DNA from: Jeotgalicoccus saudimassiliensis
GTDB taxonomy: Bacteria; Bacillota; Bacilli; Staphylococcales; Salinicoccaceae
Assembly (NCBI RefSeq): GCF_000756715.1
Contig: NZ_CCSE01000001.1
Span: 1 to 64,000, forward strand
Direction of reading: 5' to 3'
DNA length: 64,000 nucleotides
The notes beneath the pieces are model-generated. The model did not search any database and was not told the origin of the DNA. It was given only the letters and a program-made list of their open reading frames with translations. The translations under genes were made by a program, and so were the position numbers. Below are positions 1-64,000 of the stretch, piece by piece. Every line of letters begins with the position of its first letter. Positions within the stretch are counted from its first letter, which is position 1.

Positions 1-113
1 TGGCGGCGATGGCGGAGAGGCCACACCTGTTCCCATGTCGAACACAGCAGTTAAGCTCTCCAGCGCCGATGGTAGTTGGACTGACGTCCCGCAAGAGTAG
101 GACGCTGCCAGGC
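1..113 (+). rRNA. rrf: 5S ribosomal RNA (5' end just outside window)
   Basis: The sequence carries the conserved 5S core: the GAGAGG CCACACC stretch, CCCATGTCGAACACAG, and GTTAAGCTC near 50-58. It ends in a GCTGCCAGGC arm that pairs with the opening TGGCGGC, so only a few 5' bases are likely missing. It is the last rRNA of an operon whose 16S and 23S genes lie to the left, and it is followed directly by six tRNA genes. Confidence 0.95.
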
Positions 114-131
114 GAATATTTTTATAATTAA

Positions 132-206
132 TCCACAGTAGCTCAGTGGTAGAGCTATCGGCTGTTAACCGATCGGTCGTAGGTTCGAGTCCTACCTGTG
201 GAGCCA
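132..206 (+). tRNA. tRNA-Asn (GTT)
   Basis: A cloverleaf with acceptor arms TCCACAG and CTGTGGA, anticodon loop CTGTTAACC (anticodon GTT), the T-loop GTTCGAGTC, and an encoded 3' CCA. It is first in a six-tRNA run downstream of 5S rRNA. Confidence 0.96.
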
Positions 207-220
207 TTTTTTTATCTGAT

Positions 221-295
221 GGCCCGTTGGTCAAGCGGTTAAGACACCGCCCTTTCACGGCGGTAACACGGGTTCGAGTCCCGTACGGGTCACCA
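221..295 (+). tRNA. tRNA-Glu (TTC)
   Basis: Acceptor arms GGCCCGT and ACGGGTC, anticodon loop CCTTTCACG (anticodon TTC), T-loop GGTTCGAGTCC, CCA encoded. It lies 14 bp after tRNA-Asn in the same transcript. Confidence 0.96.
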
Positions 296-318
296 TTTTT
301 AATTTTATAGTTCAATAT

Positions 319-391
319 GGAGAATTAGCTCAGCTGGGAGAGCATCTGCCTTACAAGCAGAGGGTCGGCGGTTCGAGCCCGTCATTCTCCA
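319..391 (+). tRNA. tRNA-Val (TAC)
   Basis: Acceptor arms GGAGAAT and ATTCTCC, anticodon loop CCTTACAAG (anticodon TAC), discriminator A. The 3' CCA is not encoded and must be added enzymatically. The T stem contains one G-U pair. Confidence 0.95.
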
Positions 392-401
392 TTTTTTGTC
401 T

Positions 402-485
402 GGAAGGGTAGCGAAGTGGCTAAACGCGGCGGACTGTAAATCCGCTCCTTCGGGTTCGGCAGTTCGAATCTGCCCCCTTCCACCA
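402..485 (+). tRNA. tRNA-Tyr (GTA)
   Basis: Acceptor arms GGAAGGG and CCCTTCC, anticodon GTA in GACTGTAAATC, and a long variable arm near 443-458. At 84 nt it has the length expected of a class II tyrosine tRNA. CCA is encoded. Confidence 0.96.
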
Positions 486-492
486 TAGATTT

Positions 493-564
493 TGGGCTGT
501 AGCCAAGCGGTAAGGCAACGGGTTTTGGTCTCGTGACGCGAAGGTTCGAATCCTTCCAGCCCAG
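493..564 (+). tRNA. tRNA-Gln (TTG)
   Basis: Acceptor arms TGGGCTG and CAGCCCA, anticodon TTG in GGTTTTGGTC, discriminator G. CCA is not encoded. Confidence 0.95.
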
Positions 565-577
565 TTTAATATATTTA

Positions 578-650
578 GAGCCATTAGCTCAGTTGGTAGA
601 GCATCTGACTTTTAATCAGAGGGTCGCAGGTTCGAATCCTGCATGGCTCA
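578..650 (+). tRNA. tRNA-Lys (TTT)
   Basis: Acceptor arms GAGCCAT and ATGGCTC, anticodon TTT in GACTTTTAATC, discriminator A. CCA is not encoded. It is the last tRNA before the operon terminator. Confidence 0.96.
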
Positions 651-656
651 TCGTGG

Positions 657-686
657 AACACTTACTATAGTAAGTGTTTTTTTTTT
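657..686 (+). terminator. Rho-independent terminator of the rrn-tRNA operon
   Basis: A perfect 9-bp stem, AACACTTAC with GTAAGTGTT around a 4-nt loop, runs into a tract of about ten T. Confidence 0.93.
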
Positions 687-723
687 ATGCATAAATAATT
701 ATATAATTTATATTTATAAGGGG

Positions 724-752
724 TTGTATAAAAGCGCTTTCTTTAGTATATT
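724..752 (+). promoter_or_regulatory. rocF sigma-A promoter with a cre-like CcpA site in its spacer
   Basis: A -35 TTGTAT (724-729) and -10 TATATT (747-752) are separated by 17 bp. The spacer contains TAAAAGCGCTTTCT (729-742), which matches the cre consensus TGWAANCGNTNWCA at 12 of 14 positions. A CcpA site between -35 and -10 would repress arginase when glucose is plentiful; that regulatory reading is inference. Confidence 0.65.
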
Positions 753-783
753 GTAACTATACAAAGGAATAACTGGTGGGGGG

Positions 784-1695
784 ATGTCAGTGATTAAAAT
801 AGACATCATAGGCGCGCCGACAGCTTTTGGACAACCGAAGTTAGGGGTATCTTTGGGTCCGGATGCGGTGCGTCTTTGCGGTTTAAAAGCGCGTTTAACA
901 GCACTTGGTCATGAAGTGTCAGATAAGGGAAATGTATATGGAAAGTACCGTGCAGAGTACGGTAATCACAGCGAAAGAAATGAAGAAGGACTGATGAATT
1001 TCGTTCAGGTTAAAGACTTTAGTGAAGTACTTGCAAATACCGTGGAAGCGTCATTGAATGATAAGCATTTTCCATTCATCGTCGGCGGTGATCACAGTCT
1101 GTCTATCGGTTCCATAAGCGGAATTACGAAAAAGTACAGCAATCTCGGGGTACTGTGGATCGACGCTCACGGGGATATTAATAACAGCGATACATCACCT
1201 ACGGGTAACATACACGGTATGCCGCTTGGTGTGCTCCTCGGGGAAGGAAGCAGACGTCTTGTGGATATTCATCATGAAGGTGCAAAACTGAAACATGAGA
1301 ATATCGTACTGATCGGTGTGCGTGATCTAGATACAGGTGAGAAAGCATATATTAAAGAACATGGAATAAAATGCTACACGATGAGCGATGTCAAAAGACT
1401 GGGACTCGATGCAGTCATCACAAAAGCACTAAAGCATCTGGAAAGCTGCGACGGTATTCATTTGTCACTTGATGTGGACAGTCTGGACCCGCTCGAAATT
1501 CAAGGGACGGGAACGAAAGTTGACGGCGGTATTTTCCTTTCGGATATGCTGTCTGGTTTAAATATACTGAGCAGTACAAAACGTCTCGTGTCGGCAGATC
1601 TTGTCGAAGTTAATCCGCTGATAGACAATTGTAATGAAACTGCAGAAAAAGCGGTAATCCTTTCGGAGTACATATTCGGACAGAGTCAGATATAA
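784..1695 (+). CDS. rocF: Arginase
   Basis: Hydrolyses L-arginine to ornithine and urea in the cytoplasm, the first step of arginine catabolism. The 303 residues match the usual arginase length. The binuclear manganese ligands are visible: GGDHS at 101-105 (His104), DAHGDIN at 127-133 (Asp127, His129, Asp131) and SLDVDSLDP at 228-236 (Asp230, Asp232). The GNIHGMPLG substrate-loop motif is at 141-149. The ATG follows a GGTGGGGGG purine run that serves as the ribosome binding site. It is monocistronic, lying between the tRNA terminator and a convergent regulator gene, with a cre-like site in its promoter. Its ornithine and glutamate branch opposes the arg biosynthesis operon at 44-50 kb. Identification is firm. 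Confidence 0.96.
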   Translation: MSVIKIDIIGAPTAFGQPKLGVSLGPDAVRLCGLKARLTALGHEVSDKGNVYGKYRAEYGNHSERNEEGLMNFVQVKDFSEVLANTVEASLNDKHFPFIVGGDHSLSIGSISGITKKYSNLGVLWIDAHGDINNSDTSPTGNIHGMPLGVLLGEGSRRLVDIHHEGAKLKHENIVLIGVRDLDTGEKAYIKEHGIKCYTMSDVKRLGLDAVITKALKHLESCDGIHLSLDVDSLDPLEIQGTGTKVDGGIFLSDMLSGLNILSSTKRLVSADLVEVNPLIDNCNETAEKAVILSEYIFGQSQI

Positions 1696-1697
1696 AA

Positions 1698-1719
1698 AGA
1701 GAAGCCTCAGGCTTCTCTC
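1698..1719 (-). terminator. Terminator hairpin overlapping the stop codon of the wHTH gene
   Basis: On the minus strand GAGAAGCC and GGCTTCTC pair around a three-base loop, TGA, which is the stop codon of the 1707-2174 gene. The stem is followed by TTTTTATAT. The same hairpin could slow transcription arriving from rocF, although the plus side lacks a T run. Confidence 0.75.
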
Positions 1720-2174
1720 ATAGTTTTCAACATGTAAACAGCATACTCATCTGCAGTAGCTGTTTCTTTTTTGTTTTCATTATCTTTTTTGCTGTTTTCG
1801 AGTGCCGTGAGACGGGAATTGAGTATTTCAAGCTCATGTTCATCGGGCGAAATAGTATATGCTGCGTAAGGTACAGCACCGTTCTTATTGTTAAAGTTAA
1901 AAATATTGATGGAAGGCACGATTGCTTCTGCAGCGGGCCGGTAAAATTTCTGGATAATACTGCTTTTCTCAACGGTATGCGATACGGTGATAATATTATG
2001 AGAGAGCAGCTGGTTTAAATGGTAATGTATTTTAGCTCTCGGCAGTCCAAGTTCGTCGGCAAGCATCTGACCGGTCTTCGGTTCATCCGCCATCATACCG
2101 ACGAGCTGCAGTCTAAATGGGTCACTGATTGACTTAAGCTGATCCAACTCATTAATGATGAGCAATTTTTCCAT
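1707..2174 (-). CDS. ArsR-like winged-helix transcriptional regulator
   Basis: A 155-residue protein. Residues 8-75 look like an ArsR/HTH_20 winged helix: LKSISDPFRLQLVGMM, then the turn DELGLPRAKIHYHLNQL and a wing around HNIITVSHTVEKSS. The part after about 75 is less conserved and ends in a charged, Lys/Glu-rich tail (about 125-140). No metal-binding cysteines of the classic ArsR sensors are visible, so the ligand is unknown. The ATG has AGGAGGATATTA-type spacing upstream on the minus strand. It converges on rocF and diverges from the XRE-cdaA operon, sharing a 140-bp gap with it. Its regulon cannot be told from the sequence; the neighbouring genes are only candidates. Confidence 0.75.
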   Translation of the reverse strand: MEKLLIINELDQLKSISDPFRLQLVGMMADEPKTGQMLADELGLPRAKIHYHLNQLLSHNIITVSHTVEKSSIIQKFYRPAAEAIVPSINIFNFNNKNGAVPYAAYTISPDEHELEILNSRLTALENSKKDNENKKETATADEYAVYMLKTMREA

Positions 2175-2257
2175 TAATATCCTCCATATACTTTTTATTT
2201 AATTATCATGTAAAATGTAAATGCAGTCAATTAAACTGTTTTAATAAATGAGAATAT

Positions 2258-2286
2258 TTGTTACACAATTGTGAATTTGGTATTAT
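2258..2286 (+). promoter_or_regulatory. Sigma-A promoter of the XRE-cdaA-cdaR-glmM operon
   Basis: A -35 TTGTTA (2258-2263), an exact 17-bp spacer and a -10 TATTAT (2281-2286) lie about 25 bp upstream of the XRE gene ribosome binding site. No other good promoter is evident before glmM. Confidence 0.65.
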
Positions 2287-2315
2287 TAAAATGTTAAGTA
2301 CTTAGGGGGATGAGT

Positions 2316-3263
2316 ATGATAGGTCAAAGAATTAAAGAAATCCGCAATAATAACAATTTAACCCAGGAAGAGCTTGCTGACGGGATCATCTCCCGAACTT
2401 ATTTAAGTTTGATAGAAAAGGGCACGGTGCAGCCGTCGACGAACGTTCTTGTAAAACTGAGCAAACGTCTGAACTGCACGGTCAATGACTTTATGGCTGA
2501 AGTATCGCATTTCAAATACAATAACTTTGAAATACTGCGCGAAATCGGCCATTACGAACTTAAAGTGGATAATGAAGATTTTGAGATCGTGAAGCATTTT
2601 ATCGACAAGGAATATGAACAGATTGAAGATGTACCGCTGCCGGACAGCGGAAGAATACATTTAATCTATGCGCGCTATTTTAAATTTAAAGGGGATTTAA
2701 AACGGACGAGACTGCACGCTGATAAAGCGCTGCAGAAACTGTCGACGGTGGCTGTCAATCAACACTATGTTAACGCTGTGCTGTTAAAAGCGGAGCTGCT
2801 TACAGAAGACGGTGAAGCCGATGCGGCGATAGATATACTTGAGGACACTGTTTACCTGATGACCAAGTTTGGTGAACTGAATATTTCCGATATTAAGTTA
2901 CGGTTTGCACTTGTGAAATGTTATATTATATTTAAACAGTATTACACTGCGCACAGACTGATTGCAGATATTAATCATATAGCATCAAGACTTAACATCA
3001 CTTATAAAGAAAAAGATCTTAAGAAGTATGAAATACTGCTGCTCGTGAAGCTCGGCAACTATAAAGAAGCGCTGGAGCTTGCGGGAGAAACTGCAGAAAC
3101 TGATGAGAATATTATGCGGGCGTACAGTCTGTGGCAGCTGGACAGAGTAAAAGAAGCTGATGAATTATTAAAAGCGACACCAGTGCCTGATGAGGAAACT
3201 TCCAGCATACCGCAAATAGGTAGTCTGTATAAAGAACTTACCGGGAGATTAGGTGGCTTATAA
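2316..3263 (+). CDS. XRE-family regulator with TPR-like C-terminal region
   Basis: A 315-residue cytoplasmic protein. Residues 1-58 are an XRE/Cro helix-turn-helix (RIKEIRNNNNLTQEELADGI, then SRTYLSLIEKGTVQPS). The remainder is a series of amphipathic helices resembling tetratricopeptide repeats, an architecture seen in RRNPP-type peptide-responsive and stress regulators. I chose ATG 2316 over ATG 2310 because the AGGGGG ribosome site ends at 2309, which leaves a 6-nt spacer to 2316. The gene ends 22 bp before cdaA, so the two are very probably cotranscribed. That makes it a candidate controller or sensor linked to c-di-AMP synthesis. A signalling peptide gene was not found nearby, and its true ligand is unknown. 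Confidence 0.8.
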   Translation: MIGQRIKEIRNNNNLTQEELADGIISRTYLSLIEKGTVQPSTNVLVKLSKRLNCTVNDFMAEVSHFKYNNFEILREIGHYELKVDNEDFEIVKHFIDKEYEQIEDVPLPDSGRIHLIYARYFKFKGDLKRTRLHADKALQKLSTVAVNQHYVNAVLLKAELLTEDGEADAAIDILEDTVYLMTKFGELNISDIKLRFALVKCYIIFKQYYTAHRLIADINHIASRLNITYKEKDLKKYEILLLVKLGNYKEALELAGETAETDENIMRAYSLWQLDRVKEADELLKATPVPDEETSSIPQIGSLYKELTGRLGGL

Positions 3264-3285
3264 CATAATAGAAAGGAAAATCATT

Positions 3286-4107
3286 ATGGAAACAGCCAAC
3301 TTTTTTGATAATATCTCTACGTCATTTGTAATAACCAGCATCATTGACATCCTGATTATATGGTACGTTTTTTATTTAATACTGACGGTCATTAAAGGGA
3401 CGAAAGCTGTACAGTTAATCAAAGGGATATTTTTCATAATTATTGGACGGGCAATAAGTAATTTTTTAGATTTAACAACGACGACACAATTGTTCGACAT
3501 GGTGCTCCAATGGGGTTTCCTCGCCGTCATTGTTATCTTCCAGCCTGAACTGAGACGCGCGCTTGAACAGCTCGGGCGCGGCAGCCTGTTCAGGAGCGGT
3601 GCTGCCGGCGATGCGTCGGAGCACGAGAAGATGCGTCAGGACATGGTTACAGCAGTCCGCTATATGGCGAAGCGACGCATCGGTGCACTGATTGTGCTTG
3701 AGAAAGAAACCGGCCTGAAAGATTATATTGAAACGGGAGTACCGTTAAATGCCGAAATTACGTCGCAGCTTTTAATCAATATATTCATACCGAATACACC
3801 GCTGCATGACGGGGCAATGATCATTCAGGGCGACAAAATTGCGACAGCCGGAAGTTATCTGCCGCTGTCGGAAAGCAATAAAATAGCAAAAGATCTCGGT
3901 ACACGGCACAGAGCCGCTGTCGGTATTTCAGAAGTTACCGATGCATTTACGATTATTGTATCGGAAGAAACAGGTAACGTGTCAGTTACATACGACAGCA
4001 AACTATCCAAGGAAATTACTCTCGAGAAACTTGAAGAGCTCCTTCAGAAACACTGGATGGTAACTGCCGGAAGCAAGGAAGGAGGCGGTTTGTTTGCTCG
4101 AAAATAA
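3286..4107 (+). CDS. cdaA: Diadenylate cyclase CdaA (c-di-AMP synthase)
   Basis: Condenses two ATP into cyclic di-AMP, the second messenger controlling potassium and osmolyte uptake and cell-wall homeostasis. The 273-residue protein begins with three hydrophobic membrane segments (about 15-37, 43-58 and 75-86), followed by the DAC domain (about 100-255) with the signature DGA at 175-177 and RHRAAVG at 207-213. I chose ATG 3286 because GAAAGGA at 3271-3277 precedes it by 8 nt; an upstream GTG at 3253 overlaps the previous gene and lacks a ribosome site. The gene overlaps cdaR by 14 bp and sits in the conserved cdaA-cdaR-glmM order. Also called dacA in staphylococci. Confidence 0.96.
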   Translation: METANFFDNISTSFVITSIIDILIIWYVFYLILTVIKGTKAVQLIKGIFFIIIGRAISNFLDLTTTTQLFDMVLQWGFLAVIVIFQPELRRALEQLGRGSLFRSGAAGDASEHEKMRQDMVTAVRYMAKRRIGALIVLEKETGLKDYIETGVPLNAEITSQLLINIFIPNTPLHDGAMIIQGDKIATAGSYLPLSESNKIAKDLGTRHRAAVGISEVTDAFTIIVSEETGNVSVTYDSKLSKEITLEKLEELLQKHWMVTAGSKEGGGLFARK

Positions 4108-5041
4108 ATGGGGCCTCAGTATAGTTGCACTGCTTCTCGCGCTGTTTATGTTTGTCAATGCAAACAATGTCTTTGAAGATATTAACCTCTTTAACGATGA
4201 CAGTGAAACAGAATCGGATACGGAATTTATCGAAGGTGTGCCTGTCACAGTACTTTATGATGAGGAATCATACTACGTATCCGGCGTTCCGCAGGAAGTG
4301 ACTGTAGAGCTCGGCGGAGCAAACTCAAACGTCAAACGCCTGCAGGCGACGCGTAACTTTGAAATAATTCTGGATCTCAGAAACCGCGAACCGGGTGAGC
4401 ACGAAGTATTCTTCACCGTAAATGGTCTGCCTGAAAATGTATCGGGAACTGTGCAGCCGGAAACGGCAAATGTTACAATACAAAACCTGGTATCACAAAC
4501 ATTTGAAATCCAGGCTGAAGTCAGCGAAGGCCGCGTCGGATCAAGCTACCAGCTCGATTCGGTAAACGTGGAACCGTCGACTGTCACAGTCCGCGGCGGA
4601 GAGAGTACGATGAACCGTATACAGTATGTCCGTGCGATGATGACAGATACGTCGAGTATTACGGATGAACGTGTGGAAGAAGCTGAAGTAAGTGCATTCG
4701 ATGCACAGTATAATAAGCTTGATGTAACGATTGAACCTTCGACAGTAAGGATTGAAATCCAGGTCGAGGAACTGAGTAAAAAAGTGCCGGTGCACTTCGA
4801 AACTGCCGGTGAAGTTGCCGATAACAGAACATTGTCGGAAGTGAAATTAAATCATGATACAATTGAAATATTCGGTGACAGCCAGACGCTGGAAGCCATA
4901 TCTTCCGTAACAGCGGAAGTTGATGTAGAAGGCATGTCATCATCGGGCACGAAAGACGTCCGGATAGAACTGCCTGAAAATGTAACGAAAAGTGAACCTG
5001 CTGTACTGGAAGCAGATGTTACGATAGAAAAAGACGAATAA
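4094..5041 (+). CDS. cdaR: CdaR, YbbR-domain regulator of CdaA
   Basis: A membrane-anchored partner that modulates diadenylate cyclase activity, known from the Bacillus, Listeria and Staphylococcus homologues. The 315-residue protein has one N-terminal transmembrane helix (about 5-22: [18 protein letters not shown]). Then come several YbbR repeats of beta-rich sequence, each with a V-P-V or V-x-V-x-G type core, predicted to face outside. Translation starts at a TTG (4094) inside the 3' end of cdaA, behind a strong AAGGAAGGAGG site 8 nt upstream, so the pair is translationally coupled. The tail is acidic. The gene lies 25 bp before glmM, and CdaR-GlmM-CdaA physical interaction is established in relatives. 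Confidence 0.93.
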
Positions 5042-5066
5042 TTGCTGCTTAAAAAAGGAGATTACT

Positions 5067-6419
5067 ATGGGAAAGTATTTTGGAACAGATGGAGTTAGAG
5101 GTATTGCAAACGAAGGATTAACACCTGAAATGGCGTTTAAATTAGGACGTTTCGGAGGATACACACTGCTTAAAAAAGGTTCGGAACATCCTCGTGTATT
5201 AGTCGGAAGAGATACTCGTATTTCCGGTGAAATGCTTGAATCTGCACTTGTTGCAGGATTACTGTCAATCGGTGCGGAAGTTATGCGCTTAGGCGTTATT
5301 TCGACACCGGGTGTCGCTTACCTGACGAAAGACATGGAAGCAGATGCAGGTGTCATGATCTCTGCATCACATAACCCGGTTGAAGATAACGGGATTAAAT
5401 TCTTTGGTCCGGACGGATTTAAGCTGACTGACGAACAGGAAAATGAAATTGAAGCGCTGCTGGACAGCGAAGAAGATAACCTTCCAAGACCGACAGGTGT
5501 TGAAGTGGGTACAATTTCGGATTACTTTGAAGGCGGACAGAAATACCTGAGCTACCTTAAATCGACAATTGATACTGATTTTGAAGGACTTAAAATCGGT
5601 CTTGACGGTGCGCACGGTTCGACGTACCACCTCGGACCATATCTGTTTGGTGATCTTGAAGCTGACACTGCAACAGTCGGAAGCAACCCTGATGGTACGA
5701 ACATTAATGCCGGTGTCGGTTCAACACACCCTGAAAGACTTCAGGAACTCGTTAAGGAAGAACAATGTGACTTCGGCCTTGCGTTTGACGGAGACGGGGA
5801 CAGAATTATTGCAGTGGATGAGAACGGTGAAATTGTCGACGGTGACAAAATCATGTTTATCCTCGCACATTCATTAAAAGAAAAAGGCGAACTGAAAGAC
5901 GATACAGTTGTATCCACAGTAATGAGTAACCTCGGTTTCTACAAAGCGGTGGAAGCGCACGGTATGAAGTCTGACAAAACTCAGGTTGGTGACCGATACG
6001 TTGTTGCTGAAATGCGTAAAGGCGGCTATTCATTAGGTGGAGAGCAATCAGGGCACATCGTAATGATGGACTACAACACTACTGGTGACGGTCTGTTAAC
6101 AGGAATCCACCTTGCAGCAATTGTTAAAGAATCAGGCAAGAAGCTGAGCGAACTTGCAGCGATGGTTGAAACATTCCCTCAGGAGCTTGTAAACGTACGT
6201 GTGAGCGATAAGCACAACGTAACGAACAACGGAGCAGTTAAAGCGATTATGGACGATGTGGAAGAGCGTATGGCCGGTAACGGACGTATTCTCGTTCGTG
6301 CATCAGGTACAGAGCCGTTAGTACGTGTAATGGTTGAAGCGGAAACAGAAGAACTCGCGGCGGGCTACAGCAGAGAAATTGCTGAAGTAGTTGAAGCTGA
6401 AATGGGCCTCGACAAATAA
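5067..6419 (+). CDS. glmM: Phosphoglucosamine mutase
   Basis: Interconverts glucosamine-6-phosphate and glucosamine-1-phosphate, supplying UDP-GlcNAc for peptidoglycan. The 450 residues match the family length. The phosphoserine loop ISASHNP is at 98-104 with catalytic Ser101. The magnesium loop DGDGDR is at 241-246, the sugar loop GEQSGH at 325-330, and the phosphate-binding [10 protein letters not shown] at 411-420. AAAAAAGGAG precedes the ATG. It is last in the XRE-cdaA-cdaR-glmM transcript. In relatives GlmM binds CdaA and inhibits it, so this operon couples wall precursor flux to c-di-AMP. The glmS gene that feeds it lies 1.4 kb downstream. Confidence 0.97.
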
Positions 6420-6425
6420 TATATT

Positions 6426-6463
6426 AAAAACGCCGTCTGAAGAAAATCTTCAGACGGCGTTTT
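6426..6463. terminator. Bidirectional terminator between glmM and the DUF457 gene
   Basis: A long stem, AAAACGCCGTCTGAAGA with TCTTCAGACGGCGTTTT, encloses a 3-nt loop and has A and T tracts on both sides. It serves convergent genes ending at 6419 and 6465. Confidence 0.9.
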
Positions 6464-6464
6464 G

Positions 6465-7007
6465 TTATGAAATAAAGTATACGGGTTTTGCCATAAGCTC
6501 ACCCATGTTGAAATCGTTAATAAAATTAAATATGTATACACCTAAAACCTGAAAGCCGAAATATAAAGAGACGAGACACAGCAGACTGAAAATAATATTC
6601 TCTGTAAAGCTTCCCGTTCGTGTAGTGACCGGAAATCTCACTTTAAAACTGATTGGGAAGAACAGCTGAATGCCGCTTTTAGTCGCCATATCCAATATGT
6701 AATGACTGATCATGCCCGTAATGAGGCCGAGCTTTAATGCGTCATTGGGAATAAAGTAGTCGACAAGAAAAGCAACAAGTACGATAAACAGCAGGCTGTG
6801 TGTAAACGAACGGTGACCGAAAACGAAATTGATTAATTTCGAAATGACCGGAAACGTCTTACCAATCTTGCTGCCGCCGTGGCAAATATCGGGCAGTAAT
6901 GAACCCGCTATACCGGCGCCAATTAATAAAACCGGATCGGCGTATGTAAAATGAGCGACTGCCAGACTGGATGCGACACCACCGATGATATGAGTTTTAC
7001 CTTTCAT
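6465..7007 (-). CDS. Membrane-bound YdjM/DUF457 family protein (predicted metal-dependent hydrolase)
   Basis: A 180-residue integral membrane protein with about four hydrophobic segments. Family features visible are KTHIIGG at 4-10, the SLLPDICHGGSKIG loop, GHRSFTHSLL (His/Thr/His signature) and SHYILDMATKSGIQLFFP near the third segment. YdjM-type proteins are predicted membrane metal-dependent hydrolases; their substrate is unknown. ATG 7007 was chosen because AGGAGGT sits 6 nt upstream, and a longer reading to 7058 lacks a ribosome site. It is convergent with glmM and shares its terminator. The family assignment rests on the His motifs and topology. Confidence 0.8.
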   Translation of the reverse strand: MKGKTHIIGGVASSLAVAHFTYADPVLLIGAGIAGSLLPDICHGGSKIGKTFPVISKLINFVFGHRSFTHSLLFIVLVAFLVDYFIPNDALKLGLITGMISHYILDMATKSGIQLFFPISFKVRFPVTTRTGSFTENIIFSLLCLVSLYFGFQVLGVYIFNFINDFNMGELMAKPVYFIS

Positions 7008-7190
7008 GATGTGACCTCCTCTGACCTGTATATTATAACACTTTTTAGACATAAACATAACTTTTTCTAAACATTAATTATAAGATGTTAAGTTATTAAC
7101 GGGCGGGAGAGAACCGGTATGAAGCCGATAAATTTATACCGGAAATGGTATGATGAATATACTTAATTTTGGTTAATAAGGAGAATGAAT

Positions 7191-7385
7191 ATGGACGGAA
7201 CAAAAAGAGCCGACATTAAAATCGGCAGTACGGTAAAAGTCGTGCAGAAACACCATCAGAGAAGCGGAGAACTTACAGAAGGCACCGTTGCGAGAATACT
7301 GACAAACTCGGCAAACCACCACCACGGTATTAAAGTGAAGCTGGAAGACGGAATCGTCGGCAGAGTGAAAGAAATAATTGAATAG
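7191..7385 (+). CDS. ywbE: YwbE family small protein (DUF2196)
   Basis: A 64-residue, basic, beta-rich protein beginning MDGTKRADIKIGSTVKVV and ending GIVGRVKEIIE, a clear match in layout to Bacillus YwbE (DUF2196). The ATAAGGAG site lies 7 nt before ATG 7191; an in-frame ATG at 7185 is too close to it. The core KVVQKHHQRSGELTEGTV with a later NHHHGIKVKL resembles a small SH3-like barrel. Function is not established in any relative I know. It is monocistronic, followed by its own terminator. Confidence 0.85.
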   Translation: MDGTKRADIKIGSTVKVVQKHHQRSGELTEGTVARILTNSANHHHGIKVKLEDGIVGRVKEIIE

Positions 7386-7398
7386 CATGATGTGCCGG

Positions 7399-7432
7399 AC
7401 AGGAACGATACTTTTATCGTTCCTGTTTTTGT
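7399..7432 (+). terminator. Terminator of ywbE
   Basis: The stem ACAGGAACGAT with ATCGTTCCTGT, a 7-nt loop and five following T. Confidence 0.9.
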
Positions 7433-7460
7433 TGGGAGCTAAATTGGGCGGGGGACAATC

Positions 7461-7545
7461 CGATATTGGGATTTGACTGACAATGTGAGTCGGACACTGT
7501 CACACAACGGGATTTGACTGACAATGTGAGTCGGACACAGTCACT
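7461..7545. repeat. Intergenic repeat array A: two 41-bp units
   Basis: Two copies of a 41-bp unit containing GACTGACAATGTGAGTCGG and CGGACACWGTCAC, starting 41 bp apart (CGGACAC at 7491 and 7532). The unit is an imperfect palindrome (ACTGTCA... with ...TGACAATGT). It is the same type as the larger array E at 43889-44166. It occupies the gap between the ywbE terminator and the glmS promoter. No coding capacity is visible. Confidence 0.75.
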
Positions 7546-7591
7546 CAACCAGTAGATCCCCAAACTTTTTCCATTAAAAGGTAAAAAAATC

Positions 7592-7620
7592 TTGTAATCC
7601 AGAAAAAAATAAATTACACT
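7592..7620 (+). promoter_or_regulatory. glmS promoter
   Basis: A -35 TTGTAA (7592-7597), 17-bp spacer and -10 TACACT (7615-7620) lie about 50 bp upstream of the ribozyme cleavage site, so the transcript would carry the entire ribozyme. Confidence 0.6.
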
Positions 7621-7664
7621 TTTATTCTGAATAAAAAAGGAGGGCAGTTTGTAAACTTAATCGG

Positions 7665-7815
7665 AATAGCGCCTGAGCAGTACACGCGTACTGTTGACGA
7701 GGAGGACAGCGATCGAACTTTCGGCGGATGCTGTCCCGGATACTGAAGTATTCGTAAGTGTATCTGTTAAAATTTCCGGGCAACCGGACTGACAAAGCAG
7801 ATATCCCACAGAACT
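7665..7815 (+). ncRNA. glmS ribozyme (GlcN6P-sensing, self-cleaving riboswitch)
   Basis: The conserved core is all present: AGCGCC with the cleavage bond between 7668 and 7669, GTTGACGAGGAGGACAG, ATCGAAC, TTTCGGCGGATG and CTGTCCCGG. The last of these pairs with the preceding GGACAG to make the central pseudoknotted helices. It is followed by a P4 extension to about 7800. Known function: glucosamine-6-phosphate acts as the cofactor for self-cleavage, exposing a 5'-OH end that leads to glmS mRNA decay. It ends 30 bp before the glmS start, with AAAGAGGAG as ribosome site. Confidence 0.95.
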
Positions 7816-7845
7816 TAAACTAAATTATAAAGAGGAGTTTATCTT

Positions 7846-9648
7846 ATGTGTGGAATTGTTGGTTATATTGGAACATCAGATACGAAGGAAATATTATTAA
7901 AGGGACTTGAAAAACTGGAATACCGCGGCTACGATTCAGCAGGTATTGCAGTAAAGAATAATCAGGAAACGAAAGTGTTTAAAGAGAAAGGCAGAATTGC
8001 CGACCTGCGTAAAAAAGTGGATGGAGATTTCTCGGGTACAATCGGTATCGGTCATACACGCTGGGCAACGCACGGTGAGCCGAGTGTGACGAATTCCCAT
8101 CCGCACCAGAGTGCTGACGGACGTTTTACGCTGGTGCATAACGGCGTAATTGAAAATTACAGACAGCTTAAAGAAGACTGTTTAAACGATATTGAGCTAG
8201 TTTCTGATACGGATACTGAAATTATTGTACAGCTGGTTGCGAAGTTCGCACAGGAAGGATCGTCGACACTTGAGGCATTTCAAAAGACGTTGTCGTTACT
8301 GCACGGTTCTTATGCAATCGGTCTTCTGGATAACGAAGATGATCATACGATTTATGCAGCGAAAAACAAATCACCGCTGCTGTTAGGTAAAGGGGACGGC
8401 TTTAACGTTATTACATCAGACGCGATGGCGATGCTTACTCTAACAAATGAGTTTGTAGAATTAATGGACGGCGAAGTTATCCAGCTGCTGGCAGACGAGC
8501 TGATTATAAGAGATATCGAAGGTACGGAAATTGAACGTGAATCGTATATTGCGGAAATCGATGCAAGCGACACCGAGCTTGGCACTTACCCGCATTACAT
8601 GATTAAGGAAATCAATGAGCAGCCGCAGGTCATGCGTAAAATCATTAAAGAGTATCAGGACGAACACGGTGAACTTAAGATTGATAAAAATATCATTACC
8701 CAGCTGAATGAGGCGGACAGACTGTATGTTATCGCTGCAGGAACGAGTTATCACGCGGGTCTGATCGGTAAAGAGTATTTCGAAAAATGGGCGGGCGTCC
8801 CGACGGAAGTGCACGTGGCATCAGAATTTGTATATAACACACCGCTGTTATCGGAAAAGCCGTTATTTATCTTTATCTCTCAGTCAGGAGAAACGGCGGA
8901 CAGCCGTGCTGTACTCGTCGATATTAAAGAGAAGGGCTATAAATCGTTAACGATTACGAACGTGCCGGGCTCAACATTATCGCGTGAAGCGGATGAAACA
9001 CTCATCCTTCATGCCGGACCGGAAATCGCTGTGGCATCGACGAAAGCTTATGTGGCACAAATTGCAGTACTTGCAATCACAGCGGCAGTAACGGCGAGAG
9101 AGCTGAACAAAGTATCGGATATGAATTTAATGTCTGAACTGGCAAAAGTGACGACAGCCATTACGACGGTAATCGAAGATGCTCCGAAGATTGAAGAAAT
9201 CGTAACGGGCTACCTTGAAACAGCGAGAAACTCGTTCTTTATCGGCAGAGCAATGGACTACTATGTCGGACTTGAAGGCGCACTGAAACTGAAAGAAATC
9301 TCGTACATCCAGGCAGAAGGATTTGCCGGCGGTGAGCTGAAGCACGGAACGATTGCTTTAATAGAAGAAGGCACACCTGTATTTGCGTTATCGACACAGG
9401 AAAAAGTGGACTTAAACATCCGGAGCAACGCGCAGGAAGTAAAAGCGCGCGGTGCGAATGTATGTGTCGTTGCAATGGAGGGACTGGAGCAGCAGGGTGA
9501 CACGTACGTTATACCGAAAGTGGATGACATGCTGACGCCGTTAGTATCAGTAGTTGTCTACCAGCTGATTTCATACTATGCAGCACTTCACAGAGGCAAC
9601 GATGTAGATAAACCGCGTAACCTCGCGAAATCTGTAACAGTGGAATGA
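7846..9648 (+). CDS. glmS: Glutamine-fructose-6-phosphate aminotransferase (isomerizing)
   Basis: Makes glucosamine-6-phosphate from fructose-6-phosphate and glutamine, the committed step to amino sugars. The 600-residue length is standard. The N-terminal glutaminase domain starts MCGIVGYIG with the nucleophile Cys2. The isomerase half has two SIS domains (about 290-420 and 460-590) with [18 protein letters not shown] and VASTKAY, and the protein ends in the conserved [11 protein letters not shown]. Expression is set by the ribozyme directly upstream. Its product is isomerised by GlmM, encoded at 5067-6419. A strong terminator follows. Confidence 0.97.
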
Positions 9649-9651
9649 TAA

Positions 9652-9691
9652 AATACCGGAGTTGATAACAATATATCAGCTCCGGTATTTT
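9652..9691. terminator. Bidirectional terminator after glmS
   Basis: AATACCGGAGTTGATA pairs with TATCAGCTCCGGTATT, with T run on the plus side and A tract on the other. It separates convergent glmS and the 9696 gene. Confidence 0.9.
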
Positions 9692-9695
9692 TTGT

Positions 9696-10316
9696 TTAAT
9701 ATGCTATTCCCACACGGGATTTAATATATTTGTCACTGTCGATCTGCCTGTACACAAATAAAGCAGTATCTCCAACCGTAATTTTCTTCCCGTCTTCCGG
9801 CAGATAGTTACGTTCTTCGCGGCAGGTTCCGACTGCCTCGCCGTCCGGTAAATATGTCGGACAGACAACTGTCCAGTCGAGATACGACTCTTCAAGTAGC
9901 AGGTATGTCTTATGGTGTTCTTCTGCTGCGCGTGTTAACTTCCGTTTTGACTCGCTGGATTGATAGCGCAGCACGTCAGGTTCGACTCTGCTCTGCAGTA
10001 TTCCTGCAGTACCTATCGTGATAATCCGCTTAATATCTTCAGCGTTCATCGCGTCAATAATCAGCGGCATACTCTCAGTCAGCACTTCTCCGCCGTCAGT
10101 ATTTAATGCACTGATTACCAGATCAGCGTCTTTCACAGCGCGGGCCACGTCTTCTTTAACGGTCACGTCGCCTTCTATAATCGAGAGGTTTTTATCTTGT
10201 GCAGCAATCTTTTCAGGTGTGCGCACCAAGGCTGATACCTGATGTCCGTCCTGCAGCGCAAGTCTGGCAATCTCACTGCCTGTTCTTCCGGTCATGCCGA
10301 ATAGTACAATTTTCAT
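9696..10316 (-). CDS. NAD(P)H-binding Rossmann-fold protein (YwnB/NmrA-like)
   Basis: A 206-residue atypical short-chain dehydrogenase-like protein. The dinucleotide loop GMTGRTG is at 7-13, followed by ALVRTPEKI, consistent with NADP preference through the Arg. Asp-rich ADLVISALNTDGG near 66-78 resembles the NmrA/YwnB subgroup. There is no classic YxxxK catalytic pair, so a flavin-reductase-like or redox-sensor role is as likely as dehydrogenase activity. The start is fixed by AGAAAGGGC upstream of ATG 10316. It is monocistronic and convergent with glmS. Substrate unknown. Confidence 0.75.
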   Translation of the reverse strand: MKIVLFGMTGRTGSEIARLALQDGHQVSALVRTPEKIAAQDKNLSIIEGDVTVKEDVARAVKDADLVISALNTDGGEVLTESMPLIIDAMNAEDIKRIITIGTAGILQSRVEPDVLRYQSSESKRKLTRAAEEHHKTYLLLEESYLDWTVVCPTYLPDGEAVGTCREERNYLPEDGKKITVGDTALFVYRQIDSDKYIKSRVGIAY

Positions 10317-10651
10317 AAAAGCAGCCCTTTCTACAATACTACTTATATTTTAACATCACTTTCACTTATGGATATGTGAACAGTTTATAACTTTTGCACA
10401 AAAGAAACCGCTTTATAATAGATGCGACTAGCATTATACCCAAATAAACACTATAATAAACGTTGTATGGAGAAATATCAGATAATAACCAGTTATTTCT
10501 GAAAGCGCTGTATAAAAACAGCAGTTTCCATATAAACTCTGCTGCTGAATTGATTATTTATTTAGTTCGATATGGTAGTATAGAGTGTGGAAATAAAATA
10601 ATAATATTTAATTATTATATTATAAATGTGAAGAACAGGGAGGAAATTGTA
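10317..10651. other. 335-bp gap upstream of gcvPA
   Basis: This AT-rich gap holds no convincing gene. A weak cre-like TGAAAGCGCTGTAT is at 10500-10513 (12 of 14 consensus positions). A small hairpin ACAGCAG / CTGCTGC lies near 10518-10547. The conserved glycine-riboswitch core was looked for and is not present. TTGCAC and TATAAT near 10394-10419 are too close together to form a standard promoter, so the gcvPA promoter is unassigned. Confidence 0.4.
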
Positions 10652-12004
10652 ATGGATTTTCGTTATTTACCAGCTACCGAAGCTGATAAAACACAGATGT
10701 TAGAAAAGATCGGTGCAAAATCCACAGACGAGCTTTTTCAAGATATTCCTGAAAAAGTAAGACTGGACAGAAAATTAAATCTGAAAGAACCAACTAGTGA
10801 GTACGAACTTAAAAAAGAAATGGTTGCAATGGCTGCTAAAAATGCCAACTTGCAGGAATACTCTTCATTTTTAGGTGCCGGGGTATACGATCACTTTATC
10901 CCTTCAGTAGTTGACCATGTTATTTCAAGACAAGAATTTTACACTTCTTACACGCCTTACCAGCCTGAAATGACACAAGGTGAACTGCAGGCTATGTTTG
11001 AGTTCCAGACGATGGTTTCTGAAATTACTGGTATGCCTATCGTAAACTCTTCATTATATGACGGCGGAACTGCTGTTGTAGAAGCAATGTACTTAAGCAA
11101 TGTTCAAACAAAGAAGAAGAAAATCATAGTATCTGAAGCGCTTCACCCTGAGTACCGTGAATTAGTTAAAACTGCATCTAAAGGTAAAGGCCTTGAGATT
11201 GTTGAAATCGGTTTAACTGACGGGAAGACAGACCTGGAGCAGCTTGAGAAAGAAATCGACGAAAACACAGCTTCAGTAATCGTTCAGTACCCTAACTTCC
11301 TGGGTCAGATCGAGCCGCTTGAAGAAATTAATAAATTAATCAAAGCACAGCCTAAGACTATGATGGTTGTTTCGAGCAACCCGTTATCATTAGGATACTT
11401 AACACCTCCGTCAGAATTCGGCGCAGACATCGTTGTCGGTGATACACAGGTATTCGGTATCCCTGCACAGCTTGGCGGACCGCACTGTGGTTACTTCGCT
11501 ACAACTGAAAAGTTAATGCGTAAAGTACCGGGACGTTTCGTTGGTGAAACTGTTGACCAGGACGGCCAGCGCGGATTCGTGCTTGCACTTCAGACGAGAG
11601 AGCAGCACATCAGACGTGAAAAAGCGACTTCAAACATCACTTCAAACCAGGCATTAAACGCAGTAGCAAGTTCAGCTGCAATGAGTGCACTTGGTAAGAA
11701 CGGTGTTAAAGATATGTCTAAACTGAATATGCAAAAAGCCAGATACACTCAGCAGCAGCTTGCAGAAGCTGGTTTAGAGCCGGCATTCAGCGGATCATTC
11801 TTCAACGAATTCGTAGTTAAACTTTCTAAACCTGTTAAAGAAGTTAACGAGAAGTTATTTGAAAAAGGGATTGTCGGCGGATTTGACCTTGGTATCGTTT
11901 ACCCTGAGTTCGAAAACCACATGCTGATCGCAACGACAGAAATCCGTTCGAAAGAAGAAATCGATGCATTTGTTAAAGAATTGGGGGATATCAACAATGG
12001 CTAA
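10652..12004 (+). CDS. gcvPA: Glycine dehydrogenase (decarboxylating) subunit 1
   Basis: N-terminal half of the split P-protein of the glycine cleavage system, which decarboxylates glycine with PLP and passes the aminomethyl group to the H-protein lipoyl arm. The 450-residue protein starts [17 protein letters not shown] and shows the P1 landmarks [15 protein letters not shown] (about 67-81), [16 protein letters not shown], and [16 protein letters not shown] 10652 is preceded by GGGAGGA; a longer in-frame extension to 10463 has no family similarity and was rejected. The gene overlaps gcvPB by 8 bp. The usual upstream neighbour gcvT is absent, so the T-protein is probably encoded elsewhere. Confidence 0.95.
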
Positions 12005-13463
12005 TGAAAACTTTCCATTAATTTTTGAACGCAGTAAAGAAGGCAGAGTAGGTTACAACCTTCCTGCACTTGATGTGCCAGAAGTTAATTTAGAAGAAGA
12101 AATTGGTGATGCTTACGTTCGTAAGGTAGATGCAAACCTTCCGGAAGTTGATGAACTGGAATTAATGCGTCACTACACTGGATTATCGAACCGCAACTTT
12201 GGTATCCACACTGGATTCTATCCTTTAGGATCTTGTACGATGAAATACAACCCTGTAATTAACGAAGATGTTGTAAGATTACCGGGCTTCAGCCACATTC
12301 ACCCGTACCAGGATACTAAAACAATCCAGGGTGCATTAGAGTTAATGTACGATCTTCAGGTTCACCTTGAAGAAATTACAGGAATGGATGAAATCACGTT
12401 ACAGCCCGCTGCAGGTTCACAAGGTGAATGGACTGCACTTATGGTGTTCAAAGCTTTCCACGAAGCTAACGGAGAGTCTCACCGTAACGAAGTTATCGTT
12501 CCTGACTCGGCGCACGGTACTAACCCGGCATCTGCTGCAATCGCAGGATTCAAAATCGTTGAGGTTAAATCGAATGATAAAGGTTTAGTTGACGTTGAAG
12601 ACCTTAAGAAAGTTGTTAACGAAAACACTGCAGCACTTATGCTGACAAACCCTAACACATTAGGTTTATTTGAAACTCAAATCCTTGAAATGGCAGATAT
12701 TATCCACGAAGCGGGCGGTAAAATGTACTATGACGGTGCAAACCTTAACGCTATTATGGGTTACGCACGTCCTGGCGACATGGGCTTTGACGCAGTACAC
12801 CTTAACTTACACAAAACATTCACAGGCCCACACGGCGGCGGCGGACCTGGTTCAGGCCCAATCGGTGTAACTGATGAGCTTGCTCCATACCTTCCAAAAC
12901 CGGTAGTAACAGAAGAAAACGGCGTATACGACCTTGACTACAACCGTCCGAAATCAATCGGTATGGTTAAGAACTTCTACGGTAACTTTGGAATCAACGT
13001 CCGTGCATACACGTACATCCGTACACTTGGTGCAGAAGGACTTAAGAAAGCAAGTGAATACGCAGTACTTAACGCTAACTACATTATGAGAAGCCTGCAG
13101 GAGAAATACGAACTTCCATTCACACAGCACTGTAAACACGAATTCGTTATCTCGGGTAACAAACAGAAGGAACTTGGAATCAGAACATCGGATATCGCCA
13201 AGCGTCTGATGGACTTCGACATCCACCCGCCAACTGTTTACTTCCCGTTAATCGTAGAAGAAGCACTGATGATTGAGCCGACTGAGACAGAGTCTAAAGA
13301 AACTCTTGATCACTTCATCAACACAATGCTTCAAATCGCAGATGAAGCGGAAAACAATCCGGATATCATCCACGAAGCTCCACACAAAACACCGGTTAAA
13401 CGTTTAGACGAAACAAGAGCGTCACGTAAACCTGTGTTCCGCTGGAACAAAGAAGAGAAATAA
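11997..13463 (+). CDS. gcvPB: Glycine dehydrogenase (decarboxylating) subunit 2
   Basis: C-terminal, PLP-carrying half of the P-protein. The 488 residues match the family. The PLP lysine is Lys273 within [11 protein letters not shown], followed by the glycine-rich [22 protein letters not shown] (171-181) and the [15 protein letters not shown] motif (72-86) are also conserved. I chose ATG 11997 because GGGGGATA lies 8 nt upstream inside the end of gcvPA; the 8-bp overlap implies coupled translation of the two subunits, which assemble as a heterotetramer. A terminator follows directly. Confidence 0.96.
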
Positions 13464-13470
13464 TATATGA

Positions 13471-13508
13471 TGCAGCAGATACCGTTTGGTGTCTGCTGTA
13501 TTTTTTTG
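13471..13508 (+). terminator. Terminator of gcvPA-gcvPB
   Basis: GCAGCAGATACC pairs with GGTGTCTGCTGT around a short loop, followed by seven T. Confidence 0.88.
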
Positions 13509-13686
13509 TGAGCTATCGTTAGAAGTGCCGGTGCATAAAGGTTTACTGGAGTTTATCAGAAATAGATTGTCATTGAATAGTCATAAACTGTGAAAATAAT
13601 TTTCCTTTGAGCCGCTTTTTAAATGCCTCCTGCCGTAATATACGTTAGAATGACGGACAAGTAAGTAAACAAAGGAGAATTACAAA

Positions 13687-14487
13687 ATGAAAAAATGGTT
13701 ATCAAGCGTAACAATAATAGGTTCATTACTGTTTCTCGGCGCATGTAATGGCGATGAAGAAGCTGCCGGGGATACAGGTCAGGCAGAAGAACAGTCACAT
13801 CCTGACACAGGAGCTGCAGCAGAAGGCGAAGAGGCTGCCGGTGAGAAAAGTGCAGCGGGCGAACAGCCTGAAGCACCGGAACCCGACCTTGAAGGGGTTC
13901 CTGATGTAGTAGCGGAAGTTAACGGCACAGAAATTGAAAAGCCGGCATTTGAGGAAGCATACAATATGCAGTTCCAGCAAATGGCGATGATGTCCCAGAT
14001 GTCAGGTGAGGAACTGAATCAGGACGATCTGAAAAAACAGGTGGCTGATGGACTGGTATCCCAGGAACTGTTAAATCAGGAAGCGGACAACCGTAAACTC
14101 AAAGTAACGGAAGAAGATACGAACGCCGTGCTTGATGATTTAGTCGAGCAGAACCAGATGGAATCACAGGATGATCTGTTCGCAGCATTTGAAGAGCAGG
14201 ATATGCCTAAAGAAGAAGTGATGTCTCAGGTTGAAATGCAGGTTAAAATTGATAAACTGATCGCTGAAGAAGCGGGAGATATCGAGCCTTCGAAAGAAGA
14301 ACTGCAGGAAGTATACGATGCTCAGATTGAACAGATGAAACAGATGGAAACAGAAGAAGAGCCGCCGTCATTTGAAGAAATGGAACCGCAGCTTAAAGAG
14401 CAGGTTACAGCGCAAAAAGAAGGCGAAGCAGCACAGGCATTAGTAGCTGATCTAAAAGAAAGTGCAGATGTGAAAGTGCATCTTTAA
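13687..14487 (+). CDS. SurA N-terminal domain lipoprotein
   Basis: A 266-residue secreted lipoprotein: signal peptide with lipobox LGAC (Cys20), then a low-complexity Glu/Ala/Gly linker (about 21-62). A SurA-N-like helical chaperone domain (about 65-250) begins VVAEVNGTEIEKPAFEEAY and is rich in Gln, Met and Glu. It resembles the N-terminal part of PrsA/SurA foldases, but no parvulin PPIase domain is present, so it probably binds rather than isomerises client proteins. AAAGGAG precedes ATG 13687. It is monocistronic with its own terminator. Client proteins are unknown. Confidence 0.82.
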   Translation: MKKWLSSVTIIGSLLFLGACNGDEEAAGDTGQAEEQSHPDTGAAAEGEEAAGEKSAAGEQPEAPEPDLEGVPDVVAEVNGTEIEKPAFEEAYNMQFQQMAMMSQMSGEELNQDDLKKQVADGLVSQELLNQEADNRKLKVTEEDTNAVLDDLVEQNQMESQDDLFAAFEEQDMPKEEVMSQVEMQVKIDKLIAEEAGDIEPSKEELQEVYDAQIEQMKQMETEEEPPSFEEMEPQLKEQVTAQKEGEAAQALVADLKESADVKVHL

Positions 14488-14493
14488 AATAAT

Positions 14494-14531
14494 GAAAGAC
14501 TGACGTAGCGTTACCGCCGTCAGTCTTTTTT
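14494..14531 (+). terminator. Terminator of the SurA-N lipoprotein gene
   Basis: AAAGACTGACG pairs with CGTCAGTCTTT, followed by a run of T reaching the stop of the convergent gene. Confidence 0.85.
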
Positions 14532-14950
14532 TATACCCAAAATCTGATTAAGACAGCAACAGCAAAACCGAAAACGGCATGGCTGAACGTCCAGTAAAAC
14601 CAGGACGAAAAACTGTTGAATGCGGGCGGTTTATCAGTAAGGAGACTGAGGAAATAAAGTGCGGCACTCCCGGCAGTGTAAACGAGAATGTATGGCCAGA
14701 TGTGCATTTCCCATCCAAAAGGAATGAGCATGCAGAACAATACAACGGTGCTCACGATGCATGTCATGTAATGAAAAATAATACCGGTAATCCATTTATC
14801 GCTCCAGCGTTTAAACACCGGCATATACTCCATGTTGTATAAGAGGATTTCCGCTTTGTTGCCTGTGATGAGACGGATAACCTTGCCGGATGCCGCGAGA
14901 ATCAATCCGGAAAGGAAACCGATTATTATTAATTTTATAAAAGTGATCAT
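14531..14950 (-). CDS. Integral membrane protein of unknown function
   Basis: A 139-residue protein with four predicted membrane segments (about 4-22, 56-76, 84-104 and 118-137). The loop between the first two reads KAEILLYNMEYMPVFKRWSDKW. It has distant resemblance in topology to YagU-type small membrane proteins, but I see no decisive motif, so no function is claimed. An AGGAGTGTTTCG sequence precedes ATG 14950 on the minus strand. It is convergent with the SurA-N lipoprotein gene, and its upstream side is filled by repeat array B. Confidence 0.65.
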   Translation of the reverse strand: MITFIKLIIIGFLSGLILAASGKVIRLITGNKAEILLYNMEYMPVFKRWSDKWITGIIFHYMTCIVSTVVLFCMLIPFGWEMHIWPYILVYTAGSAALYFLSLLTDKPPAFNSFSSWFYWTFSHAVFGFAVAVLIRFWV

Positions 14951-15005
14951 CGAAACACTCCTTGTTATTATTTACCTTTTATATACCCTGGTTAAGCGCG
15001 ATTCA

Positions 15006-15345
15006 TCCGCAATGAACGCTCTTCATTCCCGGGTAAGTATGTTTCCTCCGCAATGAGCGCTCCTCATTCCCGGGTAAGTACGTTTCCTCCGCAATGAGCG
15101 CTCCTTATTCCCGGGTAAGTACGTTTCCTCCGCAATGAGCGCTCCTCATTCCCGGTTAAATGCGTTTCCTCCGCAATGAGCGCTCCTCATTCCCGGGTAA
15201 GTACGTTTCCTCCGCAATGAGCGCTCCTCATTCCCGGGTAAGTACGTTTCCTCCGCAATGAGCGCTTCTCATTCCCGGTTAAATGCGTTTCCTCCGCAAT
15301 GAGCGCTTCTCATTCCCGGGTAAGTACGTTTCCTCCGCAACAAGC
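15006..15345. repeat. Intergenic repeat array B: eight 41-bp palindromic units plus a partial unit
   Basis: CCGC marks each unit at 15007, 15048, 15089, 15130, 15171, 15212, 15253, 15294 and 15335, an unbroken 41-bp period. Each unit centres on an inverted repeat, CAATGAGCGCTCCTCATTC (AATGAG with CTCATT), followed by CCCGGGTAAGTACGTTTCCT. A degenerate partial unit lies at about 14986-15005, and the ninth unit decays into the 3' end of the MerR gene. The palindrome core ATGARCGYT-N-YTCAT is shared with arrays D and F. No open frame or known repeat family fits. Confidence 0.93.
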
Positions 15346-15349
15346 GTCT

Positions 15350-16162
15350 TTACTCCACAACAGGGACCGTAATTTTCGTCACGTATTCATCGCTGTCGCT
15401 GACTGAAATACGGTCGAGTATCGGTTCGGCGTATAAGTAATCGAGCGGTTTAAGCCGGTGGTCTTTTATAAAGTCGAATATTGCATCGTAAGTTATGGAG
15501 GCATCTTCGTACTGACCGGTATGATAGCCGGTGACCTGCAGTGTTTTATCGTTTTTCATGAGCGGCAGTGAATCGGTATAATCTGTTTTCGCAAACAGGT
15601 GATCAAAACTATCGTAGTCATCCTGCTCAATGTTATCTATTTTAATCATTGCGCCGATTGAATACTTTTCATGCAGCTCTTTCATACATACTTTATAAAA
15701 GTCGGATATAGCGGCACGGTTTTCACTGTCATTTCTGCTTAGGAGCGGCGCACTCAAATATAAGTATTCGGCGTCGGCTTCAGTCAGCACGATTTCACCG
15801 AAGTCGGTTTTTATCGCCTGCTCTGTAATGGCAATTTTCTTTTCAATCGTATTCTGGATGCTCCGGAGTGTGTCTATTTTTTCGGATATCTGACGGGATT
15901 TTTCTTTAAACAGTTCAATCATCGTTGCCGGTGTTGTTTCACTGATAAAGCCCTTAATTTCTTTCAGCGGCATTTCCATTTCTTTCAGCGACTCAATGAC
16001 GTACATCGCGTCGTACTGAGTGTAGGAGTAATAGCGGTATCCCTTCTCGTCTTTATGGGCCGGCTGGAGCAGCCCGATCTGGTCGTAATGGAATAACGTC
16101 TGCTTTGTTACATCGCACAGTTTCGCAAAATCGCCTGTCGTAAAATATATTTCGGATTTCAT
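15350..16162 (-). CDS. MerR-family regulator with GyrI-like effector domain (BmrR/BltR type)
   Basis: A 270-residue activator. The N-terminal MerR winged helix (about 5-73) has FTTGDFAKLCDVTKQTLFHYDQIGLL and GYRYYSYTQY. A long dimerisation coiled coil (about 80-118) follows, and the C-terminal 150 residues form a GyrI/AraC effector-like drug-binding domain. ATG 16162 was chosen because a GAGGTG site precedes it; the GTG at 16171 is part of that site. It is divergent from an MFS drug exporter, with a MerR-type operator between them, the arrangement of BltR-Blt and BmrR-Bmr. It probably activates the exporter when bound to a hydrophobic cation; the ligand is inference. Confidence 0.88.
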   Translation of the reverse strand: MKSEIYFTTGDFAKLCDVTKQTLFHYDQIGLLQPAHKDEKGYRYYSYTQYDAMYVIESLKEMEMPLKEIKGFISETTPATMIELFKEKSRQISEKIDTLRSIQNTIEKKIAITEQAIKTDFGEIVLTEADAEYLYLSAPLLSRNDSENRAAISDFYKVCMKELHEKYSIGAMIKIDNIEQDDYDSFDHLFAKTDYTDSLPLMKNDKTLQVTGYHTGQYEDASITYDAIFDFIKDHRLKPLDYLYAEPILDRISVSDSDEYVTKITVPVVE

Positions 16163-16174
16163 AAGCTTCACCTC

Positions 16175-16205
16175 TTGACTATATGGTTACCATATACCTT
16201 ATATT
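16175..16205 (+). promoter_or_regulatory. MerR-type promoter/operator of the MFS exporter
   Basis: The -35 TTGACT (16175-16180) and -10 TATATT (16200-16205) are 19 bp apart, the overlong spacer characteristic of MerR-activated promoters. Between them lies the palindrome TATATGGT-T-ACCATATA (16180-16196). A TATAAT on the opposite strand (16204-16209) could serve the regulator gene itself. Confidence 0.85.
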
Positions 16206-16277
16206 ATACTAAGTCATCATTATGATGTGTACCGGGAACCTCACGTTCCGGTATGAAGAAAATTTAAGAGGTGCATA

Positions 16278-17768
16278 ATGACTGAAACTAAAAATATAAA
16301 GTACGAATTTTTATCGGAGGATCCGAATGCTAAAACAATGCCGATTATGGTTGCGTTAATCATCGGAGCATTCTTCGCTATATTAAATGAGACACTGCTG
16401 AATATCGCGCTGACGACTCTGATGGCTGAGTTCGATGTTACATTATCGACAGTACAGTGGGTTGCGACAGGCTTTATGCTCGTCATGGCAATAGTTATTC
16501 CGGTGTCACCGCTGTTAATGGGATGGTTTACGACGAGACAGCTGTTCGTCGGCACGATGGCCACATTCTTTATCGGGACCGTCATAGCCGCAATGGCACC
16601 GACGTTTTCCGTGCTGCTGCTCGGCCGCATGATTCAGGCTGTCGGTACAGGATTGATTATGCCGATTATCTTTAACGTGTTCCTGCTGATCTATCCTCCG
16701 CATAAACGCGGAAAAATTATGGGAATCGTCGGTCTGGTTATCATGTTCGCACCGGCAATCGGCCCGACATTGTCAGGTATTATCGTCGAATACTTCGGCT
16801 GGAGATTTTTATTTATCTTCGTCATGCCTTTTACGATTTTTTCTATTTTATTTGCTTTAAAATATCTCGTAAATATTACGGAGCAGACTAAGCCGAAAAT
16901 CGACTGGCTTTCAATCGTCTTCTCAACGATTGGTCTGGGAGCGACAATTTACGGGTTCAGCCACGCGGGTGAAAGTGCGAACGGCTTTATGACGCCGTCC
17001 GTATTTATTCCGATTATTATCGGTGTAATCGCACTCGTAATGTTTACACTCCGCCAGCTGAAGCTGGATGAGCCGCTGATGGACCTACGCGTGTTCAAAT
17101 TTCCGATGTTCTCTCACGCGGTTGTGCTGTTTGTCATCATTATAATGGTGATGTTTGCATCCGAGCTGATTCTGCCGGTGTTTATGCAGGGACCGATGGG
17201 GCTGACTGCAGCTGCAGCAGGTCTTCTGCTGCTTCCGGGAAGTCTGTTAAACGGTGCAATGAGTCCGTTTATGGGTGCTCTATTCGATAAAGTCGGTCCT
17301 AAAATTATGATGATTCCGGCAACGATTGTTCTCGCTGCGACGATGTTTATGTTCAGCACGCTGAACGCGGAGACGCCTCAGTGGGTAATTATTATCGGCT
17401 TTATGCTGATTATGCTGAGCGTATCAGCGACCATGATGCCGGCGGAAACAAACGGTTTAAACCAGCTGCCGAAACATTTATACCCTCATGGAACGGCAGT
17501 GATGTCGACACTTCAGCCACTGGCGGGTGCAATCGGTGTGTCGGTGTTTATCGGCATGCTGAACTCGAAACAGGCAGTTTACCTTGAAGGTACTCCGGAT
17601 CCGGAGGCACAGGAAGCTGTGACTGCAGCGATGGTAACTGGTGTCGAGTTTGTTTATTTTGTAATCTTCATCATCACATTAATCGCGGCAGTGATGTCGT
17701 TCTTCGTTTACCGTGCAAAACCGATTGAAGATCTGGTCTCTGCACCGGTTAAAAAAGAAGACAAATAA
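16278..17768 (+). CDS. DHA2-family (EmrB/QacA-type) MFS multidrug exporter
   Basis: A proton-coupled drug exporter of 496 residues with about 14 membrane segments, the DHA2 topology. The antiporter motif C is visible as PAIGPTLSGII with a following FGWRFLF. Acidic residues in the first helix region (LNETLLNIAL) also fit the family. AAGAGGTG precedes ATG 16278. It is controlled by the divergent MerR regulator through a 19-bp-spacer promoter. The nearest functional types are LmrB and MdeA; the substrate cannot be named from sequence alone. Confidence 0.92.
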   Translation: MTETKNIKYEFLSEDPNAKTMPIMVALIIGAFFAILNETLLNIALTTLMAEFDVTLSTVQWVATGFMLVMAIVIPVSPLLMGWFTTRQLFVGTMATFFIGTVIAAMAPTFSVLLLGRMIQAVGTGLIMPIIFNVFLLIYPPHKRGKIMGIVGLVIMFAPAIGPTLSGIIVEYFGWRFLFIFVMPFTIFSILFALKYLVNITEQTKPKIDWLSIVFSTIGLGATIYGFSHAGESANGFMTPSVFIPIIIGVIALVMFTLRQLKLDEPLMDLRVFKFPMFSHAVVLFVIIIMVMFASELILPVFMQGPMGLTAAAAGLLLLPGSLLNGAMSPFMGALFDKVGPKIMMIPATIVLAATMFMFSTLNAETPQWVIIIGFMLIMLSVSATMMPAETNGLNQLPKHLYPHGTAVMSTLQPLAGAIGVSVFIGMLNSKQAVYLEGTPDPEAQEAVTAAMVTGVEFVYFVIFIITLIAAVMSFFVYRAKPIEDLVSAPVKKEDK

Positions 17769-17781
17769 TGAATAATTTATG

Positions 17782-17816
17782 AAATCACTTCATTTTCGAA
17801 ATGAAGTGATTTTTTT
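17782..17816 (+). terminator. Terminator of the MFS exporter gene
   Basis: AAATCACTTCATTT pairs with AAATGAAGTGATTT around a few bases, followed by a T tract. Confidence 0.92.
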
Positions 17817-17861
17817 ACGTGTATAATATATATATGGTGACTTTTAAAGGAGCGGAGATTT

Positions 17862-17948
17862 ATGAATAAATGGTTTATGGGGTTTCTGATTCTAGTCCTT
17901 GCCGGATTGCTGATATTCACAATTGTGATAGCATTAGGCGGAGTATAA
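17862..17948 (+). CDS. 28-residue single-span membrane peptide
   Basis: A very short reading frame (28 codons plus stop) starting MNKWFMGFLILVLAGLLI and ending ALGGV. An AAAGGAGCGGAG site precedes its ATG at normal spacing, and a TATAAT-like box lies at 17822-17827. One hydrophobic helix spans nearly the entire chain. It sits 28 bp before the GRAM-domain gene and probably shares its transcript. The good ribosome site and uniform hydrophobicity argue for a real small membrane protein, but no homologue is recalled, so this is a moderate-confidence call. Confidence 0.55.
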   Translation: MNKWFMGFLILVLAGLLIFTIVIALGGV

Positions 17949-17976
17949 TACATACAGTTGGTTGAGGTGACGCATT

Positions 17977-18306
17977 ATGAGATTGAATCAAGGAGATATC
18001 GTCCGCGCAGGACATGCACACATGAGACGTCCGATGAGAGGTGTCGAAGGTCCGTTATATTTAACGGAAACTGCGCTGTTTCATGAAGGCGCAGTCGGAC
18101 CGTATATAGAATCGGTTGAAACGATTATTGATTTAAAGGACATTAAAGAAATAAAAACGAAGAAGAGCATGGGCGTTATTCCGGATGTAATTAAGATTAT
18201 TATGCAGAACAACGATGTGTTTAAATTCAGTGTTTTCAAGAGGGAAGACTGGATTAAAGCTATTAATCAAAAGCGTGAAGCGCTGTCCACACCTGCAGAA
18301 GAATAA
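17977..18306 (+). CDS. GRAM/PH-like domain protein
   Basis: A 109-residue cytoplasmic protein. The pattern GPLYLTETALFHEGAVGP, then IDLKDIKEIKTKKSMGVIPDVIKIIMQNNDVFKFSVF and a C-terminal helix DWIKAINQKRE, is the GRAM domain fold. Such domains bind lipids in eukaryotes; the role of bacterial single-domain forms is not established. TTGAGGTGA precedes ATG 17977. It follows the 28-residue membrane peptide. Its stop codon lies inside the terminator stem. Confidence 0.75.
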   Translation: MRLNQGDIVRAGHAHMRRPMRGVEGPLYLTETALFHEGAVGPYIESVETIIDLKDIKEIKTKKSMGVIPDVIKIIMQNNDVFKFSVFKREDWIKAINQKREALSTPAEE

Positions 18307-18322
18307 AATCTGCAGGCTTTTT
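18292..18322 (+). terminator. Terminator overlapping the end of the GRAM gene
   Basis: CCTGCAGA pairs with TCTGCAGG and is followed by CTTTTTT; the 5' arm lies within the last codons. Confidence 0.8.
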
Positions 18323-18418
18323 AATCGTCATTATAGTTTTGTGTAAATTGTCTTTTTGTGGTAATATCGTCATGGATTAAAATTCGAGATACTAATAGAT
18401 AAGAAGGTTTAAATATAT

Positions 18419-19393
18419 ATGAAAGAAAACTTTTGGCGTGAATTACCGCGTCCATTTTTTGTTTTGGCGCCGATGGAAGACGTAACAGACGTCGTATTCC
18501 GTCATGTTGTCAGTGAAGCGGGCAGACCCGACGTGTTCTTCACTGAGTTTACGAATACAGAAAGCTTCTGCCACCCTGAAGGGGTGCACAGTGTACGCGG
18601 GCGTTTAACGTTTACGGAAGATGAGCAGCCGATTGTTGCCCATATTTGGGGAGACAAACCGGAGCATTTCCGTGAGATGAGTATCGGCGTGGCCGAAATG
18701 GGCTTTAAAGGCATAGACCTGAACATGGGATGCCCGGTACCGAACGTTGCAGCAAAAGGTAAAGGTGCAGGACTGATTCAGCGTCCGGAAACTGCAGCTG
18801 AAATTATTCAGGCGGCTAAAGCGGGCGGCCTGCCGGTGAGTGTGAAAACGCGTCTCGGCTATACTGAAGTTGATGAGTGGAGAGACTGGCTGACACACGT
18901 ACTGGAACAGAATATTGCGAACCTGTCAATTCACCTTCGTACGCGTCGTGAAATGAGTAAAGTGGACGCGCACTGGGAATTAATCGGAGAAATTAAACAG
19001 CTTCGCGATGAGATTGCACCGGATACATTATTAACGATAAACGGCGATATTCCGGACAGAAAAACAGGACTGGAGCTTGTTGAGAAGTACGGCGTCGACG
19101 GCGTGATGATCGGCCGCGGTATTTTCCACAACCCGTTTGCATTTGAAAAAGAACCGAGAGAACATACAAGTGAAGAGCTGCTGGGTCTCTTGAGACTGCA
19201 CCTTGATTTGTTCGACAAATATTCAAAAGAAGAATCGCGTCTGTTCAAACCGCTGCGCAGATTCTTTAAAATTTACGTTCGCGGCATCAGAGGCGCAGGT
19301 GAACTGAGACACCAGCTGATGAGCACGAACTCTACAGATGAAGTCCGGGCACTGCTTGATGAATTTGAAGCGCAGATGCAGCCGACAGAATAA
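18419..19393 (+). CDS. dus: tRNA-dihydrouridine synthase
   Basis: FMN- and NADPH-dependent reduction of uridine to dihydrouridine in tRNA D-loops. The 324-residue protein has the TIM-barrel start [10 protein letters not shown] (16-24), the catalytic Cys105 in [10 protein letters not shown], the loop [20 protein letters not shown], and the phosphate-binding [15 protein letters not shown]. Which uridine positions are modified cannot be told from sequence. Its ribosome site is weak (AAGAAGG, about 12 nt upstream). It is monocistronic with a terminator behind. Confidence 0.94.
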
Positions 19394-19395
19394 CA

Positions 19396-19434
19396 AAAAT
19401 CCCTTTTGATTAATTAATCAAAAGGGATTTTTGC
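19396..19434 (+). terminator. Terminator of dus
   Basis: AAAAATCCCTTTTGATTA pairs with TAATCAAAAGGGATTTTT, an almost perfect long stem. Confidence 0.9.
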
Positions 19435-19483
19435 GTTAATAAATGATACGATTATATGCAAATATAAAGAGGAAGTGAGTGCG

Positions 19484-20425
19484 ATGTTTACAGCACTGCT
19501 CGGAGCTGCGATTGGAACGGGGATGTCAATGCAGTCTGCGATTAACTCAGGACTCCGGAGTTATGTGAAATCTCCGTTTACCGCATCGATGATTTCATTT
19601 GTCATCGGCACCGTATTTTTAAGTATTATCGTGCTGATAAACGGCCTGCCGCTGACACCGGAGCTGTCAGTGTTTACTGAACAGCCGGCCTGGATATGGC
19701 TTGGCGGAGTATGCGGTGTTATTGCGCTGACGACGAACATATTTATATTTCCAAAAATAGGCAGTGTCGAAACTGCAATTATGCCGATTATCGGCATGAT
19801 TATCACAGGTATGATTATCGATAACTTCGGCTGGTTTAACTCGATGATTCAACCGTTTGGGATTACACGCTTTTTTGGGGTCGTATTGATTTTTGCGGGA
19901 GTCTTTCTGGCGGTTGTGCTGCAGGACATTATGAAGATGCGCCGTTATAAACTCGAACAGGCGAATGAAAATATTAATAAGTGGCCGTGGCGAGCAGCAG
20001 GCTTTACCGGCGGTGCACTGTTATCAATCCAGGCAGCGATTAATGGAGAACTAGGCAGTGCGGTGAACTCGCCATTTACTGCAGCATTTATTTCATTCTT
20101 TGTCGGTGCGGCAGCGCTGGTTATAATTGTTGCTTTAAGAGATAAAACATTTGTGCCGGTGAAATCTCCGATTACACAAAAGGCACCGTTCTGGGTTTGG
20201 CTTGGAGGAATATTCGGCGGGTTTTACGTATTGATTAATATCTTCCTTGTCGGAGAAATCGGTACAGGCCCGACGATTGTACTTGTATTATTCGGCCAGA
20301 TTACCGGCAGTATTCTTGTACAGCAGTTCGGCATGTTTCGTTCGGCAAAACAAACAATTGTACCGGTGCAGCTGATTGGACTCGTTATAATGCTGACAGG
20401 TGTTGTGCTGATTAATTTATTTTAA
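19484..20425 (+). CDS. DMT-superfamily transporter, YdcZ type (DUF606), fused tandem form
   Basis: A 313-residue integral membrane protein with about ten hydrophobic segments. Two homologous halves are visible: N-terminal MQSAINSGLRSYVKSPFTAS and, after residue about 165, IQAAINGELGSAVNSPFTAA, each followed by SF(V/F)xG and a later (A/P)xW(I/V)WLGG. YdcZ proteins are usually single-domain and about 150 residues, so this is the duplicated fused form. ATG 19484 follows the AGAGGAAG site; the GTG at 19475 lies inside that site. Substrate unknown. It is 37 bp upstream of the dioxygenase gene and may be cotranscribed with it. Confidence 0.83.
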   Translation: MFTALLGAAIGTGMSMQSAINSGLRSYVKSPFTASMISFVIGTVFLSIIVLINGLPLTPELSVFTEQPAWIWLGGVCGVIALTTNIFIFPKIGSVETAIMPIIGMIITGMIIDNFGWFNSMIQPFGITRFFGVVLIFAGVFLAVVLQDIMKMRRYKLEQANENINKWPWRAAGFTGGALLSIQAAINGELGSAVNSPFTAAFISFFVGAAALVIIVALRDKTFVPVKSPITQKAPFWVWLGGIFGGFYVLINIFLVGEIGTGPTIVLVLFGQITGSILVQQFGMFRSAKQTIVPVQLIGLVIMLTGVVLINLF

Positions 20426-20462
20426 GATGTAATTACAGTGAAAATATACGGAGGTCAATATA

Positions 20463-21422
20463 ATGGCAACAATTTTAGGACACCACCATATTTCAATGCT
20501 GACGAAAAATGCGCAGGAAAATAATACATTTTATAATAAACTGCTCGGCATGCGCAGAGTTAAAGTGACGGTAAACCAGGATGATCCGTCAATGTATCAT
20601 TTATTTTATGGTGATAATAAAGGGCGCCCGGGAACAGAACTGTCGTTTTTTGAGATGCCGATGGCGGCGAACACCAGACGCGGAACGAATGCTATTACAC
20701 GGATAGGATTGTTCGTCAGAGGTGAGAGCAGTTTATCCTATTGGCAGAAGCGGTTTGATGAGTACAGCGTGGAGTACAGTGATGTAACAAACTACGGCGG
20801 CAGAAAATCGCTGCTTTTTGAAGATGGCGACGGACTGAGACTTGCACTGCAGGTGGTGGATGATGAAGCGGTCAGCAGATTCGAAAGCTGGGACGGCTCA
20901 GATGTGCCGGAAGAATATCAGATTATGAGCATGGGGACTGTGGAGATGACCGTCCGCAGAATTGAGAAGATGGAAAGAACGCTGACGACACTGTTCGATT
21001 ACGTGAAAGTGTCGGGCGATGAGAATAAGCGATTGTACCGACCTTCGGGGAGTGACGGGCACAGCGAAATCCTAGTTAAATTTAAAGACGGCGACCGCGA
21101 ACGGCCGGGACGCGGGAGCGTGCATCACCTTGCGATTAATGTAGAGAATGAAGAAACACTTCAGTACTGGGACGAGAAGGTGACGGAAAGAGGATTCCGT
21201 TCAACAGGCGTAGTCGACAGACACTTCTTTAAAAGTTTATACTTCCGGGAATCCAACGGCATCATGTTTGAAATTGCTACGAATGGTCCGGGGCTGGTTG
21301 ATACGACACCTGGCATCGAAGCAGGAGAAAAATTAGACCTGCCTCCGTTTATGGAAGCAGACAGAGCCGAGATTGAAGCAAAACTCAGCCCGCTTGATAT
21401 GCTGGGTGATAATAATAAGTGA
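20463..21422 (+). CDS. Ring-cleaving dioxygenase, VOC superfamily (MhqO/MhqA type)
   Basis: A 319-residue extradiol-type dioxygenase built of two glyoxalase/VOC modules (about 5-130 and 150-280). Candidate metal ligands are the first-module GHHHIS (8-9), SVHHLAI in the second, and the Glu of MFEIAT. Relatives MhqO and MhqA protect against quinones and hydroquinones by opening the ring, and are induced by quinone stress. ACGGAGG precedes ATG 20463. It follows the DMT transporter and is followed by repeat array C. The biological substrate here is inference from the family. Confidence 0.85.
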   Translation: MATILGHHHISMLTKNAQENNTFYNKLLGMRRVKVTVNQDDPSMYHLFYGDNKGRPGTELSFFEMPMAANTRRGTNAITRIGLFVRGESSLSYWQKRFDEYSVEYSDVTNYGGRKSLLFEDGDGLRLALQVVDDEAVSRFESWDGSDVPEEYQIMSMGTVEMTVRRIEKMERTLTTLFDYVKVSGDENKRLYRPSGSDGHSEILVKFKDGDRERPGRGSVHHLAINVENEETLQYWDEKVTERGFRSTGVVDRHFFKSLYFRESNGIMFEIATNGPGLVDTTPGIEAGEKLDLPPFMEADRAEIEAKLSPLDMLGDNNK

Positions 21423-21516
21423 ATATAGTGAAGCTTGAGCATGCCCCTCGGTGGAGGACCCTGATTTTTTGTGTTTCAGAGTAGCTGACAAGCTAAATCG
21501 AGCGAATTTTTCTGAT

Positions 21517-21812
21517 CTGTCTCATTTATGGAGTGATAATGTGACAGATGTTGTAATTTAAGCTGATCTGTCTCATTTATGGAGTGATAATGAGACAGAT
21601 GCTGTAATTTGAACTGACCTGTCTCATTTATGGAGTGATAATGTGACAGATGCTGTAATTTAAGCTGATCTGTCTCATTTATGGAGTGATAATGTGACAG
21701 ATGCTGTAATTTAAGCTGATCTGTCTCATTTATGGAGTGATAATGTGACAGATGTTGTAATTTAAGCTGATCTGTCTCATTTATGGAGTGATAATGTGAC
21801 AGGTGTTAGGAT
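21517..21812. repeat. Intergenic repeat array C: six 51-bp palindromic units
   Basis: CTGTCTCATTTATGGAGTGA starts at 21517, 21568, 21619, 21670, 21721 and 21772, an exact 51-bp period. Each unit is a long hairpin: CTGTCTCATTTAT with ATAATGTGACAG around GGAGTG. The second unit restores a perfect stem (ATAATGAGACAG). Linkers read ATGCTGTAATTTAAGCTGAT with few changes. It fills the gap between the dioxygenase gene and the truncated nuclease gene. Confidence 0.93.
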
Positions 21813-21852
21813 CAGTGACAATCTGCCCAAGGTTATAATTAAAATTTTATTC

Positions 21853-21875
21853 TTTGGTGAATACTATTCACCAAA
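21853..21875. repeat. Perfect 23-bp palindrome before the nuclease frame
   Basis: TTTGGTGAATA and TATTCACCAAA flank a single C. The 11-bp perfect arms end 3 bp before the ATG at 21879, where a ribosome site should be. It could be an operator, an mRNA hairpin, or a scar. Confidence 0.8.
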
Positions 21876-21878
21876 AAT

Positions 21879-22859
21879 ATGGATAACAATTATAACTACA
21901 AAGTGATTAACCGAGTGGGACTTGGCAAACCAATAGGTACACCTGACATGGTTATATATGAAACAGAAAAACAGGTGCCGAAGATTATCATCATTGAAAA
22001 TAAATTGGGCACAGGTGAAGGGATTCAGCAGACACTCCGCTATGAATCGGAACTGGCCCAGCAAAGAATTTTAGGAAAACTGAATCTTGAAGCGGCTGAG
22101 TTTCATTTTATCTTTTTAACACTTGATACGACGGTGCTGCCCGGCAGTTCGAAATTTAAGAGTGTCCATTACAGTTCGTTTCTAAATGAAGGCTCAAGTG
22201 TGAATAACGCTGCCTTGAATCGGCTGCTTGAAGATTTTAAAGAGAAGCTCAATGAATTCTACATACCTGTCAGTGATCCTGTGAAAGCTCTGACGGAAGG
22301 AATTCCCATGGATACAGTGCAGCAGAAGATATGCTGGCAGAATATTTTAATGGAGAAATTTAAAGATGAGACAGAACTTAATATCAGCTGGGGAGAAGCC
22401 GGCGGTGCAGGGCGCAATAACTTTATCTTTTTAATTTCAAAGCCGAACTGGAAGTCCGACGAGTCATTTGAAGAAACCGGGCTCGACAATACACTTTATA
22501 TTCATGTGGATACATACATCAACTTGCTTTCCAAGAATGGGAATACTGTCAAAGATATCGGCATTCGTTACGAAACGAATCCATACAAACCGCATAATCA
22601 GATTAAAGACCTTCCAGGATACGATAAATTTATCGAGAACAAGAATAACTTCGCTGCAGTCTTAAACAGAAAACTGCAGCAGGTCATTCCGGACGCGACA
22701 CAGAAGAGAACTTCACTCTTAACCGCGGCAGTACCTGTTAATCAAAACAGTCTCGAAGAGAGCGTTGATGATTATTACGAGAAGGTAAAGCTAATCGAAA
22801 CGGTTATAGATGAAACAATATCGGAAATTAAAAAGAACACTTATTGCATTAAGCATTAA
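21879..22859 (+). pseudogene. PD-(D/E)XK nuclease family gene, probably 5'-truncated
   Basis: The 326-residue frame resembles the PDDEXK_4 superfamily from the middle onward. The catalytic core is PDMVIYETE followed by KIIIIENKLGTGEGIQQTLRYE (Asp near 23, Glu-x-Lys near 40-42). It begins almost at the core, whereas relatives carry roughly another 80 or more residues first. No ribosome binding site precedes ATG 21879; the space holds a perfect palindrome, then repeat array C. An in-frame stop occurs at 21858. The rest of the frame (320 codons) is intact and ends in a hairpin overlapping its last codons. It is best read as a remnant that lost its 5' end; an intact protein with an unusual start is the alternative. 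Confidence 0.6.
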
Positions 22860-22867
22860 GTGTTCTT
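22833..22867. terminator. Hairpin at the end of the nuclease frame
   Basis: AAGAACACTTA pairs with TAAGTGTTCTT. The stem encodes the last residues of the nuclease frame and stands between convergent genes. There is no T run, so termination is uncertain. Confidence 0.5.
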
Positions 22868-22872
22868 CGTTA

Positions 22873-23574
22873 TTAGTTTACAGTATTGGCTTTAAATATT
22901 TTTCTGTCGCCGCGTTCAAGTGGTGCATTTCTCATCATGAAATAAGATGCTGCCAGCAGTACTAATGAACCGAGCGCAAGCAGATGAAGAAACAGCAGAT
23001 ATTCATTGATAATAAATTCAAACAGCGGTGTTAAATTTATAAAGAAGTATGCTGATACTGAGCCGAGTATAATTATTGCCGCTAAAATCAGTGTGCGTAG
23101 TGCACCGAGATTGAAGTTAATAACTTGAGCGAACATTCCTATTCCGAATAGGATAAACAGCCACAGAAAATCTACCCAGAAATACATTGCAGGATTTGCA
23201 TCATTGAGTATGTCTGCCATGTGAAATACATACCCATCTTGAAATGTTACTTCACCGATATAATGCAAAGCGGTTAAAACAATAGTTCCTGCGGTAATGT
23301 ACAGAAAAGCCGCGATAAACGATGACAGCATAAATTGCTTGCGTGTTCCGCCGAATGACAGTATTAATTTATAGCTCTTAAAAAATATAAACGCATATGT
23401 CAGAAACACAATGTAGAACGGTCCGAATATTAATCCGAGCATTTCATTTCCATCAAGCTGAGTGCTGAGAAAAATATAAAGTGCGAATAGCGCGATTGTA
23501 ATTCCGGTATTAATATAAAATGTCAGTTTCATTTCTTTAAAGACAACACTAAAAGGTCCTTTAAGCGTGTTCAT
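22873..23574 (-). CDS. ABC-type transporter permease-like membrane protein (YtrA operon 1)
   Basis: A 233-residue integral membrane protein with six predicted segments. It is third in a GntR-ATPase-permease operon, overlapping the ATPase gene by 14 bp, so it is presumably the membrane partner of that ATPase. No family motif is decisive. The first segment is NTGITIALFALYIFL and the last ends FMMRNAPLERGDRK. By context it is a YtrA-type exporter component, related in layout to systems responding to wall-active compounds; the substrate is not known. Confidence 0.75.
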   Translation of the reverse strand: MNTLKGPFSVVFKEMKLTFYINTGITIALFALYIFLSTQLDGNEMLGLIFGPFYIVFLTYAFIFFKSYKLILSFGGTRKQFMLSSFIAAFLYITAGTIVLTALHYIGEVTFQDGYVFHMADILNDANPAMYFWVDFLWLFILFGIGMFAQVINFNLGALRTLILAAIIILGSVSAYFFINLTPLFEFIINEYLLFLHLLALGSLVLLAASYFMMRNAPLERGDRKIFKANTVN

Positions 23575-24442
23575 TTAATTCAGCCTCCTTTGTAGTTAAA
23601 TTAACAAGGTAATCCTGGAATGGTGCTTTTTCTATCATGACGCCTGCTTGTTCAGCCTCGCGTTTTAAGTCATCTGTCAGCGGCGTATCCAGCATGATAT
23701 TCAGCTGTTTACCGAGTTTGCGTTCCTCAAGCACCCGCTTATTGCCAACTACGGCGCGTACTGCTTCTGCTGTCCCGCTAATATGAACTCCGTTATTTTT
23801 CAAAACATCAGTTTCTTCATAGTGCACCAGTGTATTGTTATCGATAATTGCAATCTTTTCACATAATGGTTCTACTTCTTCAATGTGATGGGACGACAGT
23901 AAAATCATACGCGGGTGTTCATCGTAGGAATCGAGCAGCACATCATAAAACTGCTTTCTCATATGTGCATCGAGACCATTTGATGGTTCATCAAAAATTG
24001 TCAGCGGTGCTTTACTCGCAAGACCGATAGCAATCGTAATCATCGTCTTCATACCTTTTGAGAAGGTACGTATTTTTTTCTTCCTTGGCAGCTGAAAAAT
24101 ATCTATCAGTTTATCAGCCAGCTCCTGATCCCAATTTTCATTAAAGTCACGTCCGAACTTCAGAGCATCGTTTATATCCCACATATCGGAATAGGGATGA
24201 TCCTCCTGCATAAATGCAACGTGATTCATTGCATCACTATTGTTATATGGCACAATACCGTCTACTTCGACAGTGCCGTCGTTCGGTTGTTCCATACCGG
24301 ATAAAATTTTCATTAGAGTTGTTTTCCCGGAACCATTACGTCCCCACAATCCGATAATCACCGGTTCAGTTTCTGTTAAATTAACATCTTTTAAGATATT
24401 CTTTTTGTCATAGGCAAAAGATAAATTATTTACTTTAATCAT
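23561..24442 (-). CDS. ABC transporter ATP-binding protein (YtrA operon 1)
   Basis: A 293-residue ATPase. Walker A GRNGSGKT is at 34-41, the signature FSKGM at 127-131 (an FSKG rather than LSGG form, common in YtrB/BcrA-type ATPases) and Walker B with FDEPSNGLD at 150-158. The H-loop is in SSHHIEE. The C-terminal 80 residues are a small extra domain. It overlaps the regulator gene by 8 bp upstream and the permease by 14 bp downstream, implying one transcript. A paralogous operon lies at 49.9-53.2 kb. Confidence 0.9.
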   Translation of the reverse strand: MIKVNNLSFAYDKKNILKDVNLTETEPVIIGLWGRNGSGKTTLMKILSGMEQPNDGTVEVDGIVPYNNSDAMNHVAFMQEDHPYSDMWDINDALKFGRDFNENWDQELADKLIDIFQLPRKKKIRTFSKGMKTMITIAIGLASKAPLTIFDEPSNGLDAHMRKQFYDVLLDSYDEHPRMILLSSHHIEEVEPLCEKIAIIDNNTLVHYEETDVLKNNGVHISGTAEAVRAVVGNKRVLEERKLGKQLNIMLDTPLTDDLKREAEQAGVMIEKAPFQDYLVNLTTKEAELNEHA

Positions 24443-24803
24443 TATTGGCCTCCTCTATAAATTTGATTACTTCTTCTTTCGTCATGCGAAGCCGCTTTGA
24501 TTCTTCAAGCAGCGGTTTAACAAATTGCAGACGGAATTCTTTTTTACGCTGTTCTATCAATTTCTTCGTCGCGCCTTCTGCGACGAAGATACCGACACCG
24601 CGCTGTTTATATGCATAACCTTCATCGACCAGCACCCCGAGTCCTTTTTGTGCAGTTGCACGGTTTACCTGATAAAACTTCGAAATTTCTGTTGTAGAAG
24701 GAATCTGATCACCTTCTGCAAGTTCACCTTCAATTATGTCGTCTTCTATCATTTCGTATATTTGCTGAAATATTGGTCTGGAGTCATCTAATACGGCTTT
24801 CAC
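24435..24803 (-). CDS. GntR-family regulator, YtrA subfamily (operon 1)
   Basis: A 122-residue repressor. The winged helix runs from about 10 to 75 with the typical PIFQQIYEMIEDDIIEGELAEGD and IPSTTEISKFYQVNRATAQKGL, then GVGIFVAEGA. The short helical C-terminus is the YtrA dimerisation tail. It is first in its own operon and very probably represses it through the palindrome at 24832-24853. The gene overlaps the ATPase gene. Confidence 0.9.
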   Translation of the reverse strand: MKAVLDDSRPIFQQIYEMIEDDIIEGELAEGDQIPSTTEISKFYQVNRATAQKGLGVLVDEGYAYKQRGVGIFVAEGATKKLIEQRKKEFRLQFVKPLLEESKRLRMTKEEVIKFIEEANND

Positions 24804-24831
24804 AAATTCCCGCCTCCTCTGTTGGTGTTCG

Positions 24832-24880
24832 GTTGATTAGTTGTGTAATCAACTATACTATGTGAAAAAGATTTTGTAAA
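24832..24880 (-). promoter_or_regulatory. Promoter and operator of YtrA operon 1
   Basis: On the minus strand -35 TTTACA (24875-24880), 17-bp spacer and -10 TATAGT (24852-24857). An inverted repeat GTTGATTA-N6-TAATCAAC at 24832-24853 covers the start point. The same 22-bp pattern recurs upstream of YtrA operon 2 at 49840-49861. Confidence 0.8.
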
Positions 24881-24974
24881 TAAAAATAATGAATTTTCCT
24901 GCGAGCGAAATAATTTAATTTAAATTTAAAAGGTTTACAATTGGTAATGAAAAGAAATTACAGGAGGTAATTTA

Positions 24975-25724
24975 ATGACAAAAACAGCTATTATTACAGG
25001 TGCCGGGAGCGGTCTCGGCCAGGCGGCAGCATTGAGTCTTGCTGAACAGGGCATTAATATCGCAGTCGTCGATGTTAACGCAGAAGGAGGAAATGAAACG
25101 GTTAAACAGGCAAAAGAAGCGGGTGCAGATGCGATTTTCATTAAAGCGGATGTATCTAAAGCTGAAGATGTAAAAAATTACGTTGATCAGACGGTTGAGA
25201 AGTTCGGTACAATCGACTACTTCTTTAATAACGCAGGTATTTCAGGAAGCGGCAAATACTTCCTTGAAACAGATATAGAAGAAATCGATAAAATTGTCGG
25301 CATCAACATGCTGGGTGCATTATACGGTATCCGCTACGTTGCAGAAGTAATGCTGGAACAGGGCGGCGGTTCGATTGTGAACACTGCTTCAAGTGCGGGG
25401 GTAACAGGTCAGGATTCTGTTGTCACCTACTCAGCAACGAAACACGGCATCGTCGGCATGACGAAAAGCCTTGTAGCTGAATACGCAAAAGACGGACTGC
25501 GTGTAAACTCTATCGCTCCAGGTCCGACAGAGACACCGATGGTTGCAGCGTTTTACGCAAATAACCCGGAAATGAAAGAGAACGCAGAAGCGGGCATCCC
25601 GCAAAAACGTCTCGGTACACCGGAAGAAGTGGCAGAGCTTGTCAGCTTCCTGTTAACATCGAAAGCAGAATATATTAATGGTGAAGTCATCCGTATCGAC
25701 GGCGGATTCACAAATACCAAGTAA
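24975..25724 (+). CDS. Short-chain dehydrogenase/reductase
   Basis: A classical SDR of 249 residues. It has the NAD(P) loop TGAGSGLG at 8-15, DVNAEG after beta-2 (an Asp favouring NAD), NNAG near 88-91, catalytic Ser in NTASSAG, and the active pair YSATK. The C-terminal GEVIRIDGGFTN is typical. ACAGGAGGT precedes ATG 24975. It closely resembles 3-oxoacyl reductase or glucose/sorbitol dehydrogenase relatives; the substrate cannot be set from sequence. Monocistronic. Confidence 0.88.
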   Translation: MTKTAIITGAGSGLGQAAALSLAEQGINIAVVDVNAEGGNETVKQAKEAGADAIFIKADVSKAEDVKNYVDQTVEKFGTIDYFFNNAGISGSGKYFLETDIEEIDKIVGINMLGALYGIRYVAEVMLEQGGGSIVNTASSAGVTGQDSVVTYSATKHGIVGMTKSLVAEYAKDGLRVNSIAPGPTETPMVAAFYANNPEMKENAEAGIPQKRLGTPEEVAELVSFLLTSKAEYINGEVIRIDGGFTNTK

Positions 25725-25788
25725 TGATTACGACCGTATTTCCCTTTTTGGAAAGCCGGTTTTTATATTAAAAAAACAAATAAAATAC

Positions 25789-25930
25789 TTGAAAGTCAAA
25801 GAAGGTCAATGTATAATAAATATATAAGGTCAAAGATAGTCAAAAAGAAAGTTGTTTGTAAGCATCATATTTGAAAATATCTTTTGAGGCCTTTATACTG
25901 TATTCATAGTCAAATATAGTCAAAGTCAAA
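25789..25930 (+). promoter_or_regulatory. clpE control region: two promoters and three CtsR operators
   Basis: P1 has -35 TTGAAA (25789-25794), 17 bp, and -10 TATAAT (25812-25817). P2 has -35 TTGAAA (25871-25876), 17 bp, and -10 TATACT (25894-25899). Tandem heptads (A/G)GTCAAA-N3-(A/G)GTCAAA, the CtsR operator, occur at 25794-25810 (inside P1), 25828-25844 (just after P1) and 25908-25924 (just after P2). A further GTCAAA at 25925-25930 adjoins the third. This is strong evidence for heat and stress control by CtsR. Confidence 0.93.
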
Positions 25931-25970
25931 TTGACTGTGAACGCGAATATATCAATAGGAGGAAACACAT

Positions 25971-28103
25971 ATGAAATGTCAAAATTGCGGATTAAACGAA
26001 GCGAATGTAAACCTTGCAATGAATTTTAACAATCAAAAAATGCAGGTTCATTTATGTGACAGCTGTTTCCAGGATATCCAGGGTCAAATGATGAATTCAA
26101 ATGACTTCTTTAAAGGATCATCTTTCCAAAATAATAATATGAACAATAAATATTTCAATGGACAAGGAAACAAGGGAACAAGTACACAAACTAAAGAACG
26201 TGAAAATAAACGTGACGGCCTTTTAGACCAGCTCGGCAATAACATCTCGGACGAGGCAAGAGCAGGTAATATCGATCCGGTTATCGGACGGGACAAAGAA
26301 GTAAAACGCGTCGTTGAAACATTAAACAGACGCAATAAGAATAATCCGGTATTAATCGGTGAGCCGGGTGTCGGTAAAACAGCAATTGCTGAAGGGCTGG
26401 CACTGAAAATCGTAGAAGGCAATGTGCCAACGAAACTGATGGATAAAGAAATTTACGTTCTGGACGTCGCATCACTCGTTGCGAACACTTCAATGCGCGG
26501 TCAGTTTGAAGAGCGTATGAAACAGCTTATTGCAGAACTGAAAGAGCGTCAGGATGTCATTCTCTTTATCGATGAGATTCACCAGATTGTCGGCGCAGGT
26601 TCTGCTGAAAGCTCACAAATGGATGCGGGTAACATTCTTAAACCGGCATTAGCACGCGGTGAACTGCAGATTATCGGTGCAACAACACTGAAAGAGTATC
26701 GTCAAATCGAGAAAGACGCAGCCCTTGAACGCCGTCTGCAGCCGATTATCGTTAAAGAGCCGACGCTCGAGGAATCGGTTTTAATCCTTAAAGGTATTAA
26801 AGACCGCTATGAAAAATTCCACGAAGTCAGTTATTCCGACGAAGTGGTTGAGGCGTTTGTGAATTTATCGCACAGATATATTCAGGACCGTTTCTTACCG
26901 GATAAAGCAATCGACTTAATGGATGAAGTCGGTGCACGATTAAATCTTGCGAATGCGGAGAACGATACTGAATCCATTAAACAGAAGCTCGAAAAAATTG
27001 CTGAAGAAAAAGATGCAGCAGCAGAGCAGGAAGATTACGAAACGGCAGCACGCCTGAAATATCAGGAACTGCAGCTTGAAAAACAGCTGGAGGCTGCAGC
27101 AGACGACAAACAGGTCATGGATGTAGATATCGCTGATATTCAGCTGATTGTCGAAGAGAAAACAGGTATTCCTGTAACGAAACTCCAGTCTGAAGAACAG
27201 GCACAGATGAGAGATCTCGGTACGAACCTGAGCAGTAAAGTGATCGGCCAGCAGGAAGCAGTCGAAAAGATCGCGAAGGCAGTCAGAAGAAGCCGCGCCG
27301 GTCTTAAATCTAAATACCGTCCAATTGGTTCATTCCTGTTCGTCGGTCCGACTGGTGTCGGTAAAACTGAATTAACGAAAGCACTTGCTGAAGAGTTATT
27401 CGGTTCAAGAGATTCAATGATCAGACTCGATATGAGTGAGTACATGGAGAAACATTCAATCTCTAAAATTATCGGGTCGCCTCCGGGTTATGTTGGCCAC
27501 GAAGAGGCTGGACAGCTGACAGAGAAAGTACGTCACAACCCTTATTCAATTATTCTTTTAGATGAAATTGAAAAAGCGCACCCTGACGTGCAGAACATGT
27601 TCCTGCAAATTATGGAAGACGGTCAGTTAACGGATTCCCACGGCAGAACAGTCAGCTTTAAAGAAACAGTTGTCATTATGACAAGTAACGCCGGTACAGG
27701 AGATAATAACGCGAGCGTCGGCTTTAACGCAGACCAGCATGAATCAGTCAGCACGCTTGAAAACTTAAGCGATTATTTCAAACCGGAATTCTTAAACAGA
27801 TTTGATGCTATTATTAACTTCAACGAGCTGTCAGAAGAAAACTTAATGGAAATCGTCGATCTGATGCTGACTGAATTACAGGACGCACTGGAAGAAAACG
27901 AAATTAAGATATCAATTACAGATGACGCTAAGAAAAAACTCGTCAGCCTGGGCTACGACAAACGCTTCGGTGCAAGACCGCTGCGCAGAGTCATTCAGGA
28001 TAAGATTGAAGACCAGCTGACAGACTTAATTTTAGAAGAAGACGAACTTGAAAATGTTAAAGCGCATATTAAAGACGGGGAAATTACCGTTGTAAAAGCT
28101 TAA
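25971..28103 (+). CDS. clpE: ATP-dependent Clp protease ATP-binding subunit ClpE
   Basis: A Hsp100 unfoldase of 710 residues that feeds damaged proteins to ClpP. The N-terminal zinc finger, the mark of ClpE, uses Cys3, Cys6, Cys29 and Cys32. AAA-1 has Walker A GEPGVGKT at 130-137 and FIDEIH at 199-204. A UVR-like coiled segment is at about 345-375 ([20 protein letters not shown]), and AAA-2 has GPTGVGKT at 459-466. A Q/N-rich spacer (about 41-75) separates the zinc finger from AAA-1. ATAGGAGGAAAC precedes ATG 25971. Three CtsR operators control it. Confidence 0.97.
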
Positions 28104-28110
28104 TATAGAT

Positions 28111-28147
28111 AAAGAGCTCTGGCCTTTTGATGGTCAGAGCTTTTTTA
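28111..28147. terminator. Bidirectional terminator after clpE
   Basis: AAGAGCTCTGGCC pairs with GGTCAGAGCTTTT, with T tract on the plus side. It separates clpE from the convergent YbaK gene. Confidence 0.88.
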
Positions 28148-28630
28148 TTCTGTAATATCGGCGAAGGTTCCGTCAGTAACACTGATTAAATCCGCCGGAG
28201 GAAGTTCCATCTGCATACCGCGCTTACCGGCAGATACGACAATTGTCTCCATCGTTTCAGCTTCCGCAGCGATATAGGTCGGAAACTGCTTTTTCATACC
28301 GACGGGTGAACAGCCGCCGCGGATGTAGCCCGTCGTCTTTTCCAGGTCCTTCATCTGAAGCATATCGACTTTTTTGTTGCCGCTTGCTTTGGCGAATTTT
28401 TTTAAGTCGAGTTCGTTGGAAGCGGGGATGCACGCAACGATAACTCCCGTGTTATTGCCGACGGCCACCAGCGTTTTATAAATCTTCTCAAATGGCATGT
28501 TTACCCGTTCAGCTGCTGTTTTTGCGTCTGTATGCTCTTCGTTCCATGCGTATTCATGCACGTCGTAGCTGATCTTATGATTTTCAAGGGCGCGCATTGC
28601 GTTGGTTTTCTGGATTTTCTTTTTCTTCAT
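28145..28630 (-). CDS. ybaK: Cys-tRNA(Pro)/Cys-tRNA deacylase, YbaK/EbsC family
   Basis: A 161-residue editing protein that deacylates mischarged Cys-tRNA(Pro). The fold signature is clear: NAMRALENHKISYDVHEY, KTLVAVGNNTGVIVACIPA (about 52-70), the ELDLKKFAKASGNKKV helix (with the conserved Lys), and GYIRGGCSPVGMKKQFPTYI. A strongly basic start KKKKIQK is seen. AGGAGTGCAGACAA precedes the ATG at 28630. It is convergent with clpE and stands alone. Confidence 0.9.
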   Translation of the reverse strand: MKKKKIQKTNAMRALENHKISYDVHEYAWNEEHTDAKTAAERVNMPFEKIYKTLVAVGNNTGVIVACIPASNELDLKKFAKASGNKKVDMLQMKDLEKTTGYIRGGCSPVGMKKQFPTYIAAEAETMETIVVSAGKRGMQMELPPADLISVTDGTFADITE

Positions 28631-28792
28631 TTGTCTGCACTCCTCATCAGTAAATAAAGGCGGGTATTCATTATAGTAGTTAAAATCATATCATAACGGA
28701 GAGATTTATAATGAAAATCGGCATCTTTTTTGCCTTTTCGGGTGAGGGATTTAGTATAATTTAAGTCAAAGTGATTTTATGAGGAGTTAACT

Positions 28793-29197
28793 ATGTTTTT
28801 AAAATCAGAAGAAGACGATAAACGACCGCTGAAGAAAAAATACCACTTTGATCCGACGAAAGTACTGATAGGAATGGCCGTTGGATTTATTACCCCGGAA
28901 ATAGCGCGGTTTTTATCCGAAAATGTTATTGAAAATAATACACTCGAAAATATCGCAGGTATATCGAGCATCGGACTCGCGATTATCTTCGGGATAATAA
29001 TGCTGTTTATAACCTTTCGTGTGGAAATGATATACTTAGAGGACGACAGTGATTTCCGCGGTAAACCGCAGGGAGAGCAAAATGAGATTACCGATAAACT
29101 CGGCGAATACCATGAAGCTAAAAAAAACGGCGATACCGCGCGCATGAAAGAATTGGCAGCATGGCTGAAAGCGCGCGGCGTCATCATTAAGAAATAA
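28793..29197 (+). CDS. Two-span membrane protein of unknown function
   Basis: A 134-residue protein with a basic N-terminus (DDKRPLKKKYHFDPTK), two membrane helices (about 25-40 and 55-73), and a soluble, highly charged C-terminal region (about 80-134) with helical sequence KLGEYHEAKKNGDTARMKELAAWLKARG. AGGAGTTAAC precedes ATG 28793. No family was recognised. Repeat array D follows. It stands alone between YbaK and the DeoR gene. Confidence 0.7.
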   Translation: MFLKSEEDDKRPLKKKYHFDPTKVLIGMAVGFITPEIARFLSENVIENNTLENIAGISSIGLAIIFGIIMLFITFRVEMIYLEDDSDFRGKPQGEQNEITDKLGEYHEAKKNGDTARMKELAAWLKARGVIIKK

Positions 29198-29202
29198 AAA
29201 GT

Positions 29203-29230
29203 AAAACCCGGGGAGCCGGGTTTTATTTTT
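29203..29230 (+). terminator. Terminator of the two-span membrane protein gene
   Basis: AAAACCCGG pairs with CCGGGTTTT around GGAG, then ATTTTTTATTTT. Confidence 0.9.
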
Positions 29231-29264
29231 TATTTTGGGAGGGTGGGGGATGGGCGGTGAGTTT

Positions 29265-29618
29265 GGCGTTCTATGAAGGCTGCTCATAGAGCTTCTGATA
29301 GTTTTGGCGTTCTATGAAGGCTGTTCATAGAGCTTCTGGTGGTTTTGGCGTTCTATGAACGCCGCTCATAGAGCTTCTGGTGGTTTTGGCGTTCTATGAA
29401 GGCTGTTCATAGAGCTTCTGATGGTTTTGGCGTTCTATGAACGTTGCTCATAGAGCTTCTGATGGTTTTGGCGTTCTATGAACGTTGCTCATAGAGCTTC
29501 TGATGGTTTTGGCGTTCTATGAACGTTGCTCATAGAGCTTCTGATGGTTTTGGCGTTCTATGAAGGCTGCTCATAGAGCTTCGACCGCTCCCGGCGTTCT
29601 ATGAACGCCGCTCATAGA
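29265..29618. repeat. Intergenic repeat array D: nine 41-bp palindromic units
   Basis: GGCGTTCTATGA begins units at 29265, 29306, 29347, 29388, 29429, 29470, 29511, 29552 and 29593, an exact 41-bp period. The core palindrome is CTATGA-N7-TCATAG, for example CTATGAACGTTGCTCATAG, and a second, overlapping one is GGCGTT-CTATG-AACGCC in some units. The core matches array F in base pattern and period. Linkers read AGCTTCTGATGGTTTT. Units differ mainly within the loop (AACGCCGC, AACGTTGC, AAGGCTGT). Confidence 0.94.
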
Positions 29619-29665
29619 AACTACACAGCCATATAACCACCACACACACCATATTTACAACTTAA

Positions 29666-29714
29666 GTGTGAAAAAATCACACAATGATAAACATAATGTA
29701 AATTAATCACATTA
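29666..29714. promoter_or_regulatory. Candidate DeoR operator pair upstream of 29771 gene
   Basis: Two inverted repeats: GTGTGA-AAAAA-TCACAC (29666-29682) and TAATGT-N9-ACATTA (29694-29714). They lie shortly upstream of the DeoR gene, where an autoregulatory operator is expected. A TACAAT -10-like box follows at 29722. Binding is inference. Confidence 0.5.
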
Positions 29715-29770
29715 ATTGGGGTACAATATAAAGAGCAAATATTAAAATGAATTCCAGGGTGAGAACATAT

Positions 29771-30520
29771 ATGAAGAGAAAAAGACAGGAGTATATTATA
29801 AACCGCGTCGCAGGCGACAGCAGCGTTACGATTGAGCTGCTTGCTGAGGAACTGAATGTATCTGAAATGACGGTACGCAGGGATTTGAAGGAACTTGAGG
29901 ATGATGAACAGATTATAAGAACGTCCAATTCAATTCTTTTAAAGGATTCATTCCTGAATGAAGTGCCTTTCGTGAAAAAACAGCTGGTTAATATAGAAGA
30001 GAAGCGGCTGATCGCGAAAAAATCGATGCAGTTTATCAAACCGAATCAGACGGTTCTGCTTGATGCGGGTACGACGACGCTTGAAATCTGCAAACTTCTT
30101 AAAAATACGGATTTCACAGTTAGGATTATTACAAATGATATTAAAGCGGCGGCGGAGCTGATTGACAGCCGGCATGAAGTGATCATTCTCGGAGGGACTG
30201 TGCAGCAGAATATCGGTTCGATGTACGGTGCGCAGACGATTGATGTACTGAAAAATATTAAAGTAAATGTGTCGTTTGTCGGTACGCAGGCGATGATGAT
30301 CGGTGAAGGTATTTTCGCACCGACGATAGAAAAAGCAAAAGTGAAAAGTCTGATGATGGACTGCGGACAAAACACGTATCTCGTTGTAGATTCGAGCAAG
30401 ATGAATCATACTTCGTTTGCAAAAATCAGCGACTTCGATGAGTTTACGGCAATCATTACAGACGACCGGCTGAGTCAGCAGGAAATAGATGCACTGTCAT
30501 CATACACAACAGTCATCTGA
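29771..30520 (+). CDS. DeoR-family transcriptional regulator
   Basis: A 249-residue repressor of sugar or nucleoside metabolism genes. The N-terminal DeoR winged helix is at about 3-58 (VTIELLAEELNVSEMTVRRDLKEL). The sugar-phosphate sensor domain follows, with VLLDAGTTTLEICK (about 92-105), IITNDIKAAAEL and GGTVQQNIGSMYG. ATG 29771 was chosen because AGGGTGAG sits 7 nt upstream; ATG 29747 lacks such a site. It is monocistronic, and the regulated sugar operon is not in the window, so the inducer is unknown. Confidence 0.87.
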   Translation: MKRKRQEYIINRVAGDSSVTIELLAEELNVSEMTVRRDLKELEDDEQIIRTSNSILLKDSFLNEVPFVKKQLVNIEEKRLIAKKSMQFIKPNQTVLLDAGTTTLEICKLLKNTDFTVRIITNDIKAAAELIDSRHEVIILGGTVQQNIGSMYGAQTIDVLKNIKVNVSFVGTQAMMIGEGIFAPTIEKAKVKSLMMDCGQNTYLVVDSSKMNHTSFAKISDFDEFTAIITDDRLSQQEIDALSSYTTVI

Positions 30521-30594
30521 CGGTGTAACGCAGTATTAACTACATTACAGTTATATTACAAAAATTTGATAACTTTGAATTCAATATATACGAT

Positions 30595-30640
30595 AAAACA
30601 CCCGACCCCCTGATGTATCAGCGGTTGCGGGTGTTTTACT
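30595..30640 (+). terminator. Terminator downstream of the DeoR gene
   Basis: AAAACACCCG pairs with CGGGTGTTTT; an inner hairpin CTGAT-GT-ATCAG occupies the loop. A short T-rich stretch follows. Confidence 0.75.
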
Positions 30641-30704
30641 TAAATTTTACATATGTGAAGGCGCTTATTTTTTATAAGCATAATATCATTAATTTTGCTA
30701 TTAG

Positions 30705-30721
30705 GTTACAAGTCAGTTACA
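30705..30721 (-). promoter_or_regulatory. WalR (YycF) box
   Basis: On the minus strand TGTAAC-TGACT-TGTAAC fits the WalR consensus TGTWAH-N5-TGTWAH exactly. It lies 100 bp upstream of the wall hydrolase start. WalKR control of LysM/NlpC-P60 and amidase genes is established in Bacillus and Staphylococcus; control of this gene is inference. Confidence 0.75.
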
Positions 30722-30820
30722 AACGCCAAATCCCTTGTGTCATGTGCTATAGTATTACTCGTGGAATGACTCGGGAACAGAGTTCAATAAAATTATTCCC
30801 AATCTATGGAGGATTTAAAC

Positions 30821-31789
30821 ATGAAAAAAACAATTATCTCTGCAGCATCACTTACAGCTTTATCAGCAGTAGCTGCAGCTAACATATCAGCATCAGAAGT
30901 AACAGTAGAATCAGGTGACACGCTTTGGAGTATTTCTAAAGGTGCATCACAATCAGTTGAAGAAATTAAGGCTCTAAACAACTTAACTTCAGACCTTATT
31001 TTCCCTGGCGACGTTCTTAAAGTAGACGCTGAAGCTCCAAGCGCAGCTCCTGCTGAAGAAGTTGAAACAGAAGAATCTGCTACTACATACACAATTGAAG
31101 CAGGCGACACTTTATTCGCTATTGCTAACCAGTTTGATGTAACAGTTGCTGATCTTAAAGCGTGGAACAACCTTTCATCAGACCTTATCATCGCTGGTAA
31201 AGACATCGCAGTTGCTGCAGAAGCAGCACCAGCTGTTGAAACAGTAGAAGAAGCAGCTCCTGCACAGGAAACTGCAGCACCGGCTGTTGAAGAAACACCA
31301 GCAGTAGAAGAAGTACAGGAAGCAGCGCCAGCAGTAGAAGCAGCTCCAGCAGTTCAGGAAGTTGAAGAAGTACAGGAAGTTCAGGAAGTTCAGGAAGTTG
31401 AACAGCCACAGGCAGCTCCTGCAGCTGAACCTGCACCGGCAGTAACTGGCGGAAACGCAGCGGCAATTGCTAACTCATTAGCAGCTGGCAAGCACTACGT
31501 TTACGGTGGAAACTCTGCTACAGCAGTAGACTGCTCAGCATTCACTCAGCAGTTCATGGCAGCGTTCAACGGTAAATCAATTCCTAGAGATACTTACGGT
31601 CAAAGAGCAGCAGGTACACAGGTTTCTAACCCGCAGCCAGGTGACTTAGTATTCTTTAACAACTACTCACACGTTGGAGTATACATCGGAAACGGCCAAA
31701 TGGTAGATGCTCTTAACCCTTCTGAAGGTGTTGGACAGCGCGCAGTATCATACGTACACGGTCACGTTGACGGTTACTACAGATTCTAA
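30821..31789 (+). CDS. LysM-NlpC/P60 cell-wall endopeptidase
   Basis: A secreted wall hydrolase of 322 residues. It has a signal peptide (about 1-24), LysM 1 (about 26-69), LysM 2 (about 89-132), then a low-complexity Ala/Pro/Glu/Val linker with EVQ repeats (about 133-210). The C-terminal NlpC/P60 peptidase has catalytic Cys238 (VDCSAF) and His284 (YSHVGVYIG). It probably cleaves D-Glu-Lys or related stem peptide bonds. TATGGAGGA precedes ATG 30821, and the longer upstream reading would include the ribosome site. A WalR box is upstream. The linker codons are repetitive and likely slip-prone. Confidence 0.92.
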   Translation: MKKTIISAASLTALSAVAAANISASEVTVESGDTLWSISKGASQSVEEIKALNNLTSDLIFPGDVLKVDAEAPSAAPAEEVETEESATTYTIEAGDTLFAIANQFDVTVADLKAWNNLSSDLIIAGKDIAVAAEAAPAVETVEEAAPAQETAAPAVEETPAVEEVQEAAPAVEAAPAVQEVEEVQEVQEVQEVEQPQAAPAAEPAPAVTGGNAAAIANSLAAGKHYVYGGNSATAVDCSAFTQQFMAAFNGKSIPRDTYGQRAAGTQVSNPQPGDLVFFNNYSHVGVYIGNGQMVDALNPSEGVGQRAVSYVHGHVDGYYRF

Positions 31790-31807
31790 TAACTATATCA
31801 ATACAGA

Positions 31808-31840
31808 ATGCCCGGTCTAAGAAGACCGGGCATTTTTTTG
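31808..31840 (+). terminator. Terminator of the wall hydrolase gene
   Basis: ATGCCCGGTCT pairs with AGACCGGGCAT around AAGA, then seven T. Confidence 0.92.
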
Positions 31841-31862
31841 TTCATTCATATTCATCATATAG

Positions 31863-31894
31863 AAAAACCGGCATGAGCTGTGCTCACGCCGGTC
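31863..31894 (-). terminator. Terminator of cstA
   Basis: On the minus strand ACCGGCGTGAGC pairs with GCTCATGCCGGT, then TTTTTC. Confidence 0.85.
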
Positions 31895-31906
31895 TTCCTT
31901 TAAATA

Positions 31907-33346
31907 TTAATGTTCGTACGCGGGATCTTTAACTGCCGCAGTACGCTGCTTCAGAATCGCTTTAACGTACAGGTAACCTGTCACGGCAACCGGAACGAGT
32001 CCGCCGATGATGGCGATGTTGTAATCGAGATTCAGCGTCTCAGGCGCGTAAAGGAAGTACGTGCCGACAACACCTGTCATAAACAGTGCCGGAATACCTG
32101 CAATGTAATGGAACTTAGCTTCTTTCAGAAGATAAACTGCCGCAACCCATAACATCGTCGCTGCGACCATCTGGTTCGTAAAGCCGAGATATCTCCATAA
32201 GAATGTGTAGTCAATCGTAGATAGCAGGAATGCCGGAATACCGACACACAGTGTCATCCATAACATTTTAGGTGCTTTACCGCTTTTTCTAATACCTGCA
32301 ACAGCTTCAGTCAGCATCATGCGTGATGAACGGAGTGCTGTATCCCCGGTAGTAATCGGTAAAATTATTGCACCAAGGAAAGCAAGAATTGCACCTGCAG
32401 AACCGAGCATTTCAATAGAGATTGTATCGATAACACCTGCCGGTCCGCCTGCAGCCAGTGCCTCCGCCAGGCCGCTTGTTCCATGGAAGAACGTCATACC
32501 TGCAGTTGCCCAGATCAGGGCAATTACGCCTTCAGCAATCATCGCACCGAAGAATACTCTGCGCCCGTCAGATTCTTTTTTAACAGTACGTGCAATGATT
32601 GGGCTCTGAGTAGAGTGGAATCCGCTGATTGCACCGCACGAAATTGTAACCATAATCAGCGGCCACACAGGAAGTCCTGCAGGATGCTGGTTTTCAAAAG
32701 TCAGGTTCGGAATTGGTGTGTCTGAGAAAATCAGTCCAATCATGACAGAGACTGCCATGATGATCAGTACCGCACCGAAGAAAGGGTAAATACGTCCGAT
32801 AATTTTATTAATCGGTAAGACGGCAGCCATTACGAAATATGCAAAGATAATAACCAGAGCTGCAAAAAATGGAATTGCTCCGCCTGTTTTTAATGAAATC
32901 AGTTCAGCAGGACCTGCAGTGAATGCAGCTGCAACAAGAATCATTAATGCAAGAGAGACAATATAGATAAACGCCTTAACACCTTTTCCTAAATATCTCT
33001 CAACGAGCGCAGGGAACTGTGAACCGTTATGTCTCAGGCTCAGCATGCCGGCAAAGTAATCATGCACGGCACCTGCGAATATACATCCGACAACGATCCA
33101 GATTAACGCCGGCGGTCCATAAACTGCACCGGCAACAGCACCGAATACCGGACCGAGTCCTGCGATGTTTAAGAGCTGAATCAGCCATCCTTTAATCGGA
33201 TGCATCGGCATGTAGTCAACACCATCGTTTGTTTTGTATGCCGGTGTGGGTTCTTTATCATTTATAACAAAAATCTTTTCAACTATTTTTCCGTATACCA
33301 TATAGCCTGCAATTAGTAAAAACAGGGCTGTAAAAAATGTAAGCAT
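31907..33346 (-). CDS. cstA: CstA family carbon-starvation transporter
   Basis: A 479-residue transporter with about 13-14 membrane segments. CstA relatives import pyruvate or peptides under carbon starvation. Family features include the NDKEPTPAY start loop, GVDYMPMHPIKGWL, NIAGLGPVFGAVAGAVYGPPALIW, and SGFHSTQSPIIAR. At 479 residues it is the shorter clade of CstA rather than the roughly 700-residue enterobacterial form. ATG 33346 was chosen because GGGAGG lies upstream; a longer reading to 33397 lacks a site. A strong sigma-A promoter and a CcpA-like site lie upstream. Monocistronic. Confidence 0.9.
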   Translation of the reverse strand: MLTFFTALFLLIAGYMVYGKIVEKIFVINDKEPTPAYKTNDGVDYMPMHPIKGWLIQLLNIAGLGPVFGAVAGAVYGPPALIWIVVGCIFAGAVHDYFAGMLSLRHNGSQFPALVERYLGKGVKAFIYIVSLALMILVAAAFTAGPAELISLKTGGAIPFFAALVIIFAYFVMAAVLPINKIIGRIYPFFGAVLIIMAVSVMIGLIFSDTPIPNLTFENQHPAGLPVWPLIMVTISCGAISGFHSTQSPIIARTVKKESDGRRVFFGAMIAEGVIALIWATAGMTFFHGTSGLAEALAAGGPAGVIDTISIEMLGSAGAILAFLGAIILPITTGDTALRSSRMMLTEAVAGIRKSGKAPKMLWMTLCVGIPAFLLSTIDYTFLWRYLGFTNQMVAATMLWVAAVYLLKEAKFHYIAGIPALFMTGVVGTYFLYAPETLNLDYNIAIIGGLVPVAVTGYLYVKAILKQRTAAVKDPAYEH

Positions 33347-33387
33347 GGCAGTCCTCCCGCGTAACGAATTATAAAAATTTAATGATA

Positions 33388-33463
33388 AGTGTAGCAAGCC
33401 GAACGGGATACGTCAACAAGTATTCAGATAATTTCGATTAAAAAGAAAATTAAAGCGTTTACA
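33388..33463 (-). promoter_or_regulatory. cstA promoter with upstream cre (CcpA) site
   Basis: On the minus strand -35 TTGACG (33411-33416), 17 bp, -10 TACACT (33388-33393). The cre-like TGTAAACGCTTTAA (33450-33463) matches the consensus at 13 of 14 positions. It lies about 35 bp upstream of the -35 box, which for CcpA is the position seen in activated genes. Regulation by CcpA is inference. Confidence 0.75.
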
Positions 33464-33502
33464 TTGTGAGAAGAGCGGGGAATTGATGCTGAAACGAAGA
33501 AG

Positions 33503-33534
33503 AACACCTGAGCCGGGGGGACTCAGGTGTTTAA
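33503..33534 (-). terminator. Terminator of the monooxygenase operon
   Basis: AACACCTGAG pairs with CTCAGGTGTT. A modest T-rich stretch follows on the minus strand. Confidence 0.7.
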
Positions 33535-33543
33535 TATAATCAC

Positions 33544-34854
33544 TTATTTACTGTATCTGTTTTTCTTAAAAGGAAGACCGAGTTCATCGCGTAATGTTTT
33601 ACTTTCGTATGACGTATCGTAGTATCCCTTTTCGACTAAAATCGGAATGACTTTGTCGATGAAGTCATGGAAGAATTCACCGAGGATATGCGGTGTCAGC
33701 ACGAATCCGTCAGCAGCATCATTATCAATCCATTCAATAATCTGGTTCGCAACTTCTTCGTATGTTCCCATAAACGGACTTTCGCGAGTCGTTTCTTCGA
33801 GCGCGACTTCACGGAGTGTCAGATTGTGTTCTTTCGCACGTGCTTTAATATCATCCGTAGTGGACTGGAAACTGTTCTTTCCGATGTCACCGAGTTCAGG
33901 GAACGGTGCATCTGCATCGTACTGGCTGAAGTCATGGTGATCGAAGTAACGGCCGAGGTAGGCCAATGCCTCTTCGATTGTGACGAGGTTTTTAATATAC
34001 TCATAACGTTCCTTCACCTGTTCGCGGTCTTTACCGACAATCGGCTGCAGCGTCGGGAACACTTTAATTTCATCCGGATTGCGTCCGTTGTCGGCAGCCT
34101 GTTTGCGAAGATCTGCATATGTTTTCTTAGCTTTCTCGAGTGAACCGGCATGTGTGAATACCGCATCGGCATTTCGCGCGGCAAAGGCAGAACCTTTCGG
34201 TGAGGCACCCGCCTGGAAGATAATCGGCTGGCCCTGCGGTGAACGTTCGATGTTCAGTGGTCCGGCAATTTTAAAGAACTCGCCTTCGTAGTTCAGTTCA
34301 TGCATTTTACTTTTATCGAAATACTGTCCGCTTTCCTTATCGCGGATAAACGCATCGTCTTCCCATGAATCCCAGAGTCCCTGTACGACTGCAAGGTGTT
34401 CATCAGCGATATCGTAACGGAGACTGTGTTCCGGGTGTTTATCTTTACTGAAGTTTTTTGCACTGCCTTCAAGCGGTGACGTTACAACGTTCCATCCGGC
34501 ACGGCCGCCGCTCATCATGTCAACGGAAGCCAGCTGGCGGGCAATCGTAAACGGTTCGCTGTATGATGTCGATACAGTGGCAACGAGACCGATATGAGAG
34601 GTGATCGGTGCAAGGGCTCCGAGCAGTGTCAGCGGCTCGAAACGGCTCAGGAAGTGAGGGATTGATTTATCGTTGATAAACAGGCCGTCAGCAACGAAAA
34701 CAAATGAAAATCCTGCATTTTCCGCTGTCAGCGTAATGTTTTTATAATGCTCAAAATTAACACTTGCATCAGCAGCGACGTCAGCGCTACGCCATGCGTT
34801 CATATGTCCGCCCGGACCGTGAAGCATGACTCCGAACTGTACTTTCTTACTCAT
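33544..34854 (-). CDS. LLM-class flavin-dependent monooxygenase, NtaA/SnaA/DszA type
   Basis: A 436-residue class using FMNH2 from a partner reductase to oxidise organosulfur or chelator substrates. The family landmarks are clear: FGVMLHGPGGHMNAWR (about 7-22), FVFVADGLF, PFTIARQLASVDMMSGGRAGWNVVTS (about 114-139) and RSPQGQPIIFQAGASPKG. The start overlaps the previous gene's stop by 4 bp (ATGA), so the two are coupled. In Firmicutes such genes often belong to sulfur-scavenging operons. A dedicated flavin reductase is not seen nearby. Substrate unknown. Confidence 0.88.
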   Translation of the reverse strand: MSKKVQFGVMLHGPGGHMNAWRSADVAADASVNFEHYKNITLTAENAGFSFVFVADGLFINDKSIPHFLSRFEPLTLLGALAPITSHIGLVATVSTSYSEPFTIARQLASVDMMSGGRAGWNVVTSPLEGSAKNFSKDKHPEHSLRYDIADEHLAVVQGLWDSWEDDAFIRDKESGQYFDKSKMHELNYEGEFFKIAGPLNIERSPQGQPIIFQAGASPKGSAFAARNADAVFTHAGSLEKAKKTYADLRKQAADNGRNPDEIKVFPTLQPIVGKDREQVKERYEYIKNLVTIEEALAYLGRYFDHHDFSQYDADAPFPELGDIGKNSFQSTTDDIKARAKEHNLTLREVALEETTRESPFMGTYEEVANQIIEWIDNDAADGFVLTPHILGEFFHDFIDKVIPILVEKGYYDTSYESKTLRDELGLPFKKNRYSK

Positions 34855-35852
34855 AATATCCCAGCCTTTTCTTTGTGTATGGTGTGAATCGGTGCAAGTG
34901 TTTCCACTGTATGATTGCGGAGTGCCGGATCAAGTGACGGAATGTGGAACATGAACTCGTCAATCGGACTGTCATCGGCAAGTGTATCGAGTTTTGTGAG
35001 AATTTCATCCCGTGTGCCGAGAATCATATCCAGTTTTGTTTTCTCAACATCGATTTTTTCATTGCTGTTTCTAATATAATCATTCACCTGTTTTTCCGTC
35101 GTGACGCGTAATGTTTTACCGTCTTTGAATGTCAGGGAGTACAGCGCGTTTTTTTCGGCTGCAGTTTTTTTATCTTCTTCTGTTTCGGCAATGAGTACCG
35201 TTAAAGCGGTAATGAATCTGCCGTCCGGATTTAAGCTTTTGTAAGCTGCCGCAACTTCTTTTAACAGCGATTCGTCGTTCTTAATAAAATGGGCGAATAT
35301 AAAGTTTACGCCGTTCTCCGCTGCGAACTCCGCAGACGATAAACTCCCGCCGAGGAGGAAAACTTCCGGCTTCGACGAATCAGTATCCACTGATATTTTA
35401 AGCGATCTGCTGTTTTCGTGTGTGCCGTCGATATACGACTTCAGTTTTAAAAAACGGTCGTTGAAAGAATCGATATCGGGACGGAGTTCATGCTGGAGAG
35501 CAGCAGTCGACAGCGGCGTCCCGCCGGGTGCTTTGCCAACACCGAGATTAACGCGGCCCGGTGCAAGGTGACTGATCAGCTGGAACTGTTCGGCAACGTG
35601 GAACGGGTTATGATGCGACAGCATCACACCGCCGGCACCGATGTTTATATTTTTCGTATGATTAATCAAATGTGTGACCAGCACCTCGGGTGCAGTGCCG
35701 ATCAGGTTTTCCATATTGTGGTGCTCAGAAACAAAATAGCGTTTGTAGCCAAGTGAATCTGCGAGCTTCGCAAGTTCCACCGTATGACCGAGTGACTCTT
35801 CGACAGAGTGGCCTTCCAGCACAGGACTCTGATTTAAAATATTGAACTCCAT
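34851..35852 (-). CDS. LLM-class flavin monooxygenase, luciferase-like
   Basis: A 333-residue bacterial-luciferase-like TIM barrel. It shows MEFNILNQSPVLEGHS, YFVSEHHNMENLIGTAPEVL (near 47-66), INIGAGGVMLSHHNPFHVAEQF and LAPGRVNLGVGKAPGGTP, the usual LLM pattern. I chose ATG 35852 because GGAAGGGG precedes it at about 7 nt; the 60-residue extension upstream has no family match. It is first in a two-gene operon with the NtaA-type gene. Together they could oxidise two related substrates or form a heterodimer; that is speculative. Confidence 0.85.
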   Translation of the reverse strand: MEFNILNQSPVLEGHSVEESLGHTVELAKLADSLGYKRYFVSEHHNMENLIGTAPEVLVTHLINHTKNINIGAGGVMLSHHNPFHVAEQFQLISHLAPGRVNLGVGKAPGGTPLSTAALQHELRPDIDSFNDRFLKLKSYIDGTHENSRSLKISVDTDSSKPEVFLLGGSLSSAEFAAENGVNFIFAHFIKNDESLLKEVAAAYKSLNPDGRFITALTVLIAETEEDKKTAAEKNALYSLTFKDGKTLRVTTEKQVNDYIRNSNEKIDVEKTKLDMILGTRDEILTKLDTLADDSPIDEFMFHIPSLDPALRNHTVETLAPIHTIHKEKAGIL

Positions 35853-35913
35853 AAAATACCCCTTCCTATATCTATGTTTTTTCGGATATGTAACACCGCA
35901 TTCTCCTACTTCG

Positions 35914-35998
35914 TAACTATGAATTAAAATAATCATATCACTTATTTCTAATAATTCAATAAGTTCCGGCTGAAAACTTAGTGAATTACTATGAATTG
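35914..35998 (-). promoter_or_regulatory. Promoter and direct repeats upstream of the monooxygenase operon
   Basis: On the minus strand -35 TTGAAT (35954-35959), 16 bp, -10 TATGAT (35932-35937). Two related motifs, TAACTATGAATTA at 35914-35926 and TTACTATGAATTG at 35986-35998, flank the promoter 72 bp apart. The first 13-mer recurs identically at 61185-61197 near the oppA promoter. A shared regulator is possible but unproven. Confidence 0.5.
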
Positions 35999-36031
35999 AC
36001 GAAAGGAGGGTACCGATCAGCATTTTAAACA

Positions 36032-36064
36032 CAAAGAAGCCGGTCCTCTGGACCGGCTTCTTCT
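36032..36064 (-). terminator. Terminator of trhO
   Basis: AAGAAGCCGGTCC pairs with GGACCGGCTTCTT around a 3-nt loop, near-perfect. Confidence 0.85.
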
Positions 36065-36077
36065 ATATAATACGTTA

Positions 36078-37061
36078 TTAACCTTTATGGCTCAGTACAG
36101 GTTCTGTCTTCGCAAAATCTGTCTGTTTTAATTCTTCGATACGTGCTTTAACGAATTCGCCTGTCATGTTCTGCTCAACGATATATCTGTTACGTGAGTG
36201 CTCGGCACATTCTATTGAACATCCGCCGAGGTGGTATGCCTGGTTTTCTTCGGATGATAAAATCTGCGCGTTGCATTCCGGGTTGGCACAGTTGATGTAG
36301 CGTTCGCACGGTTCGCCGTCAAAGTGGTCTTTTCCGACTACAACGTGCTCAACCTGGTTGATCGGCACTGTCAGTCTTTCATCAAAGACGTACATCTGAC
36401 CGTCCCACAGCTGACCTTTGGCAACAGGGTCTTTAGAGTAGGTTGCAACACCGCCGTGAAGCTGTGCCACATTATCAAAGCCTTCGTTTTTCAGCCATCC
36501 TGAGAATTTTTCACAGCGGATTCCGCCTGTGCAGTATGTCAGGATCTTTTTACCTTCAAATAAGTGTTTGTTGTCGCGTACCCATTGCGGTGTATCTCTG
36601 AAAGTTTCCACTTCAGGTTTAATCGCACCGCGGAAATGGCCGACATCATATTCGTAAATGTTGCGTACATCCAGTACAACTGTATCGTCGCGCTGCATCT
36701 GTTCGTAGAACTCTGCAGGTGATAAGTATTCGCCTGTCTGCTCGCGCGGGTCAATGTCAGCGTCGAGACTTAAGTTAACGAGCTCGGGGCGCGGACGGAC
36801 GAACATTTTTTTAAATGCATGTTCTTCTGCTTCGTCAATTTTAAAGACGATGTCTTTAAATAACGGGTGTGCTTTCATATATTCCATATAGCGTTCAGTC
36901 TGTTCGTAATCACCCGACACCGTTCCGTTGATACCTTCATGTGCAACGAGAATACGGCCTTTTAAGCCGAGGTCCTTACAAAATCTTAAATGATCTGCCG
37001 CAAATGTTTCCGGATCTTCTACATCCGCATAGTAATAGTAAAGTAAAACTCGATATTTCAT
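36078..37061 (-). CDS. trhO: tRNA uridine-34 5-hydroxylase TrhO (rhodanese-like)
   Basis: A 327-residue enzyme that hydroxylates uridine 34 of certain tRNAs. It has an N-terminal acylphosphatase-like domain and a central rhodanese domain (about 113-200) with the catalytic Cys177 in [12 protein letters not shown] cysteine-rich zinc-binding C-terminus is present ([22 protein letters not shown]). I chose ATG 37061 because AGGTGGA precedes it at 6-8 nt. The longer GTG form at 37073 has no better site. Monocistronic, with its own terminator. Its modification depends on the upstream mnm pathway, which is not in this window. Confidence 0.92.
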
Positions 37062-37232
37062 TATATTTTCCACCTATCAAATTTATTTGCAGGATAAATC
37101 CTGATAGTTTTACAGACATTATTGTATCAGATTCACACACAGTTTAATACGGAAAAATCTACAAGATAGTGACAGATTGGCTATTTTCTCCGCTGAATGT
37201 GTTAAAATTTAAATAAGATAAGGAGTGGTCTG

Positions 37233-37874
37233 ATGGACGTTAAAATTTATACAGATATCGCATGTCCGTTTTGCTATATCGGCAAGAAGAACTTTGAAAA
37301 AGCGCTCGCCGAATACAAAACAGATGAGAAGATTAATATAGAATATGCAAGCTATGAGCTGGATAACCAGGCGCCGAAGGAGCCTCAGAAAAACATATAC
37401 GAAGTACTGGCTGCAAAGCACGAACAGCCGATGGAAGAGATTGAAAGAATGGTCAGCCATATCGTCGAACAGGGTAAAATTTCCGATATTGAGTTCAATA
37501 TGGATAAAGTGATTCCTGCGAACACGAGAGATGCACACAGATTATTAAAGCTGTCGTATGAATTCGGACTGGAAGAAGGCGTGCTTGAGTCACTGTACCG
37601 GGCATATTTCACAGAAGGCAAAAACGTCAGCGATAAGGATGTACTGCTTGAGATCGCGAAAGCAAACGGGATGCCTGAAGTACCGGCGAAAGAAGTGATT
37701 AACGATCCGAGCTTATTCCTCGAAAATGTTATCGGCGATTTTAATATGGCGAAAGTCAACAAAGTACGTACGCTGCCGTATTACATATTCGACGACAAAT
37801 TTGCGATCAGCGGTGCAAGGGAACCGCGTCACTATACGATTGCCTTAAACAAAACACTGATGCCGGAAGAATAG
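37233..37874 (+). CDS. DsbA-family oxidoreductase (FrnE-like)
   Basis: A 213-residue thioredoxin-like protein. The redox motif CPFC is at 11-14 close to the N-terminus, then the helical DsbA insertion (about 70-170) with DAHRLLKLSYEFG and a FTEGKNVSD loop, and RTLPYYIFDDKFAISGARE with the cis-Pro region. It has no signal peptide, so it acts in the cytoplasm like FrnE/YwbO, which handle polyketide or stress substrates. TAAGGAGTGG precedes ATG 37233. The gene is alone, with a strong terminator behind it. Confidence 0.9.
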   Translation: MDVKIYTDIACPFCYIGKKNFEKALAEYKTDEKINIEYASYELDNQAPKEPQKNIYEVLAAKHEQPMEEIERMVSHIVEQGKISDIEFNMDKVIPANTRDAHRLLKLSYEFGLEEGVLESLYRAYFTEGKNVSDKDVLLEIAKANGMPEVPAKEVINDPSLFLENVIGDFNMAKVNKVRTLPYYIFDDKFAISGAREPRHYTIALNKTLMPEE

Positions 37875-37879
37875 AAAAA

Positions 37880-37910
37880 ACTCCGCAGTCATATGACTGC
37901 GGAGCTTTTT
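37880..37910. terminator. Bidirectional terminator after the DsbA-like gene
   Basis: A perfect stem, CTCCGCAGTCAT with ATGACTGCGGAG, with T tract on the plus side. It separates convergent genes. Confidence 0.9.
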
Positions 37911-37933
37911 AAAAACTTCCATCCCCATGGAAA

Positions 37934-38218
37934 TTAATTTTCTGCCGGAACGTTTTTGTCCGGTTTGGCGAGTTTAATTACATGGTACACAATACCTGCA
38001 GCTAAGAGGAACGGCACGATAATTAAAATCAGGAAGAACAGCGCTCCGATAAATTCACCGAAACCGAAGTTTGCAAAGAACTCATCCGTTGTAACTTCGA
38101 GAAGCGGCGGTAAAAATGCGAAATAATAAATAAGTCCGACAACTGCTAGTGTAACTACGTAAAATATCATATTTAAAATATGATATGGAACAGTGTTTTT
38201 ATCAAACTTGAACATCAT
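37934..38218 (-). CDS. Small membrane protein with two or three spans
   Basis: A 94-residue protein with hydrophobic segments at about 14-34 and 53-82. The first loop is FAFLPPLLEVTTDEFFANFGFGE and the C-terminus is Lys-rich (KLAKPDKNVPAEN). AAGGGGT precedes the tandem ATGs at 38218/38215. No homologous family is recalled. It stands alone between a DsbA-like gene and a divergent GNAT gene. Function unknown. Confidence 0.65.
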   Translation of the reverse strand: MMFKFDKNTVPYHILNMIFYVVTLAVVGLIYYFAFLPPLLEVTTDEFFANFGFGEFIGALFFLILIIVPFLLAAGIVYHVIKLAKPDKNVPAEN

Positions 38219-38331
38219 AAAACCCCTTACATTTTTAGTCTTTTAACATAGTATACAACAATGTATAATTATATGCACAGCTTTATTGAAGGTATTTTAA
38301 TAAATTATCAGTGAATAATGGAGGAAATTAA

Positions 38332-38835
38332 ATGTCTTTACGTTTAGCAGAGAGCGACGATGTACCTTATATAATGGAAATTATTAAAAAGGTCATTCCA
38401 AGAATGCACGCAGCAGGAAATTATCAGTGGGATGAGTATTATCCGACGGAGGCAACTTTTAAGAAAGATATTAAAAACGGCACTCTTTATGTTTATGAAG
38501 AGAAGAGGGAAATTAAAGGATGCATCGTTGCGGATAATAATCACGCGTTTGCCTATGATGATATTCCGTGGGAGCTTGCACGAATGGATTGTCTTGCACT
38601 GCACAGACTTGCTGTTGATCCTGCTTTTCAGGGTCAGGGAATTGCACAAAAAATTTTAAAAGGCATTATTAAAATCGGGAAAGACAAATCTTATCTTGGT
38701 ATACATACGGATACATCGCAGGAAAACAAACCGATGCAGCAGTTATTTTCTAAGCTCGGATTTGAATATAAGGGGCATCTGAACCTCGATGACAATCTGA
38801 ATGACTGGTATGCAGCATACGAAAAAGTTTTTTAG
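38332..38835 (+). CDS. GNAT family N-acetyltransferase
   Basis: A 167-residue acetyltransferase. The acetyl-CoA motif A is seen as LHRLAVDPAFQGQGIAQKIL (RLAV followed by Q-G-Q-G), with motif B YLGIHTDTSQENKPMQQLFSKLGFEYKG. Residues 1-90 form the substrate half. ATGGAGGAA precedes ATG 38332. It stands alone upstream of a symporter gene. Substrate unknown. Confidence 0.88.
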   Translation: MSLRLAESDDVPYIMEIIKKVIPRMHAAGNYQWDEYYPTEATFKKDIKNGTLYVYEEKREIKGCIVADNNHAFAYDDIPWELARMDCLALHRLAVDPAFQGQGIAQKILKGIIKIGKDKSYLGIHTDTSQENKPMQQLFSKLGFEYKGHLNLDDNLNDWYAAYEKVF

Positions 38836-38904
38836 GAAACGGTTGCAATCCGGAGTGTAAAAAGATATGTTTGTTGAGATAAAAAAATCAAGGGGGATTT
38901 CAGA

Positions 38905-40095
38905 GTGAAATTATTAGCAAAATTAATTGCGGGTATCATTGCCGGTATCGCAGTCGGGGGCATTTATTACCTCGTTGGTGACGGCGGCGCAATGGGCACT
39001 GTTATGGAGTTCATTGTCAGAGTATTCGTAACGATGCAATCGGTTTTAGGGGCATTTATCTTCTTCACGATTCCATTCATCATTCTATTTTTCATTGCAT
39101 CGGGTATTTCAAAAATCGGTACGGGATCAGGTAAAGTTGTCGGGGCAACTTTAGGTGTGGCTTACCTGTCAACGCTTGGTGCCGGACTTCTGGCGTTTGC
39201 AGTGGCAAGTTTCGTAATGCCGCGTATTACAGGGGACAGTGAAGTTCCTGCTGAGGGTGCTGAAATTGCACCGTATCTGGAGTTTGACATTCCGCCTGTA
39301 ATGGATATTTTACCGGCGCTTGTACTGGCATTTGCAGTCGGTATCGTGATGAACATTCTTAAGCTGGACTTAATGATTAAGTTCTTTGATCAGGGGAAAG
39401 ACATTACGGAATTCATTATTGAAAAAGTAATCATCCGTATTTTACCGTTCTACATTGCAGGTGTATTCGCAGGTATGGCGGCAACAGGTACTGTATTCGA
39501 TACACTGCTTGTCTTCGGTGTAGTACTGCTTGTAGCAATACTGCTGCACTGGGTATGGCTGACGCTGCAGTACACAATCGCAGGTTCACTGTTAAAACAA
39601 AATCCGTTCAAAATGCTTAAAACAATGCTTCCGGCATACTTTACAGCACTTGGAACAATGTCGAGTGCGGCAACAATTCCGGTAACATTGTCACGTGCGA
39701 AGAAAAACGGCATCCGCGAACGTATCGCAGACTTCGTTATTCCGTTAGGCGCAACGATTCACCTGTCGGGAAGTACGATTACAATTGTCAGCTGTTCAAT
39801 CGCGGTAATGACTATCCTGCCTGAATATGACATGCCTGGTCTTTGGGAAATGACCGGTGTAATTCTGCTTCTTGGAGTAGTAATGATTGCAGCACCGGGT
39901 GTACCGGGCGGTGCGATTATGGCAGCGAGCGGTGTGCTGATGGCGAACCTCGGGTTCAATGAAGCGGCAGTTGCATTTATGATTGCACTTTACGTGGCTC
40001 AGGACAGTTTCGGTACTGCAACGAACGTTACCGGAGACGGTGCGGTAGCAGCTATTATCGATGCTTATGAACAAAAATTGAACAAAAAATCATAA
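38905..40095 (+). CDS. Dicarboxylate/amino acid:cation symporter (DAACS family)
   Basis: A 396-residue symporter with about eight membrane helices and two re-entrant loops. It is characteristic of Glt/DctA-type importers: the serine-rich loop SSAATIPVTLSRA (about 252-264), the GATIHLSGS hairpin, and the C-terminal AQDSFGTATNVTGDG with the sodium-site Asn. Translation starts at GTG 38905, with AAGGGGGA upstream. It probably takes up glutamate, aspartate or a C4-dicarboxylate together with sodium or protons. The terminator follows. Confidence 0.9.
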   Translation: MKLLAKLIAGIIAGIAVGGIYYLVGDGGAMGTVMEFIVRVFVTMQSVLGAFIFFTIPFIILFFIASGISKIGTGSGKVVGATLGVAYLSTLGAGLLAFAVASFVMPRITGDSEVPAEGAEIAPYLEFDIPPVMDILPALVLAFAVGIVMNILKLDLMIKFFDQGKDITEFIIEKVIIRILPFYIAGVFAGMAATGTVFDTLLVFGVVLLVAILLHWVWLTLQYTIAGSLLKQNPFKMLKTMLPAYFTALGTMSSAATIPVTLSRAKKNGIRERIADFVIPLGATIHLSGSTITIVSCSIAVMTILPEYDMPGLWEMTGVILLLGVVMIAAPGVPGGAIMAASGVLMANLGFNEAAVAFMIALYVAQDSFGTATNVTGDGAVAAIIDAYEQKLNKKS

Positions 40096-40110
40096 TTCAT
40101 ATTGATAAAC

Positions 40111-40148
40111 TGAAAGACAGTCTGGCATACGTGCCATGCTGTCTTTTT
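40111..40148 (+). terminator. Terminator of the DAACS gene
   Basis: AAAGACAG pairs with CTGTCTTT, with an inner TGGCA/TGCCA pair, and is followed by a T run. Confidence 0.82.
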
Positions 40149-40200
40149 TTCGTTATAATTAGAAAGATAGAAAAAGTTAATTTTAGATTGAGGGAATAAA

Positions 40201-41352
40201 GTGAAGTCAAAAATTATTTTATATCTGGTTATAGTCATCTGTTTTCTGGACTTATTTATACAGCTGCCGATCATTACGCCGTTTGCACTTGAGCTCGGCG
40301 CCTCTGAATTTATGGCAGGCATCGTTGTTGCGATGTACTCACTGTTTAACATGGCCGGTAACATGGCCGGCGGTTATATGTCCGATAAATTCGGACGGAG
40401 AAACACGCTGCTCGCCGGTATGATTATGCAGGTATTCTTCGTACTGATTTATACGACGACACCGTCGATTGCCATTTTACTTGCAGTGAGAGCGGTGCAC
40501 GGTTTTTCAAGCGGACTGTTAACACCGGCGGCATTCAGTTTAATCGCCGACATTTCACGTAGGTCTGCTATCGGTAAATCGATGGCACTGACAGGAGTTG
40601 CCATCGGTACGGCAGCAATACTCGGACCGGCAGCAGGCGGTATTATTTCAAGCGCCGTCAGCTATGAAATGGTGTACTACATTCTGTCCGGGGTATATGT
40701 ATTCGGAACGGTATTAACGTTCTTTGCGATTAAGGAAAGTTCGACAGACGACAGCAGAACTCATCATGCGGCAACGCCGTTTAAAGACCTGCTGCTTCGT
40801 CCGGCGCTGAACGTCGCATACATTTCATCATTTACGCTGATGATTGCACAGGGCACACTGGCATTCGGTCTGCCGATAAAAACCGGTCTGCTCGGACTGG
40901 AATCATCGATGACCGGAATAATGCTGAGCGTCTTCGGTATTACTGCAATCGTGGTCTTTGCATCACCGGTCAACAAAGTCTTCTCGCTGTATAAAAGTGA
41001 AAGTCTTGTTGCCGCCGGTATTTTAATATTAAGCGTAAGCATGATGATTCTGCACTTCGCACCGTCACCGGCCTTTATCTTTATCGTAATGGTGCTGTAC
41101 GGTTTCGGCTTCGGGTTCGTCTTCCCGTCGATGAATAAAATTATTGCAGAACATTCCGCAATGAACGAGCGGGGCAAGGCGAATGGAATCTTCTATTCGT
41201 ATTTCTCTCTCGGTTCCGTTGCGGGATCGGTTATTGCAGGCTACTTTGCAGCGGTGTTCAGCCTGCCGTTTCTCGGTATAGGTATCATCACGCTCGTCAT
41301 GCTGATGATTTTAATGTTTGTCCGCTGGAGACTGGACATGAACCGTCCATAG
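40201..41352 (+). CDS. DHA1-type MFS transporter
   Basis: A 383-residue transporter with 12 membrane segments. Motif A is seen as GGYMSDKFGRRNTLLAG (about 60-76), and motif C is not clear. A second half begins near 200 after the short hydrophilic linker DSRTHHAATPFKDLLL. GTG is the start (40201), with TGAGGGAAT upstream. It is followed 10 bp on by a Rossmann-type gene and may be cotranscribed. The substrate is unknown; drug or small-metabolite export is typical for the family. Confidence 0.87.
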   Translation: MKSKIILYLVIVICFLDLFIQLPIITPFALELGASEFMAGIVVAMYSLFNMAGNMAGGYMSDKFGRRNTLLAGMIMQVFFVLIYTTTPSIAILLAVRAVHGFSSGLLTPAAFSLIADISRRSAIGKSMALTGVAIGTAAILGPAAGGIISSAVSYEMVYYILSGVYVFGTVLTFFAIKESSTDDSRTHHAATPFKDLLLRPALNVAYISSFTLMIAQGTLAFGLPIKTGLLGLESSMTGIMLSVFGITAIVVFASPVNKVFSLYKSESLVAAGILILSVSMMILHFAPSPAFIFIVMVLYGFGFGFVFPSMNKIIAEHSAMNERGKANGIFYSYFSLGSVAGSVIAGYFAAVFSLPFLGIGIITLVMLMILMFVRWRLDMNRP

Positions 41353-41362
41353 GAGGGAAATT

Positions 41363-42277
41363 ATGATTAACAAAAATGTACTGCTTATGGGTGTTCACGG
41401 AAGAATCGGGGAGCATCTGTATCTCGAACTGAACGAATCGGCGAATCTGTTCGCCTTCTCGAGTCCGAATCAGGAACCGGCGCTCGACAATATTACTTTT
41501 ATTAAAAAAGATTTATTCATTTTGCCGGAAGTTGAAGAGGCGCTTGAAGATATCGACGTTGTTATCTTTTTTGAAGATCCGATTATGCGCCTCAACAGAC
41601 TGACGCAGGGGAAGTTTAACGACCTGTATATGCTGATTGCCGACAATATTGCACGGGCTGCAGAGAAGAACAATGTCGGACAGATTATATATATTGCCGA
41701 CGAGCTGTCAGACGGCAGTATCGTCTCGATACTCGGGTCGTACGGTGCAGACGTAAAAATTACGGAAACGCCGATTCGCCGCTACGGTAAAAACCTGACA
41801 TACAGAATGAAGGACTATAACAGCGTCCGCAGCATTCAGCGTGCACCGCTGCCGCCGGGCTGGTCTGTTGCAGATGTCGCATGGTACTACTTCACGTGGA
41901 TTGATGAAATAGTTTACGGACTTGTCAATACGACGATAGAAAACAATAAAGTGTATATCAGGCTGCTTGATAAACCAAGACCGGTACTCGAGCTGACATT
42001 TAATAAGGAACGCTCGGAAGATGATATCATACTGTTTGAAATTACAGGCGGCAGTCTGAAAAAACGTTCGACGAACAAGGAGCAGCGTTTTGAATTCAGA
42101 AAACTGCCGGGACGTGAAGAGTTCATTATGGCACTGCACGATTTCGAGCCGTCATTGCCGTGGCCGGTATTTAAAATGACCCAGGCGCCGATTCATGCGC
42201 TGGTAAGCAGAATTTATCAGGTGGAAATGATTATCAATAAAGATGTGCCGGAACACCGTCCGCACAACAATAAATAA
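41363..42277 (+). CDS. NAD-binding Rossmann-fold protein (NmrA/epimerase-like)
   Basis: A 304-residue protein. The N-terminal Rossmann region starts NKNVLLMGVHGRIGEHLY (GxxGRIG at 9-15), and later contains DVVIFFEDP and GQIIYIADEL where an epimerase would have its Ser/Tyr. No YxxxK catalytic pair is present. The C-terminal half (about 155-290) resembles the DUF2867-like extension of NAD-epimerase-like proteins. AGGAGGGA precedes ATG 41363. It follows the MFS gene by 10 bp. Function unknown. Confidence 0.72.
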   Translation: MINKNVLLMGVHGRIGEHLYLELNESANLFAFSSPNQEPALDNITFIKKDLFILPEVEEALEDIDVVIFFEDPIMRLNRLTQGKFNDLYMLIADNIARAAEKNNVGQIIYIADELSDGSIVSILGSYGADVKITETPIRRYGKNLTYRMKDYNSVRSIQRAPLPPGWSVADVAWYYFTWIDEIVYGLVNTTIENNKVYIRLLDKPRPVLELTFNKERSEDDIILFEITGGSLKKRSTNKEQRFEFRKLPGREEFIMALHDFEPSLPWPVFKMTQAPIHALVSRIYQVEMIINKDVPEHRPHNNK

Positions 42278-42325
42278 AAGTGGTAAAATATAAATGCAAT
42301 TATACTGAAATAAGGAAGATGACCG

Positions 42326-43045
42326 ATGGGAAGAAAATGGAATAACATTAAAGAGAAAAAAGCACAGAAAGACCAGAACACGAGCCGTATATATGCGAAG
42401 TTCGGCAGAGAAATATACGTTGCTGCACGTAAAGGCGAACCGGATCCGGAATCAAACACTGCGCTGAAAGTTGTTCTCGAACGTGCTAAAACTTACTCGG
42501 TTCCAAAACACATTATCGACAAGGCAATCGAGAAAGCAAAAGGCGGGGACGATGAATCATTTGACGAACTCCGTTACGAAGGCTTCGGTCCGAACGGTTC
42601 GATGATTATTGTCGATGCACTGACTAATAACGTGAACCGTACAGTATCAGACGTCCGTGCGGCATTTGGTAAAAACGGAGGAAACATGGGTGTCAGCGGT
42701 GCGGTCAGCTATATGTTCGACAGCGTGTCGGTCTTTGTGTTTAAAGGCTTTGATGAAGAGACAGTGCTGATGCATTTAATGGAAGCGGAAGTCGACGTTA
42801 ACGACGTGGCGGAAGAAAACGGCATGACAGTCGTGTACGGTGAACCGCAGGCATACAATAACATTAAAACTGCGCTGGATGAACTGGGTGTGGAAGACTT
42901 CGAAGTGGCAGAACACGCGATGATTGCACAGAACGAAGTCACGCTGGAAGATGAAGATCTCGAACAGTTTGAGAAGCTGATTGATGTTCTTGAAGACCTG
43001 GAAGATGTATCTAATGTGTTTCATAATGTAAACTTAGGTGAGTAA
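42326..43045 (+). CDS. YebC/PmpR family (YeeN type) translation or DNA-binding factor
   Basis: A 239-residue member of the widely conserved YebC/TACO1 family. It starts [17 protein letters not shown], the YeeN-type N-terminus, followed by [52 protein letters not shown]. Family members act as regulators or help ribosomes through proline runs. AATAAGGAAG precedes ATG 42326. The C-terminal part ends with an acidic region ([22 protein letters not shown]). It precedes the SDR gene by 21 bp. Confidence 0.9.
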
Positions 43046-43066
43046 ACAATATGAAGGAGTGGTACT

Positions 43067-43852
43067 GTGTCAGAATTAATGGATTTCGGTTATAAAGGTA
43101 AAGTTGCAGTCATTACGGGTTCAAGTAAAGGTATCGGGCGTGAAACCGCTCTGCAGATGGTGAAGCTCGGTGCGAAAGTGCTGCTTGTGGCACGCGGGGA
43201 AGACGCATTGAAAGAAGCGGTGTCTGAAATCAGTGCATTCGGCGAAGCGGACTATATTGCACAGGATATTACTGAGAGCGGTGCAGCTGAAGCAATCGTT
43301 GAAGCGGCCGTTCAGAAATTCGGACGTTTGGATGTACTTGTAAATAACGCGGGCAGTTCGTTTGCAAAAAGCTTTGAAGACGTTGAAGTGGCGGGCTGGG
43401 AAGAAGATATTGACTTGAAAGTCATGGCAGCAGTGAAAATGTCTAAAGCGGCACTGCCTCATTTAAAGAAGCAGGGCGGCGCTATTTTAAACTTAACTGC
43501 GGTCATGGGTAAAACACCGCAGGCGAATTCATTGCCGACAACAGTATCAAGAAGTGCAGGACTTGCGCTTACGAAAGCGATGAGTAAAGATCTTGGGAAG
43601 CACAATATTCGTGTGAACGCAGTTTGTATCGGTTTAATCCGGAGCGATCAGATCGAAAAACGCTGGCAGAAACAGGCGCCGGAATTATCGTGGGAAGAGT
43701 TCTCTGTGAAGAGCGGAGGGAATATTCCGCTCGGGCGTATCGGTGATACCGCCGAGGCCGCGAACGTTATCACATTCCTGTGTTCCGACCTCGCATCATA
43801 CGTGAGCGGTACTGCAGTAAACATTGACGGCGGCAGCGGTCACGCGTGGTAA
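43067..43852 (+). CDS. Short-chain dehydrogenase-like protein lacking the YxxxK active site
   Basis: A 261-residue SDR fold: NAD(P) loop TGSSKGIG at 17-24 and NNAG at 93-96. At the catalytic positions, alignment with the 24975 SDR puts Thr144 for Ser, Thr158 for Tyr and Arg162 for Lys (segment SLPTTVSRSAGLALTK). A dehydrogenase without Tyr/Lys is unlikely to be catalytically ordinary. It may be a binding or sensor protein, or use a different mechanism. Its GTG start at 43067 follows a GAAGGAG site. It is 21 bp after the YebC gene and before repeat array E. Confidence 0.8.
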   Translation: MSELMDFGYKGKVAVITGSSKGIGRETALQMVKLGAKVLLVARGEDALKEAVSEISAFGEADYIAQDITESGAAEAIVEAAVQKFGRLDVLVNNAGSSFAKSFEDVEVAGWEEDIDLKVMAAVKMSKAALPHLKKQGGAILNLTAVMGKTPQANSLPTTVSRSAGLALTKAMSKDLGKHNIRVNAVCIGLIRSDQIEKRWQKQAPELSWEEFSVKSGGNIPLGRIGDTAEAANVITFLCSDLASYVSGTAVNIDGGSGHAW

Positions 43853-43888
43853 ATGATATTTGATTGAAGGCTGTAATTGCCGGGCGAT

Positions 43889-44166
43889 ACTGTCCGATAA
43901 ATTGACTTATCGGACGATGTGAAACGGACACTGTCCGATAAAATCACTTATCGGACGATGTGAAACCGACACTGTCAGACAAAACCATTTATCGGACGAT
44001 ATGAAACCGACACTGTCAGACAAAACCATTTATCTGACAATGTGAAATCGACACTGTCAGACAAAACTATTTATCTGACAATGTGAAATCGACACTGTCA
44101 GACAAAACTACTTATCTGACAATGTGAAACGGACACTGTCAGACAAAACTATTTATCTGACAATGT
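43889..44166. repeat. Intergenic repeat array E: seven 41-bp palindromic units
   Basis: ACTGTC begins units at 43889, 43930, 43971, 44012, 44053, 44094 and 44135, an exact 41-bp period. Early units have TGTCCGATAA with TTATCGGACGA; later ones drift to TGTCAGACAAA with TTTATCTGACA, and the arms stay paired. ACGATGTGAAA or ACAATGTGAAA links units. Array A near 7.5 kb has the same type. It lies between the SDR gene and the terminator shared with argD. Confidence 0.92.
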
Positions 44167-44191
44167 ACAGTCAAAAATACATGCAAACACA

Positions 44192-44232
44192 AAACAAGCA
44201 TCAAATCCAATCCGGATTTGATGCTTGTTTAA
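44192..44232. terminator. Bidirectional terminator downstream of argD
   Basis: AAACAAGCATCAAATCC pairs with GGATTTGATGCTTGTTT around five bases. It ends the arg operon on the minus strand. Confidence 0.9.
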
Positions 44233-44234
44233 TT

Positions 44235-45443
44235 TTATTTACTCACTTTCTCAACTGCCGCACCGAATCTGACGAGTGCCTCATCAATTTCAGCGGCAGT
44301 AACGTTGAGCGGCGGGAGGAGCCTCACAACGTTGTGCTTCGCCGGAACGACGAGCAGTTTCTCGTCATAGCTTGCTGCAATAACGTCAGCTGCCTGTACT
44401 TCATCTTTAAACTCGACACCGATAAGCAGTCCGAGCCCTTTAAGTTCAGCAATCGCACCGGTCTTATCGGCAATCTGCTGCAGGCCTGCATTCAGCTGTT
44501 CGGCACGGGCGGCTGTGTTTTCCAGCAGGCCTGCCTCCATAATCTCATCGAAGATCACATTGCCGACGGCAGTACCCAGCGGATTTCCGCCGAGCGTCGT
44601 ACCGTGATCGCCCGAGTTAAAGTGTGCAGCGACTTTGTCCGTTGCCATAAATGCACCGAGCGGATAACCGCCGCCGAGCCCTTTGGCAAGCGTGACGATA
44701 TCCGGCTGAAGTCCGAACTGTTCAAACGAATAAAGTGTACCCGTACGGCCCATGCCGGTCTGTACTTCATCAATAATCAAAAGCAGTCCGTCGTTTTGGA
44801 GTTCTTTCAGCGTCTGAACAAATTCATCGCTCAGCGCGTTAATACCGCCTTCACCCTGTACCGTTTCAACGAGTACTGCACATGTCTGAGCTGTAACGGC
44901 TGCTTTAAGCGCGTCTGAATCGTTCAGCGGTGCGTACTTCGCGCCGGGAAGCAGCGGCTCGAAGTCTTTATGCATATCCGGCTGTCCTGTCGCAGACAGT
45001 GTCGCCATCGTACGCCCGTGGAATGAATCCGTCAGTGTAATGACTTCAAAGCAGTTTTCGCCGTTGACTTCCTTACCGTATTTACGGGCGAGCTTCAGTG
45101 CACCTTCGTTCGCTTCGGCACCGGAGTTGGCAAAGAATACTTTGGCGAGACTGCCTGCACCTTTACAGCTCACGAGTTTATCAGCAAGCTCAATCGAAGG
45201 CTTATTCCAGTAAACGTTGGAAGTATGCATCAGCGTTGCCGCCTGTTTTGATACAGCATCAACGATTTTTTCATTGGCGTGCCCTAAAATGTTCGTCGCA
45301 ATACCCGAGACAAAATCCAGATATTCCACGCCGTCATTATTTGTCAGCCAGACCCCTTTACCGGAGACGAATAATTTATCGCCGCGGTTGTAAGTATTAA
45401 ACAGCGCCGAGTTTCCGAGTTCAATCAAATCTTCAGTTGTCAT
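44235..45443 (-). CDS. argD: Acetylornithine aminotransferase
   Basis: PLP-dependent transamination of N-acetylglutamate semialdehyde with glutamate in arginine synthesis. The 402 residues are standard. NSGAEANEGALKLAR (107-121), FHGRT, IIDEVQTGMGRTG (with Asp225) and the PLP lysine Lys254 in LAKGLGGGYPLGA are all present. It is the last gene of the arg operon and overlaps argB by 4 bp. Class III paralogues include ornithine aminotransferase, but context makes ArgD the right call. Confidence 0.94.
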   Translation of the reverse strand: MTTEDLIELGNSALFNTYNRGDKLFVSGKGVWLTNNDGVEYLDFVSGIATNILGHANEKIVDAVSKQAATLMHTSNVYWNKPSIELADKLVSCKGAGSLAKVFFANSGAEANEGALKLARKYGKEVNGENCFEVITLTDSFHGRTMATLSATGQPDMHKDFEPLLPGAKYAPLNDSDALKAAVTAQTCAVLVETVQGEGGINALSDEFVQTLKELQNDGLLLIIDEVQTGMGRTGTLYSFEQFGLQPDIVTLAKGLGGGYPLGAFMATDKVAAHFNSGDHGTTLGGNPLGTAVGNVIFDEIMEAGLLENTAARAEQLNAGLQQIADKTGAIAELKGLGLLIGVEFKDEVQAADVIAASYDEKLLVVPAKHNVVRLLPPLNVTAAEIDEALVRFGAAVEKVSK

Positions 45444-46345
45444 AAAACTCTTCCTCCTTCATGCGGTATAATCATCGTGCCGATTCCGGCATCAAAAAAC
45501 AGTTCGAGCAGCAGAGAGTGTTTAATGCGCCCGTCGACAATATGAGCCTGCTTAACGCCTTTTTTAATGGCGTGTGAGCAGCATTCGACTTTCGGAATCA
45601 TCCCGTCTGAAATGATGCCGGATTCGATATGTGCATCCACTTCAGCCAGTGTCAGTTCTGACAGCAGCGTCGTTTCATCGTCCTTATCCCTGTATACCCC
45701 TTTTGTATCGGTTAAAAGAATAAATTTATCGGCACCGATGGCACCTGCAACTTCCCCTGCGACATAATCCGCATTTATATTATATGTGTCGCCGTTCATA
45801 TCCACACCGACGGGTGAGATCACGGGCACGAAATCATTGTTGATCAGCAGCGTCAGTAAAGTCGTATCGATCGTCTCGATTTCCCCGACAAGACCGATAT
45901 CAATCGTTTCAATTTCCCCGTTTTCACCCGTCTCTTCGATAAACTTCTTCTTCACTTTAATCAGATTGCCGTCCTTGCCGGAAATACCGACCGCGCTGCC
46001 GCCGATTTTATTGTAGTGCTTGACGATATCCTTGTTCACCTGTCCGGAAAGCACCATTTCAGCGACTTCCATTACCGCATCATCGGTGACGCGGAGTCCT
46101 TTTTTAAATTCCGATTCGATGCTGAGGCTGGACAGCATGTCGTTAATGAACGGCCCGCCGCCGTGTACAATCACCGGTTTAATGCCGACTGACTTCATTA
46201 GCAGGACATCCTGCATGACGGACTCTTTTAAGCTGTCGTTAACCATGGCGTTACCGCCGTACTTTAAAACGATAATATTGTTTTGAAACACGTTAATGTA
46301 TGGAAGCGCCTCGATGAGTGTATCTATTCTCTGTGTATCATTCAT
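45440..46345 (-). CDS. argB: Acetylglutamate kinase
   Basis: Phosphorylates N-acetylglutamate, the second step of the acetylated arginine pathway. A 301-residue amino-acid-kinase fold: VLKYGGNAM (about 28-36), IVHGGGPFINDML and the AIGADKFILLTDTKGVY ATP loop. It is of the longer form, and that form is often arginine-inhibited. ATG 46345 was chosen among nearby ATGs because the AGGATG site lies just upstream. It overlaps argD by 4 bp and follows argJ by 10 bp. Confidence 0.94.
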   Translation of the reverse strand: MNDTQRIDTLIEALPYINVFQNNIIVLKYGGNAMVNDSLKESVMQDVLLMKSVGIKPVIVHGGGPFINDMLSSLSIESEFKKGLRVTDDAVMEVAEMVLSGQVNKDIVKHYNKIGGSAVGISGKDGNLIKVKKKFIEETGENGEIETIDIGLVGEIETIDTTLLTLLINNDFVPVISPVGVDMNGDTYNINADYVAGEVAGAIGADKFILLTDTKGVYRDKDDETTLLSELTLAEVDAHIESGIISDGMIPKVECCSHAIKKGVKQAHIVDGRIKHSLLLELFFDAGIGTMIIPHEGGRVL

Positions 46346-46355
46346 GATTATCATC

Positions 46356-47579
46356 CTAACTTCTGTAGTCCGCATTGATTTTTACGTAATCGACCGACAT
46401 ATCGCAGGTCCATACTTCACCGGAATATTCTCCGCTATTTAAATCGATAAAGATCTCAACATCCGTGCATCCTAAAATATTGAATGCAAGTGCCTCGTCA
46501 AACGGTACGGCAAGTCCTTCGTGGCAGACGAGTACTTCGTCTTTTCCGGAAGTGAATTTAATCGTAATCGCATTCGGATCAAGCGTTTCTGCACCGCTGT
46601 TGCCGACTGCCATAATGACGCGTCCCCAGTTGGCATCCTGACCGTAGACCGCAGTTTTAACAAGGCTTGAAGTGGCAACCGTTTTTGCAACGCTGACCGC
46701 GTCGCTTTTACTGGCAGCGTTGACTACATTGACTGTTACGAACTTCGTCGCACCTTCAGCATCTCGTGCAACCATCTGGGACAGCTGTTTGCACATCTCT
46801 GTCAGCACATGTGTAAATTCATCGATATGGGACTCATCAAGCATCACTTTATTCGTCGCAGCGAGGAGCACCGTGTCATTTGTACTCGTATCACCGTCGA
46901 CTGTCATCACGTTAAAGCTGTCGTCCGCTGCCGATTTCAGTGCGGTGTTCAGTGCATCCTGCGGCAGGCCGGCATCTGTGACGATGTAGCCGAGCATCGT
47001 GCCCATATTCGGATGAATCATTCCGGCACCTTTAATAATGGCACCGAAATGAATTGTTTCACCGCCGATTTCCGTTTCAAAAGACAATTCCTTCGGCACT
47101 GTGTCCGTCGTCATAATGGCTTCTGCAGCAGCAGTTGAACCTGTTGTGCCGAGTCCGCCGACGAGTGTGTCAAGCCCCGAGTAAAACGGTGTTAGATCGA
47201 GCGGTTCACCGATAACACCTGTGGAGCTGACCAGTACTTCATGTGCTTCGATATTCAGTTTTTCAGAAAGGGCGGCAGTCATCGCCTCGACATCTTCCTC
47301 GCCATTTCGGCCGTTGCATGCATTTGCATTGCCGCTGTTGACGAGAATCGCTTTAAAGTCCGTAAAGCTTTCCAGCATCTCCATATCGTAGAGCACCGAG
47401 TGCGCTTTAACTTTATTTCTCGTAAATACACCTGTGACGGTTGCACCGTCCGGAAAATATATGAGCGCAAGATCTTTATCCTGCGCTTTAAACCCGGTAT
47501 GTATACCGTTTGCCACAACTCCGTCAACTGCACACAGCCCGCCTGTCATCACCGATAGTTTTTTCTCTGTAATATACAT
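46356..47579 (-). CDS. argJ: Bifunctional ornithine acetyltransferase/glutamate N-acetyltransferase
   Basis: Transfers acetyl from N-acetylornithine to glutamate, running arginine synthesis as a cycle. A 407-residue precursor that cuts itself into alpha and beta chains. The cleavage nucleophile is Thr194 in MIHPNMGTMLGYIVTDA; most relatives have Ala rather than Gly at 193, a small departure. NSGNANACNG (81-90) is the oxyanion-area motif. AAAGGG precedes ATG 47579. It lies between argC (15 bp away) and argB. Confidence 0.94.
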   Translation of the reverse strand: MYITEKKLSVMTGGLCAVDGVVANGIHTGFKAQDKDLALIYFPDGATVTGVFTRNKVKAHSVLYDMEMLESFTDFKAILVNSGNANACNGRNGEEDVEAMTAALSEKLNIEAHEVLVSSTGVIGEPLDLTPFYSGLDTLVGGLGTTGSTAAAEAIMTTDTVPKELSFETEIGGETIHFGAIIKGAGMIHPNMGTMLGYIVTDAGLPQDALNTALKSAADDSFNVMTVDGDTSTNDTVLLAATNKVMLDESHIDEFTHVLTEMCKQLSQMVARDAEGATKFVTVNVVNAASKSDAVSVAKTVATSSLVKTAVYGQDANWGRVIMAVGNSGAETLDPNAITIKFTSGKDEVLVCHEGLAVPFDEALAFNILGCTDVEIFIDLNSGEYSGEVWTCDMSVDYVKINADYRS

Positions 47580-47594
47580 ATTAAAAAACCCTTT

Positions 47595-48638
47595 CTAAGG
47601 CATCATGGCAATGGTATTCAGACCTGATTTCTCAGGTAAGCCAAACATGATGTTCATATTTTGTACCGCCTGTCCCGCTGCGCCTTTTCCTAAGTTGTCA
47701 ATCACCGTTAAAACGATGAGCCGGCCTGTGCGTTCGTCCAGTTGTACTGCAATCTGACAGCCGTTAGTGCCTGCGACGTGTTTCATCTGCGGCAGTTCTC
47801 CTGATTCGAGGACATGAACAAACGGTTCGTTTTCATAGGCTTTCGTATAGCTTTCGATAATATCTGTTTTTGTAATGCCGTCTTTAACAGTGGCGTATAT
47901 AGTCGAGAAGATTCCGCGTTCCGTTGGAATTAAGTGTGGTGTAAACTGCACCTGCACCGCGTTTTCCGACGAGCTGTTCAGTTCCTGCTCGATTTCCGGA
48001 ATATGACGGTGGGCGAGAGGATTGTATGCTTTGAAGTTGCCCATCAGCTCCGTCAGCAGTTTATCGACCGAGGCACTTCGCCCGGCACCGCTGACACCTG
48101 TTTTGCTGTCGATAATAATCGACTGTTCATCGACCAGCGCATCACCGACTGCAGGAAGAATGCCGAGCAGGGCGCCGGTGACGAAGCAGCCGGGATTTGC
48201 AATGTACTTCGCATCCTTAATATCATCTCTGTATTTTTCAGGCAGACCGTACACAAAATCTTTCAGTAAATTCGGTGCAGCCTGCTCAACGTTATACGTC
48301 GCCTCGTAGACATCGATATTTTTCAGGCGGAAATCCGCCCCTAAATCGATGACTTTTACATCGTATGCTGAAGCGGCTGCCGCCAGTTCCATCGAATGGC
48401 CGTGGGGCAGACAGATAAACACAACATCACTGTCGCCGAATACAGTATCCGGATTAAGTTCTGCAAATACTTTACTGTCTGTACTGCCCTTTAAAAACGG
48501 ATAGTAGCTGTCCACCTTCGTATCAACATGGCTGCGTGATGTTAAATGTACGAGTTCAACTTCGGGATGGGGAATTAAGTAACGTAAGAGCTCGCTTCCT
48601 GTGTAACCTGTTGCACCGATAATACTGACTTTGATCAT
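47595..48638 (-). CDS. argC: N-acetyl-gamma-glutamyl-phosphate reductase
   Basis: NADPH-dependent reduction of acetylglutamyl phosphate. A 347-residue protein. It has the dinucleotide loop GATGYTGSELLR at 8-19, the catalytic Cys in NPGCFVTGALLG near 147-158, and HRHIPEIEQEL with the active-site His. AGGAGGTCATTAC precedes ATG 48638. It is second in the operon, 22 bp after argF. Confidence 0.94.
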   Translation of the reverse strand: MIKVSIIGATGYTGSELLRYLIPHPEVELVHLTSRSHVDTKVDSYYPFLKGSTDSKVFAELNPDTVFGDSDVVFICLPHGHSMELAAAASAYDVKVIDLGADFRLKNIDVYEATYNVEQAAPNLLKDFVYGLPEKYRDDIKDAKYIANPGCFVTGALLGILPAVGDALVDEQSIIIDSKTGVSGAGRSASVDKLLTELMGNFKAYNPLAHRHIPEIEQELNSSSENAVQVQFTPHLIPTERGIFSTIYATVKDGITKTDIIESYTKAYENEPFVHVLESGELPQMKHVAGTNGCQIAVQLDERTGRLIVLTVIDNLGKGAAGQAVQNMNIMFGLPEKSGLNTIAMMP

Positions 48639-48660
48639 GTAATGACCTCCTGATTATTTA

Positions 48661-49668
48661 TCATTGTAAATCCGGTATAAATAAGTTGCCGTTAGTTGCC
48701 GCCATAATTGCTTTAATGGAATGCATGCGGTTTTCGCCCTGTTCAAACTGTCTTGCGTAATCTGCTTCGAACACTTCAGATGTAACTTCCATTTCTTCAA
48801 TACCGAACTCTTCGGCAACATTTTTACCGTAAACCGTATTTGTATCGTGGAATGCCGGCAGGCAGTGCATGAAGATAAACTTCTCACTGACATCTGCAAG
48901 GAGCGCCTTGTTGACCTGATAAGGTAGGAGTGTATTCACGCGTTCCTCGAAGTGTTCTTCTTCACCCATCGACACCCATACATCTGTATAAATGACGTTG
49001 GCATCTTTGACTGCTGATTTAACATCTGAAGTAATTTCCACTGTTGAGCCGGACTCTTTTGCGTATTCTTTCGCAAGGCTCACGTATGATTCTTCAGGAA
49101 ACAGTGATTCGGGTGCTGCAATCGTAACGTCGGCACCGAGCAGTGCTGCAGTTACGAGCAGTGAATTTGCCACGTTGTTACGTCCGTCGCCGGAGTAGAC
49201 AAGTTTAACGCCGTTGAAAGTACTGAACTCTTCTTTAATCGTCATAAAGTCACCGATCATCTGAGTCGGGTGCCAGTCATCTGTCAGACCGTTCCATACG
49301 GGGACGCCGGCGTGTGCTGCAAGTTCTTCAACGACTGCCTGGCTCGCACCTCTGAACTCAAGGCCGTCGAACATGCTGCCTAAAATTTTCGCAGTATCGG
49401 AAACCGATTCTTTTTTGCCGAGCTGAATATCGCCTGAACCTAAAAACTCAGGTGCAGCACCGAGATCATTTGCTGCGACTGTAAAAGCTGCACGTGTGCG
49501 CGTGGAAGATTTCTCAAACAGCAGCGCTATATTTTGTCCCTTTAAATACGTGTGGGAAATATTATTTTTCTTTAATTGTTTTAAGTGAATGGCAAAATCG
49601 ATTAAATATTCGACTTCCTTTTTGTTGAAATCACTTATTTTTAAAAAACTTTTACCTTGAAAATGCAT
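48661..49668 (-). CDS. argF: Ornithine carbamoyltransferase
   Basis: Joins carbamoyl phosphate and ornithine to citrulline. A 335-residue protein with the carbamoyl-phosphate motif [12 protein letters not shown] (about 52-63), the ornithine-loop HCLPAFHD, and [12 protein letters not shown] 49668 was preferred over TTG 49671 because GGAG lies 8-9 nt before it. It leads the operon argF-argC-argJ-argB-argD. An anabolic role is inferred from this operon; argG and argH are not here. Confidence 0.95.
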
Positions 49669-49713
49669 CAAAACACTCCTTTTTTAGTACATTTATCTAA
49701 TTAATATTCGTTA

Positions 49714-49826
49714 AACTGTATAAATATAATTAATGGTTGTTGTATATAATATACCTGTTAAATTTAGAAATCAAGCCCTTTATCGTATAAACTTACTGCA
49801 AACTGTATATTTTTAAATTATTAATG
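49714..49826 (-). promoter_or_regulatory. argF promoter with two ArgR-box-like sequences
   Basis: On the minus strand -35 TTGATT (49769-49774), 17 bp, -10 TATTAT (49746-49751). Two related AT-rich direct repeats, AACTGTATAAATATAATTAA (49714-49733) and AACTGTATATTTTTAAATTA (49801-49820), lie 87 bp apart on either side of the promoter. Their placement fits hexameric ArgR binding with looping, but ArgR binding is inference. Confidence 0.6.
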
Positions 49827-49839
49827 AGCTGAATTAATT

Positions 49840-49892
49840 GTTGACTAATCACTGTATCAACTGTACTATGTTAATTAATACAGTTAGTACAG
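49840..49892 (+). promoter_or_regulatory. Promoter and operator of YtrA operon 2
   Basis: The -35 TTGACT (49841-49846), 17 bp, -10 TACTAT (49864-49869). GTTGAYTA...TATCAAC at 49840-49861, a 22-bp sequence nearly repeating the operon 1 operator, covers the -35 and spacer. A second inverted repeat, CTGTACTA (49861-49868) with TAGTACAG (49885-49892), straddles the -10 and start. Confidence 0.8.
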
Positions 49893-49914
49893 CAAACCGA
49901 CAGGAGGTGGATAC

Positions 49915-50295
49915 GTGTTTGATATCGATGAGAAAAGCCGCATGCCTATATACGAACAGATAACAGAGAATGTAAAACGACTGATCATGCAGGGTGTGCT
50001 GCTGCCGGATGAAAAATTGCCGTCAGTACGAAGTCTCGCTCAGGAACTTACGATTAACCCCAACACGATCCAAAAAGCTTACAGAGAATTGGAAAGGGAA
50101 GGGTATTTAATTTCCCGTCCCGGAAAAGGGAGCTTTGTGAATGATATGACAGAAACGATGAACAGAGAGCACATTAAAACGTTAACCGATGAAGTCGAAC
50201 GCCTGATCAGGGAACTGGTATTTCTGGATGTACCCGGAGTGAATTTAAAAGAGATTGTAGATAAAGCGGTACGCGAAAAGGAGGGACATGAATGA
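49915..50295 (+). CDS. GntR-family regulator, YtrA subfamily (operon 2)
   Basis: A 126-residue winged-helix repressor. It has PIYEQITENVKRLIMQGVLLPDEKLPSVRSLAQELTINPNTIQKAYRELEREGYLISRPGKGSFV, the standard GntR head, then a short helical tail of the YtrA type. GTG 49915 is preceded by CAGGAGGTGG. It is paralogous to the 24435-24803 regulator. The gene overlaps the ATPase gene by 4 bp. Confidence 0.9.
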   Translation: MFDIDEKSRMPIYEQITENVKRLIMQGVLLPDEKLPSVRSLAQELTINPNTIQKAYRELEREGYLISRPGKGSFVNDMTETMNREHIKTLTDEVERLIRELVFLDVPGVNLKEIVDKAVREKEGHE

Positions 50296-51197
50296 AGATT
50301 GAAGTGAACTCTGTGGACAAGAATTTTGGTAAAAAGAAAGCCGTCACTGCTGTGGATTTATCGGTTGCAGAAGGCACGATACACGGACTGCTCGGTTCGA
50401 ACGGAGCCGGGAAAACGACGTTAATGAAAGTGATGTCCGGTATTTATAAAGCAGACAGCGGTCAGGTTAACTACGACGGCAGACACGTTTATGAAAATCC
50501 GGATGTTAAAAGCGATGTCATCTTCATGCATGATATTCCGTTCTTCTTTAAAGGCGTGACATTAAAGAAAATGGCAAAGTTTTATAAAGCGATGTACAAA
50601 AACTGGTCGGATGAACGCTTTACCCAGCTGTCGGAGCACTTTGGCATAGAACCGGGCAGACAGCTGAATCAGCTGTCGAAGGGCATGAAGCGCCAGGCGG
50701 CATTCATTTTGGCGTTCTCGGCAAGACCGAAAGTAATGCTGCTCGATGAACCGTTCGACGGTCTGGACCCGATTATGCGCAAGCAGATTAAAAATATTCT
50801 GATGCAGGACATCGCCAATCACGGTATGACTGTCGTCGCATCGAGCCACAACTTACGTGAGATGGAAGATCTGTGCGATGCGGTTTCGATTATGCATGGC
50901 GGCAGGATACTCTTTCATAAAGAACTGAGTGACATCAGAGGCACACACTGCAAACTGCAAATTGCCTTTAGGGAACTTCCAAAAGAGCAGTTCTTCACAG
51001 ATCTGAATGTCGTTCACCAGCATGTCAAAGGAAGAATTATTACATGTATCGTCAAAGGTGATATATCGAACCTGGAAGAGAAAGTAACAAAATATAATCC
51101 ATTAATGTACGACATACTGCCGCTCACACTGGAAGAAATATTTACTTATGAAATGGGGGAACTCGGTTATGAAATCTCAAACATCATTGTTGAATAA
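50292..51197 (+). CDS. ABC transporter ATP-binding protein (YtrA operon 2)
   Basis: A 301-residue ATPase. Walker A GSNGAGKTT is at 35-43, signature LSKGM, Walker B MLLDEPFDGLDP, and H-loop SSHNLRE. A C-terminal accessory segment of about 80 residues begins after residue 215. It overlaps its regulator by 4 bp and the permease by 29 bp. With the 24-kb operon it forms a pair of YtrA-type systems in this window. Confidence 0.91.
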   Translation: MKIEVNSVDKNFGKKKAVTAVDLSVAEGTIHGLLGSNGAGKTTLMKVMSGIYKADSGQVNYDGRHVYENPDVKSDVIFMHDIPFFFKGVTLKKMAKFYKAMYKNWSDERFTQLSEHFGIEPGRQLNQLSKGMKRQAAFILAFSARPKVMLLDEPFDGLDPIMRKQIKNILMQDIANHGMTVVASSHNLREMEDLCDAVSIMHGGRILFHKELSDIRGTHCKLQIAFRELPKEQFFTDLNVVHQHVKGRIITCIVKGDISNLEEKVTKYNPLMYDILPLTLEEIFTYEMGELGYEISNIIVE

Positions 51198-53151
51198 AAC
51201 ATTACTCTCCCATTTCAGCGGAACAGTATTCTGGCTGACAGTCGTCTTTATGGCACTGAACATTATTGCGCTGCCGGTATCGATATGGATAGTGACTTAT
51301 GATCCGATGGCAGCCCCGGATGCGGTCCGGCAAAATGCAGCTGATGTTTTATTCCAGCTGTCGGCCGGTCAGCTGATTATCGGAATGATTTTCACAGTGT
51401 TTTTAGCGATGTTTATACTGAATTATTTAAACGATGAAGGCTCATCGGACTTTATGCACGGGCTGCCGGTTAAAAGAACAGCAATGCTGATACATGCACT
51501 AATTACAGGATTCACTGCAATTGTCGCGCCTCTTGTGATTACAGCGCTGCTATTAATAGCAGAACGTATGATTTTCATACCTGAAATTACAATGACGGAC
51601 ATAGGCAAATGGTTCCTGTATGCTCTGTTTGTCCACTGTGTAATATTTTCAATCGCAGTTTTTGCAGGGTTTTTAGTCAACGGACTGTTTCTGCACATGC
51701 AGATCATTACGTTGATCGTATTTCTGCCTCTCGCATTATGGGGACTGACTTATGTCACTGCTTCAATTCTATACGATGGTATTCCAACTGAGTTTTTTGT
51801 TAACTCGGAGCCGGTACTGAATGCGACATTCCCTTATATTGCAGTAATGCAGCTGTATGAAGGCATCAGCATTTTAAAAAGTACCATCTGGGGTATTACA
51901 GCCATTGTGCTGATTGCATTAAGTTTTGTACTGTACAAAGCGCGCCGCAATGAAAATGTCACGCATACCTTTAATTTCAAATGGCTGAGAGCGCTGCTCG
52001 TTGCGGTAACTACAATTACAGGCATGCTTGCTATTGGTGCCGGCATTTCAATGTTCCTTGCAGCATCAGCCGCGGTCACTGTCATCGGCTTTATTATTGG
52101 CGGAGTCATCAGTTACATTATTATTGAAATGCTGTTCCAGCGTAATGCACGAATCCAGCTGGAATGGAAATCTGTATTAACAACACTCTTTATTATTATC
52201 GTATTCTGGGGGATCTTTCTGTTCGGCTGGAACAGATACGTCAACTTCGTACCTGCTGCGGATGAAGTAGACAGTGTGTATATTTCAACAGTATACTCAA
52301 ATGATAATCCGGAAATGACAGCGGAAAATTTCAAAGAAGGTTATCTGCTTCACAGCGATAAAAATACAATTCAGACTGTAATAAAAGTCCATGAGATTAC
52401 AATTGAAGAAAAAGAACGTCCGGGTGTCGATTACATGGGTGAGAACGGCAATATAGAGATCACTTATAAAATGACGGACGGCAGTTTTGTATCGAGAGAG
52501 TTTGATACGATTAAAGCTGATTCACAGGCAATCGCGTCTGTATCGGAAATAAATTCAGCAGAGTACGATGTGCACTCGGATATACTTGCCAATCTGAAAG
52601 AAGACAGTGAATTCACTCTTGCACTCGGTATGAATGATGTCAGAGAGGGTGATGACCTGACGGCGGAATATCAGGAGGAACTCGGGACATTAAAAACATA
52701 CAGACCGGATATTGTGAACAATACCGGACGAGTCAGTGTCGAGCTGTACTTCCATAACGATGGTGCATTCAGCGGCAGCTACGTCTACGGTGAAAGTTCT
52801 ATTTACAATAAGGCAATAATGGATGCGGTACGCGCCGACTACTTCAACTATACGGACATACTTGATATAGATGAAACGTCAGCGATGTATACAGCGGAGC
52901 TCAGCGATGAGCAGATGTACACATTTTTCGAAGACTTTAAAACGATGCCGATTTACGATCTGGCTGATGAATACGAGCTCGGGGAAATTCATGAGTCAAA
53001 CGGCGGCACAAAAGATATGATAGACCATATAAATGAAGAAGGACTTAATCCACAAGGAAATAAACTGCTGATATACAGCTATCCGTACTTTGGCGGACCA
53101 ATGCACGAAACACCGGCCGGAATAGACTTCAGCATTTTGGCAATACAATAA
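51169..53151 (+). CDS. Large ABC transporter permease with extracellular domain (YtrA operon 2)
   Basis: A 660-residue membrane protein. About eleven hydrophobic segments occur in the first 370 residues, including LSHFSGTVFWLTVVFMALNI and the segment pair near 310-360. Residues about 375-660 are hydrophilic, acidic and beta-rich, consistent with a large extracellular domain. ATG 51169 was chosen because GGGGGAACTC lies 8 nt upstream. This is much larger than the 233-residue operon 1 permease, so the two are not direct copies. It is probably a wall-stress or antimicrobial-peptide responder; the substrate is unknown. Confidence 0.82.
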   Translation: MKSQTSLLNKTLLSHFSGTVFWLTVVFMALNIIALPVSIWIVTYDPMAAPDAVRQNAADVLFQLSAGQLIIGMIFTVFLAMFILNYLNDEGSSDFMHGLPVKRTAMLIHALITGFTAIVAPLVITALLLIAERMIFIPEITMTDIGKWFLYALFVHCVIFSIAVFAGFLVNGLFLHMQIITLIVFLPLALWGLTYVTASILYDGIPTEFFVNSEPVLNATFPYIAVMQLYEGISILKSTIWGITAIVLIALSFVLYKARRNENVTHTFNFKWLRALLVAVTTITGMLAIGAGISMFLAASAAVTVIGFIIGGVISYIIIEMLFQRNARIQLEWKSVLTTLFIIIVFWGIFLFGWNRYVNFVPAADEVDSVYISTVYSNDNPEMTAENFKEGYLLHSDKNTIQTVIKVHEITIEEKERPGVDYMGENGNIEITYKMTDGSFVSREFDTIKADSQAIASVSEINSAEYDVHSDILANLKEDSEFTLALGMNDVREGDDLTAEYQEELGTLKTYRPDIVNNTGRVSVELYFHNDGAFSGSYVYGESSIYNKAIMDAVRADYFNYTDILDIDETSAMYTAELSDEQMYTFFEDFKTMPIYDLADEYELGEIHESNGGTKDMIDHINEEGLNPQGNKLLIYSYPYFGGPMHETPAGIDFSILAIQ

Positions 53152-53163
53152 AATATAAGAAAA

Positions 53164-53218
53164 AGTTATAGAGATAGGTAAAATTAATGCCTATCTCTAT
53201 ACTTTTGTTTTCTTTTTT
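53164..53218 (+). terminator. Terminator of YtrA operon 2
   Basis: AGTTATAGAGATAGG pairs with CCTATCTCTATACTT, followed by a T-rich stretch. Confidence 0.82.
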
Positions 53219-53248
53219 TTGTATAATTATCTGTAGGAGATGAATGCC

Positions 53249-53785
53249 ATGAAAACTAAGTATCTGGATAAGAAAAAATGGCGGCGGCTGGTGCGCTCAA
53301 AATATGATGAAATAATCATTACCATCAATGGTGAGAGATTTCTTGCCGGTATGATTCATATGCATAAAGTCCGTGAACCGTTAAGCGTTCCCGTGGTCGG
53401 GGAAGATACATTAGTCGTGGCCAACAATTTCAAATGGATGCAGCTCCTGCCTGAAAAACGCAATTACAGTATCACTGTCATGTACGATGAAAGATGGCAG
53501 GAAATTCAATATTACTTTGACATAAACTATTCCCATACGCTCGAGCTCGGTAAAGCGAGACGCCAGGATTTATATCTTGATGTGCTGGTACTGCCGGACG
53601 GCCGTTATGAGCTCGTAGATGAAGAGGACATAAAACGCGCCTTCAAAAAAGGAGTTATCAATGCGAAAGAAAAAGAATTTGCATATCAGACCGCGCGTGA
53701 ATTAATGGACGAAATCGATAAGGATTTTAATCAGTTTAAAACACTTGCGGCAGCGTGCCTGAAAGAACTTAAAAAATTAATGTAG
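53249..53785 (+). CDS. DUF402 domain protein
   Basis: A 178-residue basic protein. The DUF402 part (about 60-160) holds QEIQYYFDINYSHTLELGKARRQDLYLDVLVLPDGRYELVDEEDIKRA. Relatives such as a staphylococcal DUF402 protein act as nucleotide phosphatases, with conserved Asp, Tyr and Lys in this region. I chose ATG 53249, since GTAGGAG lies 9 nt upstream, while ATG 53240 is too close to it. It is alone between an ABC operon and a LysR gene. Activity here is inference. Confidence 0.75.
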   Translation: MKTKYLDKKKWRRLVRSKYDEIIITINGERFLAGMIHMHKVREPLSVPVVGEDTLVVANNFKWMQLLPEKRNYSITVMYDERWQEIQYYFDINYSHTLELGKARRQDLYLDVLVLPDGRYELVDEEDIKRAFKKGVINAKEKEFAYQTARELMDEIDKDFNQFKTLAAACLKELKKLM

Positions 53786-53831
53786 AGCCATCCGGACTGT
53801 TAAGGATGGCTTATTCAATGGAGGTATTGTC

Positions 53832-54692
53832 GTGAAAGTAGATGACTATCGTTTACTTGCAACATTAAGCGAAGCGAAAACATTGCGTAAAGCTGCCGAA
53901 AAACTGTACATATCACAGCCGGCAGTCAGTCAGCGTCTGAAGTCGATTGAAGACGAGTGGGGTGTACAGATTTTTATCAGAACAAAAAAGGCACTTTATA
54001 CGACAGGTGTCGGGGAACGTATTATCGCACACGCAAAGAAAGTCGTGGATGAAGAGCGTCTCGTGAAAGATTATATTGCGGCGAACGAAGGTGCAGTTGA
54101 AGGTAAAATATCAATCGGCGTATCATCGCTGATCGGTTATACAATTCTGCCGGATATACTGGCTAAATATTTAAACGATTTCCCGAACGTCAACGTTAAA
54201 ATTGACGTGGGTTCGACGAACGAAATTATCGCGAACCAGGGCGATTATCACTTATCGATTATTCGCGGTTCCCGTGTTCTGAATAAGGAAAATGAACTGC
54301 TCTACAGCGATAAACACTACCTCGTCACACCGAAGGACGTGGAACTTGAAGATCTTGCCGTTATCGAATTCCAGGCGGATCCTGATTACATTACACACAT
54401 TAAAAATTATTTTGAAGCACGCTTCAATATTAAGTATGAACCTCAGATATTCGTCGACCAGATTACGACGTGCCGCGAACTGCTGCGGAAAAAGGTCGGT
54501 ATAACAGTGCTGCCGGAGCTTGTGCTCGACGGTCTCGACCTCGATAACTACCACATCGAAGAAGTGCTTGTCGGCGATAAACCGCTGACACGGGACACTT
54601 TCATTTCTTACGACAAGAGTGTGCTCATGCTGCCGCAGGTAGAGTCTTTTATCAATTTAATCAAGAAAGATTCAATTTCCGGCGAAAATTAA
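53832..54692 (+). CDS. LysR-family transcriptional regulator
   Basis: A 286-residue regulator. The N-terminal helix-turn-helix (about 1-65) is TLRKAAEKLYISQPAVSQRLKSIEDEWG. The C-terminal periplasmic-binding-protein-like effector domain (about 90-286) starts GKISIGVSSLIGYTILPDILAKY. GTG 53832 is preceded by GGAGGTATTGTC. It is directly followed, 15 bp on, by an MFS gene and may be cotranscribed with it, which suggests but does not prove that it controls that gene. Effector unknown. Confidence 0.9.
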   Translation: MKVDDYRLLATLSEAKTLRKAAEKLYISQPAVSQRLKSIEDEWGVQIFIRTKKALYTTGVGERIIAHAKKVVDEERLVKDYIAANEGAVEGKISIGVSSLIGYTILPDILAKYLNDFPNVNVKIDVGSTNEIIANQGDYHLSIIRGSRVLNKENELLYSDKHYLVTPKDVELEDLAVIEFQADPDYITHIKNYFEARFNIKYEPQIFVDQITTCRELLRKKVGITVLPELVLDGLDLDNYHIEEVLVGDKPLTRDTFISYDKSVLMLPQVESFINLIKKDSISGEN

Positions 54693-54707
54693 AATCGGGG
54701 GACTAAT

Positions 54708-55916
54708 ATGGTGAAAGACCTGTTTCAAATACAAAACTATAAACTGTTTTTAACGAATATGACGATGCTCGGGATGGCTGTCGCAATTACCGCGCCGTTC
54801 CTCGTTATTTTTATGACGGAAACCCACGGGTTATCCTCTACCGGCTACGGTATATTTATGGCTGCGGCCGCTGTCGGAAGTTTTTTTGTCAATACGATTA
54901 TGGGACGTTACAGCGACCGGCTGAAATTCGACCGCAAGTATTTAATTATCGCAGCGCTGTTGATGCAGATTCTCGCATTTTTGAGCTTCCTGATTATCCC
55001 GAATACGTGGATACTTATCATTTCTTATATTATATTCTTTTCACTTGGAGCTCCCGCAATGCCCCAGCTGTACGCATCGGCACGTGAATCAATTAATCAG
55101 TACCGTTCCGGCATCGCAGTAATGGCAAACATGGTGCTTCGCTCGATGTTCAGTTTCGGTTTCCTGTTCGGACCGCTTGTCGGTTCGGTACTTCTTGCAC
55201 GCTACGACTTTACCGGACTGTTTTTCGGAACGGTCATTATGTTCGCAGTCGTCTTTATGTCGAGCTTTTTAATTAAAAACTCAGCACCGCCTGCCGAGGC
55301 TGTACAGGCGATTGAAATTACGAATTATGAAGAACCGAAAAGCCCGAACCTGTTAACGAACCCGGCATTACTTATTCCGTTTATTGCATTCGTCTCTCTG
55401 CACGTGGGACAATGGATGTATCTTCTGAACATGCCGCTGTTTGTGACAGGCTATCTCGGGGAAGCGGACAGTGCGGTCGGAATACTCGCGAGTTTATGTG
55501 CGGGACTTGAAGTGCCGCTGATGATCTTTATGGGATATGTCGCATCGCGTGTGTCATCGAAGACATTACTGATTATTGCCGGATTCATCGGCAGTATGTA
55601 CTTTTTATCAATTGGAATATTCGAAAGCTACACAATGATGCTGATCGGGCAGCTGCCTCTTGCGTTATTCCTGGCGATACTTTTGGGACTCGGAATCAGC
55701 TACTTCCAGGACCTCCTGCCGCAGTTCCCGGGATACGCATCAACGTTATTCGCAAACGCAATGATCGCCGGGCAGCTGGTCGGGAACTTACTCGGCGGTA
55801 TTGCCAACGATGCACTCGGCGTGGAAAATTCATTCTACGTGAGCGGCGCATTTTTATTTATCGCATTTATACTGTTCTTCTTCACTAAGAAGGAAGTTAA
55901 AAAAGGAGAAATTTGA
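54708..55916 (+). CDS. MFS sugar-efflux type transporter (SET family)
   Basis: A 402-residue 12-span transporter. It resembles SetA/SetB-type exporters: GRYSDRLKFDRKYL motif A (about 66-79), ASARESINQYRSGIAVMANMVLRSMFSFGFLFGPLVG, and VGQWMYLLNMPLFVTGYLG. GGGGGACTAAT precedes ATG 54708. Its stop overlaps the start of the DUF456 gene by 1 bp, so the two are coupled. SET relatives export glucosides and lactose-like sugars. Substrate not determined. Confidence 0.85.
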   Translation: MVKDLFQIQNYKLFLTNMTMLGMAVAITAPFLVIFMTETHGLSSTGYGIFMAAAAVGSFFVNTIMGRYSDRLKFDRKYLIIAALLMQILAFLSFLIIPNTWILIISYIIFFSLGAPAMPQLYASARESINQYRSGIAVMANMVLRSMFSFGFLFGPLVGSVLLARYDFTGLFFGTVIMFAVVFMSSFLIKNSAPPAEAVQAIEITNYEEPKSPNLLTNPALLIPFIAFVSLHVGQWMYLLNMPLFVTGYLGEADSAVGILASLCAGLEVPLMIFMGYVASRVSSKTLLIIAGFIGSMYFLSIGIFESYTMMLIGQLPLALFLAILLGLGISYFQDLLPQFPGYASTLFANAMIAGQLVGNLLGGIANDALGVENSFYVSGAFLFIAFILFFFTKKEVKKGEI

Positions 55917-56398
55917 TGGACATTATTTTATGGCTCATTGTCATTGCATCGTTCATACTCGGATTCGCCGGAATTATCTACCCGGTCCTTCCGTCCGTAT
56001 TGATGTTCTGGGTCGGTTTTTTAGTATATAACTTCTTCATCGGCGACGAACTGTCCTGGATGTTCTGGGTTATCGCAGGTGCACTGACAATCGTCGCATT
56101 AATAAGCGACGTCGCAGCAAACAGCTACTTCGTTAAAAAATTCGGAGGCAGCAAAAAAGGCGAGTGGGCAGCCATCATCGGTGCCATCGTCGGCATGTTT
56201 ATCTACCCGCCGTTCGGGGTGCTGTTCGTACCATTCATCTTTGTCTTCGTCGTCGAATTCATCGAAATCAAAGACATGAACAAAGCCTTCAAAGCATCAA
56301 TCGGTTCGTTCCTTGCATTCATCTCGAGCGCAATCTTCGATGTCATCATTTACATCTTCCTGATTGTATTCTTCCTGCTGGATGTGTTCTTATACTAA
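55916..56398 (+). CDS. DUF456 membrane protein
   Basis: A 160-residue integral membrane protein with about four or five membrane spans, in the DUF456 layout: GFAGIIYPVLPSVLMFWVGFLVYNF near the start, VAANSYFVKKFGGSKKGEWAAIIGAIVGMFI, and FGVLFVPFIFVFVVEFIEI. The conserved GSxxGxxxxxxGxxxG-like part is seen around 73-95. AAAAGGAG precedes ATG 55916. It is coupled to the MFS gene. Function unknown. Confidence 0.82.
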   Translation: MDIILWLIVIASFILGFAGIIYPVLPSVLMFWVGFLVYNFFIGDELSWMFWVIAGALTIVALISDVAANSYFVKKFGGSKKGEWAAIIGAIVGMFIYPPFGVLFVPFIFVFVVEFIEIKDMNKAFKASIGSFLAFISSAIFDVIIYIFLIVFFLLDVFLY

Positions 56399-56404
56399 GT
56401 TGAT

Positions 56405-56444
56405 AAACACCCGTGCCTCACAGTGATGAGGGCGGGTGTTTTTT
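56405..56444 (+). terminator. Terminator of the LysR-MFS-DUF456 genes
   Basis: AACACCCG pairs with CGGGTGTT around an inner CCTCA/TGAGG pair, followed by T. Confidence 0.85.
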
Positions 56445-56487
56445 GGTGCAATTTATTTTTGGGGGTGGGTTGTTGTTGTTTGGAACT

Positions 56488-56876
56488 CTATGAGCGCTGT
56501 TCATAGAACTTCTGAGGCGCTGGGAATCCTATGAGCGCTGTTCATAGAACTTCTGAGGCGCTGGGATTCCTATGAGCGCTGTTCATAGAACTTCTAAGGC
56601 GCTGGGAATCCTATGAGCGCTGTTCATAGAACTTCTAAGGCGCTGGGATTCCTATGAGCGCTGTTCATAGAACTTCTAAGGCGCTGGGAATCCTATGAGC
56701 GCTGTTCATAGAACTTCTAAGGCGCTGGGATTCCTATGAGCGCTCTTCATAGAACTTCTGAGGCGCTGGAACTCTATGAGCGCTGTTCATAGAACTTCTG
56801 AGGCGCTGGGATTCCTATGAGCGCTGTTCATAGAACTTCTGAGGCGCTGGGAATCCGATGAACCCTCCTCATAGAA
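56488..56876. repeat. Intergenic repeat array F: nine full 41-bp units plus a degenerate tenth
   Basis: CTATGAGCGCTGTTCATAG marks units at 56488, 56529, 56570, 56611, 56652, 56693, 56734, 56774 and 56815. The spacing is 41 bp except for one 40-bp step; a decayed unit (CGATGAACCCTCCTCATAG) is at 56856. Palindrome arms are CTATGA/TCATAG. The linker ends alternate between GGGAAT and GGGATT in successive units 2-7. The core is shared with arrays B and D. Confidence 0.94.
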
Positions 56877-56920
56877 TTCCCAAGTACAAAATCCCTGCAA
56901 CACCACCCCCCCCAAATACC

Positions 56921-56953
56921 AAAAAAGGAACCCCGCACCTGGCGGGGTTCCTC
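56921..56953 (-). terminator. Terminator of the opp operon
   Basis: AGGAACCCCGC pairs with GCGGGGTTCCT; on the minus strand six T follow. Confidence 0.9.
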
Positions 56954-56962
56954 ACTACTATA

Positions 56963-58066
56963 TTACTTTTCAGTTTTCGTGTATTCTTCTCCACTGTCTG
57001 TTGCTGCTTCTTCGCCTTCGTCATCAAGGATATCACGGACGTTGTACATTTCGTACTGCGGTTCGTGCTTGCCGCTTTGAATGTCGAGTGCGTAGTGACA
57101 TGAAACTTTGTGGAAGTGTTCCGTGTCAGTGTCTTTCTGCTCAAGGTGCGGTGTTTCCGTGCGGCAGTGGTCTGTCGCGAACGGGCATCTTGTATGGAAC
57201 CGGCAGCCTGTCGGCGGATCGATTGGCGACGGCACGTCACCGCGCAGGAAGATTCGTTCCGATTTCTTGCTTGGATCCGGTACAGGGATTGCTGACAGCA
57301 ATGCTTTCGTGTACGGATGCTGAGGGTTATTGAAGATTGACTCTGTATCTCCGACCTCAACGATTTTACCTAAGTACATAACGATAATGCGGTCTGCAAC
57401 GTGGCGTACAACACCAAGGTCATGTGAGATAAAGAGATAAGTTAAGCCGAGCTCGCGCTGTAATCTCTTTAACAGGTTAAGGACCTGTGCCTGGATTGAT
57501 ACGTCGAGTGCAGATACCGCCTCATCACAGATGATAAGTTTAGGGTTAACTGACAGGGCACGTGCAATACCGATACGCTGACGCTGTCCGCCCGAGAATT
57601 CGTGCGGGTAGCGGTCGATCTGGTGGCGCTGCAGTCCGACAGTTTCCATCAATTCCAAAATGCGTTCGTTACGCTCTCTGCGCGGAACGACTTTCTGAAT
57701 GTCCATCGCTTCCCATAAAGTCTGTCTGACAGTTTTACGCGGGTTAAGCGATGCGTATGGATCCTGGAAAATAATCTGCATGTCTTTTCTCATCTTGCGC
57801 ATTTCGTCTTTTGACATTGCAAGAACATCTTTACCTTCAAACTCAACTTTACCGCCGGTAGGTTCGTCAAGACGGAGGATGGCACGGCCTGTAGTTGATT
57901 TACCACAGCCTGACTCTCCAACGACTGCAACAGTTTCACCTTTATCGATTGAGAAAGTGATGCCGTCTACAGCTTTAACGTGGTTGACTGTACGTCCGAG
58001 GAAACCGCCCTTGATCGGGAAGTGCTGCTCGAGGTTTTCAACATTTAATAATGGTTTACTTGGCAT
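56963..58066 (-). CDS. oppF: Oligopeptide/dipeptide ABC transporter ATPase, OppF/DppF type
   Basis: A 367-residue ATPase of a peptide importer. Walker A GESGCGKST is at 50-58, signature LSVNPKLIICDEAVSALD around Walker B, and the C-terminal cysteine motif CRFHTRCPFATDHC marks peptide transporters. The acidic tail DILDDEGEEAATDSGEEY is unusual for the family. GGAGGTAC precedes ATG 58066. It overlaps oppD by 11 bp and is the last gene of the operon. The substrate peptide class is undetermined. Confidence 0.92.
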   Translation of the reverse strand: MPSKPLLNVENLEQHFPIKGGFLGRTVNHVKAVDGITFSIDKGETVAVVGESGCGKSTTGRAILRLDEPTGGKVEFEGKDVLAMSKDEMRKMRKDMQIIFQDPYASLNPRKTVRQTLWEAMDIQKVVPRRERNERILELMETVGLQRHQIDRYPHEFSGGQRQRIGIARALSVNPKLIICDEAVSALDVSIQAQVLNLLKRLQRELGLTYLFISHDLGVVRHVADRIIVMYLGKIVEVGDTESIFNNPQHPYTKALLSAIPVPDPSKKSERIFLRGDVPSPIDPPTGCRFHTRCPFATDHCRTETPHLEQKDTDTEHFHKVSCHYALDIQSGKHEPQYEMYNVRDILDDEGEEAATDSGEEYTKTEK

Positions 58067-59063
58067 TTAATTGTACCTCCTTGTCTCCGTCCCACTGATC
58101 TGTATGAATCCAGCATCTTACTTCGTTGCCGTTTCCAAGATCTTCGAGTTCAGGAAGCGTGTTGCATATATCCGATGCGAAAGGGCAGCGGGGTGCAAAA
58201 CGGCAGCCTGAAGGCATTTCATCCGGTGCGGGTACATTACCTTTAATCGGAATGAGCTCATCCTGCGACTTATCGTGACGCGGTAGTGAGTTAATCAGAC
58301 CGACCGTGTAAGGGTGTTTCGGGTTTTCAAATAATGTATAAACATCAGCATATTCAACGACTTTACCTGCATACATTACAGCGACGTAATCGCATGTCTC
58401 TGCAACAACACCAAGGTCGTGTGTAATCATTACAACACTCATGCCGATTTCTTCCTGAAGTTCTTTTATCAGTTCAAGAATCTGAGCCTGGATTGTAACG
58501 TCCAGTGCGGTAGTCGGCTCATCGGCGATCAGCAGCTCAGGCTTACATGCGAGTGCCATCGCGATCATAACGCGCTGTCTCATACCGCCCGATAATTCGA
58601 ACGGGTACTGGTCAACGCGCTTTTCCGGTGAAGGAATCCCGACGAGTTCAAGCATTTCAATCGCGCGTTTTGTCCCTTCTTTTTTACCGAGGCCTTCGTG
58701 GATTTTATACGATTCACGAAGCTGCTGTCCGATAGTGAATGTCGGGTTAAGCGACGTCATCGGCTCCTGGAAAATCATTGAGATTTCGTTACCGCGGATC
58801 TGGCGCATACGGGAGTTTTTAACTTTTGTTAAGTCTTCACCTTTATATTTGATGCTTCCCCCGATAATTTTACCGGGCTGTTCAATTAATCTTAATACTG
58901 AAAGGGCAGAGATACTTTTCCCTGAACCACTCTCTCCAACGATACCTAAAGTTTTACCTTTAGGTACCTGGAATGTCACTCCGTCGACTGCCTTTACTTC
59001 GTTGGAATCAACGAAGAAGGACGTGCGGAGATCGTTTATATCGAGAATAATTTCTTCTGACAT
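58056..59063 (-). CDS. oppD: Oligopeptide/dipeptide ABC transporter ATPase, OppD/DppD type
   Basis: A 335-residue ATPase with Walker A GESGSGKS, signature ELSGGMRQRVMIAMALAC, Walker B LLIADEPTTALDV and cysteine motif CRFAPRCPFASDIC near the C-terminus. The ATG at 59063 follows AAGGAGTG; the GTG at 59072 lies inside that site. It overlaps oppF by 11 bp and is third in oppC-B-D-F. It pairs with OppF as heterodimeric ATPases. Confidence 0.92.
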   Translation of the reverse strand: MSEEIILDINDLRTSFFVDSNEVKAVDGVTFQVPKGKTLGIVGESGSGKSISALSVLRLIEQPGKIIGGSIKYKGEDLTKVKNSRMRQIRGNEISMIFQEPMTSLNPTFTIGQQLRESYKIHEGLGKKEGTKRAIEMLELVGIPSPEKRVDQYPFELSGGMRQRVMIAMALACKPELLIADEPTTALDVTIQAQILELIKELQEEIGMSVVMITHDLGVVAETCDYVAVMYAGKVVEYADVYTLFENPKHPYTVGLINSLPRHDKSQDELIPIKGNVPAPDEMPSGCRFAPRCPFASDICNTLPELEDLGNGNEVRCWIHTDQWDGDKEVQLNAK

Positions 59064-59078
59064 GATTTTCACTCCTTC

Positions 59079-59999
59079 TTAGTTTAAGTCCACTCGTTTG
59101 TTAAGCAGTCTGTACGTAATATCAACGACAAGGTTAACGATAACGAATACTACCGCAATAACAAGAATTGCACCCTGAACGACAGGGAAGTCACGCTGCA
59201 GAATTGAATCGATGATCAGTCTTCCGAGACCGTTTATCGCAAATACGCTTTCCGTTAATACTGAACCTGCAAGGAATGAACCGAATTGAATACCGATTAC
59301 AGTTATTACAGGAATCATCGCGTTTTTAAGCGCGTGGCGTAAAATAACTGTACCTTCTTTAACACCTTTGGCACGTGCTGTACGGATGTAATCCTGGTCG
59401 ATGACGTCCAGCATGCTGCTTCGTGTCATACGTGCGATTATGGCAGCGCCGGCCGTACCGAGTGTGATTACCGGCAGGACGTTCTGATCAATACTGCCCC
59501 AGCCCGTAGGTTTAAAGATCTGGAACTCAATTGCAAACCATTGAATTAACATCAGTCCAAGCCAGAAGTTTGGCATTGACAGACCGAATAGTGCAACAAC
59601 CATCATTGCAACGTCTTCGAATGTATATCTTCTTACTGCTGAAATAATACCTGCAAGCAGACCCCAGAATACACTGAAGATCATAGCCATTACAGAAAGT
59701 TCAAAAGTAATAGCGAAACGTGCACTTATATGGTTAAAGACGGGAATGTTGTCACGGATAGATGAACCGAAATCCAGCTGTACCGCGTTCCCTAAAAATC
59801 TAAAGTATTGCTCGTAAAGCGGGTCATTTAACCCTAGTCTTGCCTCAATCGCTTTAACAGTCGCTTCCGGCGCACTTTCCCCTGCCATAATAACGGCCGG
59901 GTTACCCGGAGTGAGGTGCATCAGACTGAATACGAGTACCGTAACTCCGAGGAGTACGGGAATAAGCTGAAATAATCTGCGAATTATAAATTTAGTCAT
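59079..59999 (-). CDS. oppB: Peptide ABC transporter permease, OppB/DppB type
   Basis: A 306-residue inner-membrane permease with six segments. The N-terminus FIIRRLFQLIPVLLGVTVLVFSLMHLTPGNP is diagnostic of DppB, and the EAA loop is seen as TARAKGVKEGTVILRHALKNAMIPV. It forms the channel with OppC. AGGAGGAGGATATC precedes ATG 59999. It lies between oppC (12 bp away) and oppD. Confidence 0.93.
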   Translation of the reverse strand: MTKFIIRRLFQLIPVLLGVTVLVFSLMHLTPGNPAVIMAGESAPEATVKAIEARLGLNDPLYEQYFRFLGNAVQLDFGSSIRDNIPVFNHISARFAITFELSVMAMIFSVFWGLLAGIISAVRRYTFEDVAMMVVALFGLSMPNFWLGLMLIQWFAIEFQIFKPTGWGSIDQNVLPVITLGTAGAAIIARMTRSSMLDVIDQDYIRTARAKGVKEGTVILRHALKNAMIPVITVIGIQFGSFLAGSVLTESVFAINGLGRLIIDSILQRDFPVVQGAILVIAVVFVIVNLVVDITYRLLNKRVDLN

Positions 60000-60011
60000 G
60001 ATATCCTCCTC

Positions 60012-60920
60012 CTATTTCTTCGCTTTCGGATCGAGCGCATCGCGCAGACCGTCCCCGAATAAGTTAAATGCGAGTACGACGATAACGATCATCATACCGG
60101 GGAAGAACGTAATGTGTGCTGCCTGATACATGTAGTTACGTCCGTCGTTAAGCATAGCTCCCCACTCAGGAGTCGGCGGCTGTACACCTAAACCAAGGAA
60201 AGACAGACCCGCTGCTGATAAAATCGCTGTTGCGATAAATAATGTTGTGTTAACGATAATCGGTGACATTATATTCGGCAGAATATGCTGGAATATAATT
60301 TTTCCGTCGCGTGCACCCAATGCTCTGATGGCATCGATGTACTCTAGTTTGCGCGTAGTCAGTGTTGACCCGCGGACAATACGTGCGAACTGAGGCAGTG
60401 CCCCGATTGCGATGGCAACTGTTACGTTAAACGTGCTTCCGCCAAGTACACTTACGATTGCAAGAGCAAGTAAGATACCAGGGAACGCGAGAAGTACGTC
60501 CATTAAACGCATGATGACTGTATCCAGCCATCCGCCGTAATAACCTGCGAGAAGACCGATTGGCACTCCGACCAGTGCAGCCATAAATGTTGCTGCGAAA
60601 CCTACACCCAGTGTTATGTACATACCGTGCAGAATACGATAAAAGATATCGCGGCCCAGGTGATCTGTACCGAACCAGTACTGTGCTGAAGGACCCATCA
60701 GCTTATCAGTAAGGTTGGTGGCGTTTGAATTCACGCCTAATATATTATAGTTGGCGTCCAGTGCGCCGAAGATTGAAACAAAAAATAAAAACACCAATAC
60801 GTAAAGACCGACGAGTGCTGCTTTGTTTTTTCGAAGCTTCTTGTAGAAGTCTTTGAAATTGTCGAGTCTACGATTGGCAGGTTTTCTTACTGGAACCTGA
60901 CTTGGTTGTATATTGGACAT
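60012..60920 (-). CDS. oppC: Peptide ABC transporter permease, OppC/DppC type
   Basis: A 302-residue permease with an extended cytosolic N-terminus (KPANRRLDNFKDFYKKLRKNKAALVG), then six spans. The DppC landmarks FGTDHLGRDIFYRILHG and the EAA loop AIRALGARDGKIIFQHILPNIMSP, with AALSFLGLG-type ending, are all present. GAGGGGGTT precedes ATG 60920. It is first in the operon: the order C-B-D-F differs from the common B-C-D-F. Divergent substrate-binding genes lie 300 bp away. Confidence 0.92.
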   Translation of the reverse strand: MSNIQPSQVPVRKPANRRLDNFKDFYKKLRKNKAALVGLYVLVFLFFVSIFGALDANYNILGVNSNATNLTDKLMGPSAQYWFGTDHLGRDIFYRILHGMYITLGVGFAATFMAALVGVPIGLLAGYYGGWLDTVIMRLMDVLLAFPGILLALAIVSVLGGSTFNVTVAIAIGALPQFARIVRGSTLTTRKLEYIDAIRALGARDGKIIFQHILPNIMSPIIVNTTLFIATAILSAAGLSFLGLGVQPPTPEWGAMLNDGRNYMYQAAHITFFPGMMIVIVVLAFNLFGDGLRDALDPKAKK

Positions 60921-60985
60921 ACAACTTAACCCCCTCTTGTAACTAAATATTTAGACTACTCAAAAAATAACAGACATATTTACTC

Positions 60986-61086
60986 ATAATACATCGTTGT
61001 ATAGACTATAACAAGAAAGAAATACATTAGTCTATACTTTTTACTGCCAATATTCACAAAACTCTACATAATTGAAAGCGTTTCCT
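60986..61086 (-). promoter_or_regulatory. oppC promoter with inverted repeat and a cre-like site
   Basis: On the minus strand -35 TTGTTA (61009-61014), 17 bp, -10 TATTAT (60986-60991). A perfect 10-bp inverted repeat GTATAGACTA (60999-61008) and TAGTCTATAC (61028-61037) frames the -35 box. A cre-like TGAAAGCGTTTCCT (61073-61086, 12 of 14) lies between the divergent promoters. Repressor and CcpA action are inference. Confidence 0.6.
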
Positions 61087-61132
61087 CACGTGTATCAAGG
61101 GGTTCATCAATATGTAATCTTTAAAATAGATG

Positions 61133-61162
61133 TTGCATTCCCTTAATTCCTAGTGCTATAAT
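61133..61162 (+). promoter_or_regulatory. Promoter of the substrate-binding protein genes
   Basis: A -35 TTGCAT (61133-61138), 18 bp, -10 TATAAT (61157-61162). The 13-mer TAACTATGAATTA (61185-61197) also occurs upstream of the monooxygenase operon. Confidence 0.65.
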
Positions 61163-61225
61163 CTGAATTACAATACATACAAGATAACTATGAATTAATA
61201 GTATCACAATAACGGAGGCTGTAAA

Positions 61226-62908
61226 TTGGCAAAAAAATATTTTACATATCTATTAATGGCGGCAATGATAATGGTGCTCGCTGCATGTACGGACGATTCA
61301 GATGTGGAAGTTGCGGATGAAGAAGGAAATACTGGAGAAACGTCATCAGGCGGAGACCTCGTTGCTTCATATGCAACTGATGTATCGTCACTTGATCCGG
61401 CAGGACAGAACGACCTTCCGTCGGACCAGCGCAGAAACGTTATATATGAAGGACTTTTATATTTAAACGATGAATTGGAGCCGGAACCGCGTCTTGCGAC
61501 TGATTACGAGCAGACGGATGACACGACGTGGGTGTTCAATCTCCGTGAAGGTGTTGAATTCCACGACGGCACTGAATTTACTGCCGAAGCAGTTAAAGCG
61601 AATATTGAACGTGTTGTCGATCCGGCAGTCGCATCATCACGTGCGAACATTTTCGAAATGATTGAAGAAGTAAATGTTATCGATGATTACACAGTGGAAA
61701 TCGTCACAGAATATCCTTTTGCGCCGCTGCCGAAATATCTGGCACACGATGCCGGCGGCATGGTTTCAAAAGCAGTGATCGATGAAGACTACCAGAACGC
61801 GATTGATGAAGCGGAACTCGACATTACACTCGATGAATTTTACGCACAGCGTCAATCAGGCGGAGAAGAGTACGCTGAAACAGCTGACGCAGTCGGCCGT
61901 GCAACGGGAACAATCGTCGAACAGAAACCTGTCGGTACAGGCTATATGAAATTCCAGTCCCGTTCACCGGGTGAAAAAGTTGTCGTTGAACGTTTCGATA
62001 ACTATTGGGATGAGCCGGCAAAACTCGACACGGTTACATTTAAAGTCGTCGCAGAAGATGCGTCACGCATTGCAGAACTGGAGAGCGGACAGTCACACTT
62101 CATTCAGGGCTTCGATAACGGACAATGGGAACGTATTGAAAACCATCCGGAAATGGAAACTCATCCGGTATACAACCTTTCAAATGAATATGTCGGCATG
62201 AATACCGAAAAAGGACCGCTCGAAGATAAGAGAGTGCGTCAGGCAATCGGACACATGGTCGACAAAGAAACAATTATGGAAGGTATCTACTACGGCGTCG
62301 GCCGCACGATGAAGGGCGCGCTGCAGGAAGAGATTCTCGGATACAACGAAAACCTTGAAGATCTGGAATACAATCCGGAACGCGCCAAAGAACTGCTTGA
62401 AGAAGCGGGCTACGGTGACGGATTTGAGTTAAACATTATGACAAACGACACACCTGAACGTGTCGACCTTGCGATTTACCTGCAGGAAGAGTTTAAGGAA
62501 GCCGGTATTACATTAAACATTGAACAGCTTGAATGGGGCGCGTACTTAGAAGCAGTCTCAAACGGCGAACACGATTTATTCATCCTAGGCTGGCCGAACC
62601 CGGTCGGTGACCCTGACCAAGGCATCTGGCCATTGTTCCATTCTTCTATGAAAGGTGCACCGGGTAACCGTTCATTCTTTGACAACGCGGAAGTCGATAA
62701 ACTGCTCGAAGAAGGACGCAGAGAATTAGATGAAGAAAAACGTAAAGAAATCTATCAGGAAATCGATAAAATACTCGTCGAAGAACAGCCGGCAGTATTT
62801 ATCAGACAGTCACAGAGCGCAAACGCAGTACGCACGGAAGTGGACGGACTGTACATTAACCACTTCAACAAACCGGATTTCAGAAATGTCACTATCAATG
62901 AGCAATAG
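61226..62908 (+). CDS. oppA: Peptide ABC transporter substrate-binding lipoprotein (first copy)
   Basis: A 560-residue extracellular SBP_bac_5 protein. It has a signal peptide with lipobox LAAC (Cys21), then an acidic, glycine-rich linker, and a domain starting SLDPAGQNDLPSDQRRNVIYEGL. GVEFHDGTEFTAEAVKANIER and KGPLEDKRVRQAIGHMVDKETIM are family motifs. It starts at TTG 61226, with AACGGAGGC upstream. It is divergent from oppC-B-D-F and supplies its binding protein. A second copy follows 45 bp later. Peptide or glutathione-type ligand is inferred. Confidence 0.92.
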   Translation: MAKKYFTYLLMAAMIMVLAACTDDSDVEVADEEGNTGETSSGGDLVASYATDVSSLDPAGQNDLPSDQRRNVIYEGLLYLNDELEPEPRLATDYEQTDDTTWVFNLREGVEFHDGTEFTAEAVKANIERVVDPAVASSRANIFEMIEEVNVIDDYTVEIVTEYPFAPLPKYLAHDAGGMVSKAVIDEDYQNAIDEAELDITLDEFYAQRQSGGEEYAETADAVGRATGTIVEQKPVGTGYMKFQSRSPGEKVVVERFDNYWDEPAKLDTVTFKVVAEDASRIAELESGQSHFIQGFDNGQWERIENHPEMETHPVYNLSNEYVGMNTEKGPLEDKRVRQAIGHMVDKETIMEGIYYGVGRTMKGALQEEILGYNENLEDLEYNPERAKELLEEAGYGDGFELNIMTNDTPERVDLAIYLQEEFKEAGITLNIEQLEWGAYLEAVSNGEHDLFILGWPNPVGDPDQGIWPLFHSSMKGAPGNRSFFDNAEVDKLLEEGRRELDEEKRKEIYQEIDKILVEEQPAVFIRQSQSANAVRTEVDGLYINHFNKPDFRNVTINEQ

Positions 62909-62953
62909 GTGTTTATCATAAAAAATCAGTCTTAATTCAGGGGGATATATAAT

Positions 62954-64000
62954 ATGAAGTATTTGAAACGTTTTACAATCGCTGCAATGACACTGGGACT
63001 TGCGGCATGTACGACTGATGCGAATGTGGAAGTTGCAGATGAAAACGGCGAAACGAATACTTCAGGGGGAGATTTCATCGCATCATATGCGAGTGATACC
63101 TCATCGCTTGATCCAGCCGGGCAGAATGATCTGCCTTCCGATCAGCGGAGAGACGTATTATATGAAGGGTTATTTGATATAGACGAGAATATGGAGCCGG
63201 AAATGACACTGGCAGCGGATTTTGAACAGGTGAATGATACGACTTGGAAATTCAGTCTGAGAGATGATGTGAAGTTCCATGATGGCACAGATTTTAATGC
63301 AGAAGCTTTTAAAGCGAGCATTGAACGAATTGTTGACCCGGCTGTCGCGTCATCCCGTGCAAATATTTTTGAAATGATTACTGAAATTAATATCATCGAC
63401 GATTACACGGTTGAAGTGATCACGGAGTATCCGTTTGCAGCGCTGCCGAACTATCTGGCGCATGATGCCGGCGGTATTGTCTCAAAAGCAGTTATCGATG
63501 AAGATTATCAGAACGCAATCGATAATGCAGGGCTTGATATGACAGCGGATGAATATTACGAACTCCGTGAAACAGGCGGCGAAGCATTCGAGAAAACTGC
63601 GAATGCAATCGGCGGCGATACGGGTGCAGTGATTGAACAGAACCCAGTCGGTACAGGATACATGAAATTCCAGTCGAGAACTCCGGGGGAATCGGTCGTC
63701 GTTGAACGCTTTGATGACTACTGGCGTGAACCGGCAAAAATCGATACGCTGACATTCAAAGTTGTTACTGAATCAACAGCACGTATGGCGGAGCTTGAAA
63801 CAGGACAGTCTCACTTTATATACGGCATTGAAAACTCCCAGTGGGACAGACTGGCAAACAATCCGGAGCTGCAGACAGAAGACGGCATTTACAACATTTC
63901 AAATGAGTACATCGGCATGAATACAGAAAAAGGTGCGCTTAAAGATAAGAGAGTGCGTCAGGCAATTGCTCATATGGTTGACAAAGAAGCGATTATGGAA
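62954..64000 (+). CDS. Peptide ABC transporter substrate-binding lipoprotein (second copy, cut by window end)
   Basis: A frame of 349 codons open to the last base of the window. MKYLKRFTIAAMTLGLAAC (lipobox, Cys19) is followed by a sequence closely paralleling the first copy: NVEVADENGE for NTGETSSGG-type linker, SSLDPAGQNDLPSDQRR, FHDGTDFNAEAFKASIER, and KGALKDKRVRQAIAHMVDKEAIM. GGGGGATATAT precedes ATG 62954. A tandem duplicate with probably divergent ligand preference; the 3' end lies beyond the window. Confidence 0.9.
   Translation, partial: MKYLKRFTIAAMTLGLAACTTDANVEVADENGETNTSGGDFIASYASDTSSLDPAGQNDLPSDQRRDVLYEGLFDIDENMEPEMTLAADFEQVNDTTWKFSLRDDVKFHDGTDFNAEAFKASIERIVDPAVASSRANIFEMITEINIIDDYTVEVITEYPFAALPNYLAHDAGGIVSKAVIDEDYQNAIDNAGLDMTADEYYELRETGGEAFEKTANAIGGDTGAVIEQNPVGTGYMKFQSRTPGESVVVERFDDYWREPAKIDTLTFKVVTESTARMAELETGQSHFIYGIENSQWDRLANNPELQTEDGIYNISNEYIGMNTEKGALKDKRVRQAIAHMVDKEAIME

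Follow-up and report, generated by a model that had tools for sequence, protein, structure and literature searches.

The intergenic repeats and VNTRs of staphylococci include STAR and SIRU, and the REP/BIME arrays of enterobacteria consist of intergenic, tandem palindromic units that lie near gene ends at many loci of one genome. Hairpins near the ends of deletions are a known pattern as well. In this context, we analysed a locus of Jeotgalicoccus saudimassiliensis in which a tandem array with inverted arms and a perfect palindrome precede a nuclease frame (Table 1). The locus lies within the first 64,000 nucleotides of contig NZ_CCSE01000001.1 (assembly GCF_000756715.1), a stretch referred to here as the window. 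A sequence-only reading had described the array, the palindrome and, directly after it, the frame, and all three are present; the array also ends close to the palindrome as described, the measured gap being 50 bp and not the ~40 bp given there. Most likely, this is an ordinary pseudogene that adjoins an array from an interesting class of repeats.

Table 1. Features of the locus (coordinates in the window)
Feature	Position	Strand	Remarks
Upstream neighbour, glyoxalase/dioxygenase-family gene	20463..21422	+	PF00903 E 5.2e-12; orthologues and gene order
Island without match to J. coquinae	21442..21878 (437 bp)	.	Flanking tract 98-100% identical
51-bp array, units with inverted arms, 5.7 copies	21512..21802	.	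95% matches
Perfect 23-bp palindrome, 11-bp arms around one base (21853-21863 and 21865-21875)	21853..21875	.	Folding z -4.32
17-nt block, 16/17 identical to leader of intact J. coquinae gene	21864..21880	+	Contains palindrome right arm
Deletion junction, 163 bp of J. coquinae allele absent, 2-bp AT microhomology	21878..21881	+	
5'-truncated PDDEXK_4-type nuclease frame, 326 codons, likely pseudogene	21879..22859	+	ATG = former internal Met42
Two ABC-transporter-type genes, converging on nuclease frame	22873-24442	-	

With good confidence we read the frame at 21879 as the remnant of an accessory, stand-alone nuclease gene of the PDDEXK_4 type that has been truncated and is likely a pseudogene. 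The frame was found in three of 40 genomes, its own included; the other two are those of J. coquinae DSM 22419 and J. nanhaiensis W307, so that three of the nine genomes of the genus carry it. Both relatives keep a longer gene in the same place and between the same flanking genes, which starts 41 codons earlier and has a ribosome site: the leader GTAAAGAGGGTAACAGC precedes the ATG in both, with GAGG as the match to the Shine-Dalgarno core, whereas the longest such match within 20 nt before the ATG of the window frame is AAA. This ATG stands 3 bp past the palindrome, with an in-frame TGA seven codons upstream (21858), and corresponds to an internal methionine of the J. coquinae protein (367 residues) that is Ile in J. 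nanhaiensis. The truncation, the lack of a ribosome site and the absence of the expected N-terminal part, all asserted from the sequence alone, are thus borne out. The longer homologue that the same reading had proposed to look for exists in two congeneric species, and the opposite outcome, a longer form in no relative, did not occur. More distantly, among 398 sampled genomes of the class (own included), relatives at E 1e-10 or less are present in two others, G337 and G072. The former aligns from residue 1 of the intact protein and the latter over residues 3-168, and both retain the N-terminal RED motif (FYREDV, LREDS) that the window frame has lost with its 41 codons.

The domain assignment agrees with this picture. 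Like the intact genes of the two relatives, which belong to PF14281 (PDDEXK_4), the window copy is the same gene with the same neighbours and the PD and ExK residues; unlike them, it falls below the family cut-off, scoring 20.3 bits against 24.0 for J. coquinae and 25.0 for J. nanhaiensis at a gathering threshold of 22.3. The intact proteins cover positions 2-133 of the profile and the window frame only 79-133. The residues P63, D64, E81 and K83 (J. coquinae numbering; P22, D23, E40 and K42 in the window frame), which we take to be the PD...ExK active-site motif of PDDEXK_4, are invariant in all five aligned rows, the window among them. When the intact proteins were scanned with PADLOC, weak local matches to the candidate defence family PDC-S26 appeared (best E 6.8e-5 and 4.1e-5), each spanning roughly a quarter of the profile; a defence role is putative. 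A PDB profile search found no matching sequence at E 1 or less and a PHROGs search none below E 0.1, and no viral relatives of the nuclease were confirmed. An AlphaFold2 model, computed from only three alignment rows, reached a mean pLDDT of 45.1, which is too low for fold comparison.

The deletion that separates the window from J. coquinae has removed the ribosome site, the start codon, the 41 codons and an AT-rich stretch, leaving the old internal methionine at the head of the frame. The AT-rich stretch is also present in J. nanhaiensis and may hold a promoter; a promoter scan found no forward promoter-like site in it. As one genome of the species is covered, the deletion may also be a peculiarity of the assembly or the strain. 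The reading frame of the remnant nevertheless stays open for 326 codons, with 98% identity to J. coquinae, and both this and the kept PD/ExK residues would be explained by a recent exchange with that lineage. In a comparison of the window (0-60 kb) with J. coquinae by 1-kb pieces, identity is 71-94% over most of the length and the piece at 52-53 kb is unmatched. From ~19.6 to 28.1 kb, however, it rises to 98-100%, roughly 99% overall, falling to 91-92% only at 25.25-25.75 kb and in the island described below. The pattern suggests a recent 8.5-kb exchange between the two lineages by homologous recombination.

Within the exchanged tract, the array stretch of the island is ~59% identical to J. 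coquinae. Set against ~1% change in the flanks, this difference is hardly the product of point mutation. We infer that the island was either kept through the exchange or substituted later, although fast turnover of the array could mimic such a difference. The nuclease remnant carries 12 differences, and these are concentrated towards its 5' end (p about 0.009 in a cut-free test, preferred to a Fisher test whose 57-nt cut was picked after seeing the data), as if the old allele reached slightly into the gene, which favours retention. The changes are few: J. nanhaiensis gives the direction of four of the five amino-acid replacements, each of which falls on the window's line, as do four of seven silent changes. 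Taken together, the segment carrying the array, palindrome and deletion of the window itself would have found no match during the swap and stayed in place, or been replaced separately, and the outcome would be a truncated nuclease gene joined to a different array.

The sequence-only reading had offered two explanations for the missing 5' part. One, that it was lost when the array expanded or recombined, gains something from the location of array and deletion within a single island that differs from J. coquinae, and a link through one recombination event is possible. Direct removal by expansion or by unequal exchange between units is nonetheless unlikely. The break lies ~76 bp beyond the array, the intervening sequence is non-array and partly common with the J. 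coquinae leader, and no unit sequence occurs at the break. Moreover, arrays of the same period adjoin the intact genes in J. nanhaiensis and J. coquinae and occur in relatives without the gene, so the presence of an array is not enough to account for the loss. A role of the palindrome in the deletion is possible but unproven.

The other explanation, in which the short form would be functional and the palindrome would act as an operator or RNA element controlling an unusual start, did not hold up and seems to us very improbable. The sequence leaves some room for it, as the frame is open with its PD/ExK residues kept and may encode an active short form, and the palindrome folds better than all 200 shuffles. 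Against this stand the missing ribosome-site core and the lost N-terminal motif, and the palindrome is absent from both intact relatives (neither arm is visible in J. nanhaiensis, and the left arm is without a good counterpart in the J. coquinae leader). No second site was found in the genome at up to three mismatches. With neither a conserved position nor a second copy, it is not a conserved operator. A regulon operator was likewise rejected, since among nine genus genomes searched at up to three mismatches the exact site occurs only here, with one three-mismatch site each in G008, G006 and G002. A terminator scan of 21380-21960 gave no terminator-like site, and the palindrome is not an intrinsic terminator with a G+C-containing stem and a T run. 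An origin in the opposite direction, with the short form ancestral and the longer form an extension, is scarcely credible: nothing beyond the open frame speaks for it, whereas the N-terminus and ribosome site agree between two species, homologous N-termini occur in two distant genomes of the class, and PF14281 itself spans the N-terminal part. The truncated remnant is most likely dead, neither translated nor active, rather than specially controlled.

Palindromes of this kind are frequent in the genome. For perfect palindromes with arms of 11 or more and a spacer of 0-1, Markov simulations predict ~0.05 per 64 kb; the window alone has five, and 17 occur in a 464-kb sample of the same genome, made up of the window and 20 evenly spaced 20-kb stretches. 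The number is beyond chance, yet the palindrome at the nuclease frame is not unusual in its own genome but one of many, which again counts against a dedicated control element. The largest of the 17 is a 40-bp perfect palindrome at 19394-19433 (20-bp arms, no spacer), directly behind a gene ending at 19393. With a 101-base query, short matches at E up to 1 appeared in 17 of 24 genomes, the own genome included; the best one outside it (E 8.3e-5) lies in G027, where the adjoining genes look unlike those here. We read the palindrome as private to the lineage of the window and incidental, situated at the edge of the deletion, and not as a conserved control site.

The array itself belongs to the locus rather than to the nuclease gene. 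In every relative compared, the 3' end of the dioxygenase-family gene forms the left border of the locus; this set leaves out G007, with a dioxygenase only 36% identical, and G005, which has none. Behind this gene the same 51-bp period occurs in J. nanhaiensis, J. coquinae and G008, and G001 has about two units, the second degenerate. Both G008 and G001 are without the nuclease, and since arrays stand here whether or not a relative has it, the array does not belong to the gene. In G002 and G006 no such array follows the dioxygenase-family gene, apparently a short gene instead; G002 has a 51-bp array behind ClpC. In J. coquinae, a terminator-like hairpin lies right behind the dioxygenase-family gene. 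A scan of the counterpart place in the window, 21420-21480, found none, and read-through into the array is thus possible there.

Folded as one strand, the array beats all 100 shuffles (z -4.85) and passes an exact-arm shuffle test at p 0.03; for single units the advantage over shuffles is slight (z -1.78), with 9 and 13 of 200 shuffles folding equally well. The arms read G[A/T]GACAG and CTGTCTC in the window versus GAGCAAG and CTTGCTC in the others, with pairing mostly kept. Among 24 of the 30 units (23 distinct), arm positions pair in 95.2% of cells against 89.8% in shuffles, a value reached by none of 500, and in 30-46% for slid controls; the count omits the last units of G008, J. nanhaiensis, J. 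coquinae and the window, one further J. coquinae unit and one duplicate window unit. Two of the five pair-count measures are not exceptional: the three pairs changed on both sides are reached by 71 of 500 shuffles, and 67 of 500 reach the number of further pair types. The compensated pairs trace back to the lineage of the window and thus represent about one event, and pairs 2/33 and 8/27 are broken in 3 and 7 of 23 rows. Arrays with similar arms occur at two J. coquinae loci, one of them behind a gene read as enolase. At one J. coquinae locus (L037, 1356-1703), the arms GAGACAG/CTGTCTC of a 51-bp array are close to those of the window array, as though different loci had arm types in common. 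Copying from elsewhere in the same genome was rejected, as neither the array nor its unit pattern has a second place at up to three mismatches; so was a CRISPR array, as whole 51-bp units repeat and unique spacers are missing. An Rfam 15 cmscan of 21000-23000 returned no match at E up to 1.

Such arrays are numerous in the genome and narrow in their periods. All 24 tandem arrays with a period of 35 or more in the 464-kb sample have periods of 41/42 (17 arrays), 51 (2) or two to four times 41 (5; periods 83, 84, 123, 123 and 165), and two further arrays have periods of 26 and 27. Six lie in the window: besides the 51-bp array, five with a 41-bp period and different arms are found at 7468-7549, 15002-15340, 29262-29618, 43905-44166 and 56488-56876. 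Another 51-bp array is at 212209-212831 of the genome (L083, 12209-12831). By extrapolation, the genome would hold ~110 arrays. Arms vary between arrays and some recur (ACAACGG/CCGTTGT, CTATGA/TCATAG). Nine of 24 array units passed the exact-arm shuffle test (p 0.05 or less), so a hairpin character is not shown for all arrays. Of 23 arrays with both neighbours known, eight lie between converging genes, compared with 29 among 204 intergenic gaps longer than 50 bp, a count blurred by chance frames that span 8 of the 24 arrays in full. Smaller samples showed arrays of 41-42 or 51-52 bp in the genus genomes G002, J. nanhaiensis, J. coquinae and G008 and in G010 of another genus. None were seen in G001, G006 and G007 (31-65 kb each) or in eight genomes of other genera (1.9-40 kb each, around earlier matches or contig starts). 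One of these eight, G029, has a 45-bp array. Other tandem periods in relatives are 39, 57, 69, 30 and 45, and the 39-, 57- and 69-bp arrays look protein-coding. Literature searches on Jeotgalicoccus repeats and on intergenic arrays showed, judging by title, no description of such arrays.

These observations allow a wider, tentative and on balance rather doubtful interpretation, in which the array is one of about a hundred in an undescribed intergenic class with inverted arms and fixed 41- or 51-bp units that keep helical phase and form islands breaking off exchange. The two unit lengths would correspond to about four or five helix turns, one turn apart, and arm sequences may change provided that pairing holds. 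A DNA-binding protein or a copying mechanism would keep the phase, and the non-homology islands would interrupt exchange between species, at times cutting an adjoining gene, as here.

For annotation, the frame is best marked as a likely pseudogene and not as a nuclease with an odd start; otherwise its importance is minor. Against J. coquinae, the locus shows an exchanged chromosome tract with an unmatched repeat array midway along it. It also draws attention to a dense class of arrays with fixed periods in Jeotgalicoccus, whose role is open to testing. This class is more interesting than the truncation, which is ordinary. Among known systems, the STAR and SIRU repeats are likewise intergenic and come from the same bacterial order. 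The REP/BIME arrays share the intergenic tandem palindromic units near gene ends and the many loci per genome. They differ in that the Y1 transposase (PF01797) has no match in the J. saudimassiliensis genome (matches occur in one of nine genus genomes, G006, and in 5 of 14 control rings), and in that the arrays described here have periods fixed at 41 and 51 bp and arms that vary by locus.
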